DNA from: Methylophilaceae bacterium
GTDB lineage: Bacteria > Pseudomonadota > Gammaproteobacteria > Burkholderiales > Methylophilaceae
Length of the DNA stretch: 64,000 bases
NCBI GenBank assembly: GCA_014378915.1
Contig: JACMMS010000054.1
Span: forward strand, 1 to 64,000
Direction of reading: 5' to 3'
The position numbers and the translations under genes were made by a program. Positions 1 to 64,000 of the stretch are shown here, piece by piece. How positions within the stretch are numbered: the stretch's first letter is position 1; each line of letters begins with the position of its first letter. Under the pieces are notes generated by a model. The model was given only the letters and a program-made list of their open reading frames with translations, did not search any database and had not been told where the DNA came from.

Positions 1-72
1 CTTAAACCCTAATGTTAACTGCGCCTGTATAACACTGCGCTCTTCAATACTGAATTGATTGTAATTTCCCAT
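1..72 (-). CDS. IS30-family transposase, N-terminal fragment (runs off the left edge)
   Basis: Reading leftward from an ATG at 72, 24 codons stay open to the window edge. They begin MGNYNQFSIEERSVIQAQL, which matches the N-terminal helix-turn-helix start of IS30-family DDE transposases (family knowledge; only 24 residues are visible). An inverted repeat lies directly upstream (72-82/90-100), as expected for a transposase gene that starts close to the element end. The catalytic DDE domain lies outside the window, so integrity cannot be judged. Confidence 0.72.
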   Translation of the reverse strand, partial: MGNYNQFSIEERSVIQAQLTLGFK

Positions 73-100
73 GCAACATTTTCCTACGAAAAATGTTGCA
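72..100. repeat. Inverted repeat at the end of the IS30-like element
   Basis: TGCAACATTTT (72-82) is the exact reverse complement of AAAATGTTGCA (90-100), with a 7-nt loop. It overlaps the transposase start codon and the stop codon of the neighbouring broken oxidoreductase gene. It is probably part of, or internal to, the terminal inverted repeat of the IS. The outer boundary (about 100-115) cannot be fixed without the other IS end or a target duplication. Confidence 0.6.
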
Positions 101-879
101 CTTCAAATTTGAGCGGCCCTTTATAAGCATTAAGCCAATTTAAATATACGCCCCCATACCATGGGTAACTTTCATCCTCCCAATAGCCACCATCTCCACA
201 AGCAATATGTTCAAAGTTTTCTACTAACTCAATTCGCATAATATACCTGGCTTTTTGTAGCGTAATTGGCGTTCTATGCGTGCACGTATTGGTGCACCAT
301 TGACGATGGGTAGCATTTTGTCATTAAGTTCGTAAGCAGGTATGGTTTGTGGATGTTGTACATCTTCCATATCAATACTTTCATAATAAGGTTTGCTACC
401 GTCTGCTTCCACTGGGTCTGCAGAGTGAAATACTACATATTGAGCTTTTGGTGCTGGCTTTACTTGGGCTAATATTTCGTGCAACGGTACGCCTTTCGAT
501 TTACCAATAGCGCTCCAGCCCTCTAGACAAACGTGACATGTAATTTTGTGCGACTTGGTAGTGCTTGAAATTGTTTTAATGAAAATTTTATTGGTTGTTC
601 AACTAAGCCATCTACCTCTAACATCCAATCATCAAAGCCTTTTTCAGCCATTGCTGTATATTGTGCATTATTGGGCTTGGAATTACCGTTGCTGCGGAAG
701 TGTGGAGATAAGTCTTTTTCATCAAACTCTTGTGCCGTTAATTTACGTGCAGTAAGTAAATGTTGCTCATTATTATTTAACACTTCTGCGCCCACTCCAG
801 CGATGAGCCGCCCCATGAACTGACGGCAGGGTTTAATTGACGCTCACTTTTTCTTTGTAGCTTCGTGATGTACCTCCAT
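84..879 (-). pseudogene. Molybdopterin-dependent oxidoreductase (sulfite oxidase/MsrP-like), broken
   Basis: The conceptual protein matches sulfite-oxidase-fold molybdopterin enzymes: VDGLVEQPIKFSLKQFQALP, a CHVCLEGWSAIGKSKGVPLH stretch carrying the presumed Mo-binding Cys, then ADPVEADGSKPYYESIDMED and a C-terminal GYWEDESYPWYGG. It is not translatable as one protein. There is an in-frame TGA at 844-846 (codon 12), a -1 shift near 543 (A-run one base short) and another near 247 (G-run one base short). The N-terminus reads PCRQFMGRL where a Tat signal would read RRQFM; CGC to TGC would explain the lost Arg. The 3' end reads into IS30 terminal sequence and takes its stop (84-86) from it. It lies 25 bp downstream of a broken cytochrome b gene, its expected electron partner. 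Confidence 0.8.
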
Positions 880-904
880 TTTTATTACTTATATCAAGTT
901 TAAT

Positions 905-1726
905 TTAGTAGCGCCCAGTAATCATAGAACGCATGTTGTTCATCAAACTACTGATAATCACTTCAAATACATGAATGCTAATAAAAGCAATTAAAGCAAA
1001 GGCTGTCACAAAATGCAGGGTACGAGCAGATTGTCGTCAACCAACGATATCAACCCAACCTGTGATAATGGTGTCAGACAGAGGCGACATAGCCAAACCC
1101 ATTAATATGAGCATAGGTAACAGTGTTAAAAAATAACAATTAAGTAGGCTAATTTTTGCAGAATATTGTAACTCTTTGCCGCTTCACCTGTAGGATGTTT
1201 AAATTTAATGTGGTCTTTAATAAATTGCCCAATGCCTTGCCATTCTTTCATAGTATGCGCTAAATCACGTGCAAGGTGACGACTAATAATGGCGTATATC
1301 ACATATGCTAAGCCATTGATTACAAAAATCCATGCGAAGAAAAAAATGCCATAGCCAAGCGAGTGCTAACCATTTGATGTCTGGAATGGTCATCCAGGAT
1401 GGAAAAGCGCGAGATGTGACTACTCTGTCTACTTCTGATAAACCAAGCACACCAGTGGTGTTGAAGCCATGACCAAAGATAGTGCTTAAGCCTGTCATGT
1501 TCCCTTCTGCAGAGGGCTGTGCTTTAATTTTAAGTAATGGTTCAGTGCCGTTGTAAGAAGACTTTCGCCAAAATAGCATTGAATTGGAATTGAAAATATT
1601 GAGCCCACTCATCAGCAGAATGGTAATGCATACCACATTTGTCCAATGCATCAGCCGCATCAGCGGCGTGTGACGGGTAATCCAGTCAAACTTTGGTAGT
1701 TACTTAATATTTATTAAGGTCGCCAT
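905..1726 (-). pseudogene. Cytochrome b561-type membrane subunit, broken
   Basis: Conceptual segments include RHTPLMRLMHWTNVVCITIL (His-bearing TM1), LAYVIYAIISRHLARDLAHT and HFVTAFALIAFISIHVFEV, the pattern of four-helix di-haem cytochrome b561 partners of molybdopterin oxidoreductases. From the ATG at 1726 the frame meets a TAA near 1700. The long open piece (1283-1660) then shifts frame in a T-run near 1345. Further on GW(R)QS reads G-stop-RQS, where TGG to TGA would explain the stop. The gene ends at 905, just before the oxidoreductase start at 879, so the two formed one operon. Confidence 0.75.
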
Positions 1727-1887
1727 ACTTTACCTCATCATTTTTATCCATCATTTTTATTCACCATTTTAGTCAATCACTCTATTGAAGCTCATAATAT
1801 TTAGTACTTCAAGTTAGGATAATGTAATTACATTACGCGGTTATTTCAATTAGTTTGCCAAGTATTGCTAGTTGCAAGGGGTGTACA

Positions 1888-3756
1888 ATGTCTCTGATGT
1901 CAAATTCCACAATTAGCAGTATATCGCACCAAACCCTGCATGATGTTTTCGGTTATTCGTCTTTTCGTGGAGAGCAACAGGCGATTGTTGAGCATGTTGC
2001 CAATGGCGGCGATGCCTTGGTACTTATGCCTACTGGCGGGGGAAAATCGCTCTGTTATCAATTGCCAGCATTGATGCGAGAAGGCGTAGCGATTGTGGTT
2101 TCACCTTTAATCGCTTTGATGCAAGATCAAGTGGATGCTTTGCAACAGTTGGGTGTGAAAGCCGCATTTTTAAATTCTAGCCAAGATGCTGAAGAAGCAA
2201 GAGACATCACTTCAAGGTTAATAAGTGGGTTTTTACAAATTGTGTATGTTGCGCCAGAGCGTTTGCTGATGAGTAGTTTTTTGAGATTGTTAGAGCAAAT
2301 TCAGCAGCATGTGGGCATAGCGTTGTTTGCAATTGATGAAGCACATTGCGTATCACAATGGGGTCATGATTTTCGTCCAGAGTATCGTAAATTAACGGTG
2401 TTGCATGAGCGTTTTCCTAAAGTGCCGCGTATCGCGCTTACCGCCACAGCTGATGCGCCTACCCGTGCTGAAATAGTTGAGCGGTTATCACTAGAAAATG
2501 CACGCCAGTTTGTTTCAAGTTTTGACCGCCCTAATATTCGCTATAGAGTCTTGCAAAAAGATAATGCTCAAAAAAATAGTGCAAGAGCACAACTAGAAAC
2601 CTTTTTAGATTTAGAACACGCTAATGATGCAGGTATTATCTACTGCTTATCGCGCCGAAAAGTAGAAGAAACTGCGGAGTGGCTAAAGTCACGAGGCTGG
2701 GACGCTTTACCCTATCATGCAGGTTTAGATGCGAGTGTTCGTAACCAAAATCAGCGACGATTTTTACGTGAGGAAGGAGTAATTATGGTCGCGACTGTAG
2801 CATTTGGCATGGGTATTGATAAGCCTAACGTGCGATTTGTTGCGCACTTAGATATTCCTAAAAGTATGGAAGGCTACTATCAAGAAACAGGTCGCGCAGG
2901 CCGTGATGGCTTACCTGCAAATGCGTGGATGACCTACGGTTTAAGCGATGTTGTGAGCATGCGGCAAATGTTAGATTCTGGTGACGCACCAGAAGAGCGC
3001 AAACAAGTTGAGCGTCAAAAATTAGATGCTTTACTGGGCTTTTGCGAATCAACTGGATGCCGTCATCAAATCATCTTGCGCTATTTTGGTGAGCAGCACC
3101 CAAGTCATTGTGAGGAGTGTGATAACTGCCTTACGCCAGTGGATACTTGGGATGCCACAAAGGCTGCACAAATGGCGCTTTCTTGTGTATATCGCACTGG
3201 TCAACGTTTTGGTGTGGTGCATCTCATTGATGTATTGCTCGGTAAGCCTACACCTAAAGTACGACAATTTAATCACGAAAAACTCAGCACATTTGGGATT
3301 GGTAAAGCGGTTAGTCAACAACAATGGAGTAGTGTTTATCGGCAATTAGTGGCTGGTGGATTTTTAGAAAGTGATGTTGAAGCTTATGGTGGCTTAAAAC
3401 TTACCGAAGCCGCACGCCCAGTATTGCGTAACGAGAGCGAAGTTTGGTTGCGTCGCGATAGTGAAATAGATAAGCGTAAAGCCAGCAAGGCTGAGCGTGG
3501 TAATCGCGCAAAAGAAGCTTACGTTGCCGTGAGTAATGATCCATTATGGTATACCTTAAAAGATAAACGCACCGAACTTGCCAAACAACAAGGCGTGCCA
3601 CCTTATGTGATTTTTCATGATAGTACTTTGCTTGAAATGGTTAATCGTCGTCCAGTTAGCTTAGTTGAAATAAGCAGAATTAGTGGCGTTGGGCAGGCTA
3701 AGTTAGACCGCTATGGAGACGCGTTTTTAGAGGTTTTACAAGCAGCAGTTAATTGA
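1888..3756 (+). CDS. recQ: ATP-dependent DNA helicase RecQ
   Basis: RecQ is a 3'-5' helicase for recombinational repair and restart of stalled forks. The protein has SF2 motif [12 protein letters not shown], the DEAH box [19 protein letters not shown] and the helicase C-domain motif [13 protein letters not shown]. An RQC zinc site (C53-type cluster CRHQ...HCEECDNC) and a C-terminal HRDC domain ([16 protein letters not shown]) follow. It is 622 aa, close to the E. coli length of about 610. A TTG at 1855 would extend the frame, but the ATG at 1888 has AGGGG seven bases upstream and is preferred; the ATG at 1897 is also possible. murI follows after 47 bp. Confidence 0.96.
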
Positions 3757-3803
3757 GTTCGGATAGAATTATTAGCGTTCAATTCACATTATAATAATCA
3801 CTA

Positions 3804-4643
3804 ATGACAACAAATCTAACGCAAAATCAACTTTCTAAAGCTAGGCCAATTGGTGTGTTAGATTCGGGCGTCGGCGGCTTATCAGTACTCAAGCACATTC
3901 ATGCATTATTGCCGCAGGAGCATTTAATTTACTTTGCAGATAGTAAACATGCGCCATATGGCAATAAAACACCTAAACAAATAGAGCAGCGGGTATTCGC
4001 TGTTGCAAAGTTTTTACTCGCGCATGGCGCAAAAGCATTGGTGATTGCCTGCAACACCGCTACAGCTGCTGCAGCAGAGAGTTTGCGAGAAAAATATGCG
4101 TTCTTGGATATCCCCATTATTGGTATGGAGCCCGCTGTAAAACCCGCTGCAGAAGTCACTAAAAATGGCATTATTGGGGTTCTCGCTACTAGTGGCACAC
4201 TCAAAAGCGCGCAGTTTGCCGCGTTGTTAGAAAGTTATGGCCGCAACGTACAAGTGGTCACGCAAGCTTGTATCGGGCTAGTAGAACAAATTGAATTGGG
4301 TGAGTTAAATTCACCAAAAACGCTGCACTTGATAATGCGCTATACCAAGCCACTGTTAGATGAACATGCCGATACAATTGTGTTGGGATGCACCCATTAT
4401 CCTTTTGTTAAATCTGCTATTCAGCAGGCGGTAGGTCCAGATATTCATTTGATTCATACAGGCATAGCACTCGCTAGGCAGTTACAAAAAAAACTGGTTG
4501 AGTGTGATTTATCAACTTTTGAAAATAAAAAAGCAAATGTAATTATTTGGACAAATAGCATAGAACCCAATTCAGAACTTGTAATTAAAAGCTTGTGGGG
4601 CAGCAATTCAGTAACTAGTGAAGCGGAAATACGACACGTATAA
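3804..4643 (+). CDS. murI: Glutamate racemase
   Basis: MurI interconverts L- and D-glutamate and supplies D-Glu to MurD for peptidoglycan. The 279-aa protein shows the family signatures GVLDSGVGGLSVL near the N-terminus, ACNTATA with the first catalytic Cys (about residue 80) and LGCTHYPF with the second catalytic Cys (about residue 193). Its length is normal for the family. It lies downstream of recQ on the same strand and converges on the zinc-finger gene at 4655, with only 11 bp between stops. Confidence 0.96.
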   Translation: MTTNLTQNQLSKARPIGVLDSGVGGLSVLKHIHALLPQEHLIYFADSKHAPYGNKTPKQIEQRVFAVAKFLLAHGAKALVIACNTATAAAAESLREKYAFLDIPIIGMEPAVKPAAEVTKNGIIGVLATSGTLKSAQFAALLESYGRNVQVVTQACIGLVEQIELGELNSPKTLHLIMRYTKPLLDEHADTIVLGCTHYPFVKSAIQQAVGPDIHLIHTGIALARQLQKKLVECDLSTFENKKANVIIWTNSIEPNSELVIKSLWGSNSVTSEAEIRHV

Positions 4644-4654
4644 TCATCAAAAAA

Positions 4655-4843
4655 CTAATGATGCCCAATTACTTCGCCTTCTTTTAATTTATATTTCGTT
4701 CCGCAGTAGGGGCAAGCCACATGCCCTGTAGCCGCAACATCTAAAAACACGCGAGGGTGAGATGCCCATAGCGCTACTGCTGCAGTAGGACAGTGCAAAG
4801 GTAGGTCATGCACGGTCACTTCGATTTCTTTTACATCTGACAT
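4655..4843 (-). CDS. Small zinc-finger protein (zf-CHCC type)
   Basis: This is a 62-aa cytosolic protein. HCPTAAVALWASHPRVFLD followed by GHVACPYCGTKYKL gives the Cys-His-Cys-Cys pattern of the zf-CHCC family, related to the zinc domain of complex I subunit NDUFS6. A longer frame reaches 4879, but the ATG at 4843 has AAAGGA seven bases upstream and starts at MSDVKEIEVTVHDLPLHCP, so the shorter form is chosen. It lies directly downstream of ilvE on the same strand. Its molecular role is not established; the zinc site is inferred from the residues. Confidence 0.85.
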   Translation of the reverse strand: MSDVKEIEVTVHDLPLHCPTAAVALWASHPRVFLDVAATGHVACPYCGTKYKLKEGEVIGHH

Positions 4844-4895
4844 TTTGATGTCCTTTACTTCATCTAACCAGTTTTGCAAGATTAGTTTTTTGTAA

Positions 4896-4921
4896 TAAGG
4901 GCCCTATGAATCGAGCCCTTA
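4896..4921. repeat. Short inverted repeat between ilvE and the zinc-finger gene
   Basis: TAAGGGC (4896-4902) pairs with GCCCTTA (4915-4921) around a 12-nt loop. It lies just downstream of the ilvE stop on the minus strand. No U-run follows on either strand, so it is not a convincing intrinsic terminator. It may stabilise or separate the ilvE and zinc-finger messages. Confidence 0.4.
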
Positions 4922-4941
4922 CATCTTGTTACTAAGATTTA

Positions 4942-5877
4942 TTATTTAACTAATGTTAGCCAATGTTGATGCTTAGCTGATCTACCATGTACTACATCAA
5001 AATATAAGCTTTGCAGTTGTTTAGTAATGGGCCCAGCAGTGCCAGTTCCAATTGCGCGACGGTCTAGCTCGCGGATCGGTGTAACTTCTGCCGCGGTTCC
5101 TGTGAAAAAGGCTTCATCTGCGCCATATACTTCATCGCGCGTAATGCGTTTTTCTATGATTTGTAAGCCTAGCTCGGTGGCCAATGTCACGATGGTATCG
5201 CGAGTAATGCCTTCTAGTGCGGAAGTTAAATCTGGCGTGTAGAGTTTGCCATTACGTATAATAAAAATATTTTCTCCAGAGCCTTCAGCTACAAAGCCGT
5301 CAACGTCTAATAACAATGCTTCATCGTAGCCATCTTGTGCAGCTTCTTGGTGCGCCAAAATGCTGTTCATGTAGTTGCCATTAGCTTTGGCTTTACACAT
5401 GGTGATATTCACATGATGACGTGAGAATGACGATGTTTTTACACGAATGCCATTATCTAGGGCCTCTTGCCCCATATATGCACCCCATTTCCAAGCGGCA
5501 ACAATCACGTGGGTTGATAGTGTTTTAGCAGAAATACCCATCGCCTCGGCACCATAAAACGCCATTGGGCGAATGTAGGCTGATTCTAGATTATTTTCAC
5601 GAACTTCGGCTTTTTGGGCTTCCATCATCTCTTCTTTAGAAAATGGCATTTTCATTTGTAAAATGTGTGCACTTCTAAATAAGCGATCTGTATGTTCTTT
5701 TAAGCGGAAAATCGCAGTGCCAGCATCGGTTTTATATGCGCGTACGCCTTCAAAAACGCCCATGCCGTAATGTAATGTGTGGGTCAGTACGTGGGTGGTG
5801 GCATCTCGCCAATTTACCATTTTTCCATCGTACCAAATTACGCCGTCGCGGTCTGCCATTGAGGTTGGTATTGCCAT
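4942..5877 (-). CDS. ilvE: Branched-chain amino acid aminotransferase
   Basis: IlvE is a PLP enzyme for the last step of Leu, Ile and Val synthesis. The 311-aa protein has the class IV (fold type IV) signature. The Schiff-base Lys is about residue 164 in CKAKANGNYM, with EGSGENIFII, LEGITRDTI and FFTGTAAEVTPI downstream binding cofactor. Length and motifs match E. coli IlvE. The start ATG at 5877 begins MAIPTSMADRDGVIWYDG, as in relatives. It is divergent from the sco gene, sharing a 132-bp intergenic region. Confidence 0.96.
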   Translation of the reverse strand: MAIPTSMADRDGVIWYDGKMVNWRDATTHVLTHTLHYGMGVFEGVRAYKTDAGTAIFRLKEHTDRLFRSAHILQMKMPFSKEEMMEAQKAEVRENNLESAYIRPMAFYGAEAMGISAKTLSTHVIVAAWKWGAYMGQEALDNGIRVKTSSFSRHHVNITMCKAKANGNYMNSILAHQEAAQDGYDEALLLDVDGFVAEGSGENIFIIRNGKLYTPDLTSALEGITRDTIVTLATELGLQIIEKRITRDEVYGADEAFFTGTAAEVTPIRELDRRAIGTGTAGPITKQLQSLYFDVVHGRSAKHQHWLTLVK

Positions 5878-6009
5878 GTTTAAAGCCTTTTATTGAATGA
5901 TTTGCTAATTTAATATTGTAATCGAAAGCAGCGCATTTATGGCGTGTGCTAAAATCAAAAGTTGATATTTTTACTCAAATTTAGCATTTGAAATTTAGGA
6001 TTTTTTGAG

Positions 6010-6597
6010 ATGAAAAAACGTGCGCTATTTCTAATTTTACCGCTATTACTTTCATGTTTAGTTGCGTGCAGCCCAAGTAAACCAAAACAGCATTTTGTGG
6101 GTACTGATATTACAGGCGCGGATTTTAGCCAGACATTTCATTTGACAGACCACACGGGCAAGCAGCGTGTTATGGATGACTTTAAAGGCAAGGCCATCAT
6201 TCTATTCTTTGGTTATACGCATTGCCCTGATGTTTGCCCTACCACCATGACTGACCTTAAAAACACGATGAAACTACTTGGTTCAAAGGCCGATGAGGTG
6301 CAGGTATTATTTATTACATTAGATCCCGCACGCGACACTCAAGCTGTACTTGCACAATTTGTACCATCGTTTGATCAAAGATTTATAGGATTGCGTGGCA
6401 ATGAAAAACAAACCGCTGACACTGTAGCGATTTATAAAATATATGCTAAAAAAGTGGAGGTTTCAGGCAAAAGTGATTACACACTAGATCATAGTGCAGG
6501 CATTTATGTTTACGATAAAACTGGCGCCATTAGGCTTTATATTAATTACGGTGAAAAACCTGCAGAAATTGCAAGCGATATTAAGCAGCTTTTGTAG
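6010..6597 (+). CDS. SCO1/SenC-family copper chaperone lipoprotein
   Basis: SCO proteins are membrane-anchored, thioredoxin-fold copper chaperones or thiol reductases for the Cu-A centre of cytochrome oxidase. The N-terminus is a lipoprotein signal peptide with lipobox LVAC (Cys20). The copper motif CPDVCPTTM and the distal His in TLDHSAGIY are both present, so the metal site looks complete. At 195 aa it has normal length. No cytochrome oxidase genes are in the window. It converges on the decayed pot operon, with 11 bp between stops. Confidence 0.92.
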   Translation: MKKRALFLILPLLLSCLVACSPSKPKQHFVGTDITGADFSQTFHLTDHTGKQRVMDDFKGKAIILFFGYTHCPDVCPTTMTDLKNTMKLLGSKADEVQVLFITLDPARDTQAVLAQFVPSFDQRFIGLRGNEKQTADTVAIYKIYAKKVEVSGKSDYTLDHSAGIYVYDKTGAIRLYINYGEKPAEIASDIKQLL

Positions 6598-6608
6598 TTT
6601 AGATTGTG

Positions 6609-7423
6609 CTACCTACTTTCATCATTAACCAGCCTGTAAGCTAATACCACAGGAATAAACGTGATCACCATCACTACCAATGCCACTACATTGGTTACTG
6701 GGCGCTCACGTGGTCGAAACAGTTCATTGAATATCCAAATCGGCAGTGTTTTTTCTGCACCTGCTGTGAATAATGTCACAATTACTTCATCAAACGATAG
6801 CGCAAATACTAGCAAACCACCCGCCAATAAAGCGGAACGCAAATGTGGAAAAATCACGTAATAAAAAGTTTGCCAGTAGTTAGCACCTAGGTCTAACGAG
6901 GCCTCTACTATGCTCAATGGAATGCGCCGTAGCCATGCCACTACATTGTTATAAACCACTACAATACAAAATGTAGCATGGCAAATAATGATGGTTAGCA
7001 TCCCCGGATGTAAGCCTAATCCACGAAAGCTATTTAAAAAAGCCAAACCCGTGAGAATGTCAGGCAAGGCAATTGGCAAGACAAATAATGTAGTGATTAA
7101 GTCTTTACGTTTGTAATCTAAACGTGTCAGTGCAATGGCTGTTAGTGTGCCGAGCGGCATAGCAACTATAATAGACAGCAGCGCGACTTTAATTGATAGC
7201 CATAATGCCAACCACATGTCATTGCGTGCAAATGCTACATAAAACTAGTGTGTGGTGTAGCCAGAGGACGGAAAAGCAAAGTTGATGTCATCTAACGTAA
7301 ACGCATAAACGGCGATGGTAATAATGGGTAAGTAGATGAAAGCAATGACTGCGTAGCTTGCTAGAAATAACGCAGAGTGAAGTAAAGGTTTGCCGAATAT
7401 GATTCAGATATTAGTTGTGCCAT
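6609..7423 (-). pseudogene. potI: Polyamine ABC transporter permease PotI-like, broken
   Basis: The longest open piece (6609-7217) covers about 200 residues of a binding-protein-dependent permease, with the EAA-type loop EASLDLGANYWQTFYYVIFPH. The start ATG (7423-7421) overlaps the potH stop as TAATG. The N-terminus is out of frame near 7395, after which FGKPLLHSALFLASYAVIAF continues. A TAG at 7245-7247 replaces the Trp expected in TTH(W)FYVAFARND; TGG to TAG is one transition. Translation from the internal Met would lack the first TM helix. Confidence 0.85.
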
Positions 7424-8347
7424 TAGTTAATTTGGTGTAAGAGCGCATCAAAGGCTCTCAGCTTTTTAGTCATGCTCAAGTACAGCATAATCAGCACAAT
7501 AGGCACCAATGAAAACGCTGCTGCTAATGGCAGGTTACCTACTGTACCTTGCTGTAAATACAACATCATCCCGATATAATAACCTAGTGCGCCAACCACT
7601 TGCGGAATGATGTAATCGCCCAAAGTGAGTGAAAAGGTAAAAATTCCCCCTGCAATAATGCCCGGCCAAATAAGTGGTATTGTGACTTTAAAAAAAGTTT
7701 GGCTGGGTGTTGCTCCTAAATCGGCAGAGGCGTTGAGTAAACTCTGCGGCACGCGTTCTAGCGCTGCAATAATCGGTAACACTATAAATGGTAACCACAT
7801 GTATAAAAATACTAAAAACATCCCAAGGAATGACGCCGCCAATGATGCGCCACCAATTGCTGGGAAAGTGTGCAATATGCTATCTAACAACCCATCTAAG
7901 CCAACTTTATTGAGCGACCAATAAATTAAATCTTCGCAGTTTAGTAGCACACGCCAGCCATATACTTTAACCAACAGCTTAACCACATTGGCGCTAAAAT
8001 CGCAACATACAATTTGGCGCGTTGGCGTTTTCCTGCATGAAAAACCATGGTATAAGCCAGAGGTAAGGCCAACATAGCCGCGCCAATAGTGACGACGATG
8101 GCCATGGTGACAATGCGCAATACAATATCAAATTAGCGCTTGTGAATTGTTGCAAAATCGTATGCCAGCCGATGATATGGATAACTTGCCCAGAAAAATC
8201 ATCAATTCGATATGCACTTTGCCAAAGCAAGCCAAATAATGAGCCTAAATATTAAATCGCCAGCCAGAGTAAGGCGGGGAAAAGCAATTGCACCAGTGAC
8301 CAAATGCGTTTTTTGTGTGCTTGATTTAAGGTGGTTGAAGCACTCAT
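7423..8347 (-). pseudogene. potH: Polyamine ABC transporter permease PotH-like, broken
   Basis: From ATG 8347 the frame reads MSASTTLNQAHKKRIWSLV, meets an in-frame TAA after FPALLWLAI, then resumes YLGSLFGLLWQSAYRIDDFS. A frameshift near 8140 moves to VLRIVTMAIVVTIGAAMLAL, and another near 7980 moves to LLVKVYGWRVLLN. The last 180 residues are open and include the permease loop NASADLGATPSQTFFKVTIP. Only 2 bp separate it from the upstream ATPase gene. At least three independent lesions make this a clear pseudogene. Confidence 0.85.
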
Positions 8348-8349
8348 TG

Positions 8350-9411
8350 CTAGCTTAGTTCTACCATGTGTTCTGGTAGCCAATAAGCTTTAAATTCCTT
8401 GCCAGTGCTTATTTGCGCCAGCACTTTATTAGTACTTGCGAGATTAACTGCTAAGTGGCTTTCCTATCCATTAGCACTCACCATACATTCCGCTTTGGTA
8501 AAAGCACCTTGGTACAAGGTGGTGATGGCTGACACTGGCAAGCCAATATAACCGCTAGGTATTGTTCCGCCAAGTTCGATATATTCTGGTCGAATAGCAA
8601 TTTTATGCTTTTTAGAGCCAGCTGAAAGTAAATGCGTATCTTATACATTAGCGCTACCAACAAATCGTGCAACAAAAGACGTTTTGGGATGATTGTAAAG
8701 CTGCTGAGGAGTATCTATCTGTTGTATACAATCTTCATTAAAAAAAACGGCGACGCGATTAGCCATGGATAAAGCTTCACCTTGATCATGAGTGACTAAT
8801 ATAAAGGTCAGCCCCAATTGTTGCTGTAACTGTTTAAGCTATGCTTGCATGGCTTCGCGCAGTTTTAAATCTAGCGCGCCGAGCGTTTCGTTTAGGAGTA
8901 ATATTTTGGGTTCTTTAGGTAATGCACGCGCAAGGCCTACTCGTTTCCATTATCCGCCAGATAGTTCAGACGGCCTTCGTTTTGCGATGGTAACTAAACG
9001 TACTAATTCTAATAGTTCTTGTGCTTTGCGTTCTCAACTGGTTTTATCTTGCTTATTAATCATTAATCCATATGCAACATTTTCTAATACGCTCATGTGT
9101 GGAAACAGCGCGTAATCTTGAAATACTTTATTAACTGGAGGTTTGAATGGTGGCAGTGATGATATATCCTGACCTTCTAGTTGAATGCTACCTTGAACGG
9201 GGAAATCAAACCCAGCGATTAAACGTAAACATGTGGTTTTGCCTGAGCCAGAATGCACTAGCATAGCAAAGAACTCGCCCTGATTAACGGTGAAATTAAC
9301 ATTATTGAGGGCGATGGTATGATCAAAACGCTTTTCAACAGCTAATAATTCTATTGCAGGAAATTCGATGGCAGGAAATTCAATAGCAGATGGTTTTACT
9401 TCTGAATTCAT
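8350..9411 (-). pseudogene. potG: Polyamine ABC transporter ATPase PotG/PotA-like with five in-frame stops
   Basis: A single frame runs 1062 nt from ATG 9411 to TAG 8350 without any indel. It encodes Walker A SGSGKTTCLRLIAGF, the Q-loop VFQDYALFPHMSV, a broken signature LSGG[14 protein letters not shown], Walker B-like [13 protein letters not shown] and the H-loop ILVTHDQGEALSM, then a TOBE-like tail. Stops lie at 9034-9036 (TGA), 8950-8952 (TAA), 8839-8841 (TAG), 8641-8643 (TAA) and 8464-8466 (TAG). Each is one C-to-T step from Arg (CGA) or Gln (CAA/CAG). The second one removes the Gln of the LSGGQ motif. The Walker B aspartate also reads Asn (LLLNE), again a G-to-A change. Confidence 0.9.
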
Positions 9412-9495
9412 AGACGCACTTTCATTAGTTACTATTTTTATGGGCTGCTATTTACATGAGCCAATATTTTAATGAGCCATTGGGCTTAACATATG

Positions 9496-9525
9496 CCGTC
9501 ATGCCCACCTGCGTAAGCATGACGG
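9496..9525. repeat. REP-like palindrome in the potF-potG gap
   Basis: CCGTCATGC (9496-9504) and GCATGACGG (9517-9525) form a perfect 9-bp stem around a 12-nt loop. The form resembles GTCATGCC-type REP/extragenic palindromes in other proteobacteria. It lies between two pseudogenes of one operon, where REP elements commonly protect or separate message segments. No second copy was noticed in the window. Confidence 0.5.
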
Positions 9526-9536
9526 ATATTAACTAA

Positions 9537-10745
9537 CTATTTTTTACCCACTACGGCTACAAAATCTGTACTCCAAGTGGCGTAAGGGATGCAAGCGCCT
9601 TTTTGTGTGGCGCATTTTGCTGTGGACGTTTTCCAAAAATGAATTTTATCAAAGTTATAAATCCCGTTAGTTTTACAGCCATCAGCACCGAGTAAAGCAT
9701 TGTCTTTACAAGCGGCTGGCACAACAGGCACCGAACCAAACCAAACCATGAGGCTAAATCACCTTGTACTTTGTTGGATAGTGAATGTTCCATCCATTTA
9801 TATGCACAGTTTTGATGCTGCGCTTCTGCGTGCATCATGGTGGTGTCTGCCCAGCCAGTCGCGCCTTCAGTAGGGATAGTGCTAGCAATAGGCTGCTTAG
9901 CGGTTAATAGCATATTCACTTGATAAGGCCAACTGCTAGAAGCTACTACACCTTCTTTAGTAAAGTCTTCTACTTGAACGGCATCATCGTGCTAATAACG
10001 GTGGATTAGGTCGCGTTGCGCATGTAATAAATCAATCGCCGCTTTATATGGTATTTCGTTGAGTTCGTAAGGGTCTTTAATGCCTAATTCCGGTTTTTTG
10101 GTCATCAAATAAAGTGCAGCTTCAGCGATGTAAATTGGAGCTTCAAAACCTAGTACGCGACCTTTATTGGGCTTTCCATCAGGTAAGTCTTGCGCCTCAA
10201 ATATCACACCCCAGCTAGTTGGTGCCTCTTTAAATACGGTCGTGTTGTACATCAAAACGTTAGGACCCTGTTGGTAGGGCGTACCGTAATGTTTGCTATC
10301 TACGGTATGCCACACAGCATTTTGCAGGCGCGGGTCTATATTTTTACAACTGGGGATTAAATCGGTATTGATGGCCTGCACTTTGTTACCTGCAATCAAG
10401 CGCAACGATGCATCACCCGATGCCGTAACCAAATCGTAGCCACCTTGATTAATCAACGATACCATTTCATCTGATCTACCCGCAGTTTTTACTGTGACTT
10501 TACAGCCAGTCTCTTTTTCAAAACCAGTTACCCAATCATGACTTTTTCAGATTCACCGCGTTCTAAGTAGCCAGACTAGGCGACGACGGAGAGTGAGCCT
10601 TCTCATGCGCCAATACTTGTGGCCATTTTAGAAGCGGATTCAGTAGCAGGTGGTGCATTTTTATTTGAGCATGCAGTAATCAAAGCTGGGGTTGATGAAA
10701 TAAAAAAGCCAGCTGAGTTAGGCGAGTTTTTTTCACAGTAGGCAT
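9537..10745 (-). pseudogene. potF: Polyamine ABC transporter substrate-binding lipoprotein PotF-like, broken
   Basis: The conceptual protein starts MPTVKKTRLTQLA and, after a one-base loss in a T-run near 10712, continues FFISSTPALITACS, a lipoprotein signal. Two in-frame stops follow: IGA-TGA-EGSLSVV (CGA to TGA) and VVA-TAG-SGYLERG (TGG to TAG). A one-base loss lies at VMI(W)VTGFEKETG near 10535. The open core 9992-10465 carries GGYDLVTASGDASLRL and PYQQGPNVLMYNTTVF. A TAG at 9992-9994 replaces the Trp in HRY(W)HDDAVQVEDF, and a 5-bp tandem insertion lies near 9745. The C-terminus STDFVAVVGKK is typical of the soil-bacterial spermidine/putrescine binding family. Confidence 0.88.
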
Positions 10746-11009
10746 CCTTAGTATTTATTAAAAACTTGGATTAAAAGTGTTTATTAATAACTATCGGGTG
10801 TTACGTGTTGCGATTTGAAAATTGCTTATTATTAAACAAAGTATAGCTTAACAAGGTGTGTTTATCATTAAGTCTATGAATGGCAGGTTTTTACCACAGC
10901 ATAAACTTTAAAAAAATTTTCTATGCGGCATCATCACAAAAACGTTTATATTTCGTACAAGCGCGACATTTTCTGCCTAGCTGTACAAAATTCATGTGAA
11001 TTGATGAAT

Positions 11010-11354
11010 TTAAATTATTGGAGGAGCGCCGTATTTATCACCCTCCGCAGTTCCGGCTTGCGCTAAAAATACAATCAGTAGTAAGCCTACAAGAGGGATG
11101 ATGCTGATTAATTGCCACCAACCACTTTTGCCTGTGTCATGCAAGCGTCTAGCGGCAGCAGCGATGCCAAGTATGAACAAGCCTAAAATGAGCGCAAGTA
11201 ATAGAGGTAAATGCAGGATGCCAGCCACAATGGCTAAGCCGATATATGTCAAAATATAAAACAGCATAAATCACAACTATTCTAAACGTGATGCACCTCC
11301 AGAAAAATCGGCATATTTGTTTAAACAAGTTTTAATTGATTTTTGAAAATCCAT
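11010..11354 (-). pseudogene. DUF805 membrane protein with two early in-frame stops
   Basis: One frame from ATG 11354 gives MDFQKSIKTCLNKYADFSGG, the conserved start of DUF805 proteins. It then meets TAG (11277-11279) and TGA (11271-11273) exactly where the family has aromatic residues (SRSEYWW-type). An uninterrupted helical part with LHDTGKSGWWQLISIIPLVG, a DUF805 hallmark, follows. Translation from the internal Met at 11267 would give an 85-aa protein with three TM segments but no conserved N-terminus. DUF805 function is unknown. Confidence 0.75.
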
Positions 11355-11479
11355 GTTAGCACCCTTAGTTTTTATATTATTTAACAATAAGCCAATTCAA
11401 TAAAAATATAACGCAACGACAAAAAAATACTAACATGCTTTACGGTGTAAGAATACGACCTAGGAGTTGGGGATGGAAT

Positions 11480-12190
11480 TTATAGCCGGTGTAACTGCGG
11501 CGACCATACTTTGAGGTCTTTTTCTGCCTGTTTATAATCAGGATAAATACTGCCGACAACCGCCCAGAACTTAGTTGAGTGATTCATCTCTTTTAGGTGT
11601 GCTAATTCGTGGCAGATGACGTAGTTGATGATATGTGGCGGTGCCAGCATCAACCGCCAATTGAGTCGCACTTCTTTGAGAGAGTTGCAGCTGCCCCATC
11701 GCGATTTAGCGTTAGATAGAAATAACTGTGGTTTAGGCACACCCAGCTTAGCTGATAAAACCTCTAAGCGGCGCGCAAAATCTGGTAATGCTTGTTTTTG
11801 ATACCATAATATGACTTTACGTTGGATAGTTGTTGTATCGTCAATATTAATTTGCGCTACTGTCAAAACACCTGCATCAAACGTAAGTGCTTTGTTACGC
11901 GCATCATGCTTCACTTCTAATGCAATATCGTTGCCTAAAAATAATAGCGGCTCACCATTTTTCCATTGTATGGCATCCACTTTGTTAGCCAATTGCGCAG
12001 CTAGTTTTTTACGTATCCAATCCGCTTTGGGTAAAATTAGGCTTTCTAGCTGCACTTGTGAAATACGTTTGGGCGCATGAATCACTAAACCAGTAGCGCT
12101 GATTTTTAAGCCAACTGTGCGGCGTGTGGTGCGTTGCAGTTGGTAGGGAATAACCTCACCATTTTTGAGTAAAAGCTGGAATTCTGCCAT
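11480..12190 (-). CDS. YgjP-like (DUF45/M48-type) zinc metallopeptidase
   Basis: This is a 236-aa soluble protein. The C-terminal half carries SRWGSC and the zinc motif ICHELAHLKEMNHSTKFW, i.e. HELAH with a downstream HxxxFW, as in the YgjP/SprT-like minigluzincin group. All metal ligands expected for the family are visible. No signal peptide is seen, so it is probably cytosolic. Substrates of this family are not well established. It ends a same-strand run from glyQ: the plsC stop lies 12 bp upstream of its start. Confidence 0.88.
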   Translation of the reverse strand: MAEFQLLLKNGEVIPYQLQRTTRRTVGLKISATGLVIHAPKRISQVQLESLILPKADWIRKKLAAQLANKVDAIQWKNGEPLLFLGNDIALEVKHDARNKALTFDAGVLTVAQINIDDTTTIQRKVILWYQKQALPDFARRLEVLSAKLGVPKPQLFLSNAKSRWGSCNSLKEVRLNWRLMLAPPHIINYVICHELAHLKEMNHSTKFWAVVGSIYPDYKQAEKDLKVWSPQLHRL

Positions 12191-12202
12191 GATAAATAAT
12201 GT

Positions 12203-12916
12203 TTAAGAATACTGCTTAAGTTGTAACATTTCATCATTAATCCATGTTGCCACTTGCGTATTAATGGCATCCGGCTTCATGCCTCTGCAATTAATCGCTT
12301 TGCCAATGCTTGTGGTTATAACACCTGGTTTTTTTATAAATGAATTCTTACCCCAAAATTCGCCAGCGTTATGTGCCACAGGTACTACCGTTGCTTGAGA
12401 GTGGCTAGCTAACCATGCGCCGCCAATATGGAATTTACTCGTCATATTCGGTGCTACACGAGTGCCTTCAGGGAAAATCACCACCCAAAATCCACGTTTT
12501 AATCTGTCTTTACCCTGAGCTGCCAGCTGTTTAAGTGCCTCGCGACCTCCACTGCGGTCAATCGCAATAGGTGAGGTGAGCGCTAAACCCCAGCCAAAAA
12601 ATGGAATCCACAGTAACTCACGTTTTAATACCCATACTTGAGGTGGAAATATGGTCTGAAAAGCCAGTGTTTCCCAAGCAGATTGGTGCTTGGATAAGAT
12701 AATACTTGGATGGTCGGAAATGTTTTCTGTTCCAATAACGCGATGGGTAATGTGACAAGTGATGCGCAACCACCAGAGCATGATTTTTGCCCAATTTGAA
12801 ATATATTTGTAGCGGGTGATAGCAGTGAGTGGCGCGATAAATAAGGCAGAGGTCATAAATAGCGGGGTGAAAATCCACATGCCGAGCGTGAATATGAATG
12901 AACGTAAAAATAGCAT
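12203..12916 (-). CDS. plsC: 1-acyl-sn-glycerol-3-phosphate acyltransferase
   Basis: PlsC acylates lysophosphatidate to phosphatidate at the inner membrane. The protein has a hydrophobic N-terminus and the acyltransferase block KHQSAWETLAF, where the usual HX4D reads HX4E, then a glycerol-binding VVIFPEGTRVAP block. The open frame extends to 12991, overlapping gmhB by 53 nt. The ATG at 12916 (MLFLRSFIFTLGMW), 23 bp after the gmhB stop, fits the family N-terminus better and gives 237 aa. No strong ribosome site is visible at either start. Confidence 0.88.
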   Translation of the reverse strand: MLFLRSFIFTLGMWIFTPLFMTSALFIAPLTAITRYKYISNWAKIMLWWLRITCHITHRVIGTENISDHPSIILSKHQSAWETLAFQTIFPPQVWVLKRELLWIPFFGWGLALTSPIAIDRSGGREALKQLAAQGKDRLKRGFWVVIFPEGTRVAPNMTSKFHIGGAWLASHSQATVVPVAHNAGEFWGKNSFIKKPGVITTSIGKAINCRGMKPDAINTQVATWINDEMLQLKQYS

Positions 12917-12938
12917 AAATGAGCAGTGTGTGTTGGGC

Positions 12939-13514
12939 TTAAGTCGTTTCTTTTGATGATGAGTACTCACTGATAATACAGTGGGCGGCATCTGCTAAAT
13001 CTGCACAAATCCATGTATTAGGTGGTAACCCTTTATCGGCTTGTTTACTGTTTGCTAGCGTATCTTCACCCTTGCCTGTGCGCACTAAAATAGGCTGACA
13101 ACCCGCATCAGCAAAGGCTTGCAAGTCGCGTAAAGAATCACCCACACCCGGTACATTTTTTAATTGAGTAGAAAAACGTAAGCCGATTTCCTCAATCATC
13201 CCAGTTTTTGGCTTACGACATTCGCAGTGCTCATCTGCCGCATGTGGGCAGTAAAACAGAGCATCTATGCGACCACCAATTTGTCCTAAAGCACGGTGCA
13301 TTTTATCGTGGATGGAATTGAGCGTTACCATATCAAACAAGCCGCGACTGATGCCAGATTGGTTAGTAGCCATTGCAACGCGAAAGCCAGCTTGGTTGAG
13401 CAAGGCAATAGCTTCTAAACTCCCAGGAATTGGAATCCATTCATTGGGTTTTTTAATGAAATTAGCAGAATCTTTGTTGATAACGCCATCGCGATCTAAA
13501 ATAACTAATTTCAT
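12939..13514 (-). CDS. gmhB: D-glycero-beta-D-manno-heptose 1,7-bisphosphate 7-phosphatase
   Basis: GmhB dephosphorylates heptose bisphosphate during ADP-heptose synthesis for LPS inner core. It is a HAD phosphatase: VILDRDGVINKDS supplies the nucleophile Asp and acid Asp (DxD), ATNQSGISRG is motif II, and YCPHAADEHCECRKPKTGM holds the zinc-binding Cys/His loop typical of GmhB. VGDSLRDLQAFADAG is the distal Mg site. The ATG at 13514 has AAAGGA upstream and matches the family start, giving 191 aa; the frame opens further to 13604. It follows glyS on the same strand by 58 bp. Confidence 0.94.
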   Translation of the reverse strand: MKLVILDRDGVINKDSANFIKKPNEWIPIPGSLEAIALLNQAGFRVAMATNQSGISRGLFDMVTLNSIHDKMHRALGQIGGRIDALFYCPHAADEHCECRKPKTGMIEEIGLRFSTQLKNVPGVGDSLRDLQAFADAGCQPILVRTGKGEDTLANSKQADKGLPPNTWICADLADAAHCIISEYSSSKETT

Positions 13515-13572
13515 TAATTGACGTCCTTTATAATTGCTTTCGATAAATACATTGTACTTGTACTTGCAATCA

Positions 13573-15699
13573 CTAGCTTGCAAGCTTAGATAAATCCGCA
13601 ACACGATTCATCGCAGTGTGTAAGGTCGCTAGTAAACCTAGACGGTTTGCCTTAAGGGCAGGGTCATCTGCATTTACCATTACGTTATTAAAGAAAGCAT
13701 CTACAGGCGCTTTCAGAGAGGCGAGTGACTTGAGCGATGCAATGTAATCTCCAGCTTCGAATAACTTATCAGCTTCTGGTTTTACTTTGCTTAATGCTTC
13801 GTTCAATGCGATTTCAGCAGGTTCTTGCAATAAGTTAGTATTAACTTCAGCTTTAACTTCAGCTTCGACTTTTTTCAGGATGTTGCCTATACGTTTGTTG
13901 GCTGCGGCTAGGGCTGGCGCTTCTAAAAGTTTATTAAATGCTAGAACTGCGTTAACTCGTTTCATAATCTGATTAATTGGTGGGCGTATTGTAATTACTG
14001 AGCCAACAATTTCTATACCAAAAAGTGGAGCTAGCTGATTCCATCTTCTTTCAAGAATAAAGTCATAAACAAGATCGATTGTTACTTGCGGAACTTCAAA
14101 CTTTTTAAGCTGTGCTAATGCAATATTAAGCCAGCTAATGATATCTACTTTGAAGTTAGCTCCAAATTTATTGGAAGAGTCTAGTGCTTCAATGCACCCA
14201 ATTACACCTAAAGCATGGCGACGTAAGGCAAATGGATCTTTATCCCCTGTTGGAATGTTTCCTATTCCAAACATCCCAACTAGAGTTTCAAGTTTGTCAG
14301 CTAAGGCCACACAAATACCTGTTAGATTTCTTGGGAGATTATCCTCTGCAAAACGTGGCTTGTAATGGTCTTCAATCGCAAAAGCGACATCATTATCCAA
14401 GCCTTCATGTTGTGCATAATAGCGTCCCATAATGCCTTGTAACTCTGGGAATTCACCGACCATATCAGTCACTAAATCTGCTTTGGCGAGTAGCGCGGCT
14501 TTGTCGGCTTTTGCTGCTAAATCGTCACCACCCAGTTGCTGCCCAATGGCCTGGGCAATCGCACGAACACGTTGGGTACGCTCACCTTGAGAGCCAAGCT
14601 TGTTGTGGTAAACCACTTTATTTAAAGACTCTAAACGGCTCTCTAAAGTTTTTTTACGATCTTGGTCAAAGAAGAATTTAGCATCAGCCAATCGTGGACG
14701 CACCACACGCTCATTACCACCAATCACCGCACTTGGGTCGTTAGGACTAATATTACTGACGATTAAAAATTGATTGGTAAGATTGTTGTTGCTATCTAAT
14801 AATGGAAAGTATTTTTGATTCGCCTTCATCGTTAAAATCAAACATTCTTGCGGTACCTCTAAGTATTCAGTTTCAAACTCACCGACCAATACATTGGGGC
14901 GCTCAACTAGCGCTGTGACTTCATCTAGCAAGGCATCATCTTCAATTGGCTTTAAGTCTAATTTAGTAGCAGCGGCTGATAATTGGCGTGTAATCTCATT
15001 GCGGCGCTCTTCAAAACTGGCAATGACAGCGCCTTCGGTTTTAAGTTGTTCAGCGTAGGTGTCGGCATTTTTAATCACTAATGGTGAAACACTGGCTTCA
15101 AAGCGGTGGCCATATGTGACGTTAGTTGATGTTAAACCTAACACGCTAATATTTACAATATCTTGACCGTGTAAAGCGACTAAGCCATGTGCAGGACGAA
15201 CAAAGTTTACGCTAGTCCAGCCATCAGCTAGTTGATAAGTCATGACTTTAGGGATCGGTAGTTTAGCTAAGGCTTCATTGATTGCATTTTGTAAACCATC
15301 GCTTAAAGTTGCGCCTTTAATGGTAATATCTAGAAACAAGGCCTCATTTTTGCCATCCATTTCCCGTTTAAGTTGAGATACGGCAGAGGCATCTAGGTTG
15401 AATCCACCCAAGCGTTTTAATAATGCGGGTGTCGGATTGCCATTGGCATCTAGCCCTACTTTCACGGGCATAAGTTTTTGTGAAATTTGTTTGTCTACTG
15501 CGACTGCCGCTATATTTGTAATATGCGCGGCTAAACGTCTAGGCGATGCAAAGGTTGTCGTTAAGGAGTTTTCACTGCTTAAACCTTGGTTTTTCAGTGT
15601 GTCGGCTAGTACACTAGAAAATGCCTCACCGAGATTTTTAAGTACTTTAGGCGGTAGTTCTTCTACAAATAATTCAACTAATAGGTTCTCGGGACTCAT
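13573..15699 (-). CDS. glyS: Glycyl-tRNA synthetase beta subunit
   Basis: This is the beta chain of the bacterial alpha2-beta2 glycyl-tRNA synthetase, responsible for tRNA recognition. The 708-aa protein starts [20 protein letters not shown], contains [20 protein letters not shown] and ends in an alpha-helical anticodon-binding-like domain ([20 protein letters not shown]-type tail). Length is normal (E. coli 689). The start ATG overlaps the glyQ stop by 4 nt (ATGA), so translation is probably coupled, giving the two chains in equal amounts. Confidence 0.97.
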
Positions 15700-16655
15700 G
15701 CTGCTGCTTTCTTTGTAGAATCATTTTTTGTTAAATTTAATAACACTTCATCGGCCCAGTTTTTTGGAGCCATCGGGAAGCCAAGTTTTGCGCGGCTGTC
15801 CAAGTAGCCTGCGGCTACGCTACGCGCTAAATTACGAATACGCCCCATGTAGCTAGCGCGCTCTGTCACACTGATTGCGCCGCGTGCATCGAGTAAGTTG
15901 AAGGTGTGAGCCGCCTTTAATACTTGTTCGTAAGAAGGTAGCGGTAATTTGGTTTCGATTAAAAGCAGTGCTTCTTTTTCATGTGCGGTAAATGCGGTGA
16001 AAAGAAAATCGACATCAGAATGTTCAAAGTTATAGGTCGATTGCTCTTTTTCATTCTGTAAATATACGTCGCCGTAACTTAAATTATTTGTCCAAGTAAG
16101 GTTGTAAACGTTATCTACACCCTGCAAATACATGGCTAAACGCTCTAAACCATAGGTGATTTCACCTGTAACAGGTTTGCAATCAATGCCCCCCACCTGT
16201 TGGAAATAAGTGAATTGCGTGACTTCCATGCCATTCAACCAGACCTCCCAGCCTAAGCCCCATGCGCCTAAGGTGGGGTTTTCCCAGTCATCTTCAACAA
16301 AGCGGATGTCATTTTGTTTCAGGTCAAATCCCAATGCTTCCAATGAGCCTAAATATAGTTCTAAAATATTAGCGGGTGCTGGTTTAAGCACGACTTGATA
16401 TTGATAATACTGTTGTAAACGGTTTGGGTTCTCACCATAACGGCCGTCTTTCGGGCGGCGGCTAGGTTGCACATAAGCGGCTTTCCACGGTTCTGGACCC
16501 AGTGAGCGTAAAAATGTAGCTGTATGAGATGTGCCAGCGCCCACTTCTATATCATACGGCTGCAACAGCGCACAACCGTAGTCTGCCCAGTAGCTTTGCA
16601 GCGTTAATATAATTTGTTGAAAGGTGATTGATTTTGCGGTTGTTGGTGATGACAT
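15696..16655 (-). CDS. glyQ: Glycyl-tRNA synthetase alpha subunit
   Basis: This is the catalytic class II chain that activates glycine. The 319-aa protein has the conserved N-terminal [20 protein letters not shown], then [39 protein letters not shown] and [20 protein letters not shown], all near-identical to the E. coli enzyme. It starts at ATG 16655 and is divergent from the rhomboid gene over a 193-bp region. It heads the glyQ-glyS-gmhB-plsC run on the minus strand. Confidence 0.97.
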
Positions 16656-16848
16656 AGTTTTTATTGGTTAGCGGCTAACTAGCTATGCTGTTAAGCAATT
16701 GCGGTAAGCTATTCTGCAATGATTAAAGTAAGCTTGATTTTACTTCTTTTTGCACAATCTAAAAAGCACTGTTAGTTTTATACTATTGGTTATACTACTG
16801 TTGAGCCTATAGAGGCACCCTAAAGTCAGCTTGAAGGATTAGTTTTAC

Positions 16849-18129
16849 ATGCAATTTTCTCGATTTATTCACATGTTACGCGCTACTCCAGCCACTACAT
16901 TTTTTGTATTAACTAATATCGCGGTTTACTTAAGCTTAGGCTTATTAGATACCCGTGCTTTTACTGATTTAGCACATGATTCTTTTTTAATCGATTGGGG
17001 CGCGAACGTACCCACTTTAGTGTTTGCAGGCGAATATTGGCGATTGTTCACCAGCATGTTTTTGCATGTAAGTTTTTTACATATAGGCATGAATATGCTG
17101 GGTTTATGGGCATTAGGCCGTATTTTAGAGCCTAAAGTAGGCGCAACTTATTTTACTGCTATTTATATTTTATCTGGCTTAACGGGTAGTTTGTTAAGTG
17201 CAATTGCGCGTAATGGACATTTATTTATCAGTTGTGGTGCATCTGGCGCTATTTTAGGAATTTTTGGTGTGGGGATTGTGTATGCGGTAAAAAATAAATC
17301 CCGTAGTGAGATCCCGCTATCTAGCTTAGTGATCAGCTTGGTACTGACATTTGGCGCTGGTGCCATATCTAACGTTGATAATGCTGCGCATTTGGGTGGA
17401 TTGGTCATGGGCACATTCATGACGTTTATTTTAGTCATCGCTTATCGTTATCAAGCGACTAAACAGGCATTTGTTGCCGCATTTTTTTTGTTGCCCGCTG
17501 TATGTATTGCGGCTGGATATGGTCATTACTATGATGCAAAAATGAAAAATCAGCTTAATTTAGCTAAGCTCAGTACTGTGTTGGGGAGTATAGGTTTAGG
17601 TAACCCAAGTGCGGTTTATTCAGGGTTTCCTGCGGTAAACAATTGTATAGATGCGGCGGCTAATGAGCTTTACAAACAGGCGGACAACGCGCCATTTTTA
17701 CTAAGATTAAAAACTTGTAATACACAAACAGCCAATGAGAAAGACTTTATTGCCACCGCAGCGCCAAGACAATTTGCAAAATGCCAAGTGTTAGTTACTG
17801 ATTTAACTAAGACTTATAACAAGCCAGAGCAGGAGCAGTTTTGGAGTGCATTGCACCAATATTGCCAAACTAGAGAGGATGCTTTTAGTTCAGTATTTAC
17901 GCAAGCAGCCGCCTTAAAAACCAATGAGGCTGTTATAAAAGCTGGCCCCCTTGCAAAAACTTATGTGGATAGTAGCGTTGAGCTCAACAAAATTGCGCAG
18001 CCATCCACGCCAGAGCTAGAGCAAATGCATAAAGCCTTTGTCGCTATCTTCTCTAAAATCAATCCATTGGCAGTAATTGTTGAGGGCGAATTGGGTTGCC
18101 CTTACACGACGTGCAGCCGCTTTAATTAG
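16849..18129 (+). CDS. Rhomboid-family intramembrane serine protease with a Cys-rich C-terminal domain
   Basis: Rhomboids cleave TM segments within the membrane. The core (about residues 15-205) has WRLFTSMFLHVSFLHIGMNM, catalytic Ser in CGASGAILGIFG and catalytic His in NVDNAAHLGGLVMG; six helices fit the core. A further hydrophobic segment (about 207-228, FVAAFFLLPAVCIAAG) precedes a soluble tail of about 200 residues. The tail contains six Cys (NNCID, LKTCN, AKCQV, QYCQT, GCPYTTC). With seven helices that tail would lie in the periplasm, where disulfides can form. The start has AAGGA upstream. The stop overlaps lnt convergently by 8 bp. Confidence 0.88.
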   Translation: MQFSRFIHMLRATPATTFFVLTNIAVYLSLGLLDTRAFTDLAHDSFLIDWGANVPTLVFAGEYWRLFTSMFLHVSFLHIGMNMLGLWALGRILEPKVGATYFTAIYILSGLTGSLLSAIARNGHLFISCGASGAILGIFGVGIVYAVKNKSRSEIPLSSLVISLVLTFGAGAISNVDNAAHLGGLVMGTFMTFILVIAYRYQATKQAFVAAFFLLPAVCIAAGYGHYYDAKMKNQLNLAKLSTVLGSIGLGNPSAVYSGFPAVNNCIDAAANELYKQADNAPFLLRLKTCNTQTANEKDFIATAAPRQFAKCQVLVTDLTKTYNKPEQEQFWSALHQYCQTREDAFSSVFTQAAALKTNEAVIKAGPLAKTYVDSSVELNKIAQPSTPELEQMHKAFVAIFSKINPLAVIVEGELGCPYTTCSRFN

Positions 18130-19645
18130 CTATTTTTAACTTTTTATGTTTCCATGCGCGAATAAATAACCCACTAGCCGCAAGTAATAAAAAGCTAATA
18201 ATGGGTACATTACCCCACCGTATGTAGGGCGTAACGCCACCATAGCCTTGTGCCATCACATTGAGCGTGGTTTGGCTAAAGTGAGGAGCATGCGCTAAAA
18301 CCTCACCTTGCGGATTTATCATCGCGGTTGCACCGGTATTGGTTGCGCGCAACATGGTCCGCCCTGTTTCAATTGCACGCGCTTGCGAAAATTGCAAGTG
18401 CTGATACGCGGCAAAAGAATCTCCATACCATGCATCATTACTCGCGTTAACAAGCAAAGTTGCCTGCGGTAATTGGTGAATGATTTCTTCGCCAAACACA
18501 TCTTCATAGCAAATGTTGATAGCTACTTGCTGACCACTGAGCAGCATGGGTTGCTGGAGCCCTCCGCGCGATAAATCGCTTAACGGAATATTAAGCCAGT
18601 CACGATAAATCCAACCGAATACATTTTTAAGCGGTATAAATTCGCCAAACGGTACCAAATGAGATTTTCGGTACGTTTGTGCGGGTGCCGTGCCAATACT
18701 TAACAGACTATTAAAATAAGCATTAGGCTCAGTTTGGTTTGCCTTTAAAATACCTTCAACTGCGCCAATTAAGATATCTCCCTGGTTTTTTAAAGCATGA
18801 TTTTTAAAGGCTAAAATTGATTGCTCAGGAATTTGGTTTGCAAGCATAGGCAAAGCTGTTTCTGGCAGCACAATTAGCTTTGCATGGCTTTGTTCCGCCA
18901 TACTTAAGTAAGTTTGCAAGGTGTGCTCTGCTGTTTCGGGTGACCATTTGATATCTTGCCCAACGTTGCCCTGTAACAGGGCAACGCTAAGCGGAAGACC
19001 GATTGGGTTTGTCCACGACGTTAGCTTGAGTAGCCCGCCTACCAAAGCAATGATGACTATTGCGATGAAAGTTTTAAGTCGCTCTGGTTTTGTATGATTG
19101 AAACACAGTGCGATTAATCCTGCGATTAATACGGTGATGAATGAAACCCCATATACGCCAATGATAGGCATAAAGCCTACAAGTGGGCTACCTGGTACCT
19201 GACTATAGCCGAGGGTAAGCCAAGGAAAACCCGTAAAAATCCAGCTACGTACCCACTCAGATAATGCCCAAAATACAGGAATACTCAATAATAAATGACC
19301 ACATCGCTTACTTAAAAATGCAACCGTTGCGGGGAACAACGATAAAAACGCACACAGCACAAAAGTTGCAAAACCTGCCATCCACCATGGCATGCCACCA
19401 AAATCGTGCAAGCTAATATAAATCCAATAAATACCTATACTAAAAAGCCCTAGGCCAAACATAAACCCTAATTTCGCCGCCTGCTTAGTGCTGCTTGATT
19501 CTTGCCATAAGTAAAACAATCCAGCCAGTGTGAAAATTGGAATTAAGTAAAAGTAATATGGCGCAAAGGCCAGCACACTGATAGTACCTAATAAAAAAGC
19601 CATGATTAAACGGATGTTTTTTTGCATTACATTTAATTGAGCCAT
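18122..19645 (-). CDS. lnt: Apolipoprotein N-acyltransferase
   Basis: Lnt adds the third acyl chain to lipoproteins in the inner membrane. The protein (507 aa) has an N-terminal multi-TM region and a nitrilase-fold periplasmic domain. The catalytic triad is visible: Glu in VLPETALPM, Lys in YRKSHLVPFGEF and Cys in INICYEDVFGEE. The ATG at 19645 is used; a TTG three bases upstream also opens the frame. In many proteobacteria lnt directly follows ybeX/corC. Here it is on the same strand but separated from it by mscL remains and an exported protein gene. Confidence 0.96.
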   Translation of the reverse strand: MAQLNVMQKNIRLIMAFLLGTISVLAFAPYYFYLIPIFTLAGLFYLWQESSSTKQAAKLGFMFGLGLFSIGIYWIYISLHDFGGMPWWMAGFATFVLCAFLSLFPATVAFLSKRCGHLLLSIPVFWALSEWVRSWIFTGFPWLTLGYSQVPGSPLVGFMPIIGVYGVSFITVLIAGLIALCFNHTKPERLKTFIAIVIIALVGGLLKLTSWTNPIGLPLSVALLQGNVGQDIKWSPETAEHTLQTYLSMAEQSHAKLIVLPETALPMLANQIPEQSILAFKNHALKNQGDILIGAVEGILKANQTEPNAYFNSLLSIGTAPAQTYRKSHLVPFGEFIPLKNVFGWIYRDWLNIPLSDLSRGGLQQPMLLSGQQVAINICYEDVFGEEIIHQLPQATLLVNASNDAWYGDSFAAYQHLQFSQARAIETGRTMLRATNTGATAMINPQGEVLAHAPHFSQTTLNVMAQGYGGVTPYIRWGNVPIISFLLLAASGLFIRAWKHKKLKIAN

Positions 19646-19824
19646 CAAAGTAAGACCAAAATTTTATTGGATGTTATTGTAACTGCATTCAATTTAAGTT
19701 TACATTTGTTTGCATTATTACTACATTGAGATGGTTGACAACGTTGGTAGGTAAAGTCAATATGCAATGTCGTTGTTTTATATGACTATAAAAATTTTAT
19801 TATTTAATAACAAGGGGATATAGG

Positions 19825-20245
19825 ATGACCATTAGTTCAGAATTTAAAGATTTTGTGATGAAGGGTAATGTAGTTGACTTGGCCTTAGGTGTGATTATCG
19901 GTGCAGCTTTTGGTAAAATTGTTGATTCAATGGTTAAAGATATCCTCATGCCATTAGTGAGCGCAGTATTTGGTAGCCCAGATTTTCAAACTTGTATGTT
20001 AAATTAGGCGCAGTACCTGCAGGGGTTGAAAATACTTATGCGGCACTGACTAAAACAGGTGTGCCAGTATTAGGTTATGGTAATTTTATTACTATTTTAA
20101 TTAACTTTTGATTTTGGCTTTTGTGATTTTTATGTCGGTTAAACAAGTAAATAGACTTAAAAAAAGAGCAAGCGCCTGCCGATTTACCAACGACACCAGA
20201 TGATATTTATTGTTGCGTGAAATTCGCGATTCACTCAAAAAATAA
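19825..20245 (+). pseudogene. mscL: Large-conductance mechanosensitive channel MscL, frameshifted
   Basis: MscL is the emergency osmotic-release channel. The N-terminus is intact ([20 protein letters not shown], pore TM1), then the frame breaks. The conceptual protein resumes [41 protein letters not shown] and ends DDILLLREIRDSLKK. Four lesions explain this, each a one-base change in a homopolymer: T-run 19983-19986, T-run 20106-20109, A-run 20159-20165 and T-run 20206-20208. Apart from these the sequence is well conserved, so inactivation looks recent. AAGGGG lies upstream of the ATG. As it stands only a 60-aa fragment is made. Confidence 0.88.
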
Positions 20246-20281
20246 ATTTAAATATTAATTACTTAATTTGATGATTGAGTA

Positions 20282-20316
20282 ATAAAAGGGCGTTTCAAAC
20301 GCCCTTTTATTTATAA
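20282..20316. terminator. Bidirectional intrinsic terminator
   Basis: ATAAAAGGGCG (20282-20292) pairs perfectly with CGCCCTTTTAT (20300-20310) around a 7-nt loop. A-rich and T-rich flanks on each side allow termination in both directions. It sits between the mscL remnant and the converging gene at 20348. Confidence 0.85.
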
Positions 20317-20347
20317 TGTTCTATTTTTAACATCTAAATAAGCATGA

Positions 20348-20785
20348 TTACATCTTGGCTTTGACGTCAGGTACATCATATTTTTGTCCGGCATCCACAT
20401 CTTTGCCATCGTTGTTTAAAAACACCACCACCACCACTTTGTCATCAATAAAATCCAATTCAGTTGTTTGGTAATACTCACCATCAGGGCTGGTATTTAG
20501 ATAATGATAGTGCCAAATAGATGCAACTACCTTATCAGAACCTTTGATTTTTACATCATCTGCGTCACTTGGTTCACCTAGTTTTTCTATAATTTGTTTT
20601 TTATCAAACTGATGAATCGCTGCCACAAACTCTTTTTCAGAGGTGGGTAAGTCGCCCGCTGTCACAGGCATCATTTGAGTAGGGTCATTTGCAAAAGCCA
20701 GCTCGCTTAAACAAAGTGTCCATAAACCCAATGTGGAAGTGAGTAATAATGCAGATAGATAGCCTGAAATCGCCTTAGTTTTCAT
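20348..20785 (-). CDS. Exported protein of unknown function
   Basis: I do not recognise this 145-aa protein. Residues 1-32 form a Sec signal peptide with a probable cleavage after ELAFA. The mature part starts NDPTQMMPVTAGDLPTSEKE and contains FDKKQIIEKLGEPSDADDVK, IWHYHYLNTSPDGEYYQTTE and FIDDKVVVVVFL. The pattern of a helix ending in LGEP followed by a beta-rich half faintly recalls SmpA/BamE-like or outer-membrane assembly folds, but this is only an impression. It is transcribed toward the terminator at 20282 and is probably periplasmic. Confidence 0.8.
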   Translation of the reverse strand: MKTKAISGYLSALLLTSTLGLWTLCLSELAFANDPTQMMPVTAGDLPTSEKEFVAAIHQFDKKQIIEKLGEPSDADDVKIKGSDKVVASIWHYHYLNTSPDGEYYQTTELDFIDDKVVVVVFLNNDGKDVDAGQKYDVPDVKAKM

Positions 20786-20953
20786 AGTTTTTCCCTAACA
20801 GTTTTGTTAATTATTAATTAAGTTATTTAAAAACATAACATTAGCGCTTCTAAATCTACATTTAAGAGCAGTTTTTAAAACAATTAGTTCCTTAACAATA
20901 TTAGCAATTTTGTACTTTTTTGTTCAATTGTTACAGGTGAATTAAGTGTGTAT

Positions 20954-21820
20954 TTAGTTCTCAGTTTGGTCTTTTAATACTTCCACCAAAATAGAATGTA
21001 AACGCCTACTATCGGCTCTAACCACGGTTACGCTTAATCCATCAAAGCTCACATGTTCTCCACGTTTTGGCAAGTGACCAAATTGATTTACCACTAAGCC
21101 GCCAATCGTTGAGAACTCTTCATCACTGAGCACGGTACCAATAATTTCATTAAAATCGCCAATTTCTGTGAGTGCTTTTACACGAAACTTACCGTGACCA
21201 TCTTGCAGAATGTTATCTTCATCTTCGTCATAGTCGTACTCATCTTCAATATCACCTACGATTTGTTCCAGCACATCTTCAATCGTTACCATGCCTGCTA
21301 CGCCGCCATATTCATCTACTACAATAGCGATATGATTGCGATTACTACGGAATTCTTTTAGCAAAATATTGAGGCGCTTTGATTCGGGGATAAATACCGC
21401 AGGGCGTAACATGTCGCGCACTTCAAAATCTTCACCAGCGTAATACCTCAATAAATCTTTAGCGAGCAAAATGCCAATGACATCATTTTTATCATCCTCA
21501 ATCACAGGAAATCGTGAGTGGGCAGTGACTATCACATGCGGAATAAACTTTTCTGGTGAATCAGTGATGTCGATAACATCCATCTGTGAGCGCGGAATCA
21601 TAATGTCGCGTACTTGCATTTCGCTGACTTGCAGTACGCCTTCTATCATGGCGAGTGAATCGGCATCCATCAGGCTGTTTTCATAAGCACCGTGAAGTAA
21701 TTCAACGAGTTGTTCGCGGTCTTCAGGTTCGCGTAGCAAAAAATGGCTGAGGCGCTCTAGTAAACTGGGCTTTTCTTTTGTGTTTTCTTGCGTGGTACGT
21801 TTTTCCGACTCGGTGGCCAT
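20954..21820 (-). CDS. CorC/YbeX-like CBS-domain protein
   Basis: This 288-aa cytosolic protein has two CBS motifs (about residues 70-190: VRDIMIPRSQMDVIDI, VIGILLAKDLLRYYAGEDF, NHIAIVVDEYGGVAGMVTIE). A C-terminal CorC/HlyC transporter-associated domain (VKALTEIGDFNE...FGHLPKRGEHVSFDGL) follows. In E. coli YbeX is linked to Mg/Co efflux and to ribosome metabolism. The start ATG directly abuts the ybeY stop. It is the last gene of a miaB-phoH-ybeY-corC operon. Confidence 0.93.
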   Translation of the reverse strand: MATESEKRTTQENTKEKPSLLERLSHFLLREPEDREQLVELLHGAYENSLMDADSLAMIEGVLQVSEMQVRDIMIPRSQMDVIDITDSPEKFIPHVIVTAHSRFPVIEDDKNDVIGILLAKDLLRYYAGEDFEVRDMLRPAVFIPESKRLNILLKEFRSNRNHIAIVVDEYGGVAGMVTIEDVLEQIVGDIEDEYDYDEDEDNILQDGHGKFRVKALTEIGDFNEIIGTVLSDEEFSTIGGLVVNQFGHLPKRGEHVSFDGLSVTVVRADSRRLHSILVEVLKDQTEN

Positions 21821-22270
21821 TTAGTTGGCATCCTCAGTAATAAGATAAGGGTTAGCATACCCCAATTTGGTGACAATTTGTGTTTCAATCGATTCCATTA
21901 ATCCTGCTTGTGCTTCAGTTTCATGATCATAACCGTGCAAATGCAAGATACCATGCACGGTTAAATGTGCGTAATGCGCAATTAACGGCTTGTTTTGCAT
22001 GAGCGCTTCTTGAGCGATGACTTCTGCGCACAAAATAATATCGCCCATTAAGTGCGGCTCCTCTGTTAGAGAAAATGTAAGCACATTGGTAGCATAATCT
22101 TTACCGCGGTATTCGTGATTTAAACTTCGCGCCTCGTCAGCATCTACAATGCGGATAGTGACTTCAGTATCTATACGCAGCGAGGATTTTGCCCACTTCT
22201 TGAAATCATTTTTAGCGGGTATATTTTCTTCAGTGCTAACATTTTGGAAGGTAATAGCGAGTTGTGGCAT
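21821..22270 (-). CDS. ybeY: Endoribonuclease YbeY (16S rRNA 3'-end maturation)
   Basis: YbeY is a zinc RNase for 16S 3' processing and ribosome quality control. The 149-aa protein carries EYRGKDYATNVLTFSL and the zinc motif HLTVHGILHLHGYDHE, i.e. H-G-x-L-H-L-x-G-Y-D-H with all three His ligands. Length is normal. It lies 41 bp downstream of phoH and abuts corC. Confidence 0.96.
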   Translation of the reverse strand: MPQLAITFQNVSTEENIPAKNDFKKWAKSSLRIDTEVTIRIVDADEARSLNHEYRGKDYATNVLTFSLTEEPHLMGDIILCAEVIAQEALMQNKPLIAHYAHLTVHGILHLHGYDHETEAQAGLMESIETQIVTKLGYANPYLITEDAN

Positions 22271-22311
22271 TGTCTGGTCGGTCTTGTATGAGAGCTTGAG
22301 GCTGGATTTTA

Positions 22312-23253
22312 TTAATCAGTTTTTTCGTAAGCTTCATATGCGTTAACAATTTTTTGTACTAATGGATGGCGCACGACATCAGCAGATAAAAAATGCGTCA
22401 TGGCGATGCCTCTAATATCTTTTAGCACTTTTTGTGCTTCTACTAAGCCACTTTTTTGGTGGCGCTGTAAGTCGATTTGCGTAACATCCCCTGTAATGAC
22501 TGCTTTAGTACCAAAGCCGATGCGAGTTAAAAACATCTTCATTTGTTCAGGCGTGGTATTTTGTGCTTCGTCTAAAATAATAAAACTTTGGTTTAGTGTG
22601 CGCCCACGCATGTACGCGAGTGGGGCGACTTCAATTGCGCCACGTTCAAACATTTTATTCACCGTATCGTAGCCTGCTAAGTCGTAGAGTGCATCGTATA
22701 AAGGACGTAAATAGGGGTCTACTTTTTGGTTTAAATCACCTGGTAAAAAGCCTAAACGTTCGCCAGCTTCAACCGCCGGGCGTACTAAAATAATGCGTTT
22801 TACCAAATCGCGCGTAATGGCATCTACCGCGCTAGCAACGGCTAAATAAGTTTTACCTGTTCCAGCGGGGCCAATGCCAAACGTAATATCGTGATTTTGA
22901 ATTTGTTGCAAATATGAAACTTGGCGCGGCGTTCTGCCATGTAACTCACTGCGGCGTGTCATGAGCACTGGCGCAGAAGAAATCACTACATCTTCAACAT
23001 TCATTTTGTTGATTTCAACTAAGCCTAATTGAATTTCTTCTAAGCTGATGGGTTTTTTAGCGCGCACATAAAAGTTCTCTAGTAGCTGCGCTGCAAGTCG
23101 CATATTGTGTGTATCGCCCATTAAAGTAAAGTTAGTGCCGCGACGGTTTATGCCTACATCCAACGCATTTTCAATTTGCTTGATGTTTTCATCCAGCGTG
23201 CCACATAAGTTGGCAAGGCGTAGGTTATCTTCAGGGGTAAGGGTAATTTGCAT
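22312..23253 (-). CDS. ybeZ: PhoH-family ATPase (YbeZ/PhoL)
   Basis: This 313-aa PhoH-like NTPase partners YbeY in rRNA processing in other proteobacteria. An N-terminal KH-like segment (about residues 20-75) precedes Walker A GIGPAGTGKTYLAVASAV and Walker B QSFIILDEAQNTTPEQMKMF. AVITGDVTQIDLQRHQKSGL is the family C-terminal motif. The ATG follows the miaB stop with no gap, so the two are co-translated. Confidence 0.95.
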   Translation of the reverse strand: MQITLTPEDNLRLANLCGTLDENIKQIENALDVGINRRGTNFTLMGDTHNMRLAAQLLENFYVRAKKPISLEEIQLGLVEINKMNVEDVVISSAPVLMTRRSELHGRTPRQVSYLQQIQNHDITFGIGPAGTGKTYLAVASAVDAITRDLVKRIILVRPAVEAGERLGFLPGDLNQKVDPYLRPLYDALYDLAGYDTVNKMFERGAIEVAPLAYMRGRTLNQSFIILDEAQNTTPEQMKMFLTRIGFGTKAVITGDVTQIDLQRHQKSGLVEAQKVLKDIRGIAMTHFLSADVVRHPLVQKIVNAYEAYEKTD

Positions 23254-24600
23254 TTAATGAATGATCTCGCCGATTAATCTACGTGGATTGCTGACATCTG
23301 TAATCTTTACTTTCACAAATTGATGGATAAGATTCGGTTCTCCAGCAATATCTACTACGCGGTTATTATCGGTTTTGCCAGCAAGCAGATTGCTGTCTTT
23401 CCAAGATGCGCCTTCGATGAGCACGCGCTGTGTCGTGCCTAACATAGCTTCGGAAATAGCTTTTCCGCTAGCCTCGTTAATGGCTTGTAGCTTGATTAAA
23501 CGCGCTAGTTTCACCTCTTGCGGCGTGTCATCTTTTAAGAAGGCAGCGGGTGTGCCTGGGCGAGGACTATATAGAAAGCTAAAACTATTATCAAAACCTA
23601 CATCGGTCATTAGTTTTGCCGTTGCTTCAAATTCAAATTCAGATTCACCTGGGAAGCCGATAATAAAGTCTGAAGTAAATGTGAGCTTAGGGTTGGCGAT
23701 GCGGAGCTTACGAATAGTCGACTTATATTGCAGTGCCGTATAGTTACGCTTCATGGCCATAAGTATGCGGTCAGAGCCGGCCTGCACAGGCAAGTGCAAT
23801 TGCGCCGCTAATTTTGGAATATTAGCAAAGCAATCAATTAACGATTGGTTCATCTCATTCGGGTGGCTGGTAGTGAAGCGGATACGCTCAATTTGTGGAA
23901 TTTCTGCAATATATTCAATAAGTAATGCTAAATCAGTTTGCTGTACTTGACCATCTTGGCCTTCATTTTCATGACGATAAGAATTTACGTTCTGACCAAG
24001 TAAAGTGATTTCTTTGATGCCTTGCGAAGCTAATTGTATAGCCTCAGTCAGTATGTCATCAAAAGGGCGGGAGACTTCTTCGCCACGCGTGTAAGGCACA
24101 ACGCAGAAGCTACAATACTTACTGCAACCTTCCATAATGGATAAAAATGCTGTGGCACCTTCTACCCGTGGTGGAGGCAAGTGATCAAACTTTTCAATTT
24201 CAGGAAAGCTAATATCAACTTGAGATTGACCAGTTTTGCGCTTAGCGTTAATTAAATCTGGCAAGCGGTGTAAAGTTTGTGGACCAAATACCACATCAAC
24301 ATAAGGCGCACGTTCGATGATATGCGCACCTTCTTGGCTGGCAACGCAGCCGCCCACCGCAATTACTAGATTAGGATTAGCCTTTTTTAACGGTATAAAA
24401 CGCCCCAAATGGCTAAATACTTTTTCTTCGGCTTTTTCGCGGACTGAGCAAGTGTTGAGCAAGATGACATCTGCATCATCTGGCGTGTCAGTTTCCACCA
24501 TGCCGTCTGACATTGCCAGCATATCCGCGATGCGCGATGAATCATATTCGTTCATCTGGCAACCGAATGTTTTAATAAAAACTTTTTTAATTGAGTTCAT
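23254..24600 (-). CDS. miaB: tRNA-2-methylthio-N6-dimethylallyladenosine synthase
   Basis: MiaB is a radical-SAM methylthiotransferase for ms2i6A37 in tRNAs reading UNN codons. The 448-aa protein has an N-terminal UPF0004 domain with Cys ligands in [27 protein letters not shown] and [10 protein letters not shown]. The radical-SAM CxxxCxxC is [17 protein letters not shown], and a C-terminal TRAM domain ends the protein. All six cluster Cys are present. It is the first gene of the operon and is divergent from the glycosyltransferase over 149 bp. Confidence 0.97.
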
Positions 24601-24685
24601 TGAGTAAAGTGATTTTCTACAAGATAATATTGTATCGGAATAATATTTATCCGCGAATTAAATGCACTCAATATTCATTTAATAA

Positions 24686-24716
24686 TTGCATTAGAAAGAG
24701 ATAATTTTTATATAAT
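24686..24716 (+). promoter_or_regulatory. Candidate sigma-70 promoter for the glycosyltransferase-cysG pair
   Basis: TTGCAT (24686-24691) is followed after 17 nt by TATATA (24709-24714), or after 19 nt by TATAAT (24711-24716). This lies 34-60 bp upstream of the ATG at 24750, in the divergent gap with miaB. It was identified by consensus match only. Confidence 0.45.
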
Positions 24717-24749
24717 GACCAAAATACAACGGCAAGCTACAAAACTTAG

Positions 24750-26000
24750 ATGAGTAATATTAATGCACGCCTTTTAAATATTTTACTGATTGTTCCTTCT
24801 TATGCTTGCACTTCAAAAACTGGTGGTGGTCAGCGCACGCTATTGATTTTTAACGCTTTAAAACTCATGGGTAAAGTAGATGTTTTGGTCTTAGATTACT
24901 TTGGTGAAGCCGAGTTTGTGAGCGAGTCGTTTATGGATGCTCATTTTTACTCGTCGACTAAACTATTAGCGTGCGCGGAAATTGGCGCGTGGCGGTTTTT
25001 TCGCCCTTTATTTCCGAATCTTTTAGATAAGCTAGCGAGAACATTTGGCGCGACCAAGTATTTGTATCTCGCTGACAGTCATGCTGTTGTTACCACAAAA
25101 AAACTCCTCAGCAAAAGCCAGTATGATGTCGTAGTTGGACGTTATTTGAAACCAATTGCGCAGTCTGGTATTTTAGATTTAACTAATGCGCCATTCGTTT
25201 TAGATTTGGATGATAGCGATGATGCTGTCATAAAATCTAAGTTAGGTCGGCGTGAATTAAGCGTCATAAAAAAATTAGCCTTAAAACATCAATTGAAACA
25301 GACTATTAGCATTCTAGAAGTGATGCTGCCAAAATTCAGCCATGTTTGGTTGGCGAGTGATTCAGATTTACAGAAAACACCCCATAGATCAAAATCAGTA
25401 TTGCCGAATATTGCGTACATTCCAAATAATAAAGTTTCAATTCATCCTTTGCCAGAGGCTTTGAATTCTAAAGTAGTACTATTTGTAGGTGCTTTTGCCC
25501 ACAAAGTGAATGTAGAAGGTATTGAGCGCTTCATTACACATTGTTGGCCAAAAATAAAGGCTCAAGTAACAGACGCAACATTGAGAATTGTGGGTTCTGG
25601 TGGTTGGGAAGACATGCGGCAAAAATATACGCATGACAAAACGATCAACATTATTGGTTTTGTAGAAGAGTTGGAAGATGAATACCAAAATGCCGCTTTT
25701 ACAGTGGTACCTTTATTTGAAGGTGGGGGCACTAAAATAAAAATTTTAGAATCCATGTTTTATCAGAGAACTTGTTTAATATCGCACCATGCTCAGTATG
25801 GATACGAAAAGTTACAACATCGAGAGTCTTTATTAGTAGCCAAAAATGAGGCAGAGCTGATTAGTGGCTGTGTTGAACTTTTAACAAATCCAAACTTACG
25901 CGAGACTTTAGCGCGCAATGGACATAAAAGCGTGGTGAGTGATTACTCAACAGCACAATTTAACAAAATAGTGAGTGATGCTATTAAAAACTTCAGCTAA
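24750..26000 (+). CDS. Glycosyltransferase, GT4-like (family 1 group)
   Basis: This 416-aa protein has a GT-B architecture. The N-terminal half starts LNILLIVPSYACTSKTGGGQ (the acceptor-domain GGGxR-type loop). The C-terminal half has VVLFVGAFAHKVNVEGIERF, RIVGSGGWEDM and FTVVPLFEGGGTKIKILESM, the EX7E-like donor-binding region of GT4 enzymes. No signal peptide or clear TM is seen. No other cell-surface sugar genes adjoin it, so its acceptor is unknown. cysG follows after 68 bp. Confidence 0.88.
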   Translation: MSNINARLLNILLIVPSYACTSKTGGGQRTLLIFNALKLMGKVDVLVLDYFGEAEFVSESFMDAHFYSSTKLLACAEIGAWRFFRPLFPNLLDKLARTFGATKYLYLADSHAVVTTKKLLSKSQYDVVVGRYLKPIAQSGILDLTNAPFVLDLDDSDDAVIKSKLGRRELSVIKKLALKHQLKQTISILEVMLPKFSHVWLASDSDLQKTPHRSKSVLPNIAYIPNNKVSIHPLPEALNSKVVLFVGAFAHKVNVEGIERFITHCWPKIKAQVTDATLRIVGSGGWEDMRQKYTHDKTINIIGFVEELEDEYQNAAFTVVPLFEGGGTKIKILESMFYQRTCLISHHAQYGYEKLQHRESLLVAKNEAELISGCVELLTNPNLRETLARNGHKSVVSDYSTAQFNKIVSDAIKNFS

Positions 26001-26068
26001 ATCGTGTTTTAGCTTACTGCGATGTTTCCAAGTTAAATGCTAAGAACCACCCCAAGGATTATAAAGTA

Positions 26069-27469
26069 ATGCAAGCACTTCCTATTTTTATTGATTTAAA
26101 ACAACGCAATTCTGTGGTGATTGGCGGCGGCGATGTAGCTACGCGCAAAGTAATCATGTTGTTGAAAGCACAAGCCAATATAGTGCTGGTCTCACCCGAA
26201 CTTTGCCATGAGTTGCAACAACTTGTAGACGATAAAAAGCTGGTTTATGTGAACGCACATTTCTCACCTGAACAGCTCGATGGCGCGGTCATCGTGATTG
26301 CGGCCACTGATGATGAGGCAGTAAATGAAATCGTCTCATTAGAAGCTAAAAAAAGAAATATTCCTGTGAATGTGGTAGACGCACCTGCTTTATGTTCATT
26401 TACCATGGCATCGATTGTAGATAGATCACCCATCGTGATTGCGATTTCATCTGAAGGTAATGCGCCTGTATTGGCACGCTATATTCGTACTAAAATTGAG
26501 ACCATGTTACCCGCTACTTATGGTCGCATTGCCACAGTGGCGGGGGATTTTAGAGATGCTGTGAAAGCCAAGTTTTCCACCACGCAAAAGCGACGTATTT
26601 TCTGGGAAGGTGTCTTACAAGGCCCTGTGGTTGAGCGGATATTAGCAGGGCAGGAGTCTGCAGCACGTGAGTTATTAAGCAACTTGATTAGTGAACAAGC
26701 TGATATTCAGCATCATGGTGAAGTTTATTTAGTTGGGGGCGGTCCTGGTGACCCAGACTTGCTCACTTTAAGAGCACTACGTTTAATGCAGCAATGTGAT
26801 GTATGCGTATACGATAAGTTAGTCAGCCCTGAAGTAATGGAGTTAGTGCGACGCGATGCTGAACTCATCTATGTGGGTAAAGCGCGCGACCAACACACTT
26901 TACCTCAAGAAGAAATTAATTTCCTACTTGCTAAACTTGCGCTTGAGGGCAAACGCGTATTGCGCCTTAAAGGGGGCGACCCTTTTATTTTTGGTCGTGG
27001 TGGTGAAGAAATTGAAACACTCATGGAGCAAGGTGTGCCATTTCAGGTAGTACCTGGCATTACAGCAGCCAATGGTGTTTCTAGCTATGCGGGTATTCCA
27101 CTTACGCATCGCGATTACTCACAGAGCTGCTTGTTTATTACCGGGCATCTTAAAGACGGCACTGTTGATTTAGATTGGGCTGCCATGGCGCGACCTAAAC
27201 AAACTGTAGTCATTTATATGGGTCTTATTGGTATGGCAGAAATTTGCAAGCAGTTGATAGCACACGGCGTACCACCCGATATGCCAGCAGCAGTTGTGCA
27301 ACAAGGTACAACCATCAGGCAGCGCGTTCTCACTGCAACGGTGCTTGATTTAGCTGAAAAAGTAGCGGAAGCCAAAATCAAAGCGCCTTGCTTAACTATT
27401 ATTGGTGAGGTTGTAAAGTTACGCCAAAAGCTCGCATGGTTTGAGAGTGATAATAACAAAACCAGTTAA
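26069..27469 (+). CDS. cysG: Siroheme synthase (trifunctional CysG)
   Basis: CysG makes siroheme from uroporphyrinogen III for sulfite/nitrite reductases. The N-terminal precorrin-2 dehydrogenase/ferrochelatase domain starts LPIFIDLKQRNSVVIGGGDV and includes MASIVDRSPIVIAISSEGNA. From about residue 215 the SAM-dependent uroporphyrinogen III methyltransferase follows: YLVGGGPGDPDLLTLRALRL, LRLKGGDPFIFGRGGEE, PGITAANGVSSYAGIPLTHR. At 466 aa it is full length. It ends 7 bp from the converging histidine kinase gene. Confidence 0.96.
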   Translation: MQALPIFIDLKQRNSVVIGGGDVATRKVIMLLKAQANIVLVSPELCHELQQLVDDKKLVYVNAHFSPEQLDGAVIVIAATDDEAVNEIVSLEAKKRNIPVNVVDAPALCSFTMASIVDRSPIVIAISSEGNAPVLARYIRTKIETMLPATYGRIATVAGDFRDAVKAKFSTTQKRRIFWEGVLQGPVVERILAGQESAARELLSNLISEQADIQHHGEVYLVGGGPGDPDLLTLRALRLMQQCDVCVYDKLVSPEVMELVRRDAELIYVGKARDQHTLPQEEINFLLAKLALEGKRVLRLKGGDPFIFGRGGEEIETLMEQGVPFQVVPGITAANGVSSYAGIPLTHRDYSQSCLFITGHLKDGTVDLDWAAMARPKQTVVIYMGLIGMAEICKQLIAHGVPPDMPAAVVQQGTTIRQRVLTATVLDLAEKVAEAKIKAPCLTIIGEVVKLRQKLAWFESDNNKTS

Positions 27470-27476
27470 AAGTAAT

Positions 27477-28790
27477 CTAATTTTTTATGGGTAAAGTTAA
27501 CCTTGCTTCTAAACCGCCCTCGGGTCGATTAATAAGTTGTAAGCTACCCTGATGCAGTTTGGCAATGCGGTTTGCAACTGCAAGCCCTAAGCCACTTCCA
27601 CCTTCGCTAGCATTGCGAGCGCTATCCATGCGTTCAAATGGACGTAGTAATCGCTCAGTATGCTTTTCTGGAACACCAGGGCCGTTATCTAACACGCTGA
27701 TGATGATTTTATCTACGGTAATCTTATTCACCACTTCCACTTCGCCTTTGCCGTATTTATAGGCGTTACCTACTAAGTTATCTAGCAAGCGTTGCATGGC
27801 CAGTGGGCGCAATGGAATGTAGTAAGTTGGGGCTAACTTTAACTTGATTTCATGTCCAGCACGGCTTTGACGCTCAGCTAATGTGGCGAGTAAAGTGTTC
27901 ACATCCATCATTTGAGTTGGCTCACCTTCAACGCCACGCACAAAATCTAAAAACTGATGGATGATATTATCCATGTCGCCAATATCTTCTATCATGCCAT
28001 GTTTTAAATGGTTACACGCATCATCAGGCAGCATCTCTACTGCTAGACGCAGACGCGCTAACGGTGTGCGGATATCATGCGAAACACCCGCTAGCAAGAG
28101 CGTGCGCTCACTATCTAGGCGAGCTAATGATTCAGACATATCGTTAAATGTACGACTTACTTCGCTTAAGTCGTCTAGCGTATCAATAGGTAATTTGGGG
28201 GCTGGTTCGCCATTACGTAAGCGGTCCGCTGCATGTATAAGTAAGCTAAGAGGGCGATTAATGCGTGCGGCAATAATATAGGCGCCAATCAGCGACAGTA
28301 GTAACACAATCACGCCCCAACCTAGCCAATGCCAAGGGAATGGACGATCTACTTGAATACGTGGAATCACCACCCAAAAATCATCTTGATCTACATTAAA
28401 GCTCACCCATAACCCTGGAATACCATAATGATTAGCGGTGACAATGGTTTCAATACCCAAACGCTCACGAATTTTTTCGGCGACTAATTGAATAAATGGG
28501 TCGTTAGGAAGTGGTTCGATTTCCTCTAAAAAGTCTGCTGGATACACCCGCACACCTTCGCGCCCTGACAGTTCAGAAAGCAATGCGGTGCGGCGGCTTT
28601 CATCAGAAGCTATTAATGACGCACGCGTATAGTTTACGACGGTCACCGCTTGTAAGGCGGCAGTGGTAGCACGTGGAACGCGGTCAAAGTAATCGAATAC
28701 TTTAAGCGATGTGTACTGACTAATGGCAAGTAAAAACGCGATTAAAAACATCAGCCTTGCAAGTAGGGAGCGCGGTAAGAATTTTGTCAC
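27477..28790 (-). CDS. EnvZ/OmpR-class sensor histidine kinase
   Basis: This 437-aa inner-membrane kinase has TM1 at about 10-30, a periplasmic sensor of about 130 residues and TM2 at about 155-175 (WHWLGWGVIVLLLSLIGAY). A HAMP, the H-box GVSHDIRTPLARLRLAVEM and the ATP-binding N, G1 and G2 boxes (LLDNLVGNAYKYG, VLDNGPGVPE, GGSGLGLAVA) follow. Architecture and length match EnvZ. It lies 55 bp downstream of the response regulator on the same strand. Its signal is unknown; osmotic sensing is only a family analogy. Confidence 0.92.
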   Translation of the reverse strand: MTKFLPRSLLARLMFLIAFLLAISQYTSLKVFDYFDRVPRATTAALQAVTVVNYTRASLIASDESRRTALLSELSGREGVRVYPADFLEEIEPLPNDPFIQLVAEKIRERLGIETIVTANHYGIPGLWVSFNVDQDDFWVVIPRIQVDRPFPWHWLGWGVIVLLLSLIGAYIIAARINRPLSLLIHAADRLRNGEPAPKLPIDTLDDLSEVSRTFNDMSESLARLDSERTLLLAGVSHDIRTPLARLRLAVEMLPDDACNHLKHGMIEDIGDMDNIIHQFLDFVRGVEGEPTQMMDVNTLLATLAERQSRAGHEIKLKLAPTYYIPLRPLAMQRLLDNLVGNAYKYGKGEVEVVNKITVDKIIISVLDNGPGVPEKHTERLLRPFERMDSARNASEGGSGLGLAVANRIAKLHQGSLQLINRPEGGLEARLTLPIKN

Positions 28791-28845
28791 GTTGAGTATT
28801 AGCAGCTAAATTAAGTTGATTACTTAATTAGCAATCAACACCTAG

Positions 28846-29568
28846 TTAATTAGCCGTTTCGCCGTCCGGAATAAACACATAGCCAAATCCCCACATGGTT
28901 TGCAGGTAGCGTGGGTGCGCTGAATCTGTTTCAATGAGTCTGCGTAAACGCGATACTTGCACGTCAATGCTACGATCAAAGATGTCGAGTTCACGACCAC
29001 GAGCGAGCTGCATCAGTCTGTCGCGTGAAAGTGGTTGGCGCGGGTGCTCAGTAAATACTTTCAATAGAGCAAATTCACCGCTGGTAATCGTGATGCTCAT
29101 GCCGCCTCGTGTGAGACTGCGGGTGGCAGAATCAAATATAAAGTCACCAAAGATAAATATGGTTTCACTTTCAGCCGCTGCATTGGGTGAGTGCTCATGA
29201 CGTCGTAATACCGCATTAATGCGAGCTAATAATTCGCGTGGATTAAATGGTTTAGGCAAGTAATCATCTGCGCCCATTTCTAGTCCGATAATCCTATCTA
29301 CTTCATCTCCGCGCGCGGTGAGCATGATAATGGGAGTAGATAAGCCTTCACCCCTTAATCTACGGCAAATCGATAAGCCGTCTTCACCTGGTAACATAAG
29401 GTCTAATATCAATAAGTCTACAGATTCTGCCGCTAAAAACAAGGTCATTTCTTTGGCATCTGATACGGTGTTAATAGAAAAACCTTGCTCGGTTAGGTAG
29501 CGTTGTAATAATTCGCGCATGCGCAAATCGTCATCAACCATTAGTATTTTTTTTGTATTTTCTAGCAT
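28846..29568 (-). CDS. OmpR-family response regulator
   Basis: The 240-aa protein has a receiver domain with acidic pocket MVDDDLR, phospho-acceptor Asp in LLILDLMLPGEDGLS, T/S in IMLTARG and Lys in DYLPKPFNPREL. The C-terminal winged helix (LLKVFTEHPRQPLSRDRLMQ, DVQVSRLRRLIE, WGFGYVF) is strongly OmpR-like. It is co-transcribed with the kinase gene downstream. A 244-bp gap separates it from the divergent EF-hand gene. Confidence 0.94.
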   Translation of the reverse strand: MLENTKKILMVDDDLRMRELLQRYLTEQGFSINTVSDAKEMTLFLAAESVDLLILDLMLPGEDGLSICRRLRGEGLSTPIIMLTARGDEVDRIIGLEMGADDYLPKPFNPRELLARINAVLRRHEHSPNAAAESETIFIFGDFIFDSATRSLTRGGMSITITSGEFALLKVFTEHPRQPLSRDRLMQLARGRELDIFDRSIDVQVSRLRRLIETDSAHPRYLQTMWGFGYVFIPDGETAN

Positions 29569-29647
29569 ATTGCTATTTTGTAGTGATTAAGCCGACTTGA
29601 AAAGCTAAATTTGTAAAATTTATTAAACTAAGTGCAAGTTTCTATGC

Positions 29648-29662
29648 CATATCATTGATATG
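29648..29662. repeat. Perfect 15-nt palindrome in the ompR / EF-hand gap
   Basis: CATATCA-T-TGATATG is a perfect 7-bp inverted repeat with a single central base. It is 85 bp upstream of the response-regulator start and 150 bp upstream of the EF-hand gene, so it could be an operator for either. No second copy was noticed. Confidence 0.35.
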
Positions 29663-29812
29663 CGCATCCAAGTGTTGAGTTACAAACTATTTACAAATAC
29701 AAGTTTGCATGAAACATTTTAGTTACAACCTTAATTCATGATTACTATTTTTTTAAAGATTATTTTAAGTCGTCTTGTTTAACTCATTTAATTTAGGGCT
29801 TACATTATCTTA

Positions 29813-30484
29813 ATGATTGCACTTAACCGACCATTATCTCAACCATATCATGCGTTTGCATTTGTACTTGGTGCTGTGTTGCTCTCTCCTACTTGGTTTG
29901 CGCCTTCCTACGCTGGAATAAGAAATGCGTCGATTGAGGAGCCTGTTAAGCATTTATTTGACAAGTCGTCCATTCAAAAGTCAGCTTTTTATAAAGTGGT
30001 TACTGATAAATCTGCAATTGATAAAGATAATGAAGAGGGTTTAGAGCAAACGCTCAATTATAATTTCAGCCCTGAAGCACGCGTACGTTTGCGTAAATCT
30101 TTGTCAGAATATGCAAAATCAAATGACCCAGAACATCGTCAAATTGAAGCAAGGCGACGCGAAATGCGTGAGAGTGTCAAAGCTAGATTTTCGGCATGTG
30201 ATAAGGATATAGACGACACCATAGATCGCACTGAAACGACTGAATGTTTACCACAGGTTGCAAGGCACTTTAACCAAGTAGATATTAATGGCGATGGCTT
30301 GATATCGTTGGATGAGTTAGAAGAAGCCCAGGCCAGAATTGAAGAACGTGAACGTCTGGTAGAAGCCAAAATCCAAGCTGATAACAAAGCGCAAGCCGAT
30401 AAAGCCCGCGATGCTGAGGTTGTGGTGCCAGCCAAGCGTAAGAGTAAACAAGCCGATAACGCAAGTAAAAAATCTGCAATGTAG
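29813..30484 (+). CDS. Exported EF-hand calcium-binding protein
   Basis: This is a 223-aa protein. A hydrophobic N-terminal segment ending at SYA is a signal peptide. The middle is charged and helical. One canonical EF-hand loop is present (DINGDGLISLDE, about residues 161-172), preceded by a degenerate partner around CDKDIDDTIDRTE. The tail is an Ala/Lys/Glu-rich helix likely to be a coiled coil (ARIEERERLVEAKIQADNKA). EF-hand pairs bind Ca2+ in the family; the role here is unknown. The ATG at 29813 follows a TTAATG context without a strong ribosome site. Confidence 0.8.
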   Translation: MIALNRPLSQPYHAFAFVLGAVLLSPTWFAPSYAGIRNASIEEPVKHLFDKSSIQKSAFYKVVTDKSAIDKDNEEGLEQTLNYNFSPEARVRLRKSLSEYAKSNDPEHRQIEARRREMRESVKARFSACDKDIDDTIDRTETTECLPQVARHFNQVDINGDGLISLDELEEAQARIEERERLVEAKIQADNKAQADKARDAEVVVPAKRKSKQADNASKKSAM

Positions 30485-30554
30485 TCTGAGTTTACAAAGC
30501 CGTTTTATATTTATTTTGATTGATTTTTTTTGCTGAAACCTACAGCATCACACT

Positions 30555-31691
30555 ATGCCAATCACTCCTGAAATTCTCGATAGTTTTCTAAATATTGATG
30601 CCGCCCAATGGGATGCCCTCAGTGATCATACCCCTTTATTAAGCCATGCGTTTTTAGCTGCTTTGGAGACTACAAACTGTGTTGGTAAAAGCACAGGTTG
30701 GATACCTCAGCCTTTAATTGTGCGTGACGGTGGTCAGTTAGTTGGTGCAATGCCGCTGTATCTCAAAACACATTCTTATGGTGAATACGTGTTTGATTGG
30801 GCTTGGGCAGATGCTTATAACAATATGTTCGGCAACCACAGGGCTCAATATTACCCCAAACTGTTATCTGCGATTCCATTTTCGCCTATTACTAGCTGCC
30901 GATTACTTGCTAATACGCCAGAAATTCAAAATATAATGGTCAGTGCTTTAGAGCAAATCATGCATCAACATGATTTGTCTTCTGTGCATGTACTTTTTCC
31001 TGATGAAGCCAGCGCAACTATTCTGCAGCAGGCTGGCTGGCTGCAACGTAATGGCGTGCAATTCCGATGGGAAAATGACAGCTTTACCGATTTTGAGCAT
31101 TTTTTAACTACACTCACGCACGATAAACGCAAAAAAATTCATCAAGAGCGAAAGAAAGTTAAAGCAGTTGGCTTGGTATGTAAGCACATATTAGGCAAAG
31201 ATATTAGAGAAGAAGATTTGGACTTCTTTTATACTTGTTATGCAAACACGTATTTAGAACATCGCTCTAGCCCGTATTTAACGCGGGATTTCTTTAGCGA
31301 GATTGTGGCCAATATGCCGCAAAACATTTTGCTCATTACTGCAGAGTTGGATGGTAAAGCAATTGCTAGTACTTTGAGTATTTATAACCAAGATACTTTG
31401 TATGGGCGATATTGGGGAGCCATACAGTTTGTATCGGGCCTGCATTTTGAATTATGTTATTATCAAGCACAAGAGTTTTGTATTGCGCAAAAAATTCAAT
31501 TTTTTGAAGGGGGTGCACAAGGCGAGCATAAATTAGCGCGCGGCTTTAAGGCGCGTCCCACTTGTTCATATCACAAAATTGCAAATGTGGAATTTTCAGC
31601 TGCCGTAAAGCATTTTCTAGCGCGTGAAGCCGCTGGCATGGCCGAATATGTGACCGAGCTAGAAGAGCGTGCGCCTTTTAAAACAACATAA
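30555..31691 (+). CDS. GNAT-like 'peptidogalycan biosynthesis' family protein (DUF482/FemAB-like)
   Basis: This 378-aa soluble protein matches the double-GNAT family annotated as peptidogalycan biosynthesis/recognition. Characteristic stretches are PLLSHAFLAALETTNCVG, GAMPLYLKTHSYGEYVFDWA, RGYWGAIQ-type YGRYWGAIQFVSGLHFELCY and FEGGAQGEHKLARGFKARPT. No signal peptide is seen. The acetyl- or aminoacyl-transfer substrate is unknown. It converges on an SDR gene with 25 bp between stops. Confidence 0.85.
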   Translation: MPITPEILDSFLNIDAAQWDALSDHTPLLSHAFLAALETTNCVGKSTGWIPQPLIVRDGGQLVGAMPLYLKTHSYGEYVFDWAWADAYNNMFGNHRAQYYPKLLSAIPFSPITSCRLLANTPEIQNIMVSALEQIMHQHDLSSVHVLFPDEASATILQQAGWLQRNGVQFRWENDSFTDFEHFLTTLTHDKRKKIHQERKKVKAVGLVCKHILGKDIREEDLDFFYTCYANTYLEHRSSPYLTRDFFSEIVANMPQNILLITAELDGKAIASTLSIYNQDTLYGRYWGAIQFVSGLHFELCYYQAQEFCIAQKIQFFEGGAQGEHKLARGFKARPTCSYHKIANVEFSAAVKHFLAREAAGMAEYVTELEERAPFKTT

Positions 31692-31716
31692 TGGGTACGA
31701 AAGCAAAAGCCTAGCC

Positions 31717-32418
31717 CTACCAAGCAATTTCTTTTCCATCAAACGCAATAAATCGACCACAATTACTGATGTTTAATTCACTAATCACTTGACGTAACCC
31801 CCTTACACTAGTCGCAGCGTTAATTAAGCCATTAGGCCCGCCCATATCAGTTTGCACCCAGCCTGGATGCAATATGCCACAAGCGATTCCTTTAGATTTT
31901 AGATCAATACTTAAACTTTTCATCATCATGTTGGTTGCTGTTTTACTGGTGCGATAGGCATAACTCCCACCACTAGTATTTTCCGACATACTCCCCATTT
32001 TGCTACTTAAAACGACGACCTGTTTAAGGCTACTTGCAGCAACATGTTCAGCAAATGCTTCTGTCATTTTATAAGGCGCCATGGTATTGATTTTAAAACC
32101 ATATGCCCATTCATCGTAATCTATGCTACCAAAACTGCTTTCTGGATACACCCCTGCGTTGTTAATCAACACATCAATTTTTGAGGTTTTTAATTCCAAA
32201 GCTAGCTTGTCAATTTGTACAAAATCAGCAACATCGAGCGTATAAACTTGAATGTTTTGCGGATATTGGCTTGCCAAACTCATGAGTTCTGCCGCAGTTT
32301 TCGGCTCTCGACAGCAGCTAATCACTTGCCAACCATCTGCTGCGTACTGTTTGGTAAACTCGAGACCTAAGCCACGATTGGCGCCAGTAATGAGTACTTT
32401 ATGTTGAGTTTTTAGCAT
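31717..32418 (-). CDS. Short-chain dehydrogenase/reductase
   Basis: The 233-aa classical SDR has the Rossmann motif VLITGANRGLGLEF, NNAG in DVLINNAGVYPES, Ser in VVLSSKMGS and the catalytic Y-x-x-x-K in YAYRTSKTATN. PGWVQTDMGG is the C-terminal family motif. It resembles C-factor/Csg-like carbonyl reductases. The substrate cannot be inferred from the neighbours. Confidence 0.9.
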   Translation of the reverse strand: MLKTQHKVLITGANRGLGLEFTKQYAADGWQVISCCREPKTAAELMSLASQYPQNIQVYTLDVADFVQIDKLALELKTSKIDVLINNAGVYPESSFGSIDYDEWAYGFKINTMAPYKMTEAFAEHVAASSLKQVVVLSSKMGSMSENTSGGSYAYRTSKTATNMMMKSLSIDLKSKGIACGILHPGWVQTDMGGPNGLINAATSVRGLRQVISELNISNCGRFIAFDGKEIAW

Positions 32419-32484
32419 GGTTTTTTCCTAAATTAAGGTGACGATATTTCTGCGTGATGACAATACAAGCATTTAGCTTTTTAA

Positions 32485-34230
32485 TTAGGCTGGCTGTTTG
32501 TGCATTTTGTTGTAAGCTGCAAGTAATCGCTGGTGCATGTTACAGCCTTCTAGATTTAAGCCTGGTGAATCTAAGCCAAAAAAGCGGTTCTCGCCGTTAA
32601 TCAATGCTTGCGCTTGTTTTAACGTGTTTTCGCCGTACAGACTAATGAGTGAGGCATTAAATTTTTTGCTATCTTCTAACTGTAGCAAGGTTGAAACACA
32701 ATTGTAAACGAGTTTGCGTTTTGCATTGAGTTGACCAAATTGTGCAATCCAATCGCAGCCTTCTAGCGTTGCATCGGTATCACCAGCGGCCAATGCCAAT
32801 AGGGTTTTAAGTTCGGCTACGCGCATATCTTCCCACAGTGTACCTGCATCTGCTGCGAGTCCTATCACCGAGGCTACAGTACGCTGCTCATCCACACCTG
32901 TTTCATTAATTTTTTCGAGCAATTCAGCCGCCTGTTCACTACTTAAAGCTGATAAATTTAAAATATCAGGACGAATAGCATTAGCGACGGCAGTGTTTTC
33001 CCACTCAAGATCATCAATTGGATATATTTCTGACATGCTAGGTACCAAAACTCGGCAAGCGTATACGCCTAAATGCGTGAAATCAGCAATATAAGCATCG
33101 CAATCATCTTGGTGGATGCGGTTGATAGACCACTGATAGTCCTCTTCAGTCGTGTTGCTAAAGTTCCAATCTACAAAGGCAAAATCCGGTGTATCTCCCA
33201 TAAAATTCCAATGCATAATGCCGCTAGAATCTACAAAGTGGATTTCTATATTGGGTGAGCTGGCGATTTCTTCTAAATCAAAACCTGCTTCGGGGAAGCC
33301 ACCTAGAGCATCTAAACCTCGACCTTGAAGCAGTTCGGTGAGTGCACGTTCTAAAGCAATTTCAAAGCGAGGGTGCGCGCCAAAGCTAGAAAACACACCT
33401 TGATCATGCGGGTTAAGTAAAGTGACATTCATCACTGGGTATTCGCCACCGAGTGATGCATCTTTAACCAACAAACCAAACCCCGCTGCACGTAAATCTG
33501 CAATGTCTGCTGCAATTCGTGGGTAGCATGCGATGACTTCATCTGGTACTTCTGGCAGGCATAAGCCTTCTGCGATCACTTTGAATTTAACAAATCGCTC
33601 AAAAATTTCGGCCAATGCTTGTGTACGTGCTTCGGCGGGTGTGTTACCAGCAGACATACCATTGCTTACATATAAGTTGGCAATAATATTGACTGGAAAC
33701 CACACTGTGCTGCCATCACGCTGGCAAATATAAGGAATAGCGCATATACCACGGGCGGTGTTGCCAGAGTTATGATCCACTAGCATGGCAGATGGAATGC
33801 TGTTTTCTGGATTGTAAAAAGCGTGCAACTCTGGCGTGAGCAGCTCTTTAGGCCATTTTCCAGATTGTGTTTGTTTTTGACTGAGCGGAAACCAGCGCTC
33901 TTGAGGATAATGCGTGTAACTTTGGTTGGCGATTTTTTCGCCTAAGTAGTAATGCGTCCAAAAATAATTATTGCTAATGCGCTCAAAAAACTCACCTAAG
34001 GCGCTGGCTAATGCGGCTAAGCGCTTGGCACCTTTACCATTGGTGAACATAAGTGGGCAGCTGCGTTCTGCCACATGAACAGACCAAATATTTTCAACTG
34101 GATTAAGCCAAGACTTTTCTTCAACATCAAAACCGATAGCCAGTAATGTTGCTTGCATTAAGGCAATGGTGCTCTCTAACGGCGCATCTTTGCCAATGAT
34201 AAAACTTTGAGTTTCTGTATTTTGTTGCAT
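32485..34230 (-). CDS. ycaO: YcaO, ribosomal protein S12 methylthiotransferase accessory factor
   Basis: It aligns along its whole length with E. coli YcaO: IIGKDAPLESTIALMQ, LMFTNGKGAKRLAALASALG, EFFERISNNYFW, NIIANLYVSNGMSAGNTPAE, ALTELLQGRGLDALGGF, FVDWNFSNTTEEDY. A C-terminal TPR-like tail follows. YcaO domains bind ATP to activate amide bonds; the E. coli protein assists RimO on S12, and rimO is not in this window. The frame opens at a TTG at 34272. The ATG at 34230 (MQQNTETQSF) with GGA upstream fits the family and gives 581 aa; the ATG at 34242 is also possible. It is followed by no cyclodehydratase partner, so it is not a RiPP cluster. Confidence 0.93.
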   Translation of the reverse strand: MQQNTETQSFIIGKDAPLESTIALMQATLLAIGFDVEEKSWLNPVENIWSVHVAERSCPLMFTNGKGAKRLAALASALGEFFERISNNYFWTHYYLGEKIANQSYTHYPQERWFPLSQKQTQSGKWPKELLTPELHAFYNPENSIPSAMLVDHNSGNTARGICAIPYICQRDGSTVWFPVNIIANLYVSNGMSAGNTPAEARTQALAEIFERFVKFKVIAEGLCLPEVPDEVIACYPRIAADIADLRAAGFGLLVKDASLGGEYPVMNVTLLNPHDQGVFSSFGAHPRFEIALERALTELLQGRGLDALGGFPEAGFDLEEIASSPNIEIHFVDSSGIMHWNFMGDTPDFAFVDWNFSNTTEEDYQWSINRIHQDDCDAYIADFTHLGVYACRVLVPSMSEIYPIDDLEWENTAVANAIRPDILNLSALSSEQAAELLEKINETGVDEQRTVASVIGLAADAGTLWEDMRVAELKTLLALAAGDTDATLEGCDWIAQFGQLNAKRKLVYNCVSTLLQLEDSKKFNASLISLYGENTLKQAQALINGENRFFGLDSPGLNLEGCNMHQRLLAAYNKMHKQPA

Positions 34231-34331
34231 GTGGCGTTCCATTTGGCCTGAGCCAAAACTAAGTAAATTCAATTGTACCGCAGATGCTAAGCCAAGCCTT
34301 TAAGTTGATTAATCAAGCTAACTGCGTTGTT

Positions 34332-35546
34332 TTATTTGCCCCTGAATGACAACCAATCTTGGTGGACTACTTTGGCATATTTTGTTGCATAGTCGAGTAA
34401 ATCTTTGCGCCATTGTTGAGGTTGCTCTGCAAATTGAATGAGCTGGTCTGCAATCGCCGAACCTTGGCGGCCGCTACTACGTAATTGTGCCCATGCGACG
34501 ATTTCACCCATGCTTTTAATGACTTCTTGTAATGGCTTAACTTTGCCATCGGCTAAGTTCAGGCTTAAACGATCTTGAGTAGGGTGCAACTCTCTGAGTA
34601 CATATGATTTATCATCGATATTAACAGCACTTAAAAATGCGGGTGATACCGCTTGCAAACGACGTTGTGTAGTCACAACGCGTTCTGCTTCAGAAGCCCA
34701 GCTAGGCTGTTTTATGGGTTTGTTTAATGCGCTGATAGTAGGTTTTAAAGCAGATGGTCCACAAAGTTTAAGGTCTAGTAAGTAGTAGTTATCTTTGACT
34801 TTTTTACTATTGCCAACCACTAAAATGACATAGCGCTCCATACCTAAACTGCCAATGCCTGCTATACGTCTTCCTATATCTAGTACTTTAAAAAACTCTG
34901 AATTTGTTTGTTGGTTTGCAAATTCGAGCATAAATGCAGTAACTCTAGCTTTAGCCTCTTTTGAAGCGGGTAGAGTTTTACCGTCATTCAATGTGAGCAA
35001 ACGGTTACCTTTTTCTACAAAGGTTCGACTTTTTATAAATTCGATACGAGAGCGTTTTTTTAGGCTCATGAGTAATTGCCTTATCATGCCTGTGGAGGTT
35101 GAGCGCTCTATCCAGTAGGCCTCGCCAGCTTTTAATGTATTGATATAAAAATCTAAAAACGTATCACATAAAGCTAATGCTTGTTTCTGACTAAGTCTAA
35201 GGGTTTCTGCGCCAACAACAACGCTGACTAAAAATCGGGCTAGCTCCCATGTGCATGGTGCAAGCGCGGCCTCATCGCAGTCATTTAAATCAAAATAACT
35301 TAGCCGGTTACTGCCTTTGTAAGTGCCAAAATTTTCTAAGTGACAATCACCTAAAATCCAGGTGTGCGGTGCTTCTGTAAATAGGGGTATTTGCGGTAAA
35401 TCTTCATAAAATAAATGGCAAGTACCGCGATAAAAACTAAACTCATTATCTTGAATGGCTTTGTATTTGAACGCTAAGATCTCATGGTCGCGCCCATGGT
35501 TGTAAGCATTGATGCGTTGTTTAACGGGTAAATTAGTCATAATCAT
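34332..35546 (-). CDS. DUF2252 family protein (kinase-like fold)
   Basis: This 404-aa cytosolic protein has the DUF2252 signature: FSFYRGTCHLFYEDL, then HTWILGDCHLENFGTYKG and LSYFDLNDCDEAALAPCTWE. These resemble the catalytic HxD-N and DxD-type metal motifs of protein-kinase-like/aminoglycoside phosphotransferase folds. A later block has YYLLDLKLCGPSALKP and AWAQLRSSGRQGS. Family function is not established. It lies 59 bp upstream of the YcaO frame on the same strand; a shared transcript is possible. Confidence 0.88.
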   Translation of the reverse strand: MIMTNLPVKQRINAYNHGRDHEILAFKYKAIQDNEFSFYRGTCHLFYEDLPQIPLFTEAPHTWILGDCHLENFGTYKGSNRLSYFDLNDCDEAALAPCTWELARFLVSVVVGAETLRLSQKQALALCDTFLDFYINTLKAGEAYWIERSTSTGMIRQLLMSLKKRSRIEFIKSRTFVEKGNRLLTLNDGKTLPASKEAKARVTAFMLEFANQQTNSEFFKVLDIGRRIAGIGSLGMERYVILVVGNSKKVKDNYYLLDLKLCGPSALKPTISALNKPIKQPSWASEAERVVTTQRRLQAVSPAFLSAVNIDDKSYVLRELHPTQDRLSLNLADGKVKPLQEVIKSMGEIVAWAQLRSSGRQGSAIADQLIQFAEQPQQWRKDLLDYATKYAKVVHQDWLSFRGK

Positions 35547-35639
35547 TACATTTTATCAGCCAAAACTCAGCTTAAACCAACCCATGAAACTAGTTTGTGA
35601 ATATCTTATGACAAAATTAATTGATTATTGAATGAGCGC

Positions 35640-36644
35640 TTAAATTAATAACATCAACTTGAGCTCGGCTTTGATATAGGCGTAAATAATCGGGGCTAAT
35701 AGTAAGCCGCCCACACCAAATAGAGATTCCATGAGCAGCATAGCGAGCAATATTTCCCAAGCCTTAGCATTGATTCTATCCCCCACAATGCGGGCATTAA
35801 TAAAATACTCTAATTTATGCACTAAAATTAGAAACACTAAAGCACTCAGCGCTACGTGAAAAGACACACCCAATGCCACTAATGTAATAGCTGTGTTTGA
35901 AATTAAATTTCCCACTACGGGTAAGAGCCCTACAATAAATGTCATGAGTATCAAGGTTTTTGTATAAGGTAAATGCACGCTAGCTAGCGGGAGTATGACA
36001 AATAAAAATAGCGCTGTTAGTGTGGTATTAATGGCTGAAATTTTTGCTTGTGCAAACACCACATTTTCAAATGCAATGCCTAATAATGTTAAGCGTTCGC
36101 GCAATTCAAATGCAAGCGGTCTGGTTTGGGGTTTTGGTAAGAAGCGTTGAATTGAAACCATTACAGCAATGGCAATGGCAATGAGGATATGCGCTAATGT
36201 ATGCAAGCTTTCACCCCCTACCTTACCTAATTCTTGGCTATGTTCCCTCAAAAAATCAGTGAGTGATTCTTTAAACCCAATAATACTTTCTGGAATATAA
36301 CTGACTAAAAGCGGCGGCAGTTTTTCGCGCATATCAGTGAGAATTTCTACAATTTTATTAGTAAGACCAATGAGGTTTTCTTGGCTGCCTAAGGTTTTAG
36401 ATAAAAACAGAGTGAGTAAGGTAATGATGGTAACGATGCCGATTAATACCATTAATCCAGCCATTAAGCGCGATTTTCGAGCAGATAAACGTCTATTTAA
36501 AAATACGCCTAAGTGCTTGGTCAGTAAATAAATAATCAGCCCAATAAAAGCTGGAGCAACTAGTTTAAGCATCAATGTGGCTAAAAATAAGCCAGATATG
36601 ATACACAAGCTAACTATTTTTACTTTACTAAGTGTGGTGTTCAT
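35640..36644 (-). CDS. AI-2E family transporter (PerM-like membrane protein)
   Basis: The protein is about 334 aa with about seven TM segments in the AI-2E/PerM pattern: paired N-terminal helices, a soluble loop rich in charged residues (about 90-150), then four to five helices. FIVGLLPVVGNLISNTAITL is the conserved family motif. The ATG at 36644 is chosen over 36671 because it starts with a short charged stretch and a TM. Substrates differ between family members (autoinducer export, Na+/H+ exchange), so the role is open. Confidence 0.88.
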   Translation of the reverse strand: MNTTLSKVKIVSLCIISGLFLATLMLKLVAPAFIGLIIYLLTKHLGVFLNRRLSARKSRLMAGLMVLIGIVTIITLLTLFLSKTLGSQENLIGLTNKIVEILTDMREKLPPLLVSYIPESIIGFKESLTDFLREHSQELGKVGGESLHTLAHILIAIAIAVMVSIQRFLPKPQTRPLAFELRERLTLLGIAFENVVFAQAKISAINTTLTALFLFVILPLASVHLPYTKTLILMTFIVGLLPVVGNLISNTAITLVALGVSFHVALSALVFLILVHKLEYFINARIVGDRINAKAWEILLAMLLMESLFGVGGLLLAPIIYAYIKAELKLMLLI

Positions 36645-36719
36645 GGCCGTTACTATAACAATATTATGCAAGGCTGACAGTTTAAATTAACTGGGTTTGC
36701 ATATTTAACTGCAACTACT

Positions 36720-39098
36720 TTAAGCTGCATTTTTTTCTTGGCTTACCTTCCAATTGTTTAACCAGCTTACAAATTTATCACCGGGCATGGGCCTGCTAAT
36801 AAAATAACCTTGGCCAAAGTCACAACCCAAATATTTAAGCAAGTCCCACGCCTCCATATTTTCAATGCCTTCTGCCACTACTTTTAAATTGAAGTTATGT
36901 GCCAAATCAATAGTAGAACGCACAATTTTAATATCATCACGATCTTGGCTCATGTTCAGTACAAATGACTTGTCGATTTTAAGCTCATCTACAGGTAGTT
37001 TTTTCAAATAAGCTAAGGATGAATATCCTGTACCAAAGTCATCAATCGATAGTTTAAACCCCATTTTTGATAGCTCTTCTAGCGTTTCTAGAGCACGTAA
37101 TGGATCTTCCATAATTGTGCCTTCAGTAATTTCTAAGGTAAGTGCATCAGTATTCAAATGATGGGTTTTTAATATACTAGCTATTTTATTGGGTAAATTT
37201 TGGTCAATTAAATCACGAGTTGATAAATTGACTGCAATTGGTAAAAAAATGCCCTGTGCTTGCCAATGTGCGCTGTATCCCGCCGCAAGATTCAACATCA
37301 ACATGCTAATTTTTTGTATATACCCAGTTTGCTCAGCAAACGGAATAAACTGATCTGGGAAAATGAAACCCTTTTCAGGGTGTAGCCATCTGATCAATGC
37401 CTCAACTGAACATACTTCACCTGTTCCTAAATTAACTTTAGGTTGTACAAATAGCTGAAAATGGTGTTCTGCAATCGCGTGCTTTAAATCAGACGCTAAG
37501 GACAAGTTAACTTTACTCGTTACATCAAATTGAGGTTCAAATATCACGATGCCAGATTGTTTAGTTTTAGCAATGTGCATCGCAATTTCTGCATGCGCTA
37601 AAAGTTGCTCATAATTTTCAGCGTGGTCTGGGTAACTAGCCACACCAATGCTGGCCGTAATATCTACAAGCTGCTCAGCGACTTCAACGGGTGATTCTAA
37701 ATATTTTACTAAGTTGTTGACTATTTTAAGCATGAGCTCATGGCTGGTTTTAGTGAGTATTATAGCAAACTCATCTCCACCTAAACGCGCTACATGGCTC
37801 TGTGATATGGGTGAGTAAGGGTTGCTTGCCGATGTTTCAATTCGCCTTGCTACAATGCGTAAAATTTCATTGGCAACGCCATGACCAAGCACATTGTTGA
37901 TTTGTTTAAACCGGTCTAGATTCATCACAATAACAATGACTGGTTCATGCCCTGACTCTTCAATCAATAATTTTATTTGTTGCATAAAAGCAGCCCGATT
38001 AGGCAATTGCGTCATTTCATCCCAGTAGGCGAGTTTGAGTATACTTTTTTCGCGGCTAGATATCGCTTCACTCATGCTATTAAATGCACGGCCTAATTTA
38101 CCAATTTCATCAATACGTTTACTTTCAATAGCAATGTTGTAATCACCATTTTCGAGTTTTTTAGCTTTGTCTGCTAGCTCAGCAATTGGTAGGCTAATAC
38201 GTTTAGCCACATAAAAAATAGCGGCAGAGAATATCAATGCACCAATCAAGGTGAGTATAAATAAGTTTTTTTCTAGCGTTTTATAAGGTTGCATTGCCAT
38301 GTCGATAGAACTTTGAAGCTCTACAGAAAGCGATTGATGACCATCACTAAAAATGGGTACGATTCTTGTACCAAAAGCAGCGTTGCCAATTTTAACCTCA
38401 CTAACTTTAACTTCACTGTTGAATGCTTTAGCGACCAGACCAGACTGACTAACACTTAACTCTGATTCACCTTTAAGAACCCGATTGCCAAGCTTAATCT
38501 TGTCTTCAGCCTTGCTAATGAAAGTAACTTCGAGATTAGTTAATTTATTAAGCTTTTTTGCCAGTGCACTATCAATTTCAAATCCCATGACAATCCAGCC
38601 AATGGTAAGTGGTGCTTTGACAGGAACAGCCACTAATTGGTAAGTTCTTGAACTGATGATTCTAAATTGTCTGCCATCACCGTTTGCTTGCGTATTTTTG
38701 ATAAGGCTTGCTAGTTCTGATGTCGCCTCTTCTTTAGAAACATTGCCAGCGGTTACTATGTTGTCTCCAGTTGGTGAGCAATACATTGCAATACTGGCAC
38801 CAATTCTACCTTGATGATTCTCGAGGGCGGATAAAATCGTCCCGCTATCATTACTGCCAATTGCTTGCCTAAAGCCATAATCAGTGGCTAAAATTCTGGC
38901 GCCTTGGGTTAAATTTTCTCCATTTTGCTCTAGTAAATTTAGAAAGATTTTTTCGCCAATTTCCAAACTGGTATTTACTGAGGCACGTGCATTCTTTTGA
39001 ATACTTGAGCGAATAGCTAACGAACCAATGATTTGAATCACAAGAATGAGTGTTAAAAAAATAAACGCAATACGGCTTTTTAAACTTTTAAATTGCAT
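36720..39098 (-). CDS. Membrane GGDEF-EAL protein with double-Cache-like sensor and HAMP
   Basis: This 792-aa protein is a cyclic-di-GMP synthesis/degradation hybrid. TM1 is at about 9-30, a periplasmic double-Cache-type sensor at about 35-275, TM2 at about 280-300 (LFILTLIGALIFSAAIFYVA) and HAMP follows. The GGDEF domain has an intact active site (HVARLGGDEFAIIL). The EAL domain reads VEALIRWLHPEKG and SIDDFGTGYSSLAYLKKLPV, so both activities may be present. It starts 11 bp downstream of the cupredoxin-like gene on the same strand, and is the last gene of a globin-cupredoxin-GGDEF/EAL unit. Confidence 0.93.
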   Translation of the reverse strand: MQFKSLKSRIAFIFLTLILVIQIIGSLAIRSSIQKNARASVNTSLEIGEKIFLNLLEQNGENLTQGARILATDYGFRQAIGSNDSGTILSALENHQGRIGASIAMYCSPTGDNIVTAGNVSKEEATSELASLIKNTQANGDGRQFRIISSRTYQLVAVPVKAPLTIGWIVMGFEIDSALAKKLNKLTNLEVTFISKAEDKIKLGNRVLKGESELSVSQSGLVAKAFNSEVKVSEVKIGNAAFGTRIVPIFSDGHQSLSVELQSSIDMAMQPYKTLEKNLFILTLIGALIFSAAIFYVAKRISLPIAELADKAKKLENGDYNIAIESKRIDEIGKLGRAFNSMSEAISSREKSILKLAYWDEMTQLPNRAAFMQQIKLLIEESGHEPVIVIVMNLDRFKQINNVLGHGVANEILRIVARRIETSASNPYSPISQSHVARLGGDEFAIILTKTSHELMLKIVNNLVKYLESPVEVAEQLVDITASIGVASYPDHAENYEQLLAHAEIAMHIAKTKQSGIVIFEPQFDVTSKVNLSLASDLKHAIAEHHFQLFVQPKVNLGTGEVCSVEALIRWLHPEKGFIFPDQFIPFAEQTGYIQKISMLMLNLAAGYSAHWQAQGIFLPIAVNLSTRDLIDQNLPNKIASILKTHHLNTDALTLEITEGTIMEDPLRALETLEELSKMGFKLSIDDFGTGYSSLAYLKKLPVDELKIDKSFVLNMSQDRDDIKIVRSTIDLAHNFNLKVVAEGIENMEAWDLLKYLGCDFGQGYFISRPMPGDKFVSWLNNWKVSQEKNAA

Positions 39099-39109
39099 AA
39101 TTAAGCATG

Positions 39110-39781
39110 TTATTTTGAGATGAGCGCTTGAGGATTAATATCAAGTTTAACGGTTTGTTTATCTGAACCTTTAATCGTTAAAAACTGTTCTGCCACGACA
39201 TTTTCTTTAACTAAAGCATAGTGCCAAATTTTTAATGCGTATTGTGCATTTGGCAAGTCTTTAAAAGTGAATTTACCTGATGCATCAGTTTTGCCAAAGT
39301 AAGGCGTATTAACCACTTGTATAAAAGCAATCATTTTGTCATGAATATTACAGCCTAATACCACGGTGCCTTCCTTATCGAATAACACCGGTGCGGCAGT
39401 AACACCAGAATATAATTTTAATTCAAAAGTTTTTGCTGGTGAAAATGAATAGACATGGTGGCGTACTGTATCGTTGTTAGGAAAAGTCACCCTTGCCCCA
39501 GCTTGCACAACAGATATCAAAGGTAGAAATTTTTTACCTTTTTGTTCGACTGCTAGAGTCGCCAACATGTTTGGAGGTTGTTTAGAGGTAGGTTCTGCAT
39601 ATACCACCGCATTCTCTAAGGGTTGCCCTAAGTTATCAATAACCAGTACGCTCAGCTCCCCAGCGCTAGCAAATCCACATACAGTCATTAATACGAAAAA
39701 AATAATACCTGTGTTTGAGTTTTTCAATTTTAGGTTCCCAAATTTGTATTGAATTAGATTTTTTTTAATGGGAAGAGTCAT
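39110..39781 (-). CDS. Exported cupredoxin-like 'methylamine utilization protein'
   Basis: This 223-aa protein has a signal peptide ending FASA|GELS (about residue 40). It resembles MauL/plastocyanin-like proteins: FPNNDTVRHHVYSFSPAKTF with His108/His109, and VVLGCNIHDKMIAF with Cys144, His147 and Met150. This gives a plausible type-1 copper site (His-Cys-His-Met). A C-terminal carboxypeptidase-regulatory-like beta domain follows (GKTDASGKFTFKDLPNAQYA). The ATG overlaps the globin stop as TGATG, so the two are coupled. No mau genes are nearby, so a methylamine role is not implied. Confidence 0.85.
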   Translation of the reverse strand: MTLPIKKNLIQYKFGNLKLKNSNTGIIFFVLMTVCGFASAGELSVLVIDNLGQPLENAVVYAEPTSKQPPNMLATLAVEQKGKKFLPLISVVQAGARVTFPNNDTVRHHVYSFSPAKTFELKLYSGVTAAPVLFDKEGTVVLGCNIHDKMIAFIQVVNTPYFGKTDASGKFTFKDLPNAQYALKIWHYALVKENVVAEQFLTIKGSDKQTVKLDINPQALISK

Positions 39782-40221
39782 CAATTGGTGACCACATCAT
39801 GTTTCATTGGAGCTAGTAGCTTAAGTAGTTCATTTTTTTCGCGCGTATTAACATGTCGATTTAACGCATCCCGCAGTGCTTGTACAAGCAGCTCAAACTC
39901 TGCAGTGCTAATTTTTAAGTCAGCATGCGATTTTTTCATGCTCTCACCTTCATAAATACAATCTCCACCCGTTATTACACAAAACTGATTAGTAATACTG
40001 GCTTTTAGTGTGCTGATTTTTGTATCTGCAAATGAGCGCTTGGTTTTTGGATTAGCAATCACTTCATCAACGGTTTCAGATACGACTATGGTGAGTACAG
40101 GCTTACCGCCTATGCGCTCATACAGTGTTTTTTCTTCGGCACTATAAGCTCGTGCATTCAGACATGCTCCTATTAAAACGATAGTAAACAAGATATTCAA
40201 TAATGGTATGAATTTTTTCAT
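39781..40221 (-). CDS. Exported group 1 truncated haemoglobin
   Basis: This is a 146-aa protein. Residues 1-27 are a signal peptide; LIGAC could serve as a lipobox (Cys20). The remaining ~120 residues are a truncated-globin domain: LYERIGGKPVLTIVVSETV at the start, SFADTKISTLKASITNQFC, GGDCIYEGESMKKSHADLKI with the likely proximal haem His, and a C-terminal helix ending LLKLLAPMKHDV. Group 1 globins bind O2 or NO. Export to the periplasm is unusual for the family but seen in proteins annotated next to DUF3034. It heads the unit leading to the cupredoxin and GGDEF-EAL genes. Confidence 0.88.
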   Translation of the reverse strand: MKKFIPLLNILFTIVLIGACLNARAYSAEEKTLYERIGGKPVLTIVVSETVDEVIANPKTKRSFADTKISTLKASITNQFCVITGGDCIYEGESMKKSHADLKISTAEFELLVQALRDALNRHVNTREKNELLKLLAPMKHDVVTN

Positions 40222-40428
40222 TTTTTTTGGGCTCTTGACTGTATTTTTGTAGAGAATCGATGATATAAATTAATTTCATAAAATCATCCAATAATGAGCT
40301 GTTAAAGAGCACCTTATATCTGGCTATTGGTTTTTTATTTTAAATTTATACTAATTAATGCTTATGTTTAATTACTTCAAAGCTTTCAATGTGAGCATTA
40401 TTTCAAATTATATTAGGACAGTTTTAGG

Positions 40429-41304
40429 ATGGCATACGTAAAATCATTTTTGCTAAATGTTTCATTTTTCGTAGTTTGCTTTACAATATTTTTTTCTGAG
40501 GCACTGGCTGGCGATCGGCTACTCGCGACAGGCGGCGTGACGCAAATTGAGGGCGTAGCAGGCGGAGGCTTGGTGCCGTGGGCACTCATAAGCGGTTACG
40601 GTACCGATAAGCAGGTGGGTGGTTCATTGTTTTACACAGTAGCAAAAACTCAAGGTGGATTTACTGCAGATACTGGGGGCTTCAACGTAGGTGTGATGAA
40701 TCGCGTAGAGTTTTCGTTTGCACAAGTGAAGTTTGGGCTCAGTAACGCCGTTCCTGGGCAATCTATAAAACTGGATACTGTTGGCATTAAATTAAGGCTA
40801 ACAGGCGATGCTGTTTATGATCAAGATGCTCGGCTACCGCAAGTGGCTGCTGGCGTACTAATTAAGCATAATGAAGATTTTAACTTTGTACCTAAAGCTA
40901 TAGGCGCAGAACATCCTAGTGGCGTCGATTACTATGTAGCGGCGACTAAGCTATATTTGGCGGCTGTTGCAGGTAGAAATCTCTTGCTTAACGTCACCCT
41001 AAATGCAACCAAAGCCAATCAATTTGGTATTTTAGGCTTTGGTGGTGATAAGCATAATAACTACACCCTGCAACCTGCTTTTTCTGCTGGCTTAATGTTG
41101 ACTGACAAAGTGATAGTGGGTGCGGAATATCGAGCAAAACCCAATAACGTGAGCGTGTTTAGAGAACAAGCTGCAAAAGATGTTTATCTTGCTTGGTTTC
41201 TGGTCAAAAACTTATCGTTAACAGGCGCATATGTAGATTTGGGTAATATCGCTAATAAAGAAAATCAGCATGGATGGTATTTTTCTGGACAGATTTTATA
41301 TTAA
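40429..41304 (+). CDS. DUF3034 family exported beta-rich protein
   Basis: This 291-aa protein has a signal peptide ending EALA|GDRLL. The mature part matches DUF3034: LLATGGVTQIEGVAGGGLVP, WALISGYGTDKQVGGSLFYT and RVEFSFAQVKFGL. The C-terminal strands end FSGQILY, an outer-membrane-like terminal aromatic. Alternating amphipathic strands suggest an outer-membrane beta-barrel (inference). It is divergent from the globin gene over a 207-bp AT-rich gap, so the two may share regulation. Function is not established. Confidence 0.85.
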   Translation: MAYVKSFLLNVSFFVVCFTIFFSEALAGDRLLATGGVTQIEGVAGGGLVPWALISGYGTDKQVGGSLFYTVAKTQGGFTADTGGFNVGVMNRVEFSFAQVKFGLSNAVPGQSIKLDTVGIKLRLTGDAVYDQDARLPQVAAGVLIKHNEDFNFVPKAIGAEHPSGVDYYVAATKLYLAAVAGRNLLLNVTLNATKANQFGILGFGGDKHNNYTLQPAFSAGLMLTDKVIVGAEYRAKPNNVSVFREQAAKDVYLAWFLVKNLSLTGAYVDLGNIANKENQHGWYFSGQILY

Positions 41305-41373
41305 GGTTTCGATCAGAAAGTATCTAGCTACTTATTATTAATCCCATCATGGCTACGTGTTAAAATGTCTTTT

Positions 41374-41722
41374 GAAGCTAGCTAGACAGTCGCCGCGCAG
41401 TGCAATCTGCGGGGAGGAAAGTCCGGGCTGCACAGAGCAGGATGACGGCTAACGGCCGTACGCTGAAATTTGAATGGCGCAAGCCAGTCATTATAAGGTG
41501 AGGAATAGGGCCACAGAGACGAGCGTATTTAGTTACGGTGAAACGCGGTAACCTCCATCCGCAGCAAGACCAAATAGGCTGGCATTTTGTCTTTACTGAC
41601 AATAGGGCGTTGCTCGCGCTGCCAGCGGGTAGGTTGCTTGAGCGCATGAGCAATCATGCGCCTAGATGAATGACTGTCACCACAGTAATGTGTACACAGA
41701 ACCCGGCTTATCGGCTAGCTTC
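41374..41722 (+). ncRNA. rnpB: RNase P RNA, bacterial class A
   Basis: This is the catalytic RNA of RNase P, which matures tRNA 5' ends. The ends pair: GAAGCTAGC (41374-41382) with GCTAGCTTC (41714-41722). The diagnostic core is present: GAGGAAAGTCCGGGCT early (about 41414), AGGGCCACAGAGACGA and GGTGAAACGCGGTAACCTCC in the middle, and GTACACAGAACCCGGCTTATCGG near the 3' end are the conserved P4 and specificity-domain sequences. About 349 nt is normal. It lies between DUF3034 and the dcw cluster. Confidence 0.95.
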
Positions 41723-41934
41723 AATTTAATCCTCATTAATATCAAAAAATCACCCTTTTATGCGCCTAAATTATATTAACAATGACTCAAAAGTGGTGAA
41801 CAACACATTATCAAACACCTCCATCATTTGTCTAATATTTCACTTTCACACAGTTACGTATCTATCTAATTTTTAAGGGTTTTATTTTAATCAACAAAAT
41901 GCGCTAAGTCATTGAGCTATAAAGAAAAAATACT
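41723..41934 (+). other. AT-rich spacer between rnpB and the dcw regulatory region
   Basis: No open frame with a plausible start, tRNA or repeat was seen here. It is AT-rich. The region that follows, to the mraZ start at 42154, holds the terminator, promoter, repeat and hairpin listed separately. Confidence 0.6.
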
Positions 41935-41964
41935 AAAAAAGTGCTTGCAAAGCGCTTTTTTTTT
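41935..41964 (+). terminator. Intrinsic terminator-like hairpin
   Basis: AAAAAAGTGCTT (41935-41946) pairs with AAGCGCTTTTTT (41950-41961), allowing one G-U pair, around a GCA loop, followed by further Ts. It would end transcripts arriving from rnpB. Its descending arm overlaps the -35 element and spacer of the candidate dcw promoter. Confidence 0.65.
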
Positions 41965-41973
41965 ATCTATAGT
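41945..41973 (+). promoter_or_regulatory. Candidate sigma-70 promoter of the dcw cluster
   Basis: TTGCAA (41945-41950), 17-nt spacer, TATAGT (41968-41973). Transcription would start near 41980, leaving a leader of about 170 nt before mraZ. The spacing is ideal and the position is the one expected for the mraZ promoter. It overlaps the terminator-like hairpin and the first AGTGT repeat. Confidence 0.6.
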
Positions 41974-42007
41974 GTTTATTAGTGTTGAAAAGTGTGGTTT
42001 TGTGGGG
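41971..42007 (+). promoter_or_regulatory. Phased decameric repeat, candidate MraZ operator
   Basis: AGTGT occurs at 41971, 41981 and 41991, and TGTGG at 42001, each exactly 10 nt apart; TGGGG follows at 42003. MraZ proteins autorepress the dcw operon by binding direct repeats with 10-nt period (TGGGA-N5 in E. coli, AAAGTGT-type in mycoplasmas). The first repeat overlaps the -10 element, so binding would block transcription. mraZ itself lies 150 bp downstream. Confidence 0.55.
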
Positions 42008-42047
42008 AATTGGTAATTGAAACTAAGGGCAATTATTAATTCCCCAC
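42002..42047 (+). promoter_or_regulatory. 18-bp hairpin in the mraZ leader
   Basis: GTGGGGAATTGGTAATTG (42002-42019) pairs with CAATTATTAATTCCCCAC (42030-42047) around a 10-nt loop. All 18 positions pair in RNA (16 Watson-Crick and two G-U). It is not followed by a clean U-run. It may act as an mRNA stabiliser, a protein site or an inverted pair of TGGGG MraZ boxes. Confidence 0.6.
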
Positions 42048-42153
42048 CTTTTGCTTGTGTTTTGTTGCGTCCATTTCAATAAAAATAATAATTTGTAATT
42101 AGTAAGTATTTTTTTGTGTGCTGGTTCTGTTTGTGCTGGTTCAAAGGGGTTGT

Positions 42154-42597
42154 ATGTTTCGTGGTGCTGCATTACTAAGTCTGGATGCTAAAAGCAGGTT
42201 GGCTGTGCCAACCAAGCATCGCGAAGCCTTGTGCACTGAAACGGGTGGTTTGGTATTAACTGCTCACCCTCACCGTTGCTTGTTGTTGTATCCACAACAA
42301 GCATGGGAGCCTATTCAATCTAAATTAATGAGTTTGTCCAGCTTTGATAAGCAATCTAGCGGTTTGCAGCGTTTGCTAGTGGGTTATGCGGAAGATGTAG
42401 AGTTAGATAGCGCTGGCCGCTTACTTGTGTCATCTGCATTACGTCAATTTGCTAATCTAGATAAACAAATCATGTTGGTAGGCCAAGGTAATCATTTTGA
42501 GCTGTGGAACGTAGAAGCTTGGCATGTGCAGCTAGAACGCGCTATTGGCAGCGATGACATGGTTATTCCAGTTGAGTTAGAGGGATTTTCGCTTTGA
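42154..42597 (+). CDS. mraZ: Transcriptional regulator MraZ
   Basis: MraZ is a ring-forming AbrB-fold DNA-binding protein that represses its own dcw operon. The 147-aa protein starts MFRGAALLSLDAKSRLAVPT and has the second SpoVT/AbrB half VGYAEDVELDSAGRLLVSSA. The frame opens at 42118, but the ATG at 42154 has AAGGGG upstream and gives the family N-terminus. Its stop overlaps the rsmH TTG start. Confidence 0.95.
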   Translation: MFRGAALLSLDAKSRLAVPTKHREALCTETGGLVLTAHPHRCLLLYPQQAWEPIQSKLMSLSSFDKQSSGLQRLLVGYAEDVELDSAGRLLVSSALRQFANLDKQIMLVGQGNHFELWNVEAWHVQLERAIGSDDMVIPVELEGFSL

Positions 42598-43601
42598 TAA
42601 AGGGCGCAAGCCCGGCGCCGAAAAAAATTCAGCTGGCCGCATTGCCCCTAAAAGAGAAGCCTAGTGAAGCGACACCACAGCACATAACAGTTTTATTAAA
42701 TGAGGCAGTAGAGGCACTTAATATTCAGCCGAATGGTATCTATGTAGACGGCACATTTGGGCGCGGCGGCCATAGCAAACTTATTTTAGAAAAACTAGGT
42801 GCAAACGGTCGCTTAATTGCAATGGATCGTGATTTAACTGCATTTCAATCTGGCGCTTTCATTACCGATGCTAGATTTCAAATAGTACATCAGCACTTTT
42901 CTTCTTTATCTCAAGTATTGAATGATCTCGACATTCGTCATGTAGATGGCATTTTGTTGGATTTGGGCATTTCATCGCCACAAATCGATGAAGGTAATCG
43001 TGGTTTTAGTTTTAGGTTTGATGCGCCGCTGGATATGCGCATGGATCAAAGTCGTGGCAAAACAGCAGCTGAAGTGTTGTCCACAATCACAGAGCAGCAA
43101 CTAGCGGAGGTTATAAAAAATTATGGTGAAGAACGGTTTGCTAAGCAGGTTGCAAGGTCGATTATTACGCAGCGCACAGATGGGAACACCATCACCACTA
43201 CAGGGCAACTTGCCAAGATCGTGGCAGATGCAATCCCCAAGATCGAGCCTGGGCAGAACCCCGCAACGCGCACATTTCAAGCTTTACGGATTTTCGTCAA
43301 TCAGGAGCTTAAGGAGTTATCGTTAATTTTGCCGCAATGCATAAATGCGCTTGCGCCGGGTAGCAAGTTGGCAGTGATCAGCTTTCATTCTCTTGAAGAT
43401 CGTATCGTGAAGCACTTTATACGTGATGAACAAAATCGTGATGATTTACCGCCTAACTTTCCTATCTTGGCAAAAGATTTACCACAGCCAAGAATGATGG
43501 CAGTAGGCCGTACGATTAAACCAAGTGCAGCAGAAGTAAAAGGTAATCCGCGCTCACGTAGCGCGGTTTTGCGAGTGGCAGAACGAACAAGTACGACTTG
43601 A
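42594..43601 (+). CDS. rsmH: 16S rRNA (cytosine(1402)-N4)-methyltransferase
   Basis: RsmH (MraW) methylates C1402 of 16S rRNA with SAM. The protein reads HITVLLNEAVEALNIQPNG, VDGTFGRGGHSKLILEKLG (SAM motif), LDLGISSPQIDEGNRGFSF, NQELKELSLILP and SFHSLEDRIVKHFIR. The start is a TTG at 42594 overlapping the mraZ stop, with AGAGGG nine bases upstream. It adds about 29 residues before HITVLL. No ATG exists before the conserved start, so a TTG start is needed. It is 335 aa. Confidence 0.95.
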   Translation: MIKGASPAPKKIQLAALPLKEKPSEATPQHITVLLNEAVEALNIQPNGIYVDGTFGRGGHSKLILEKLGANGRLIAMDRDLTAFQSGAFITDARFQIVHQHFSSLSQVLNDLDIRHVDGILLDLGISSPQIDEGNRGFSFRFDAPLDMRMDQSRGKTAAEVLSTITEQQLAEVIKNYGEERFAKQVARSIITQRTDGNTITTTGQLAKIVADAIPKIEPGQNPATRTFQALRIFVNQELKELSLILPQCINALAPGSKLAVISFHSLEDRIVKHFIRDEQNRDDLPPNFPILAKDLPQPRMMAVGRTIKPSAAEVKGNPRSRSAVLRVAERTSTT

Positions 43602-43617
43602 TTCTTATTTAAAACAC

Positions 43618-44013
43618 ATGACGCGTCTTAATTTAATTTTGTATTTTGTGCTTATATTTACCGCTCTTGGCGTGGTGACTTCACAAGATCGTTCGCGCAA
43701 ATTGTATTTTGAATTAGAGCAACAAGAGGAATCTGCAAAAAAAATGAATGTTGAATTTGGACAATTACAACTCGAACAAAGTACTTGGTCTATGCATTCG
43801 CGAGTGGAAGATATTGCTGCGAGCAAGTTGCAAATGCAAGTGCCAGATGCTGCACGTATTCAAGTGGTGTCGCCTGATGTGCCAGTAGATTTGCCAAAAG
43901 CACAAGCCGAGAAAACTGCTGATGAGCCAGTTGTGCCAGATGCAAAAGCATTGGTTACAAGCGCCCAAAACATAAGTGCAAAAAATACAAGTACAAGCGA
44001 GGCCGAAAAATAA
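43618..44013 (+). CDS. ftsL: Cell division protein FtsL
   Basis: This 131-aa bitopic protein has TM at about 5-23 (LILYFVLIFTALGVVTSQDR), then a leucine-zipper-like coiled coil (FELEQQEESAKKMNVEFGQL) and the conserved WSMHSRVEDIAASKLQMQVP. The C-terminal ~45 residues are Ala/Lys/Val-rich and low complexity. FtsL forms the FtsQLB divisome subcomplex. Its stop overlaps the ftsI ATG by one base. Confidence 0.92.
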   Translation: MTRLNLILYFVLIFTALGVVTSQDRSRKLYFELEQQEESAKKMNVEFGQLQLEQSTWSMHSRVEDIAASKLQMQVPDAARIQVVSPDVPVDLPKAQAEKTADEPVVPDAKALVTSAQNISAKNTSTSEAEK

Positions 44014-45758
44014 TGGCTTACGAATCGACATCCAAAATGCAGAACATAGTAAAGGTGCCAGTGTGGCGGCGTCGATTATTGTTAATTGCAGTATTGCTGA
44101 GTTTTGCCGCTTTATTAGTGCGTAGTGTTTATTTGCAAAGTTTGCATAAGAGTTTTTTGCAAAAAGAAGGTAATGCCCGCTATAGTAGAACGTTGAGTTT
44201 GCAAGCATATCGTGGAAAAATTTTAGATAGAAATGGTGAGTTGCTTGCGATTAGTAGCCCTGTGGAAACTATTTGGGCAAACCCAACCGATGTAGTGATT
44301 GATCAAGTACAAACCAAAGCGATGGCTAGTTTGCTTAATATGCGCACAGCTGATATCGATAAAAAGCTAGCCAATCCACAACGCGAGTTTGTTTACATAA
44401 AGCGCCGTTTACCACCAGATTTGGCGGCAAAAGTCATGAGTTTAAGTATTCCTGGTGTTTATTCAGAGCGCGAATACAAGCGTTACTACCCTGCTGCAGA
44501 TGTGACTGCGCATTTGGTGGGTTTTACAGGTGTGGACGATAATGGCCAAGAGGGTTTTGAACTGGCACAAAATACTTGGTTATCAGGTAAATCGGGCAGC
44601 CGACGTGTGCTTAAGGATAGGCAAGGCCATATCATTGAGGACTTGGAGGCGGTAAAAGTGCCACAAGATGGGCATGATTTAATGTTGTCTATCGACCGCA
44701 GAATACAATATTTGGCTTATCGCGAACTAGCAAAAGCAGTTGAAACCAATAAGGCAATCGCTGGTGCTGCTATTGTGCTTGATGCTAAAACTGGCGAGGT
44801 TTTGGCCATGGTGAATTTGCCAACCTATAACCCAAACAACCCAGTCAATGTAAAAGGTAAAACACGTAATCGTGCCATTACCGATACGTTTGAGCCTGGT
44901 TCTACTATGAAGCCAATTAGCGTATCTGCCGCATTGGAAAGTGGTAATTTTACGCCTGAAAGTAAAATCCAAACCTCGCCAGGTACTTTATCTATAGGGC
45001 CTGCCACCATTCATGACTCACATCCACAAGGGCTAATTTCGGTTGGACAAGTCATACAAAAATCATCCAACGTGGGTGCGGCAAAAATGGCGCTTACCTT
45101 GCAGCCCGAGTTTCTCTGGGGTTATTTCAATCAAATTGGATTTGGTTCGCCTACGCATATTGGATTTCCGGGTGAAGGCTCTGGCCGTTTGCGTAATTAC
45201 AAAACTTGGCGACCTATTGAGCAAGCCACCATGTCATTCGGTCACGGAATTAGTGTGACTTTATTGCAGTTAGCGCGCGCTTACACAGTGTTTGCTAATG
45301 ATGGTGAGTTGCGCCCAGTATCTTTGCTTAAACTCAATGAAGCGCCTATCGGGCATCGAGTGTATTCCGCACAAGTAGCAAACGAAATGAAAGATATGCT
45401 CGAAACTGTTGTGCAGCCAGGGGGTACAGCGTTGAAGGCACAAATTGCAGGTTACCGCGTTGCAGGTAAAACGGGTACAGCGCATAAATTGGGTGCGCAT
45501 GGCTACGAGGAAGACAAATACGTCGCATCGTTTGTTGGTATGGCGCCAGCTTCTGATCCGCGTCTGATTATGGCGGTAATGATAGATGAGCCTAGTAACG
45601 GGGAGTATTACGGTGGTTCAGTTGCGGCACCTGTGTTTAGCAAGGTTATGGCAGATGCATTACGCATGTTGGGTATACCGCAAGATGCGCCAAATAATAA
45701 TGTAGTGATTCCTACAGATGAAACGAATGCAGAGCCGGAAGTGAAGGAAACCACTTAA
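44013..45758 (+). CDS. ftsI: Septal peptidoglycan transpeptidase FtsI (PBP3)
   Basis: FtsI cross-links septal peptidoglycan. The 581-aa protein has one TM at about 28-46 and a PBP dimer domain. The transpeptidase active site is complete: SxxK in FEPGSTMKPIS, SxN in IQKSSNVGAAK and KTG in VAGKTGTAHKLG. Length is typical. It lies between ftsL and murE with TAATG overlaps at both ends. Confidence 0.96.
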   Translation: MAYESTSKMQNIVKVPVWRRRLLLIAVLLSFAALLVRSVYLQSLHKSFLQKEGNARYSRTLSLQAYRGKILDRNGELLAISSPVETIWANPTDVVIDQVQTKAMASLLNMRTADIDKKLANPQREFVYIKRRLPPDLAAKVMSLSIPGVYSEREYKRYYPAADVTAHLVGFTGVDDNGQEGFELAQNTWLSGKSGSRRVLKDRQGHIIEDLEAVKVPQDGHDLMLSIDRRIQYLAYRELAKAVETNKAIAGAAIVLDAKTGEVLAMVNLPTYNPNNPVNVKGKTRNRAITDTFEPGSTMKPISVSAALESGNFTPESKIQTSPGTLSIGPATIHDSHPQGLISVGQVIQKSSNVGAAKMALTLQPEFLWGYFNQIGFGSPTHIGFPGEGSGRLRNYKTWRPIEQATMSFGHGISVTLLQLARAYTVFANDGELRPVSLLKLNEAPIGHRVYSAQVANEMKDMLETVVQPGGTALKAQIAGYRVAGKTGTAHKLGAHGYEEDKYVASFVGMAPASDPRLIMAVMIDEPSNGEYYGGSVAAPVFSKVMADALRMLGIPQDAPNNNVVIPTDETNAEPEVKETT

Positions 45759-47206
45759 TGGCTTATTTAAACGCATTACAACACTTAGTTTCAGCACCAT
45801 TTTATTCATTGACGGCAGACAGTAGAAAAGTCGATGTTGGTAGTTTGTTTTTAGCCTACAAAGGTCAAAAGTCAGATGGCCGCGATTTTATTGCGCAAGC
45901 CATACAAAACGGCGCAGCCGGCGTATTGTTTGATGATGCTGGCTTTGTCTGGGATGAAAGCTGGCATGTGCCACATGTGGCCGTGGCAGGTTTGCGCCAT
46001 CAAGCTGGCGAAGTGGCTGATGAGTTTTATGGACATCCTTCACAAAAACTATGGACAGTGGGGGTTACTGGTACAAACGGTAAGACCTCAGTTAGCCAAT
46101 GGATTGCACAAACTTTTGACACGCTAAAGCGTAAAACAGCAGTGATTGGCACGTTAGGCAATGGCTTTATTGGCAGCCTAAATGCAACTGATAACACCAC
46201 GCCTGATGCGATTTTGCTACATGGTATGTTGGCTGATTATCTTGAGCAAGAAGCTGAAGCTGTAGCGATGGAAGTTTCGTCACATGGTTTAGATCAAGGT
46301 CGGGTAAGTGGTGTGCATTTTGACATCGCTGTATTCACGAATTTAAGCCGCGACCATTTGGATTATCACGGTGATATGGCGAGCTATGGTGCGGCTAAGA
46401 AAAAGCTATTTGCTTGGGATAGCTTAAGTTGTGCGGTTGTTAATATCGATGATGACTTTGGTCGTGACTTGGCTGCTGAACTTAAAGCCAATGATAAAAA
46501 CGTACTAACTTACGGAATAGGGTTTGGTGATGTTAATGCTAAAAGTTTGCAGCTTGAGCAAGGCAGAATCACTTTGCAAGTGGCTACCCCACAAGGCGAT
46601 GCAAGCTTGAGTGCTAAAGTGATTGGTCGCTTTAATGCATATAATTTACTCGCAGTGTTGGCAACATTATTAGCGTCAAAAGTGAGCTTAAATGATGCTG
46701 TAAAAGCGATCAGCCAAATCCATGCTGTGCCTGGCCGCATGCAGGTGCTTGGTGGTGATACCTTGCCTTTAGTGGTGGTTGATTATGCGCATACACCAGA
46801 TGCGCTTGAAAAAGCACTCCTTACCCTAAAAGAGCAAACTCAAGGAAAGCTCGTGTGCATATTTGGTTGTGGTGGTAATCGTGATGCTGGCAAACGTAAC
46901 GTGATGGGCAAAATCGCGACAGAAATAGCGGATGCCGTGATTGTCACATCAGACAATCCGCGTGATGAAAATGCTGAAGACATCATCCGTCAGATAGTGC
47001 AAGGCATTACTAAGCACCACATCATCGAAACTGATCGTGCCAGTGCGATTGCGATTGGCGTACTTTCTGCCAAGGCAGGCGATGTTGTGTTAATTGCTGG
47101 CAAAGGCCATGAAGACTACCAAGAAGTTAGTGGCGTTAAACAGCACTTTAGTGATATTGAACAAGCGGAAATGGTATTGAAATTGTATGAGGAGAGTTTT
47201 TCATGA
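45758..47206 (+). CDS. murE: UDP-MurNAc-L-Ala-D-Glu:meso-DAP ligase
   Basis: MurE adds the third residue of the stem peptide. The 482-aa Mur ligase has the ATP motif VGVTGTNGKTSVSQWI, the carbamylated-Lys/middle domain SSHGLDQGRVSGVHFDIAVF, and SDNPRDENAEDI. The DNPR motif is the known selector for meso-diaminopimelate, so the stem peptide is of the DAP type. The start overlaps the ftsI stop and the end overlaps murF by 4 nt. Confidence 0.96.
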   Translation: MAYLNALQHLVSAPFYSLTADSRKVDVGSLFLAYKGQKSDGRDFIAQAIQNGAAGVLFDDAGFVWDESWHVPHVAVAGLRHQAGEVADEFYGHPSQKLWTVGVTGTNGKTSVSQWIAQTFDTLKRKTAVIGTLGNGFIGSLNATDNTTPDAILLHGMLADYLEQEAEAVAMEVSSHGLDQGRVSGVHFDIAVFTNLSRDHLDYHGDMASYGAAKKKLFAWDSLSCAVVNIDDDFGRDLAAELKANDKNVLTYGIGFGDVNAKSLQLEQGRITLQVATPQGDASLSAKVIGRFNAYNLLAVLATLLASKVSLNDAVKAISQIHAVPGRMQVLGGDTLPLVVVDYAHTPDALEKALLTLKEQTQGKLVCIFGCGGNRDAGKRNVMGKIATEIADAVIVTSDNPRDENAEDIIRQIVQGITKHHIIETDRASAIAIGVLSAKAGDVVLIAGKGHEDYQEVSGVKQHFSDIEQAEMVLKLYEESFS

Positions 47207-48681
47207 AGCAAGAGATGATGAAGCTTTCTGAGTTGCTAAGTGTGCTTAATGTTAGGCAAATAGAGGCACAACTAATAGGCGAGGACATTGGCTTTGACTG
47301 CGTTGGTATTGATAGCCGTCAAATTAAACGCGATCAATTGTTTATTGCGATTAAGGGTGAAAACTTTGATGGCAATGCTTTTGCAGTTGAATCGCTACAA
47401 CTAGGCGCAGCTGCCGCCATTATTTCTGATAACACAGTTGCTAGCCAAATTAAACATGGTTTATTGGTGAAAGATACACGCATTGCATTGGGTTTGTTGG
47501 GTGAATATTGGCGCCAAAAATTTGCAATTCCTGTGATTGCGATCACTGGTAGCAATGGCAAAACTACCGTCAAAGAAATGGTGGCGTCAATTTTACGCAC
47601 CGCTAGCGGCAGTGCAGAGGCTGTTTTAGCAACTCGTGGCAATTTGAATAATGATTTTGGTATGCCACTTACTTTGTTGCAGATGAATGCGCATCACCAA
47701 TACGCGGTGATTGAAATGGGCATGAATCACACGGGTGAAATTGCCTATTTGACCAAATTAGCACACCCCACAGTGGCTTTGGTGAATAACGCAGGTACTG
47801 CACATATCGGTGAATTAGGCTCAAAAGATGCTATTGCGGCAGCTAAAGGCGAAATTTTTTCAGGTCTGGAAAATGCGGGCATCGCTATTGTTAACGCGGA
47901 CGATAGCTATGCTAGCTATTGGATTGAATTGATCAAGCAGCTCGGCACATATAAAAAAATTACCACTTTCGGTTTGAATGGCTCTGGTGCTAAAAGCGTC
48001 GACGTAACAGCACTGGTTTTGGAGCAAGCAGACATTACCCAGCTTAATTTAACCACGCCAAAAGGTGGTGTAAGTTTTGAGCTTACTGTGTTAGGGCAAC
48101 ACAACGTGAGCAATGCTTTGGCAGCGAGTGCTGTGGCCGTTGCGCTCAACATCAGCTTGCAACATATCGCCACAGGGCTAGCTAATTTTACTGGTGTTGC
48201 AGGCAGATTAACCCAGCGTATAGGCTTCAATGAAGCGCTTATTATTGATGATACTTACAACGCAAACCCTGATTCTATGCGTGCAGCGATTGATGTGTTG
48301 ACTGCTAAATCAGGTAAAACCATTTTTGTGATGGGCGATATGGGCGAATTGGGCAATGACGCCGCTGAGCTGCATGCAGAAATTGGTCAATACGCACAAG
48401 ATGCGGGCGTGCAAGTAATGTATGCGATTGGCGAAAATAGTGCTGAAGCTACTCGCACCTTTGACAGTACTAACAAAAAACAGCAGGCCTATCATTTTGA
48501 AACTGTAGAAGATCTTGTAGCCGCGCTAAAGTTGGCCATGGATAAATTCACAACAGTATTAGTAAAAGGTTCACGATTTATGCGCATGGAGCGCGTAGTG
48601 AACCTCATTATAAAAAAACCAGAAATAGAACAACAAGAACAGGCAAACCAGCCGGAAAAAATGGAACAAGGAGCGCATTAA
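47203..48681 (+). CDS. murF: UDP-MurNAc-tripeptide D-Ala-D-Ala ligase
   Basis: MurF completes the pentapeptide precursor. The 492-aa protein has the ATP motif [59 protein letters not shown] and [15 protein letters not shown]. The C-terminal ~20 residues ([19 protein letters not shown]) are a charged extension beyond the fold. It overlaps murE by ATGA and abuts mraY by TAATG. Confidence 0.96.
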
Positions 48682-49784
48682 TGTTATTAGAACTTGCACA
48701 CTATTTAGCGCGTGATATTCACGGGTTTAATGTTTTTAACTACATCACTTTGCGCGCCGTATTAGCAACCTTAACTGCGTTAACTATTTCATTTGTGGTT
48801 GGTCCGCATATGATTAAAAAATTGACGCAATACAAAGTTGGCCAATCTGTGCGTGATGATGGTCCACAAACGCATTTGATTAAAGCGGGTACGCCAACTA
48901 TGGGTGGCGCGCTTATTTTGGTGGCCATTGCCATATCTACGCTGCTTTGGGCAGATTTAAATAATCGCTTTATTTGGGTGGTATTGGTGACTACTTTAGG
49001 GTTTGGCACAATCGGTTGGATAGATGATTACCGTAAAGTGGTACACCGCAATCCTAAAGGTTTATCCGCCAAAGCCAAATATTTTTGGCAAAGTTTAATC
49101 GGCTTATCAGTAGCCATATTTTTGTATAAAACCTCGCTAAGTCCAGCTGAAACTACACTAATTGTGCCATTTTTTAAACATTTAGCCTTGCCGTTGGGCG
49201 CGCTAGGGTTTGTGGTGCTGACCTACTTTGTTGTCGTAGGTACTAGTAATGCGGTGAATTTAACTGACGGCTTAGATGGATTAGCTATTATGCCCACAGT
49301 CATGGTAGGTAGCGCCTTGGCAATATTTGCTTATGTTGCGGGACATGTTTATTTTTCAAAATATCTTGGAGTGCCTTATGTTGCAGGTGCGGGTGAGCTG
49401 ATGGTTTTTTGTGCGGCTATGGCCGGTGCAGGTTTAGGTTTTTTATGGTTTAACGCTTACCCAGCTGAAGTTTTTATGGGCGACGTTGGTGCGCTAGCGC
49501 TAGGTGGTGCTCTGGGTATTGTTGCTGTCATTGTAAGACAAGAGCTCGTGCTGTTTATTATGGGTGGCGTGTTTGTAGTTGAAACATTTTCAGTGGCGCT
49601 GCAAGTCATGTATTTCAAATATACCAAAAGCAAAACAGGTACAGGTAAGCGTATTTTTTTAATGGCGCCTTTGCATCACCACTACGAGCAAAAAGGTTGG
49701 AAAGAGACACAAGTCGTGGTGCGATTTTGGATTATCACCATGATGCTGGTACTAGTTGGTATTGCCAGCTTGAAAATTAGGTAG
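48681..49784 (+). CDS. mraY: Phospho-MurNAc-pentapeptide translocase (lipid I synthase)
   Basis: MraY transfers phospho-MurNAc-pentapeptide to undecaprenyl phosphate in the inner membrane. The 367-aa protein with about ten TM segments has [48 protein letters not shown] and the His cluster [14 protein letters not shown]. These include the Mg-binding Asp residues of the family. Length matches E. coli (360). Confidence 0.97.
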
Positions 49785-49795
49785 TTGACGAATTA

Positions 49796-51223
49796 ATGAA
49801 ACTTCAATTAAAAGACAAACAAGTGCTAGTGCTCGGACTCGGTGATACGGGCTTATCCGTACTACGTTGGCTTGCGCGCCAAGGCGCTGACTTGTCTGTT
49901 GCTGATACACGCGCAACTCCACCGGGTATGGATACACTTAAAATTGAGTTGCCAGAGGTGAAAATAGTCACAGGTGCGTTTCAATCTACTGTATTTAACA
50001 GCGCAGATTTGATTGTTGTAAGCCCTGGTGTACCTCTAAACACGCCAGAAATTCAAGGCGCACTATTGCGGGGTGTGCCTGTGGTAGGTGATGTGGAATT
50101 ACTTGCACAGCAACTTGATTGCAATGCGCAATACTCACAAACAAAAGTAATCGGCATTACTGGGGCTAATGGCAAAACAACAGTGACTACGCTGGTTGGT
50201 GAAATGTGCAAGGCTGCCGGCTTGAATACAGTCATAGCGGGTAATATTGGCCTGCCAGTGCTGGATATATTGAGTATGGATATTCCGGATGTGATTGTAC
50301 TAGAGCTATCCAGTTTTCAATTAGAAACTACTCACAGTTTAAACATGGCTGCTGCTACGGTATTGAATGTCACCGAAGATCATATGGAAAGATATGCAAG
50401 TTTTGCTGACTACGCTGCAGCAAAAGCGCGCATCTTTGCGCATGCTCAAGTCAAGGTCGTTAACCGTGAAGATAGCTACTCATCAGCCATGGTTGACGCA
50501 ACATCGAAAGCAGTGAGTTTTGGCTTAAATATGCCAGTTAATCAAGAGGACTTTGGTTTAGTAACTCAAGCTGATAATACTTATCTGGCGCAGGGCGCTT
50601 TAGCCTTATTACCGCTCAATGAAATGAAGTTAAGAGGTTTGCATAATGCTGCTAATGGTTTAGCGGCACTGGCTTTGTGTCGTGCTATAGATATTGATTT
50701 CGAACCTTTGCTCAGTACATTGAAAACCTTTAAAGGTCTGCCACATCGTGTGGAGTGGGTTGCAAATATCGGCGAGGTTGATTTTTACGATGATTCAAAA
50801 GGCACCAATGTTGGCGCTACTTGTGCGGCAATCGCTGGCATGACCAAAAATGGGTCATCACAAAAAGTGGTATTGATTGCTGGCGGAGATGGAAAGGGTC
50901 AGGATTTTTCACCTTTGCTCAATGCCGTACAGGCTAATGCGCGTGCGGTTGTGCTGATTGGTCGTGATGCGCCAGCGATAGAGCAGGCACTAGTGAGTAG
51001 CGATATCCCACGTTATTTTGCCGTTGATTTACCAGAAGCGGTGAATATTGCTTACAAAGTTGCTCATCAAGGCGATGCGGTATTATTATCACCAGCATGT
51101 GCAAGCTTTGATATGTTCAAAAACTATGGTCATCGCGCTGAAGTGTTTATTGATTCGGTCCAGTTATTGCAAACCAATCAGCAGGCACTTACCAAGTCAT
51201 CTGACTCAAGGATTATAGGATGA
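49796..51223 (+). CDS. murD: UDP-MurNAc-L-Ala:D-Glu ligase
   Basis: MurD adds D-glutamate, the product of MurI (3804-4643). The 475-aa protein has [60 protein letters not shown] and [14 protein letters not shown]. The stop overlaps the ftsW ATG. Confidence 0.96.
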
Positions 51224-52410
51224 TGGATTTTGGCACAAATAAAACTTTAAGCACATTTTTTGTCAATCGTGATCGCGTTAATGCGCCCAATTATGACCAA
51301 GGGTTGTTATGGGTAACGCTGATTATGCTTGGTATTAGTGTAGTGATGGTCTACTCAGCCTCTATTGCATTAGCAGAAGCAGACAAGGCAACTGGGCATC
51401 AAGCTACTTATTTCTTGATTCGCCAAGCCGTGTTTTTAGTCATAGGGGCAGCAGCAGCATTCATTACCTTTCAAATACCCATGCAGTGGTGGCAAAAAAT
51501 GGCACCGTATTTGTTTTTAATCGGACTTTTTTTGTTAGTACTTGTATTGGTGCCTGGTATTGGCCGCAACGTGAATGGCAGCCGTCGTTGGCTATCTTTA
51601 GTGTTCATTAATTTACAGCCTTCTGAATTTATGAAACTGTTTTCTGCCATGTATGTGGCAGATTATGCGGTGCGCAAAGCTTCGAAAATGGATAGCCTAG
51701 TGAGTGGTTTTCTGCCTATGGTGGCTGTCATGATTATTGTTGGCGGCTTGTTATTACATGAGCCAGATTTTGGCGCATTTGCCGTCATCGCTTCAATATC
51801 CATAGCCATTTTGTGGCTTGGTGGCATCAACGTAAAAATCTTTATTGGGCTGTTAGTCACCATGCCAATAGGCATTATTTTGCTGATTTGGAGCTCGCCT
51901 TATCGTATGCAACGTGTCATCGGTTTTATGAACCCATGGGCTGACCCCTACGGTAAAGGCTATCAACTTTCGCATGCGCTTATCGCTTTTGGCCGCGGTG
52001 AATGGTTTGGTGTAGGCTTGGGCGCCAGCGTAGAAAAATTACTGTATTTGCCAGAAGCGCATACCGACTTTTTATTAGCGGTGATTGCAGAAGAGCTGGG
52101 TTTTGTTGGTGTAGCGGTGGTGATTGGCTTATTCAGCTGGTTGGTTATTCGTGCATTTAGTATCGGTAAAACTGCCATTGAAAACGAACGTTATTTTTCT
52201 GGTTTGTTAGCACAAGGTTTAGGTGTATGGGTGGGTGCGCAAGGATTTATTAATATGGGCGTAAACATGGGTTTGCTGCCCACTAAAGGCTTGACCTTGC
52301 CCTTACTTTCATTTGGTGGTAGCGGCATTTTGGCGAATTGTATCGCGATGGCTGTTTTACTTAGAATTGACTGGGAAAGCCGTCGTTTGCAGAAGAGTTT
52401 GCCGACATGA
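51220..52410 (+). CDS. ftsW: Septal peptidoglycan glycosyltransferase FtsW
   Basis: FtsW is a SEDS-family polymerase working with FtsI. The 396-aa polytopic protein shows [36 protein letters not shown] and [20 protein letters not shown], the conserved SEDS motifs with the catalytic Asp region (HEPDFGAF). It overlaps murD and murG by 4 nt each. Confidence 0.96.
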
Positions 52411-53492
52411 CCGCTCAAATTAAATCAGTAAACAAAACATTATTGGTGATGGCTGGTGGCACTGGCGGGCACGTTTATCCAGCAATGGCTGTGGCTGATG
52501 AGTTGCAATCACGTGGCTGGAATGTGACATGGTTGGCTACGGAAGGGGGCATGGAAAATCGCCTGATCGCTGGAAAAAATTATAACGTGGCAGTCATCAA
52601 CATGAAAGGTGTGCGTGGCAAAGGTCTGTTACGTCTTGTTTCACTACCATTTCAACTGTTAAAAGCTTTTGCGCAAAGTTTTGCGGCGATCAAAAAGCAT
52701 CAACCCAATGTGCTGTTGGGTATGGGTGGTTTTGCTGCTTTCCCTGGTGGTTTAATGGCGTGGTTGCTTCGTAAACCATTAGTAATACATGAGCAAAACT
52801 CAGTAGCAGGATTAACGAATAAGGTGCTAGCTAAGTTTGCTAAAAAGGTATTGGTGGCTTTCCCAGAAGCATTTAAAGGTGTGGGCACTTTAGTAGGCAA
52901 TCCTGTGCGTGCGGATATCACAGCGTTAGAAAACCCGGAAACACGATTTAAAGGACGCATTGGTTCAATGCGATTGCTGGTAGTCGGTGGTAGTTTAGGC
53001 GCGCAGGCTTTGAATGATGTTGTGCCTAAAGCATTGGCTTTAATGGTAGAAGCACAACGCCCACAAGTGATTCATCAAGCGGGTGAAAAGCACATAGCAA
53101 CGTTACGGGCTAACTATCAAATGGCTGGTGTAAATGCAGAAGCAAAAGCTTTTATTAATGATATGGCTGCCATGTATGCATGGGCGGATCTGGTGATTTG
53201 TCGTGCAGGCGCGCTGACTGTAGCGGAGTTATCTACAGCTGGGGTTGCCAGTGTTTTAGTGCCGTTTCCGTTTGCAGTAGATGATCATCAAACAACCAAT
53301 GCAGCCTATTTGGCAGATGCAGGTGCTGCGCTATTAGTGCAACAAAGCGAACTAACAGCAACAGTTTTATATGAAATTTTGCAAGATTTAAGCCGCGAGC
53401 AGTGTCGTGAAATGGCAATAAAAGCACGTATTTTGGGTAAGCCAGAGGCTACTAATACCGTCGCCAACATTTGTATGGAGTTAGCGTTATGA
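52407..53492 (+). CDS. murG: UDP-GlcNAc:lipid I N-acetylglucosaminyltransferase
   Basis: MurG makes lipid II. The 361-aa GT28 enzyme has the glycine loop [48 protein letters not shown] and the UDP-GlcNAc region [20 protein letters not shown]. The stop (53490-53492) overlaps the ATG of an 11-codon mini-ORF that leads to murC. Confidence 0.96.
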
Positions 53493-53524
53493 AACATAAA
53501 AAGTCTGTGGAGCAAAGACGGTGA
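53489..53524 (+). CDS. 11-codon minicistron bridging murG and murC (possible leader peptide)
   Basis: ATG 53489 overlaps the murG stop as ATGA. The frame reads [11 protein letters not shown] and stops at TGA 53522-53524, which overlaps the murC GTG start as GTGA. Its first codons (ATGAAACATAA) repeat those of murC (GTGAAACATAA). It could pass ribosomes from murG to murC. It could equally be a chance leftover of a duplicated start. Expression is unproven. Confidence 0.35.
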
Positions 53525-54930
53525 AACATAAGGTAAAAAACATACATTTTGTTGGTATTGGCGGTTCCGGCATGAGCGGTATTGCTGAGGTGCTGATTAA
53601 TCTTGACTTTAAAGTATCGGGCTCAGACTTGGCAAATAATGCCACAACAAAACGTTTACAAGGTTTTGGTGCAACCGTCTACCAAGGGCACGCAACTGAG
53701 AATATAAAAGATGCCGATGTGGTAGTGGTGTCATCTGCGGTCAATGAGGCAAATCCAGAAGTCATTGCTGCACGCTCAAAAAATATCCCAGTTGTACCAC
53801 GCGCCATTATGCTGGCTGAGTTAATGCGCTTTAGGCAAGGCATTGCGGTTGCAGGTACACATGGCAAAACTACCACAACTAGCCTGATTGCCAGTATTTT
53901 GGCAGAAGCGGGAATGGATCCAACGTTTGTAATCGGCGGTAAATTAGAAGCGGCGAGTGCTAATGCCCGTCTGGGCTCTGGTGAATATATTGTTGCTGAA
54001 GCGGATGAATCTGACGCGTCTTTCTTGCATCTTACGCCGGTGATGGCAGTGGTGACTAATATTGATGCTGACCACATGGATACTTATGAGCATAGCTTTG
54101 AGAAGTTAAAAGGCGCTTTTGTTGAGTTTTTACAGCAGCTACCGTTTTGGGGTAGAGCCGTATTGTGTATTGATGATGCCAATATACGAGCGATTTTTCC
54201 ACAAGTTTCTAAGCCAATTACGGCCTATGGTTTTAGTGAAGATGCTCAAATTCGTGCAACCAATGTGCGTGCAGATGGCGGAAAAATGCACTTTACCGTG
54301 ACACGTGTGAATGGTGTAACCACAACTTTAGATATCACATTGAACTTGCCAGGCAATCACTATGTGCTTAATGCGCTAGCGGCCATTGCCATTGCCAGCG
54401 AGTTAAACGTAGCTGATGTAGCCATTATTAAGGCTTTAAAAGAATTCAAGGGTGTAGGTAGGCGCTTTGAACGTTATGGCGAAGTGCCTGCTAAAACGGG
54501 CGGTGTATTTACTTTAATTGACGATTATGGACATCATCCAGTTGAAATGCAGGCAGTGATTGCTGCGGCCCGTGGCGCATTTCCAGATAGGCGATTAGTG
54601 ATGGCGTTTCAGCCACATCGTTACACAAGAACTCGCGATTGCTTTGAAGATTTTGTCCGCGTGTTATCCAGCGCAGATGCGGTATTGGTAACTGAAGTTT
54701 ACTCCGCAGGTGAAGCACCCATTGTCGCAGCGGACGGGCGTTCATTAGCTAGAGCGATTCGCGTACTAGGTAAGGTGGAGCCGTTGTTCCTTGAAACTAC
54801 AGCTGAACTGCCAGAAGCGATTTTAGATGTGGCAAAAGCGGGTGATGTAGTGATTGTCATGGGTGCTGGTTCAATTGGCCAAGTTGCATTTAACACGAAA
54901 GAACTGTCTTTAACAGGCAGCACCCAATAA
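53521..54930 (+). CDS. murC: UDP-MurNAc:L-alanine ligase
   Basis: MurC adds the first stem-peptide residue. The 469-aa protein has [20 protein letters not shown], the ATP motif [34 protein letters not shown] and [20 protein letters not shown]. The start is GTG at 53521 with GGAG nine bases upstream; [15 protein letters not shown] is the family start. It overlaps murB as TAATG. Confidence 0.96.
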
Positions 54931-55856
54931 TGCATCAAATGCAACCTACATTATCAGGTCAATTGTTGTTAAACGAGCCACTTGCTCGCTATAACAGCTG
55001 GCGCGTAGGTGGTTCAGCCGAACGTTTTTATATCGCGTCTAGCTTAAGTGATTTAAGTCATTTTTTACAAAGCTTACATGCAGATGAACCAGTTTGTTTT
55101 ATTGGGCTTGGTTCAAATTTGTTAGTCCGTGATGGCGGTGTACGGGGCACGGTGATTTTGATGCATAGCGTACTCAACACATTAAAAACGGAGAGTGACG
55201 CTATCTATGCGGATGCTGGTGTGACTTGTGCCAAGGTAGCTAAGTTCTCTGCTAAACACGCCAAGCAAGGTGGCGAATTTATGGCGGGTATCCCAGGCAC
55301 AGTCGGTGGTGCGTTGGCAATGAATGCAGGATGCTATGGTTCAGAAACATGGGATGTAATTGCAAAAGTACAAACCATTAGTCGCCGTGGTGAAATACAA
55401 ATTCGTGAAAAAAGCGCATTTAAAACCAGCTATCGCCGTGTGGAAATGGCAACAGGTTTATTGGGTATAGATGAGTGGTTTGTTGGGGCATGGTTTGAAT
55501 TAAAAGCGGGTAATGCAGATGAGTCTGCACAAAAAATTAAAGAGTTGTTAGCTAAACGTTTAGCCAGCCAACCACTTAATTTACCTAATGCAGGTTCAAC
55601 TTTCAGAAATCCAGCTGGTGACTATGCGGCTCGGCTAATTGAGGCCAGCGGATTGAAAGGTTTTCAAGTTGGTGGTGCGCAGGTTTCAACCAAGCATACT
55701 AATTTTATTGTGAATTTAGGTGGTTCGACTGCGGCAGATATTGAGCAATTGATTGCTCATATGAGAGATACAGTGAAACAACAGTTTGGCGTTGAATTGC
55801 GACAAGAAGTCAGAGTAATAGGTGAAAAGCTGGGTGGAGAACAGATCAGTGGATAA
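54930..55856 (+). CDS. murB: UDP-N-acetylenolpyruvoylglucosamine reductase
   Basis: MurB is a FAD enzyme giving UDP-MurNAc. The 308-aa protein shows [53 protein letters not shown] and [20 protein letters not shown]. It has the shorter type II-like architecture, without the E. coli C-terminal insertion. It overlaps ddl by 8 nt. Confidence 0.95.
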
Positions 55857-56769
55857 ATTTGGAAAAGTAGCGGTGTTACTAGGTGGCAAATCAGGTGAGC
55901 GTGAAATTTCGCTTAAAAGTGGTCACGCTGTTTTAGCCGCTTTAAAACGTTCGCGTGTAGATGCGGTTGCATTTGATCCTGCTGAACAGCCTTTACATGA
56001 CATTGAGAAATTTGATCGTGCATTTATTGCTTTACATGGTCGTTTTGGTGAAGATGGCTTAATGCAAGGCGCACTGGAGTTATTTGGCATTCCATACACA
56101 GGGAGTGGCGTGATGGCATCCGCCGTGGCAATGGATAAATGGCGCACTAAATTGCTATGGCGCGCTATGGGCGTATTGACGCCAGATTTTGAAATCGTGG
56201 ATAAAGACACTGATTTTGCTGCCATTGAACAAAAGCTAGGCTTACCTTTATTTGTGAAGCCAGCTAACGAGGGTTCTAGTATTGGTATTAGCAAAGTTAA
56301 GCAAAAAGGCGATTTAAAAGCTGCCTATGAGCTGGCGGTTAAAGCTGACCTGTTAGTAATTGCAGAGAAATTTATTGGAGGCGGTGAATATACCGTGGGT
56401 ATTCTCGGCGAGCGTGCTTTGCCGATTATCAAGATTGTGCCAGCGAATGAGTTTTACGATTACGAGGCAAAATATCTGCGTGATGACACACAGTATCTCT
56501 GTCCGTGTGGTTTATCGGCAGAAAAAGAAGCGCAAATCCAAGCTGAAGCTTTTCAAGCATTTAAAGCTGTGGGTTGTCACGGTTGGGGACGTGTGGACTT
56601 TTTGATGGATGAAGACGGTAGTCATTACTTTTTAGAGCTTAATACATCGCCTGGCATGACAGACCACAGCCTACTACCTATGGCCGCGAAAGCAGTTGGT
56701 ATTGGTTTTGATGAATTGGTGTTGCAGGTCTTAACAACGACGCTTGAACCTACTAAAGGGGTCAATTAA
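55849..56769 (+). CDS. ddl: D-alanine--D-alanine ligase
   Basis: Ddl supplies D-Ala-D-Ala to MurF. The 306-aa ATP-grasp protein has [56 protein letters not shown] and the Mg site [16 protein letters not shown]. The frame opens at 55822, but the GTG at 55849 with GGTGGAG upstream gives the family start and overlaps the murB stop. The dcw position matches ddlB in E. coli. Confidence 0.95.
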
Positions 56770-56771
56770 AT

Positions 56772-57596
56772 ATGTGGAATAGGCCGCAACTACTTAACTG
56801 GACCGCGAATTTTTTATTCTCGTTATCAGTGGTGTTGATGCTTTATGCATTGTTGTTTGTTGTCGTGCATTTGCCGATTTTTCCGCTACGAGAAGTAAAT
56901 GTGAATGGTGAATTAAGTCACGTGAATCGTGAGCAAATTAAGTTAATTGTGGCGCGACACTTAAATGGCAATTTTTTTACATTAGATTTGATTAAAGCAC
57001 GAGATGCATTTGAAAAACTCCCTTGGGCGCGCAAGGTGAGTGTGCGTCGTCGCTGGCCAGATAAGTTGGAAGTCGTCATTGAAGAGCACGAAGCATTGGG
57101 ACGTTGGGGAGATATTGCTTTAGTCAATAACCACGGTGAGTTGTTTCATGCGGCATCTGATAGTGATTTACCCGTTTTTTTTGGGCCTGCGGATGGTGTT
57201 TTGGAAGTGGCACAAAGCTATAGTAATTACAGCAAAGTTTTAAATGTAGCACAGCTAAAAGTCACACAAGTGGCGTTATCACCACGCCGCGCTTGGGAAG
57301 TTAAAACCGATAAAGGCCTATTAATTAATATAGGGCGTGAACACATGGATGAGCGTTTACAGAAGTTTGTTGGAGCTTATGCCAGCACTCTGGCGCGCTT
57401 AAATGGCAGGGTGATTTATGCCGATTTGCGCTACCCAAATGGGTTTGCAGTGAGACGGCCACTTGGGCAAGTAGTAAAGAATAGTGTTGTAGTTAAAGCA
57501 GTAGTAAAAGCAAAAGAGTCAGTGCCAGCCACTGCAAAAAAACAGCCTGCTAAAACAGTGGTGCTAAAGAGTCATGAACAGGGAAAACAGCCATGA
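56772..57596 (+). CDS. ftsQ: Cell division protein FtsQ
   Basis: This 274-aa bitopic protein has TM at about 10-35, the POTRA domain (FPLREVNVNGELSHVNREQI) and the FtsQ domain (LPWARKVSVRRRWPDKLEVV, EEHEALGRWGD, NNHGELFHA). The C-terminal ~40 residues are Lys/Val/Ala-rich and low complexity. FtsQ recruits FtsB and FtsL. Its stop overlaps ftsA by ATGA. Confidence 0.94.
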   Translation: MWNRPQLLNWTANFLFSLSVVLMLYALLFVVVHLPIFPLREVNVNGELSHVNREQIKLIVARHLNGNFFTLDLIKARDAFEKLPWARKVSVRRRWPDKLEVVIEEHEALGRWGDIALVNNHGELFHAASDSDLPVFFGPADGVLEVAQSYSNYSKVLNVAQLKVTQVALSPRRAWEVKTDKGLLINIGREHMDERLQKFVGAYASTLARLNGRVIYADLRYPNGFAVRRPLGQVVKNSVVVKAVVKAKESVPATAKKQPAKTVVLKSHEQGKQP

Positions 57597-58831
57597 GTAA
57601 GATAAAAGAAGATAAAAATCTAATCGTCGGGTTAGACATAGGCACATCAAAAATTGTAGCCATTGTGGCCGAGCTACAACCTGAGGGCTCGCTTAAAGTG
57701 ATTGGCTTAGGTCAGCATGTTTCACGAGGGCTAAAAAAGGGTGTGGTTATCAATATAGAATCAACCATGCAATCTATACAGCGTGCGGTTGAAGAAGCTG
57801 AATTAATGGCAGATTGCAAAATTAATAATGTGTTTACTGGTATTGCCGGTAGCCATATTAAAAGTATTAACTCTCACGGGATGGTGAAAATCAAAGAAGC
57901 AGAAGTCACTGCCTTAGATGTAGAACGCGTGGTGGAAACGGCACGTGCGATTGCATTGCCATCTGATCAGCAGATTTTGCATGTACTCACACAAGAGTTT
58001 GTGATTGATGGTCAAGAAGATGTGCGTGAGCCATTGGGCATGAGCGGCATGAAGCTTGAAGTGAAAGTGCATATTGTGACTGGTGCTGTGGCGGCGGCGC
58101 AAAATATTGTGAAGTGTATTAAGCGTTGTGGCTTAGAGGTGAGCGATTTAATTTTACAGCCATTGGCATCTAGCATGGCGGTGTTAACTGAGGACGAAAA
58201 AGAGTTAGGCGTTTGCTTAGTGGATATTGGTGGCGGCACAACGGATATCGCAGTATTTAAACAAGGCGCAATTCGTCACACGGCGGTGATACCTATTGCT
58301 GGCGACCAAATGACTAACGATGTTGCAGTAGCGTTTCGTACACCCACACAATCAGCTGAAGACATCAAAATTAAACATGGTTGCGCATTACGTCAATTAG
58401 CAGATGCGCGCGAAATGGTTGAAGTGCTAGGCGTAGATGGTCGCGAACCACGTCAGTTATCCGTACAAACTTTGGCTGAAGTCATTGAGCCGCGCGTGGT
58501 AGAGCTGTATGAATTTGTATTGCAAGAGCTGCGCCGCAGCGGTATGGAGGAAATGATTGCTTCTGGCATCGTCATTACAGGCGGTTCAGCAATGATGCGC
58601 GGCATGGTGGAGTTAGGCGAAGAGATATTCCATATGCCAGTTCGTTTAGGTTTGCCACGCTATGTCGGCGGCTTATCAGAAGTGGTAAGTAATCCAAGAT
58701 ATGCCACCGGCGTAGGTTTGGTGCTGATGGGTAAGCAGCAGTTAGAGCGTCATATGAATGGGCAATTAGAAACAGGTTCGTTCACGCGTGTGCTAGATAA
58801 GATGAAGAGTTGGTTTGCAGGTAATTTTTAG
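57593..58831 (+). CDS. ftsA: Cell division protein FtsA
   Basis: FtsA is the actin-like ATPase that tethers FtsZ to the membrane. The 412-aa protein has phosphate motifs LIVGLDIGTSKIVAIVAELQ and CLVDIGGGTTDIAVFKQGAI, IVITGGSAMMRGM, and the C-terminal amphipathic membrane helix VLDKMKSWFAGNF. Length is normal. ftsZ follows after 90 bp with its own ribosome site. Confidence 0.96.
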   Translation: MSKIKEDKNLIVGLDIGTSKIVAIVAELQPEGSLKVIGLGQHVSRGLKKGVVINIESTMQSIQRAVEEAELMADCKINNVFTGIAGSHIKSINSHGMVKIKEAEVTALDVERVVETARAIALPSDQQILHVLTQEFVIDGQEDVREPLGMSGMKLEVKVHIVTGAVAAAQNIVKCIKRCGLEVSDLILQPLASSMAVLTEDEKELGVCLVDIGGGTTDIAVFKQGAIRHTAVIPIAGDQMTNDVAVAFRTPTQSAEDIKIKHGCALRQLADAREMVEVLGVDGREPRQLSVQTLAEVIEPRVVELYEFVLQELRRSGMEEMIASGIVITGGSAMMRGMVELGEEIFHMPVRLGLPRYVGGLSEVVSNPRYATGVGLVLMGKQQLERHMNGQLETGSFTRVLDKMKSWFAGNF

Positions 58832-58921
58832 TAGTAAATAGTAAGTGGTCATGTAATAGGGCAGAACGCGTTTTAGTAATAAAACAAGTTTAAATCGTAA
58901 AGGCAAATTAGGAGAAACAAT

Positions 58922-60103
58922 ATGTTTGAAATTATGGAAAAAGATACGCAAGAAGCTGTTATAAAGGTCATTGGCGTGGGTGGTTGTGGCGGTAACGCGG
59001 TTGAGCACATGATTGCAAAAAACGTCAGTGGTGTAGAATTTATTTGTGCTAATACAGATATGCAGGCGCTCAAAAAGAGCAGTGCAAAAACGGTATTACA
59101 AATTGGTACAGACATCACTAAAGGTCTAGGTGCTGGTGCTAGACCAGAAATTGGTCGCAAAGCTGCAATGGAAGACCGTGAGCGTATTGCAGAAATCATC
59201 GAAGGTGCTGATATGCTTTTTATTACAGCTGGCATGGGAGGTGGAACAGGTACTGGTGCTGCGCCGATTATTGCTGAAGTGGCCAAAGAAATGGGTATCT
59301 TAACGGTTGCGGTAGTCACAAAACCGTTTTCATTTGAAGGTAAGCGAACTAAAGTTGCAGCCGATGGTTTAGAAGAACTTTCCCAGCACGTTGATTCTCT
59401 TATTGTTATTCCAAATGAAAAATTAATGGAAGTGTTAGGCGAGGATGTGCCATTTTTAGAAGCATTCCGTGCAGCTAACGATGTATTACACAATGCTGTT
59501 TCTGGCATTGCAGAAGTCATTAATATTCCAGGCATGGTCAACGTCGACTTTGCCGATGTGCGTACAGTGATGAGCGAAATGGGCATGGCGATGATGGGTT
59601 CAGCGACTGCATCGGGTATTGATCGTGCACGTATCGCAGCAGAGCAAGCGGTCGCAAGCCCATTGCTAGAAGACGTTAACTTAGCTAATGCGCGTGGCGT
59701 TTTAGTCAATATTACGTCAAGCACATCGTTCAAAATGAAAGAGTATTACGATGTGATGAACACCATTAAAGCGTTTACAGCAGATGATGCTACTGTCATT
59801 GTGGGTAACGTATTTGACGAGTCTATGGGTGATGAATTACGTGTAACGATGGTAGCTACAGGTTTAAATACCATTGCAAAACGTCAACAAAAACCTGTAT
59901 TACAAGTGATGACAACGGTACGTGATGGTACGACAAATATGCCAATTTATACAGGCTCACATCACGCTGTGGGCACGATGGCTGCAGATGAAGAGCCAGC
60001 AGTATTTAGTTCTGGTGGTCGCCGAGCACAAGTAGAAGCCATGAAAATGTCTGGTATTGATGAATACGATATCCCAGCATTTTTACGTAAACAGGCAGAT
60101 TAG
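58922..60103 (+). CDS. ftsZ: Cell division protein FtsZ
   Basis: FtsZ is the tubulin-like GTPase that forms the Z ring. The 393-aa protein has VIGVGGCGGNAVEHMIAKNV, the tubulin signature MGGGTGTGAAPIIAEVAKEM and NVDFADVRTVMSEMG. The C-terminal conserved peptide is EYDIPAFLRKQAD, the FtsA/ZipA-binding site. AGGAG lies upstream of the ATG. A 172-bp gap precedes lpxC. Confidence 0.97.
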   Translation: MFEIMEKDTQEAVIKVIGVGGCGGNAVEHMIAKNVSGVEFICANTDMQALKKSSAKTVLQIGTDITKGLGAGARPEIGRKAAMEDRERIAEIIEGADMLFITAGMGGGTGTGAAPIIAEVAKEMGILTVAVVTKPFSFEGKRTKVAADGLEELSQHVDSLIVIPNEKLMEVLGEDVPFLEAFRAANDVLHNAVSGIAEVINIPGMVNVDFADVRTVMSEMGMAMMGSATASGIDRARIAAEQAVASPLLEDVNLANARGVLVNITSSTSFKMKEYYDVMNTIKAFTADDATVIVGNVFDESMGDELRVTMVATGLNTIAKRQQKPVLQVMTTVRDGTTNMPIYTGSHHAVGTMAADEEPAVFSSGGRRAQVEAMKMSGIDEYDIPAFLRKQAD

Positions 60104-60275
60104 TTTTTCAGCCTGTTTGAATGTAAGCTAAGATATAATTAATATTATTGTGGAATGGTGCCCCCAATTTAGTGCGAGCAATCAATCTGTTATTATTGAT
60201 ATATGTTGAAATTAGCACGATGCTCACATTGATCTTGTTTGCATTAATGAAGTTATTGAAAAAGGAAAGACATAG

Positions 60276-61211
60276 GTGCTCAAACAAAGAACACTTAAAA
60301 AACAGATTAGTGCCACTGGTGTTGGCCTGCATAACGGCGAAAAAGTTACCATGACTTTGCGCCCAGCTGCGGTTGATACTGGCATATTATTTCGTCGAGT
60401 TGATTTGCCCAACTCCCCTGAAATAAAGGTACAGGCTGACGCAGTACGTGATACGCGCATGTGCTCTGCCCTAGAGTTCAATGGTGCGCGTGTTGCTACT
60501 GTTGAGCATCTTATGTCGGCTTTGGCTGGTCTTGGGGTGGATAATATTATTATCGATCTAAGCGCTTCTGAAGTACCCATTATGGATGGCAGTTCAGTGC
60601 CATTTATTTATTTGTTGCAGTCTGCCGGCATAGCAGAGCAGCAAGCACCTAAGAAATTTATTAAAATTAAAAAATTGATAGAGGTTGTGCACCAAGATAA
60701 ATGGGTGCGCTTCGAGCCATATCACGGTTTTAAAATTGATTTTACGATTGATTTCCCACATCCTGTTTTTGAAAATACAGGTAAAAACGTAAAAATAGAC
60801 TTTGCTGATAATAGTTACATCAAAGAAATTAGCCGTGCCCGCACCTTTGGTTTTATGCATGAAGTGGAGTATTTGCGTGCTAACGGCTTAGCCCGTGGCG
60901 GAAGCTTAGATAATGCAATTGTGTTAGATGAATACCGTATTTTAAATACAGGCGGGTTGCGTTACGAAGATGAGTTCGCCAAACACAAAGTGCTCGATGC
61001 CATTGGTGATTTATATATGCTTGGTCATCCTTTGCTTGGCGCATTTACCGCTTATAAATCAGGTCATGCATTAAACAACGAATTGATTATTGCTTTATTA
61101 GTTGATTCTGAAGCTTGGGAGTTTGCTACTTTTGAAGATGTAGCCACCGCACCAGTGGGGTTTAACGACCAGGTCATGCAGTTTTCATCCCAATTAATGC
61201 CACAAACTTAA
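60276..61211 (+). CDS. lpxC: UDP-3-O-acyl-N-acetylglucosamine deacetylase
   Basis: LpxC carries out the committed step of lipid A synthesis. The 311-aa zinc amidase has [20 protein letters not shown], the zinc ligand His in [17 protein letters not shown] and [20 protein letters not shown] with the second His and Asp. The start is GTG 60276 with AAAGGA upstream. Its usual place at the end of the dcw cluster is kept. Confidence 0.96.
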
Positions 61212-61237
61212 ATACAACTCAAAAAAGGCTACACTTA

Positions 61238-61420
61238 ATGCCTATCATTAGACTAGCGCTCATACTTTTTTTTATCAGTTTGCTAGTCTTGCTGGTTGCT
61301 TACTTTTCTACGCAAAATACGCGTTACTTAAATGCAATAAAGGAGATTTCTAAATACTTCGGTTTTTTGCTACTGGGTGCTTTTTTGTTGTATTTAATTG
61401 AACGTATCATTCGGTTTTAG
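61238..61420 (+). CDS. Small two-TM membrane protein of unknown function
   Basis: This 60-aa protein has a TM at about 3-24 (LALILFFISLLVLLVAYF), a short polar loop (STQNTRYLNAIKEISKY) and a second TM at about 42-56 ending ERIIRF. It lies 26 bp after lpxC on the same strand, a place where betaproteobacteria often carry a small unnamed membrane gene. Even spacing and a sensible hydrophobic pattern support coding. The function is unknown. Confidence 0.72.
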   Translation: MPIIRLALILFFISLLVLLVAYFSTQNTRYLNAIKEISKYFGFLLLGAFLLYLIERIIRF

Positions 61421-61466
61421 CACTAGTTTACTTCAACCACGCTGTTTATTTTATTCAAGTTACTTC

Positions 61467-63569
61467 ATGAAATTCGCAAATTTTTTAATCAAATCTGCCT
61501 TACTTTTAAGCATGATTTGCTTGCCACTCAGCGCCGTTGCTTTATCGTTTGTTGGTACTCACGACGATGATTTTATCGCTGCCCGTCGTGCTTATGAGAA
61601 AAAAGACGGGAGTGCTTTATCGGCTATTTTTCAGCAATTGCAAGATGATCATTATGTGCTTGCACCTTACGCAGACTACTGGTTAATACTCCTTCAACTC
61701 GGGCAGGCTGATACAATAGCCACGGATCAAGCAGTGCCACAGTTTTTGGAAAAATATAGTGATTATCTCTTTGCTGATCGTGTTCGTGGTGAGTGGCTGA
61801 AATCATTGGCTAAACGTCAAGAGTGGGCAAGCTTTTACGCAGAATATCCCAATTTTAAGCGTGATGATGTTGCAGTCAGCTGTTACGCAGCAGATGGGCG
61901 TTATCTATTAAGTAATACACACGTTAGTGATACACAGAGCGATAGCCTAACCAAGAACACTGATGATCAATATCCAAGCGAATTTGCTGCTGCCAAATCA
62001 TTATGGTTTGTTGCAACAGAGCAACCAACTAATTGCAATCAGTTATTTGATCATTTACAGCAAGCAGGCGTTTTGACCGATGCAGATATTTGGGCGCGCT
62101 TTAGGTTGGCTTTGCAAGCAGGTAAAATCAATTTAGCTAATGGTATTATTGCGCGGTTAACATCTGTTGGCTCAGTAGCAAATGCCAAATTGCTAGATCG
62201 CGTAAACGATAATCCACCACTCGCATTATCTAAAAAAATTATTAGTACAAGAACTCGGTATGGACGTGAGCTTAATCTATTTGCATTAGATAAGCTCGCT
62301 CAGGCTAGTGCGATACAGGCTTTAACCGCCTATCCACTTTTAATGGATAGTTTTACAAAAGACTATCAAGCCGTTTTTTACGGTAGATTAGCCTATTTTT
62401 CCGCCAAACGACTAGAGCCAGATGCATTGATTTGGTATAAAAAATCATTAAGTTTGTCTGAAGCGCCTATTACTGGCAAACCTATATTCGATAAAGAGCA
62501 AGCCGCTTGGTTTGTGCGCATTGCATTGCGTCAAAATGATTGGCCTAGTGTGCTTACTGCCATTAATTTAATGGCCACTGACCAGCAGCAAGAAGCGGCA
62601 TGGCGTTATTGGAAAGCGCGTGCATATAAACAAACAGGTCAAGGTGTAGAAGCTAATAAGTTATTTGCCACACTTTCTACTGAGCGCCACTATTATGGCT
62701 GGTTGGCACAAGATGAAATCGGCGATGCAATGAGCAATCCACCTAACTTTTATAAAGCCAGTGATTCTGAAATCGATGCTATTTCTGATATGCCTGCCAT
62801 TCTTCGCAGCGAGGCATTTCAACGCTTAGAAATGCGCTGGGATGCAAAAGCAGAGTGGGCATGGGCAACACGCAATTTTGATGATAAGCAAATGTTAGCT
62901 GCCGCTGAATATGCCAATCGCAAACAATGGCATGATTTAGCCATTACCACGGCAGATAAAACGACAAGTCTGCATGATTACGAGTTGCGTTATCCAACGC
63001 CTTACCGCAATTTAATAAAAGTATCTGCTAATAATCAAGGGGTTGATGAGGCTTGGGTATACGGTATTACACGCCAGGAGAGCCGTTTTATGCACTATGC
63101 AAAATCAGGTGTTGGTGCAGCAGGTTTAATGCAACTGATGCCAGCTACTGCTAAATGGATAGCCAAACGCGCTGGCTGGGATAATTATAACAGTAGTATG
63201 ATTCACGATTTAGATACTAATATTCAGCTAGGTACCTATTATTTACGCTACACGTTAGATTTAATGGGCGGTAAACCCTTAATTGCAACCGCAGCATACA
63301 ATGCTGGACCAAGTCGCGCAAAAAAATGGTTGGCTAACACACCGTTAGAAGGCGCAATTTATGCAGAGAGTATTCCATTTGCGGAAACGCGTACTTATGT
63401 ACAAAAAGTGATGGCAAATGCGCATTTATACACAACGCGTTTGGGTTTGAAAACAATCAGTTTAAAACAGCGCCTAGGTGTTGTGCCAGCAAATGGTAGC
63501 CTACTAAATACGCCTGCCATTGAAGCAACACCCAGTGTTGATAGTATTGAGGTGCCCAATAGCTTATAA
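61467..63569 (+). CDS. slt: Soluble lytic murein transglycosylase (Slt70-like)
   Basis: Slt cleaves MurNAc-GlcNAc bonds in the periplasm, giving anhydro-muropeptides. The protein (700 aa) has a signal peptide ending AVA|LSF, a superhelical alpha-rich U/L domain and the catalytic SLT domain. The active Glu is in YGITRQESRFMHYAKSGVGA, followed by GLMQLMPATAKW and ATAAYNAGPSRAKKWL. The frame opens at 61398, overlapping the small membrane gene. The ATG at 61467 gives a clean signal peptide and is chosen. Confidence 0.94.
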   Translation: MKFANFLIKSALLLSMICLPLSAVALSFVGTHDDDFIAARRAYEKKDGSALSAIFQQLQDDHYVLAPYADYWLILLQLGQADTIATDQAVPQFLEKYSDYLFADRVRGEWLKSLAKRQEWASFYAEYPNFKRDDVAVSCYAADGRYLLSNTHVSDTQSDSLTKNTDDQYPSEFAAAKSLWFVATEQPTNCNQLFDHLQQAGVLTDADIWARFRLALQAGKINLANGIIARLTSVGSVANAKLLDRVNDNPPLALSKKIISTRTRYGRELNLFALDKLAQASAIQALTAYPLLMDSFTKDYQAVFYGRLAYFSAKRLEPDALIWYKKSLSLSEAPITGKPIFDKEQAAWFVRIALRQNDWPSVLTAINLMATDQQQEAAWRYWKARAYKQTGQGVEANKLFATLSTERHYYGWLAQDEIGDAMSNPPNFYKASDSEIDAISDMPAILRSEAFQRLEMRWDAKAEWAWATRNFDDKQMLAAAEYANRKQWHDLAITTADKTTSLHDYELRYPTPYRNLIKVSANNQGVDEAWVYGITRQESRFMHYAKSGVGAAGLMQLMPATAKWIAKRAGWDNYNSSMIHDLDTNIQLGTYYLRYTLDLMGGKPLIATAAYNAGPSRAKKWLANTPLEGAIYAESIPFAETRTYVQKVMANAHLYTTRLGLKTISLKQRLGVVPANGSLLNTPAIEATPSVDSIEVPNSL

Positions 63570-63638
63570 ATAGACTTTATGTATCGTCTTCAACAAAGTA
63601 TAGATATAAGCCAATATTAATCATGAACAGAGTGGATT

Positions 63639-64000
63639 ATGCAAATTAGAAAAGTAGTTGTACTAGGTGGTTCAGGCTTTGTGGGTGGCTATGTCGTGGC
63701 AAAGTTAGATGCTGCTGGTTACCAAGTCAAAGTGTTAACGCGCCGCAGAGAGTCTGCTAAGCACTTGATATTATTGCCTAATGTAGAAGTGGTGGAATGT
63801 AATGTTATGCAAGATGCTGGGTTAGATCAAGAATTAACGGGCAGCGATGCGGTGATTAATTTAGTGGGTATTTTGCATAATAATAAAACCTTTGGCTTTG
63901 AGCGTATACACCACCAGTTACCAAGACGGGTTGCACAATTATGTGCTGAATTAGGTATTCCGCGCTTAATCCAAATGAGTGCATTGCAAGCCAGTGCAAG
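63639..64000 (+). CDS. NDUFA9-like NAD(P)-binding protein, N-terminal part (runs off the right edge)
   Basis: The open frame from ATG 63639 reads MQIRKVVVLGGSGFVGGYVV, a Rossmann GxxGxxG start of atypical SDRs of the complex I NDUFA9 subunit family. SDAVINLVGILHNNKTFGFE and PRLIQMSALQAS follow, as in that family. About 120 codons are visible; the rest is outside. An ATG at 63623 is out of frame. Confidence 0.85.
   Translation, partial: MQIRKVVVLGGSGFVGGYVVAKLDAAGYQVKVLTRRRESAKHLILLPNVEVVECNVMQDAGLDQELTGSDAVINLVGILHNNKTFGFERIHHQLPRRVAQLCAELGIPRLIQMSALQASA

Follow-up and report, generated by a model that had tools for sequence, protein, structure and literature searches.

The YfiBNR (TpbB) system of Pseudomonas controls c-di-GMP through outer-membrane, periplasmic and inner-membrane parts encoded in one operon. 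By analogy, the locus described here may have a similar tripartite layout over both membranes, built from different parts: in the Pseudomonas system, an OmpA-like lipoprotein (YfiB) is combined with a cyclase (YfiN) and with YfiR, which is no metalloprotein; Pfam scans of our four proteins returned only DUF3034, Bac_globin, dCache_3, HAMP, GGDEF and EAL, together with sub-threshold CarboxypepD_reg matches. In Yersinia pestis, the periplasmic thiol protein HmsC controls the transmembrane diguanylate cyclase HmsD (PMC8846402). A similar arrangement may hold in our locus, where a soluble exported redox-sensitive partner would act on the periplasmic part of a c-di-GMP enzyme in the inner membrane; however, HmsC is a cysteine protein rather than a globin or cupredoxin, the output of HmsD is a cyclase, and no barrel is involved. 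The PdeC-type CSS-domain phosphodiesterases of E. coli are likewise transmembrane EAL enzymes, and PdeC is governed by the periplasmic redox state (PMC8846402), but its switch is a disulphide inside the enzyme and operates without partner metalloproteins. Haem proteins are tied to c-di-GMP turnover in the globin-coupled sensors (DgcO) and in DosP (PMC8846402); these carry their haem domain in the cytoplasm, as a fusion, whereas the globin of our locus is separate and exported. The same review of c-di-GMP sensing does not mention copper or cupredoxin input.

All four open reading frames of the locus were confirmed in the window, the 64,000-nucleotide stretch of Methylophilaceae DNA analyzed here (Table 1). 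The DUF3034 gene diverges from the genes for the globin, the cupredoxin and the receptor, and the TGATG sequence originally noted is present, with the globin stop codon overlapped by the cupredoxin ATG.

Table 1. Features of the locus and the evidence for each assignment (positions in the window)
Feature	Position	Strand	Evidence
DUF3034 protein: signal peptide and predicted 12-stranded outer-membrane beta barrel	40429..41304	+	PF11231, AF2, fold matches
Intergenic region between DUF3034 and the globin operon, divergent	40222..40428	.	sequence
Exported group 1 truncated globin	39781..40221	-	PF01152, HbN alignment, residue table, relatives' signal peptides
Exported cupredoxin (predicted insert in a CarboxypepD_reg/TTR-like domain)	39110..39781	-	AF2, fold matches, ligand invariance
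Inner-membrane dCache-HAMP-GGDEF-EAL receptor	36720..39098	-	Pfam, alignment, motif tables
Periplasmic dCache_3-type sensor region of the receptor, ~residues 39-275	38274..38984	-	PF14827; common to class III cyclase receptors
Receptor GGDEF domain, motif intact (GGDEF) in the window	37557..38030	-	Pfam, motif table
Receptor EAL phosphodiesterase domain, catalytic residues intact	36789..37490	-	Pfam, motif table

The exported globin adjoined DUF3034 in every DUF3034-positive genome of our survey (39/39, among 398 genomes sampled broadly over the phylum Pseudomonadota). This adjacency is far beyond chance, and a coincidental pairing of the two genes is thereby ruled out. All four genes shared one locus in 30 of the 39 genomes and were present somewhere in the genome in 36; in five DUF3034-positive genomes, the DUF3034-globin and cupredoxin-receptor cassettes lay at separate loci. 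The original prediction placed these families together in some betaproteobacteria; the co-occurrence stands, and its range proved much wider, since the module occurs in Alpha-, Beta- and Gammaproteobacteria and shows four main gene orders. The cupredoxin tree requires a minimum of 5 changes in gene order and 22 gains or losses of DUF3034, and the self-contained set was also found on plasmids and in Novosphingobium. The dCache receptor lay directly behind the cupredoxin in 75 of 80 named loci and nearby in 4 more, while 39 of the 80 were cupredoxin-receptor loci without barrel or globin. Conversely, two genomes (G002 and G024) carry a second pair of DUF3034 and globin paralogues that has neither the cupredoxin nor the receptor with it. 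Since each half is found without the other, the barrel-globin half and the cupredoxin-receptor half can work apart.

The cupredoxin gave only sub-threshold CarboxypepD_reg matches in Pfam, and its identity emerged from the AlphaFold2 model (mean pLDDT 93.8), which matches plastocyanin, amicyanin and pseudoazurin (Z ~11-12 for plastocyanin and amicyanin). In the model, the cupredoxin fold sits as an insert in a transthyretin/carboxypeptidase-regulatory-like domain, which amends the simpler cupredoxin-like protein first described and would set it apart from those three proteins. The predicted type-1 copper ligands H108, C144, H147 and M150 (numbered from the ATG) were invariant in the alignment of 149/149 cupredoxins. 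Fold and His-Cys-His-Met set together thus predict a type-1 copper cupredoxin, with the C-x2-H-x2-M spacing of amicyanin. Its constant neighbor is a further point of difference, being a dCache receptor and not a dehydrogenase, and the public label “methylamine utilization protein” on these cupredoxins is probably a misnomer. In the genome scan, a single-sequence query returned no match to the cupredoxin, and an alignment-based query worked. An alternative TTG start lies one codon upstream of the cupredoxin ATG.

The sensor of the receptor, originally called Cache-like, is indeed of the dCache_3 type: PF14827 matches residues 39-196 at 57 bits (cut-off 25.7), the match lies between two membrane segments, and HAMP (49 bits) follows. 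The EAL domain scored 236 bits (PF00563), and its catalytic residues E, N, E, DD, K, E and Q were kept in all receptors that have a residue at the positions concerned (122-124 of 124), so that fold and residues are those expected of a phosphodiesterase. The GGDEF domain, in contrast, kept [GSA]G[DE]EF in 85/124 relatives, and about one-third are degenerate. This adjusts the cyclase/phosphodiesterase first described, in that the conserved output is the phosphodiesterase. Because EAL is essentially invariant and GGDEF often degenerate, the main output of the receptor is likely c-di-GMP hydrolysis. In some relatives, the output is instead a class III nucleotide cyclase, with dCache and cupredoxin retained.

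The window globin matches PF01152 (Bac_globin) at 48 bits (cut-off 21), and group 1 HbN gave its best PDB sequence matches (E 5e-11). Like HbN, it has the F8 histidine (His99) and both GG motifs (38-39 and 85-86), which place it among the group 1 truncated haemoglobins (2/2 globins). The globins of the module differ from HbN in being exported, in carrying an invariant cysteine pair in the E-F region (Cys81/Cys88 in the window), and in their aliphatic B10 and E11; in the window, B10, E7 and E11 are all aliphatic, with Val rather than Tyr at B10 and Ile at E11. The two cysteines and the haem F8 histidine were invariant in 79/79 linked globins, and the distal haem pocket was not uniform, with Tyr B10 in 9/79. 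Since the Tyr B10 and Gln E11 pair is absent in the window and most members, we downgraded the reading of these proteins as NO-dioxygenase-type HbN. A periplasmic truncated globin had seemed unusual; signal peptides of relatives indicate that members of this subclass are generally exported, and cable bacteria are already known to have truncated globin domains in the periplasm, fused to multihaem cytochromes (PMC11976967). The lipobox-like LIGAC of the window globin suggests that it may be a lipoprotein.

The divergent gene product belongs to DUF3034 over its full length (PF11231, 330 bits). A signal peptide and a closed 12-stranded barrel in the AF2 model (pLDDT 79) predict an outer-membrane beta barrel. 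The model resembled the FapF, KdgM, NanC and COG4313 barrels (Z 17-19), among matches to generic barrels that reached Z 19.4. The best fold match was the amyloid secretion barrel FapF, yet at only 10% identity, and the copper-related PcoB was one of the many generic matches.

Taken together, the models and sequence conservation make it moderately probable that the four genes form one envelope-spanning signaling module, comprising a barrel, periplasmic haem and copper proteins, and an inner-membrane phosphodiesterase. The central idea of the original prediction, a transmembrane c-di-GMP enzyme that takes its input from secreted haem and copper proteins, is partly supported, and it survives the first of its refuting conditions, a lack of conserved co-occurrence of the genes. 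The dCache domain would have its immediate periplasmic partner in the cupredoxin, because the pair persists without barrel and globin and through the swap of the output enzyme. The copper or redox state of the cupredoxin may be passed on via HAMP and so adjust the activity of the EAL domain. Together with its barrel, the globin would be anchored at the outer membrane or close to it as a haem/thiol front end, where binding of or reaction with NO, O2 or an oxidant could alter the cupredoxin or the receptor. In the end, c-di-GMP would change and most likely fall, for example in favor of motility. More tentatively, and with rather doubtful odds, exported globin and cupredoxin may form a haem-and-copper complex reaching from outer to inner membrane and jointly gate c-di-GMP (cAMP/cGMP in variants), which would make this the first envelope gas/redox sensor to use a globin of its own, separate and exported, as the haem protein.

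The invariant metal ligands of two redox proteins could also reflect a periplasmic redox or detoxification unit, in which the cupredoxin passes electrons to an exported globin turning over NO or O2/peroxide, the barrel admits substrates, and the c-di-GMP enzyme does no more than share their regulation or sense by-products. The periplasmic globin domains of cable bacteria have been proposed to reduce O2 (PMC11976967), and the DUF3034-globin pairs without a receptor would fit such a unit. We nevertheless regard it as unlikely, since most members, including that of the window, lack the NO-dioxygenating residue pair of HbN, and many cupredoxin-receptor pairs occur without any globin; the constant partner of the cupredoxin is therefore the receptor. 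That each cassette is found alone, and that the two lie at separate loci in five genomes, would also suit two independent cassettes with their own roles, brought together by shared regulation or transfer. The presence of the other genes in 36/39 DUF3034 genomes and the re-formation of the linkage in several gene orders make this a distinctly improbable account. Least probable is copper (or haem) handling, in which barrel and cupredoxin would serve to take up or buffer copper, with the receptor as a gauge of its supply. The complete type-1 copper site and the PcoB match are consistent with it, but PcoB is one of many generic barrel matches, and no copper export or import gene recurred in the loci inspected. 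Moreover, a four-ligand type-1 site with C-x2-H-x2-M spacing has the geometry of electron transfer and is atypical for a chaperone.

Returning to the signaling module, we found no description of it in the open papers searched (truncated hemoglobin, cupredoxin or plastocyanin with c-di-GMP/GGDEF/EAL). DUF3034 received only passing mentions of its name in the open literature searched, and a literature search for PSHAa0458, a possible studied relative, returned nothing. The DUF3034-globin unit occurs in about one-tenth of the broad Pseudomonadota sample (39/398), in most cases accompanied by the phosphodiesterase and the copper protein. That the four genes travel together in many proteobacteria points to an undescribed sensor, which would read the state of gas, copper or redox on the outer side of the inner membrane. 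If correct, our proposal would explain what DUF3034, exported truncated globins and the probably misnamed “methylamine utilization” proteins do, and would make a route from envelope gas, copper or redox state to c-di-GMP directly testable.

Compared with shuffles, the sequences upstream of the module had no convincing surplus of FNR, sigma54, CueR, NsrR, RpoE or Fur-type sites. FliA (sigma28)-type promoters were enriched in some lineages (15/191 versus 13/997 at 12/16 or more matches), this being one of eight motifs tried on related sequences. The divergent region of the window itself held no above-background sigma28 site. A weak 13/16 match at 39146, which falls within conserved coding sequence at the 3′ end of the cupredoxin gene, was left out of the count. 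FliA was present in 33/33 Beta- and Gammaproteobacterial carriers; its link to the module is only a lead, because it is absent in several alphaproteobacterial carriers. In the family of the window, FliA was weakly associated with DUF3034 (9/10 versus 14/27, p 0.036).

The constant part of the module was the cupredoxin together with the dCache domain, and the outputs varied. Among the 80 named cupredoxin loci most similar to the query, a dCache receptor stood directly behind the cupredoxin in 75 and nearby in four more; only 29 of the 80 also carried DUF3034 and the globin. In six loci, the GGDEF-EAL portion was replaced by a class III nucleotide cyclase with a homologous dCache domain in front (E 1e-23 to 1e-30 when compared by phmmer with the dCache domain of the window). 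Neighbourhoods of this type showed a third signalling output at two loci. In L217 (724-5329), a cupredoxin relative of greater distance lies with a dihaem peroxidase of the MauG type and with a hybrid histidine kinase whose dCache match is weak; in L219 (4763-8672), a distant cupredoxin relative has as neighbours a dihaem protein of the MauG type and a large signalling protein located in the membrane. Judged from these sequences, the cupredoxin-receptor pair appears to be the signalling core. The constancy of cupredoxin and dCache beside variable outputs is our main argument that the cupredoxin would present a signal to the receptor. In five other loci (L195, L196, L202, L204 and L206), the cupredoxin adjoins, with no dCache receptor, a secreted protein of approximately 410 residues that has no Pfam match and is probably a barrel.

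The four open reading frames of the original prediction are real and correctly positioned (table below). A mechanical 91-aa reading frame (41378-41653, minus strand) overlaps the RNase P RNA and was rejected as a gene. Downstream of the receptor gene lie a DUF2252 protein and an AI-2E-family permease (34332-36671, minus strand), whose genes did not recur in the related loci listed.

Features of the module and its flank in the window
Feature	Position	Strand	Basis or remark
dCache_3-HAMP-GGDEF-EAL receptor	36720-39098	-	Pfam
Secreted 223-aa protein (cupredoxin)	39110-39781	-	ATG overlaps globin stop; only carboxypeptidase-regulatory Pfam matches, all sub-threshold
Secreted group 1 truncated globin	39781-40221	-	Pfam
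DUF3034	40429-41304	+	Pfam
RNase P RNA, bacterial class A	41374-41726	+	Just downstream of DUF3034

An AlphaFold2 model of the cupredoxin built from 45 relatives (mean pLDDT 93.8) resembled plastocyanin, amicyanin and pseudoazurin over residues of about 31-118 (Z 11-12), and its flanks (1-30 and 119-176), taken together, resembled carboxypeptidase-regulatory/TTR-like domains, so the 223-aa protein is modelled as a TTR-like domain that carries an inserted cupredoxin. The predicted copper ligands H108, C144, H147 and M150 were invariant in all 149 cupredoxins. In the 124 receptors, the EAL catalytic residues were intact wherever the column has letters and the [GSA]G[DE]EF motif was kept in only 85, which suggests that the conserved enzymatic output is probably c-di-GMP hydrolysis.

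C81, C88 and the F8 histidine were invariant in the 79 DUF3034-linked globins; Tyr B10 occurred in only nine, and E7 and E11 were aliphatic or Phe without exception (Val B10, Leu E7 and Ile E11 in the window). These globins form an exported subclass that differs from NO-dioxygenating HbN: their distal pocket is apolar, and a disulphide is probable. Export signals were near universal among them, lipoprotein-type in many Gamma- and Methylophilaceae-like proteins and type I in Burkholderiales; some unlinked globins had no signal. Exported globins adjoining cupredoxin-receptor loci in Aquincola and Roseateles (L106:6559-6897 and L109:6594-6935) have lost the F8 haem histidine and kept both cysteines; a haem-free, thiol role is possible.

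A neighbourhood survey, as the original prediction had proposed, bore out the co-occurrence of the four genes. DUF3034 was found in 39 of 398 sampled genomes of the phylum, and its loci were annotated over about 6 kb on each side with profiles built in this analysis. In each of the 39 genomes, DUF3034 had a globin no more than 270 bp away, and 30 held all four genes in one locus; five more had the cupredoxin-receptor pair at a separate locus, and one (G185) combined DUF3034 and receptor in one locus with a cupredoxin located elsewhere. Of the 359 genomes that lack DUF3034, only 9 had globins with scores above 75 bits against the globin profile. Within the window's family, cupredoxin was present in 8 of 37 genomes; in each of these it adjoined DUF3034 and an exported globin, and the receptor followed it. 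G011 has a convergent class III cyclase as its receptor. Four gene orders predominated (D, DUF3034; G, globin; C, cupredoxin; S, receptor; <->, divergent): C-S-D-G (34), D<->G-C-S (14), D-G-C-S (11) and G-D<->C-S (7). On a quick cupredoxin tree built without a mixture model, there were at least 22 changes in DUF3034 presence and five or more in gene order. Annotated plasmids of Caballeronia and Novosphingobium carry the set as a self-contained unit.

We favour, as somewhat probable, an envelope sensor in which globin and cupredoxin would read the redox or gas state and the signal would reach the EAL domain by way of dCache and HAMP. Globin and cupredoxin might instead be a detoxification pair with a merely co-regulated receptor, which we consider unlikely, and copper handling seems very improbable. 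Two independent cassettes are a doubtful reading, less likely than detoxification. A second, longer DUF3034 paralogue in four genomes of the family (G024, G002, G026, G018; loci L038-L041) directly adjoins a further exported truncated globin and has neither cupredoxin nor receptor beside it, suggesting that DUF3034 and globin are a functional pair in themselves.

For the envelope sensor, exported partners controlling a transmembrane c-di-GMP enzyme are known in kind. HmsCD and PdeC exemplify periplasmic redox control of c-di-GMP enzymes (PMC8846402). Cable bacteria have periplasmic truncated globin domains as cytochrome fusions (PMC11976967). We rate this set of partners as probably new because no description of the four genes was found in the open full-text literature, a scope outside which most subscription journals fall. 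The words "copper" and "cupredoxin" are both absent from a review of c-di-GMP sensing, in which the globin sensors described are fused domains (PMC8846402).

In some lineages, the module is preceded by sigma28 (FliA)-type promoters (TAAAGTTT-N11-GCCGATAA), which fit a motility-linked phosphodiesterase; no such site precedes it in the window. In Caballeronia (L191), a perfect 16/16 site precedes the cupredoxin and a 14/16 site DUF3034. At least 12 matches were found in 15 of 191 first-gene upstream regions versus 13 of 997 controls, for one of eight motifs tried on sequences related to one another.

The DUF3034 model (pLDDT 79) is a 12-stranded outer-membrane barrel. Its matches to FapF, KdgM, NanC and COG4313 channels are generic, with identities near 10%; the barrel may serve as globin anchor or ligand entry route. 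In one genome (G138), a second DUF3034-globin copy is decaying, both genes being broken together (L189:5192-6368).
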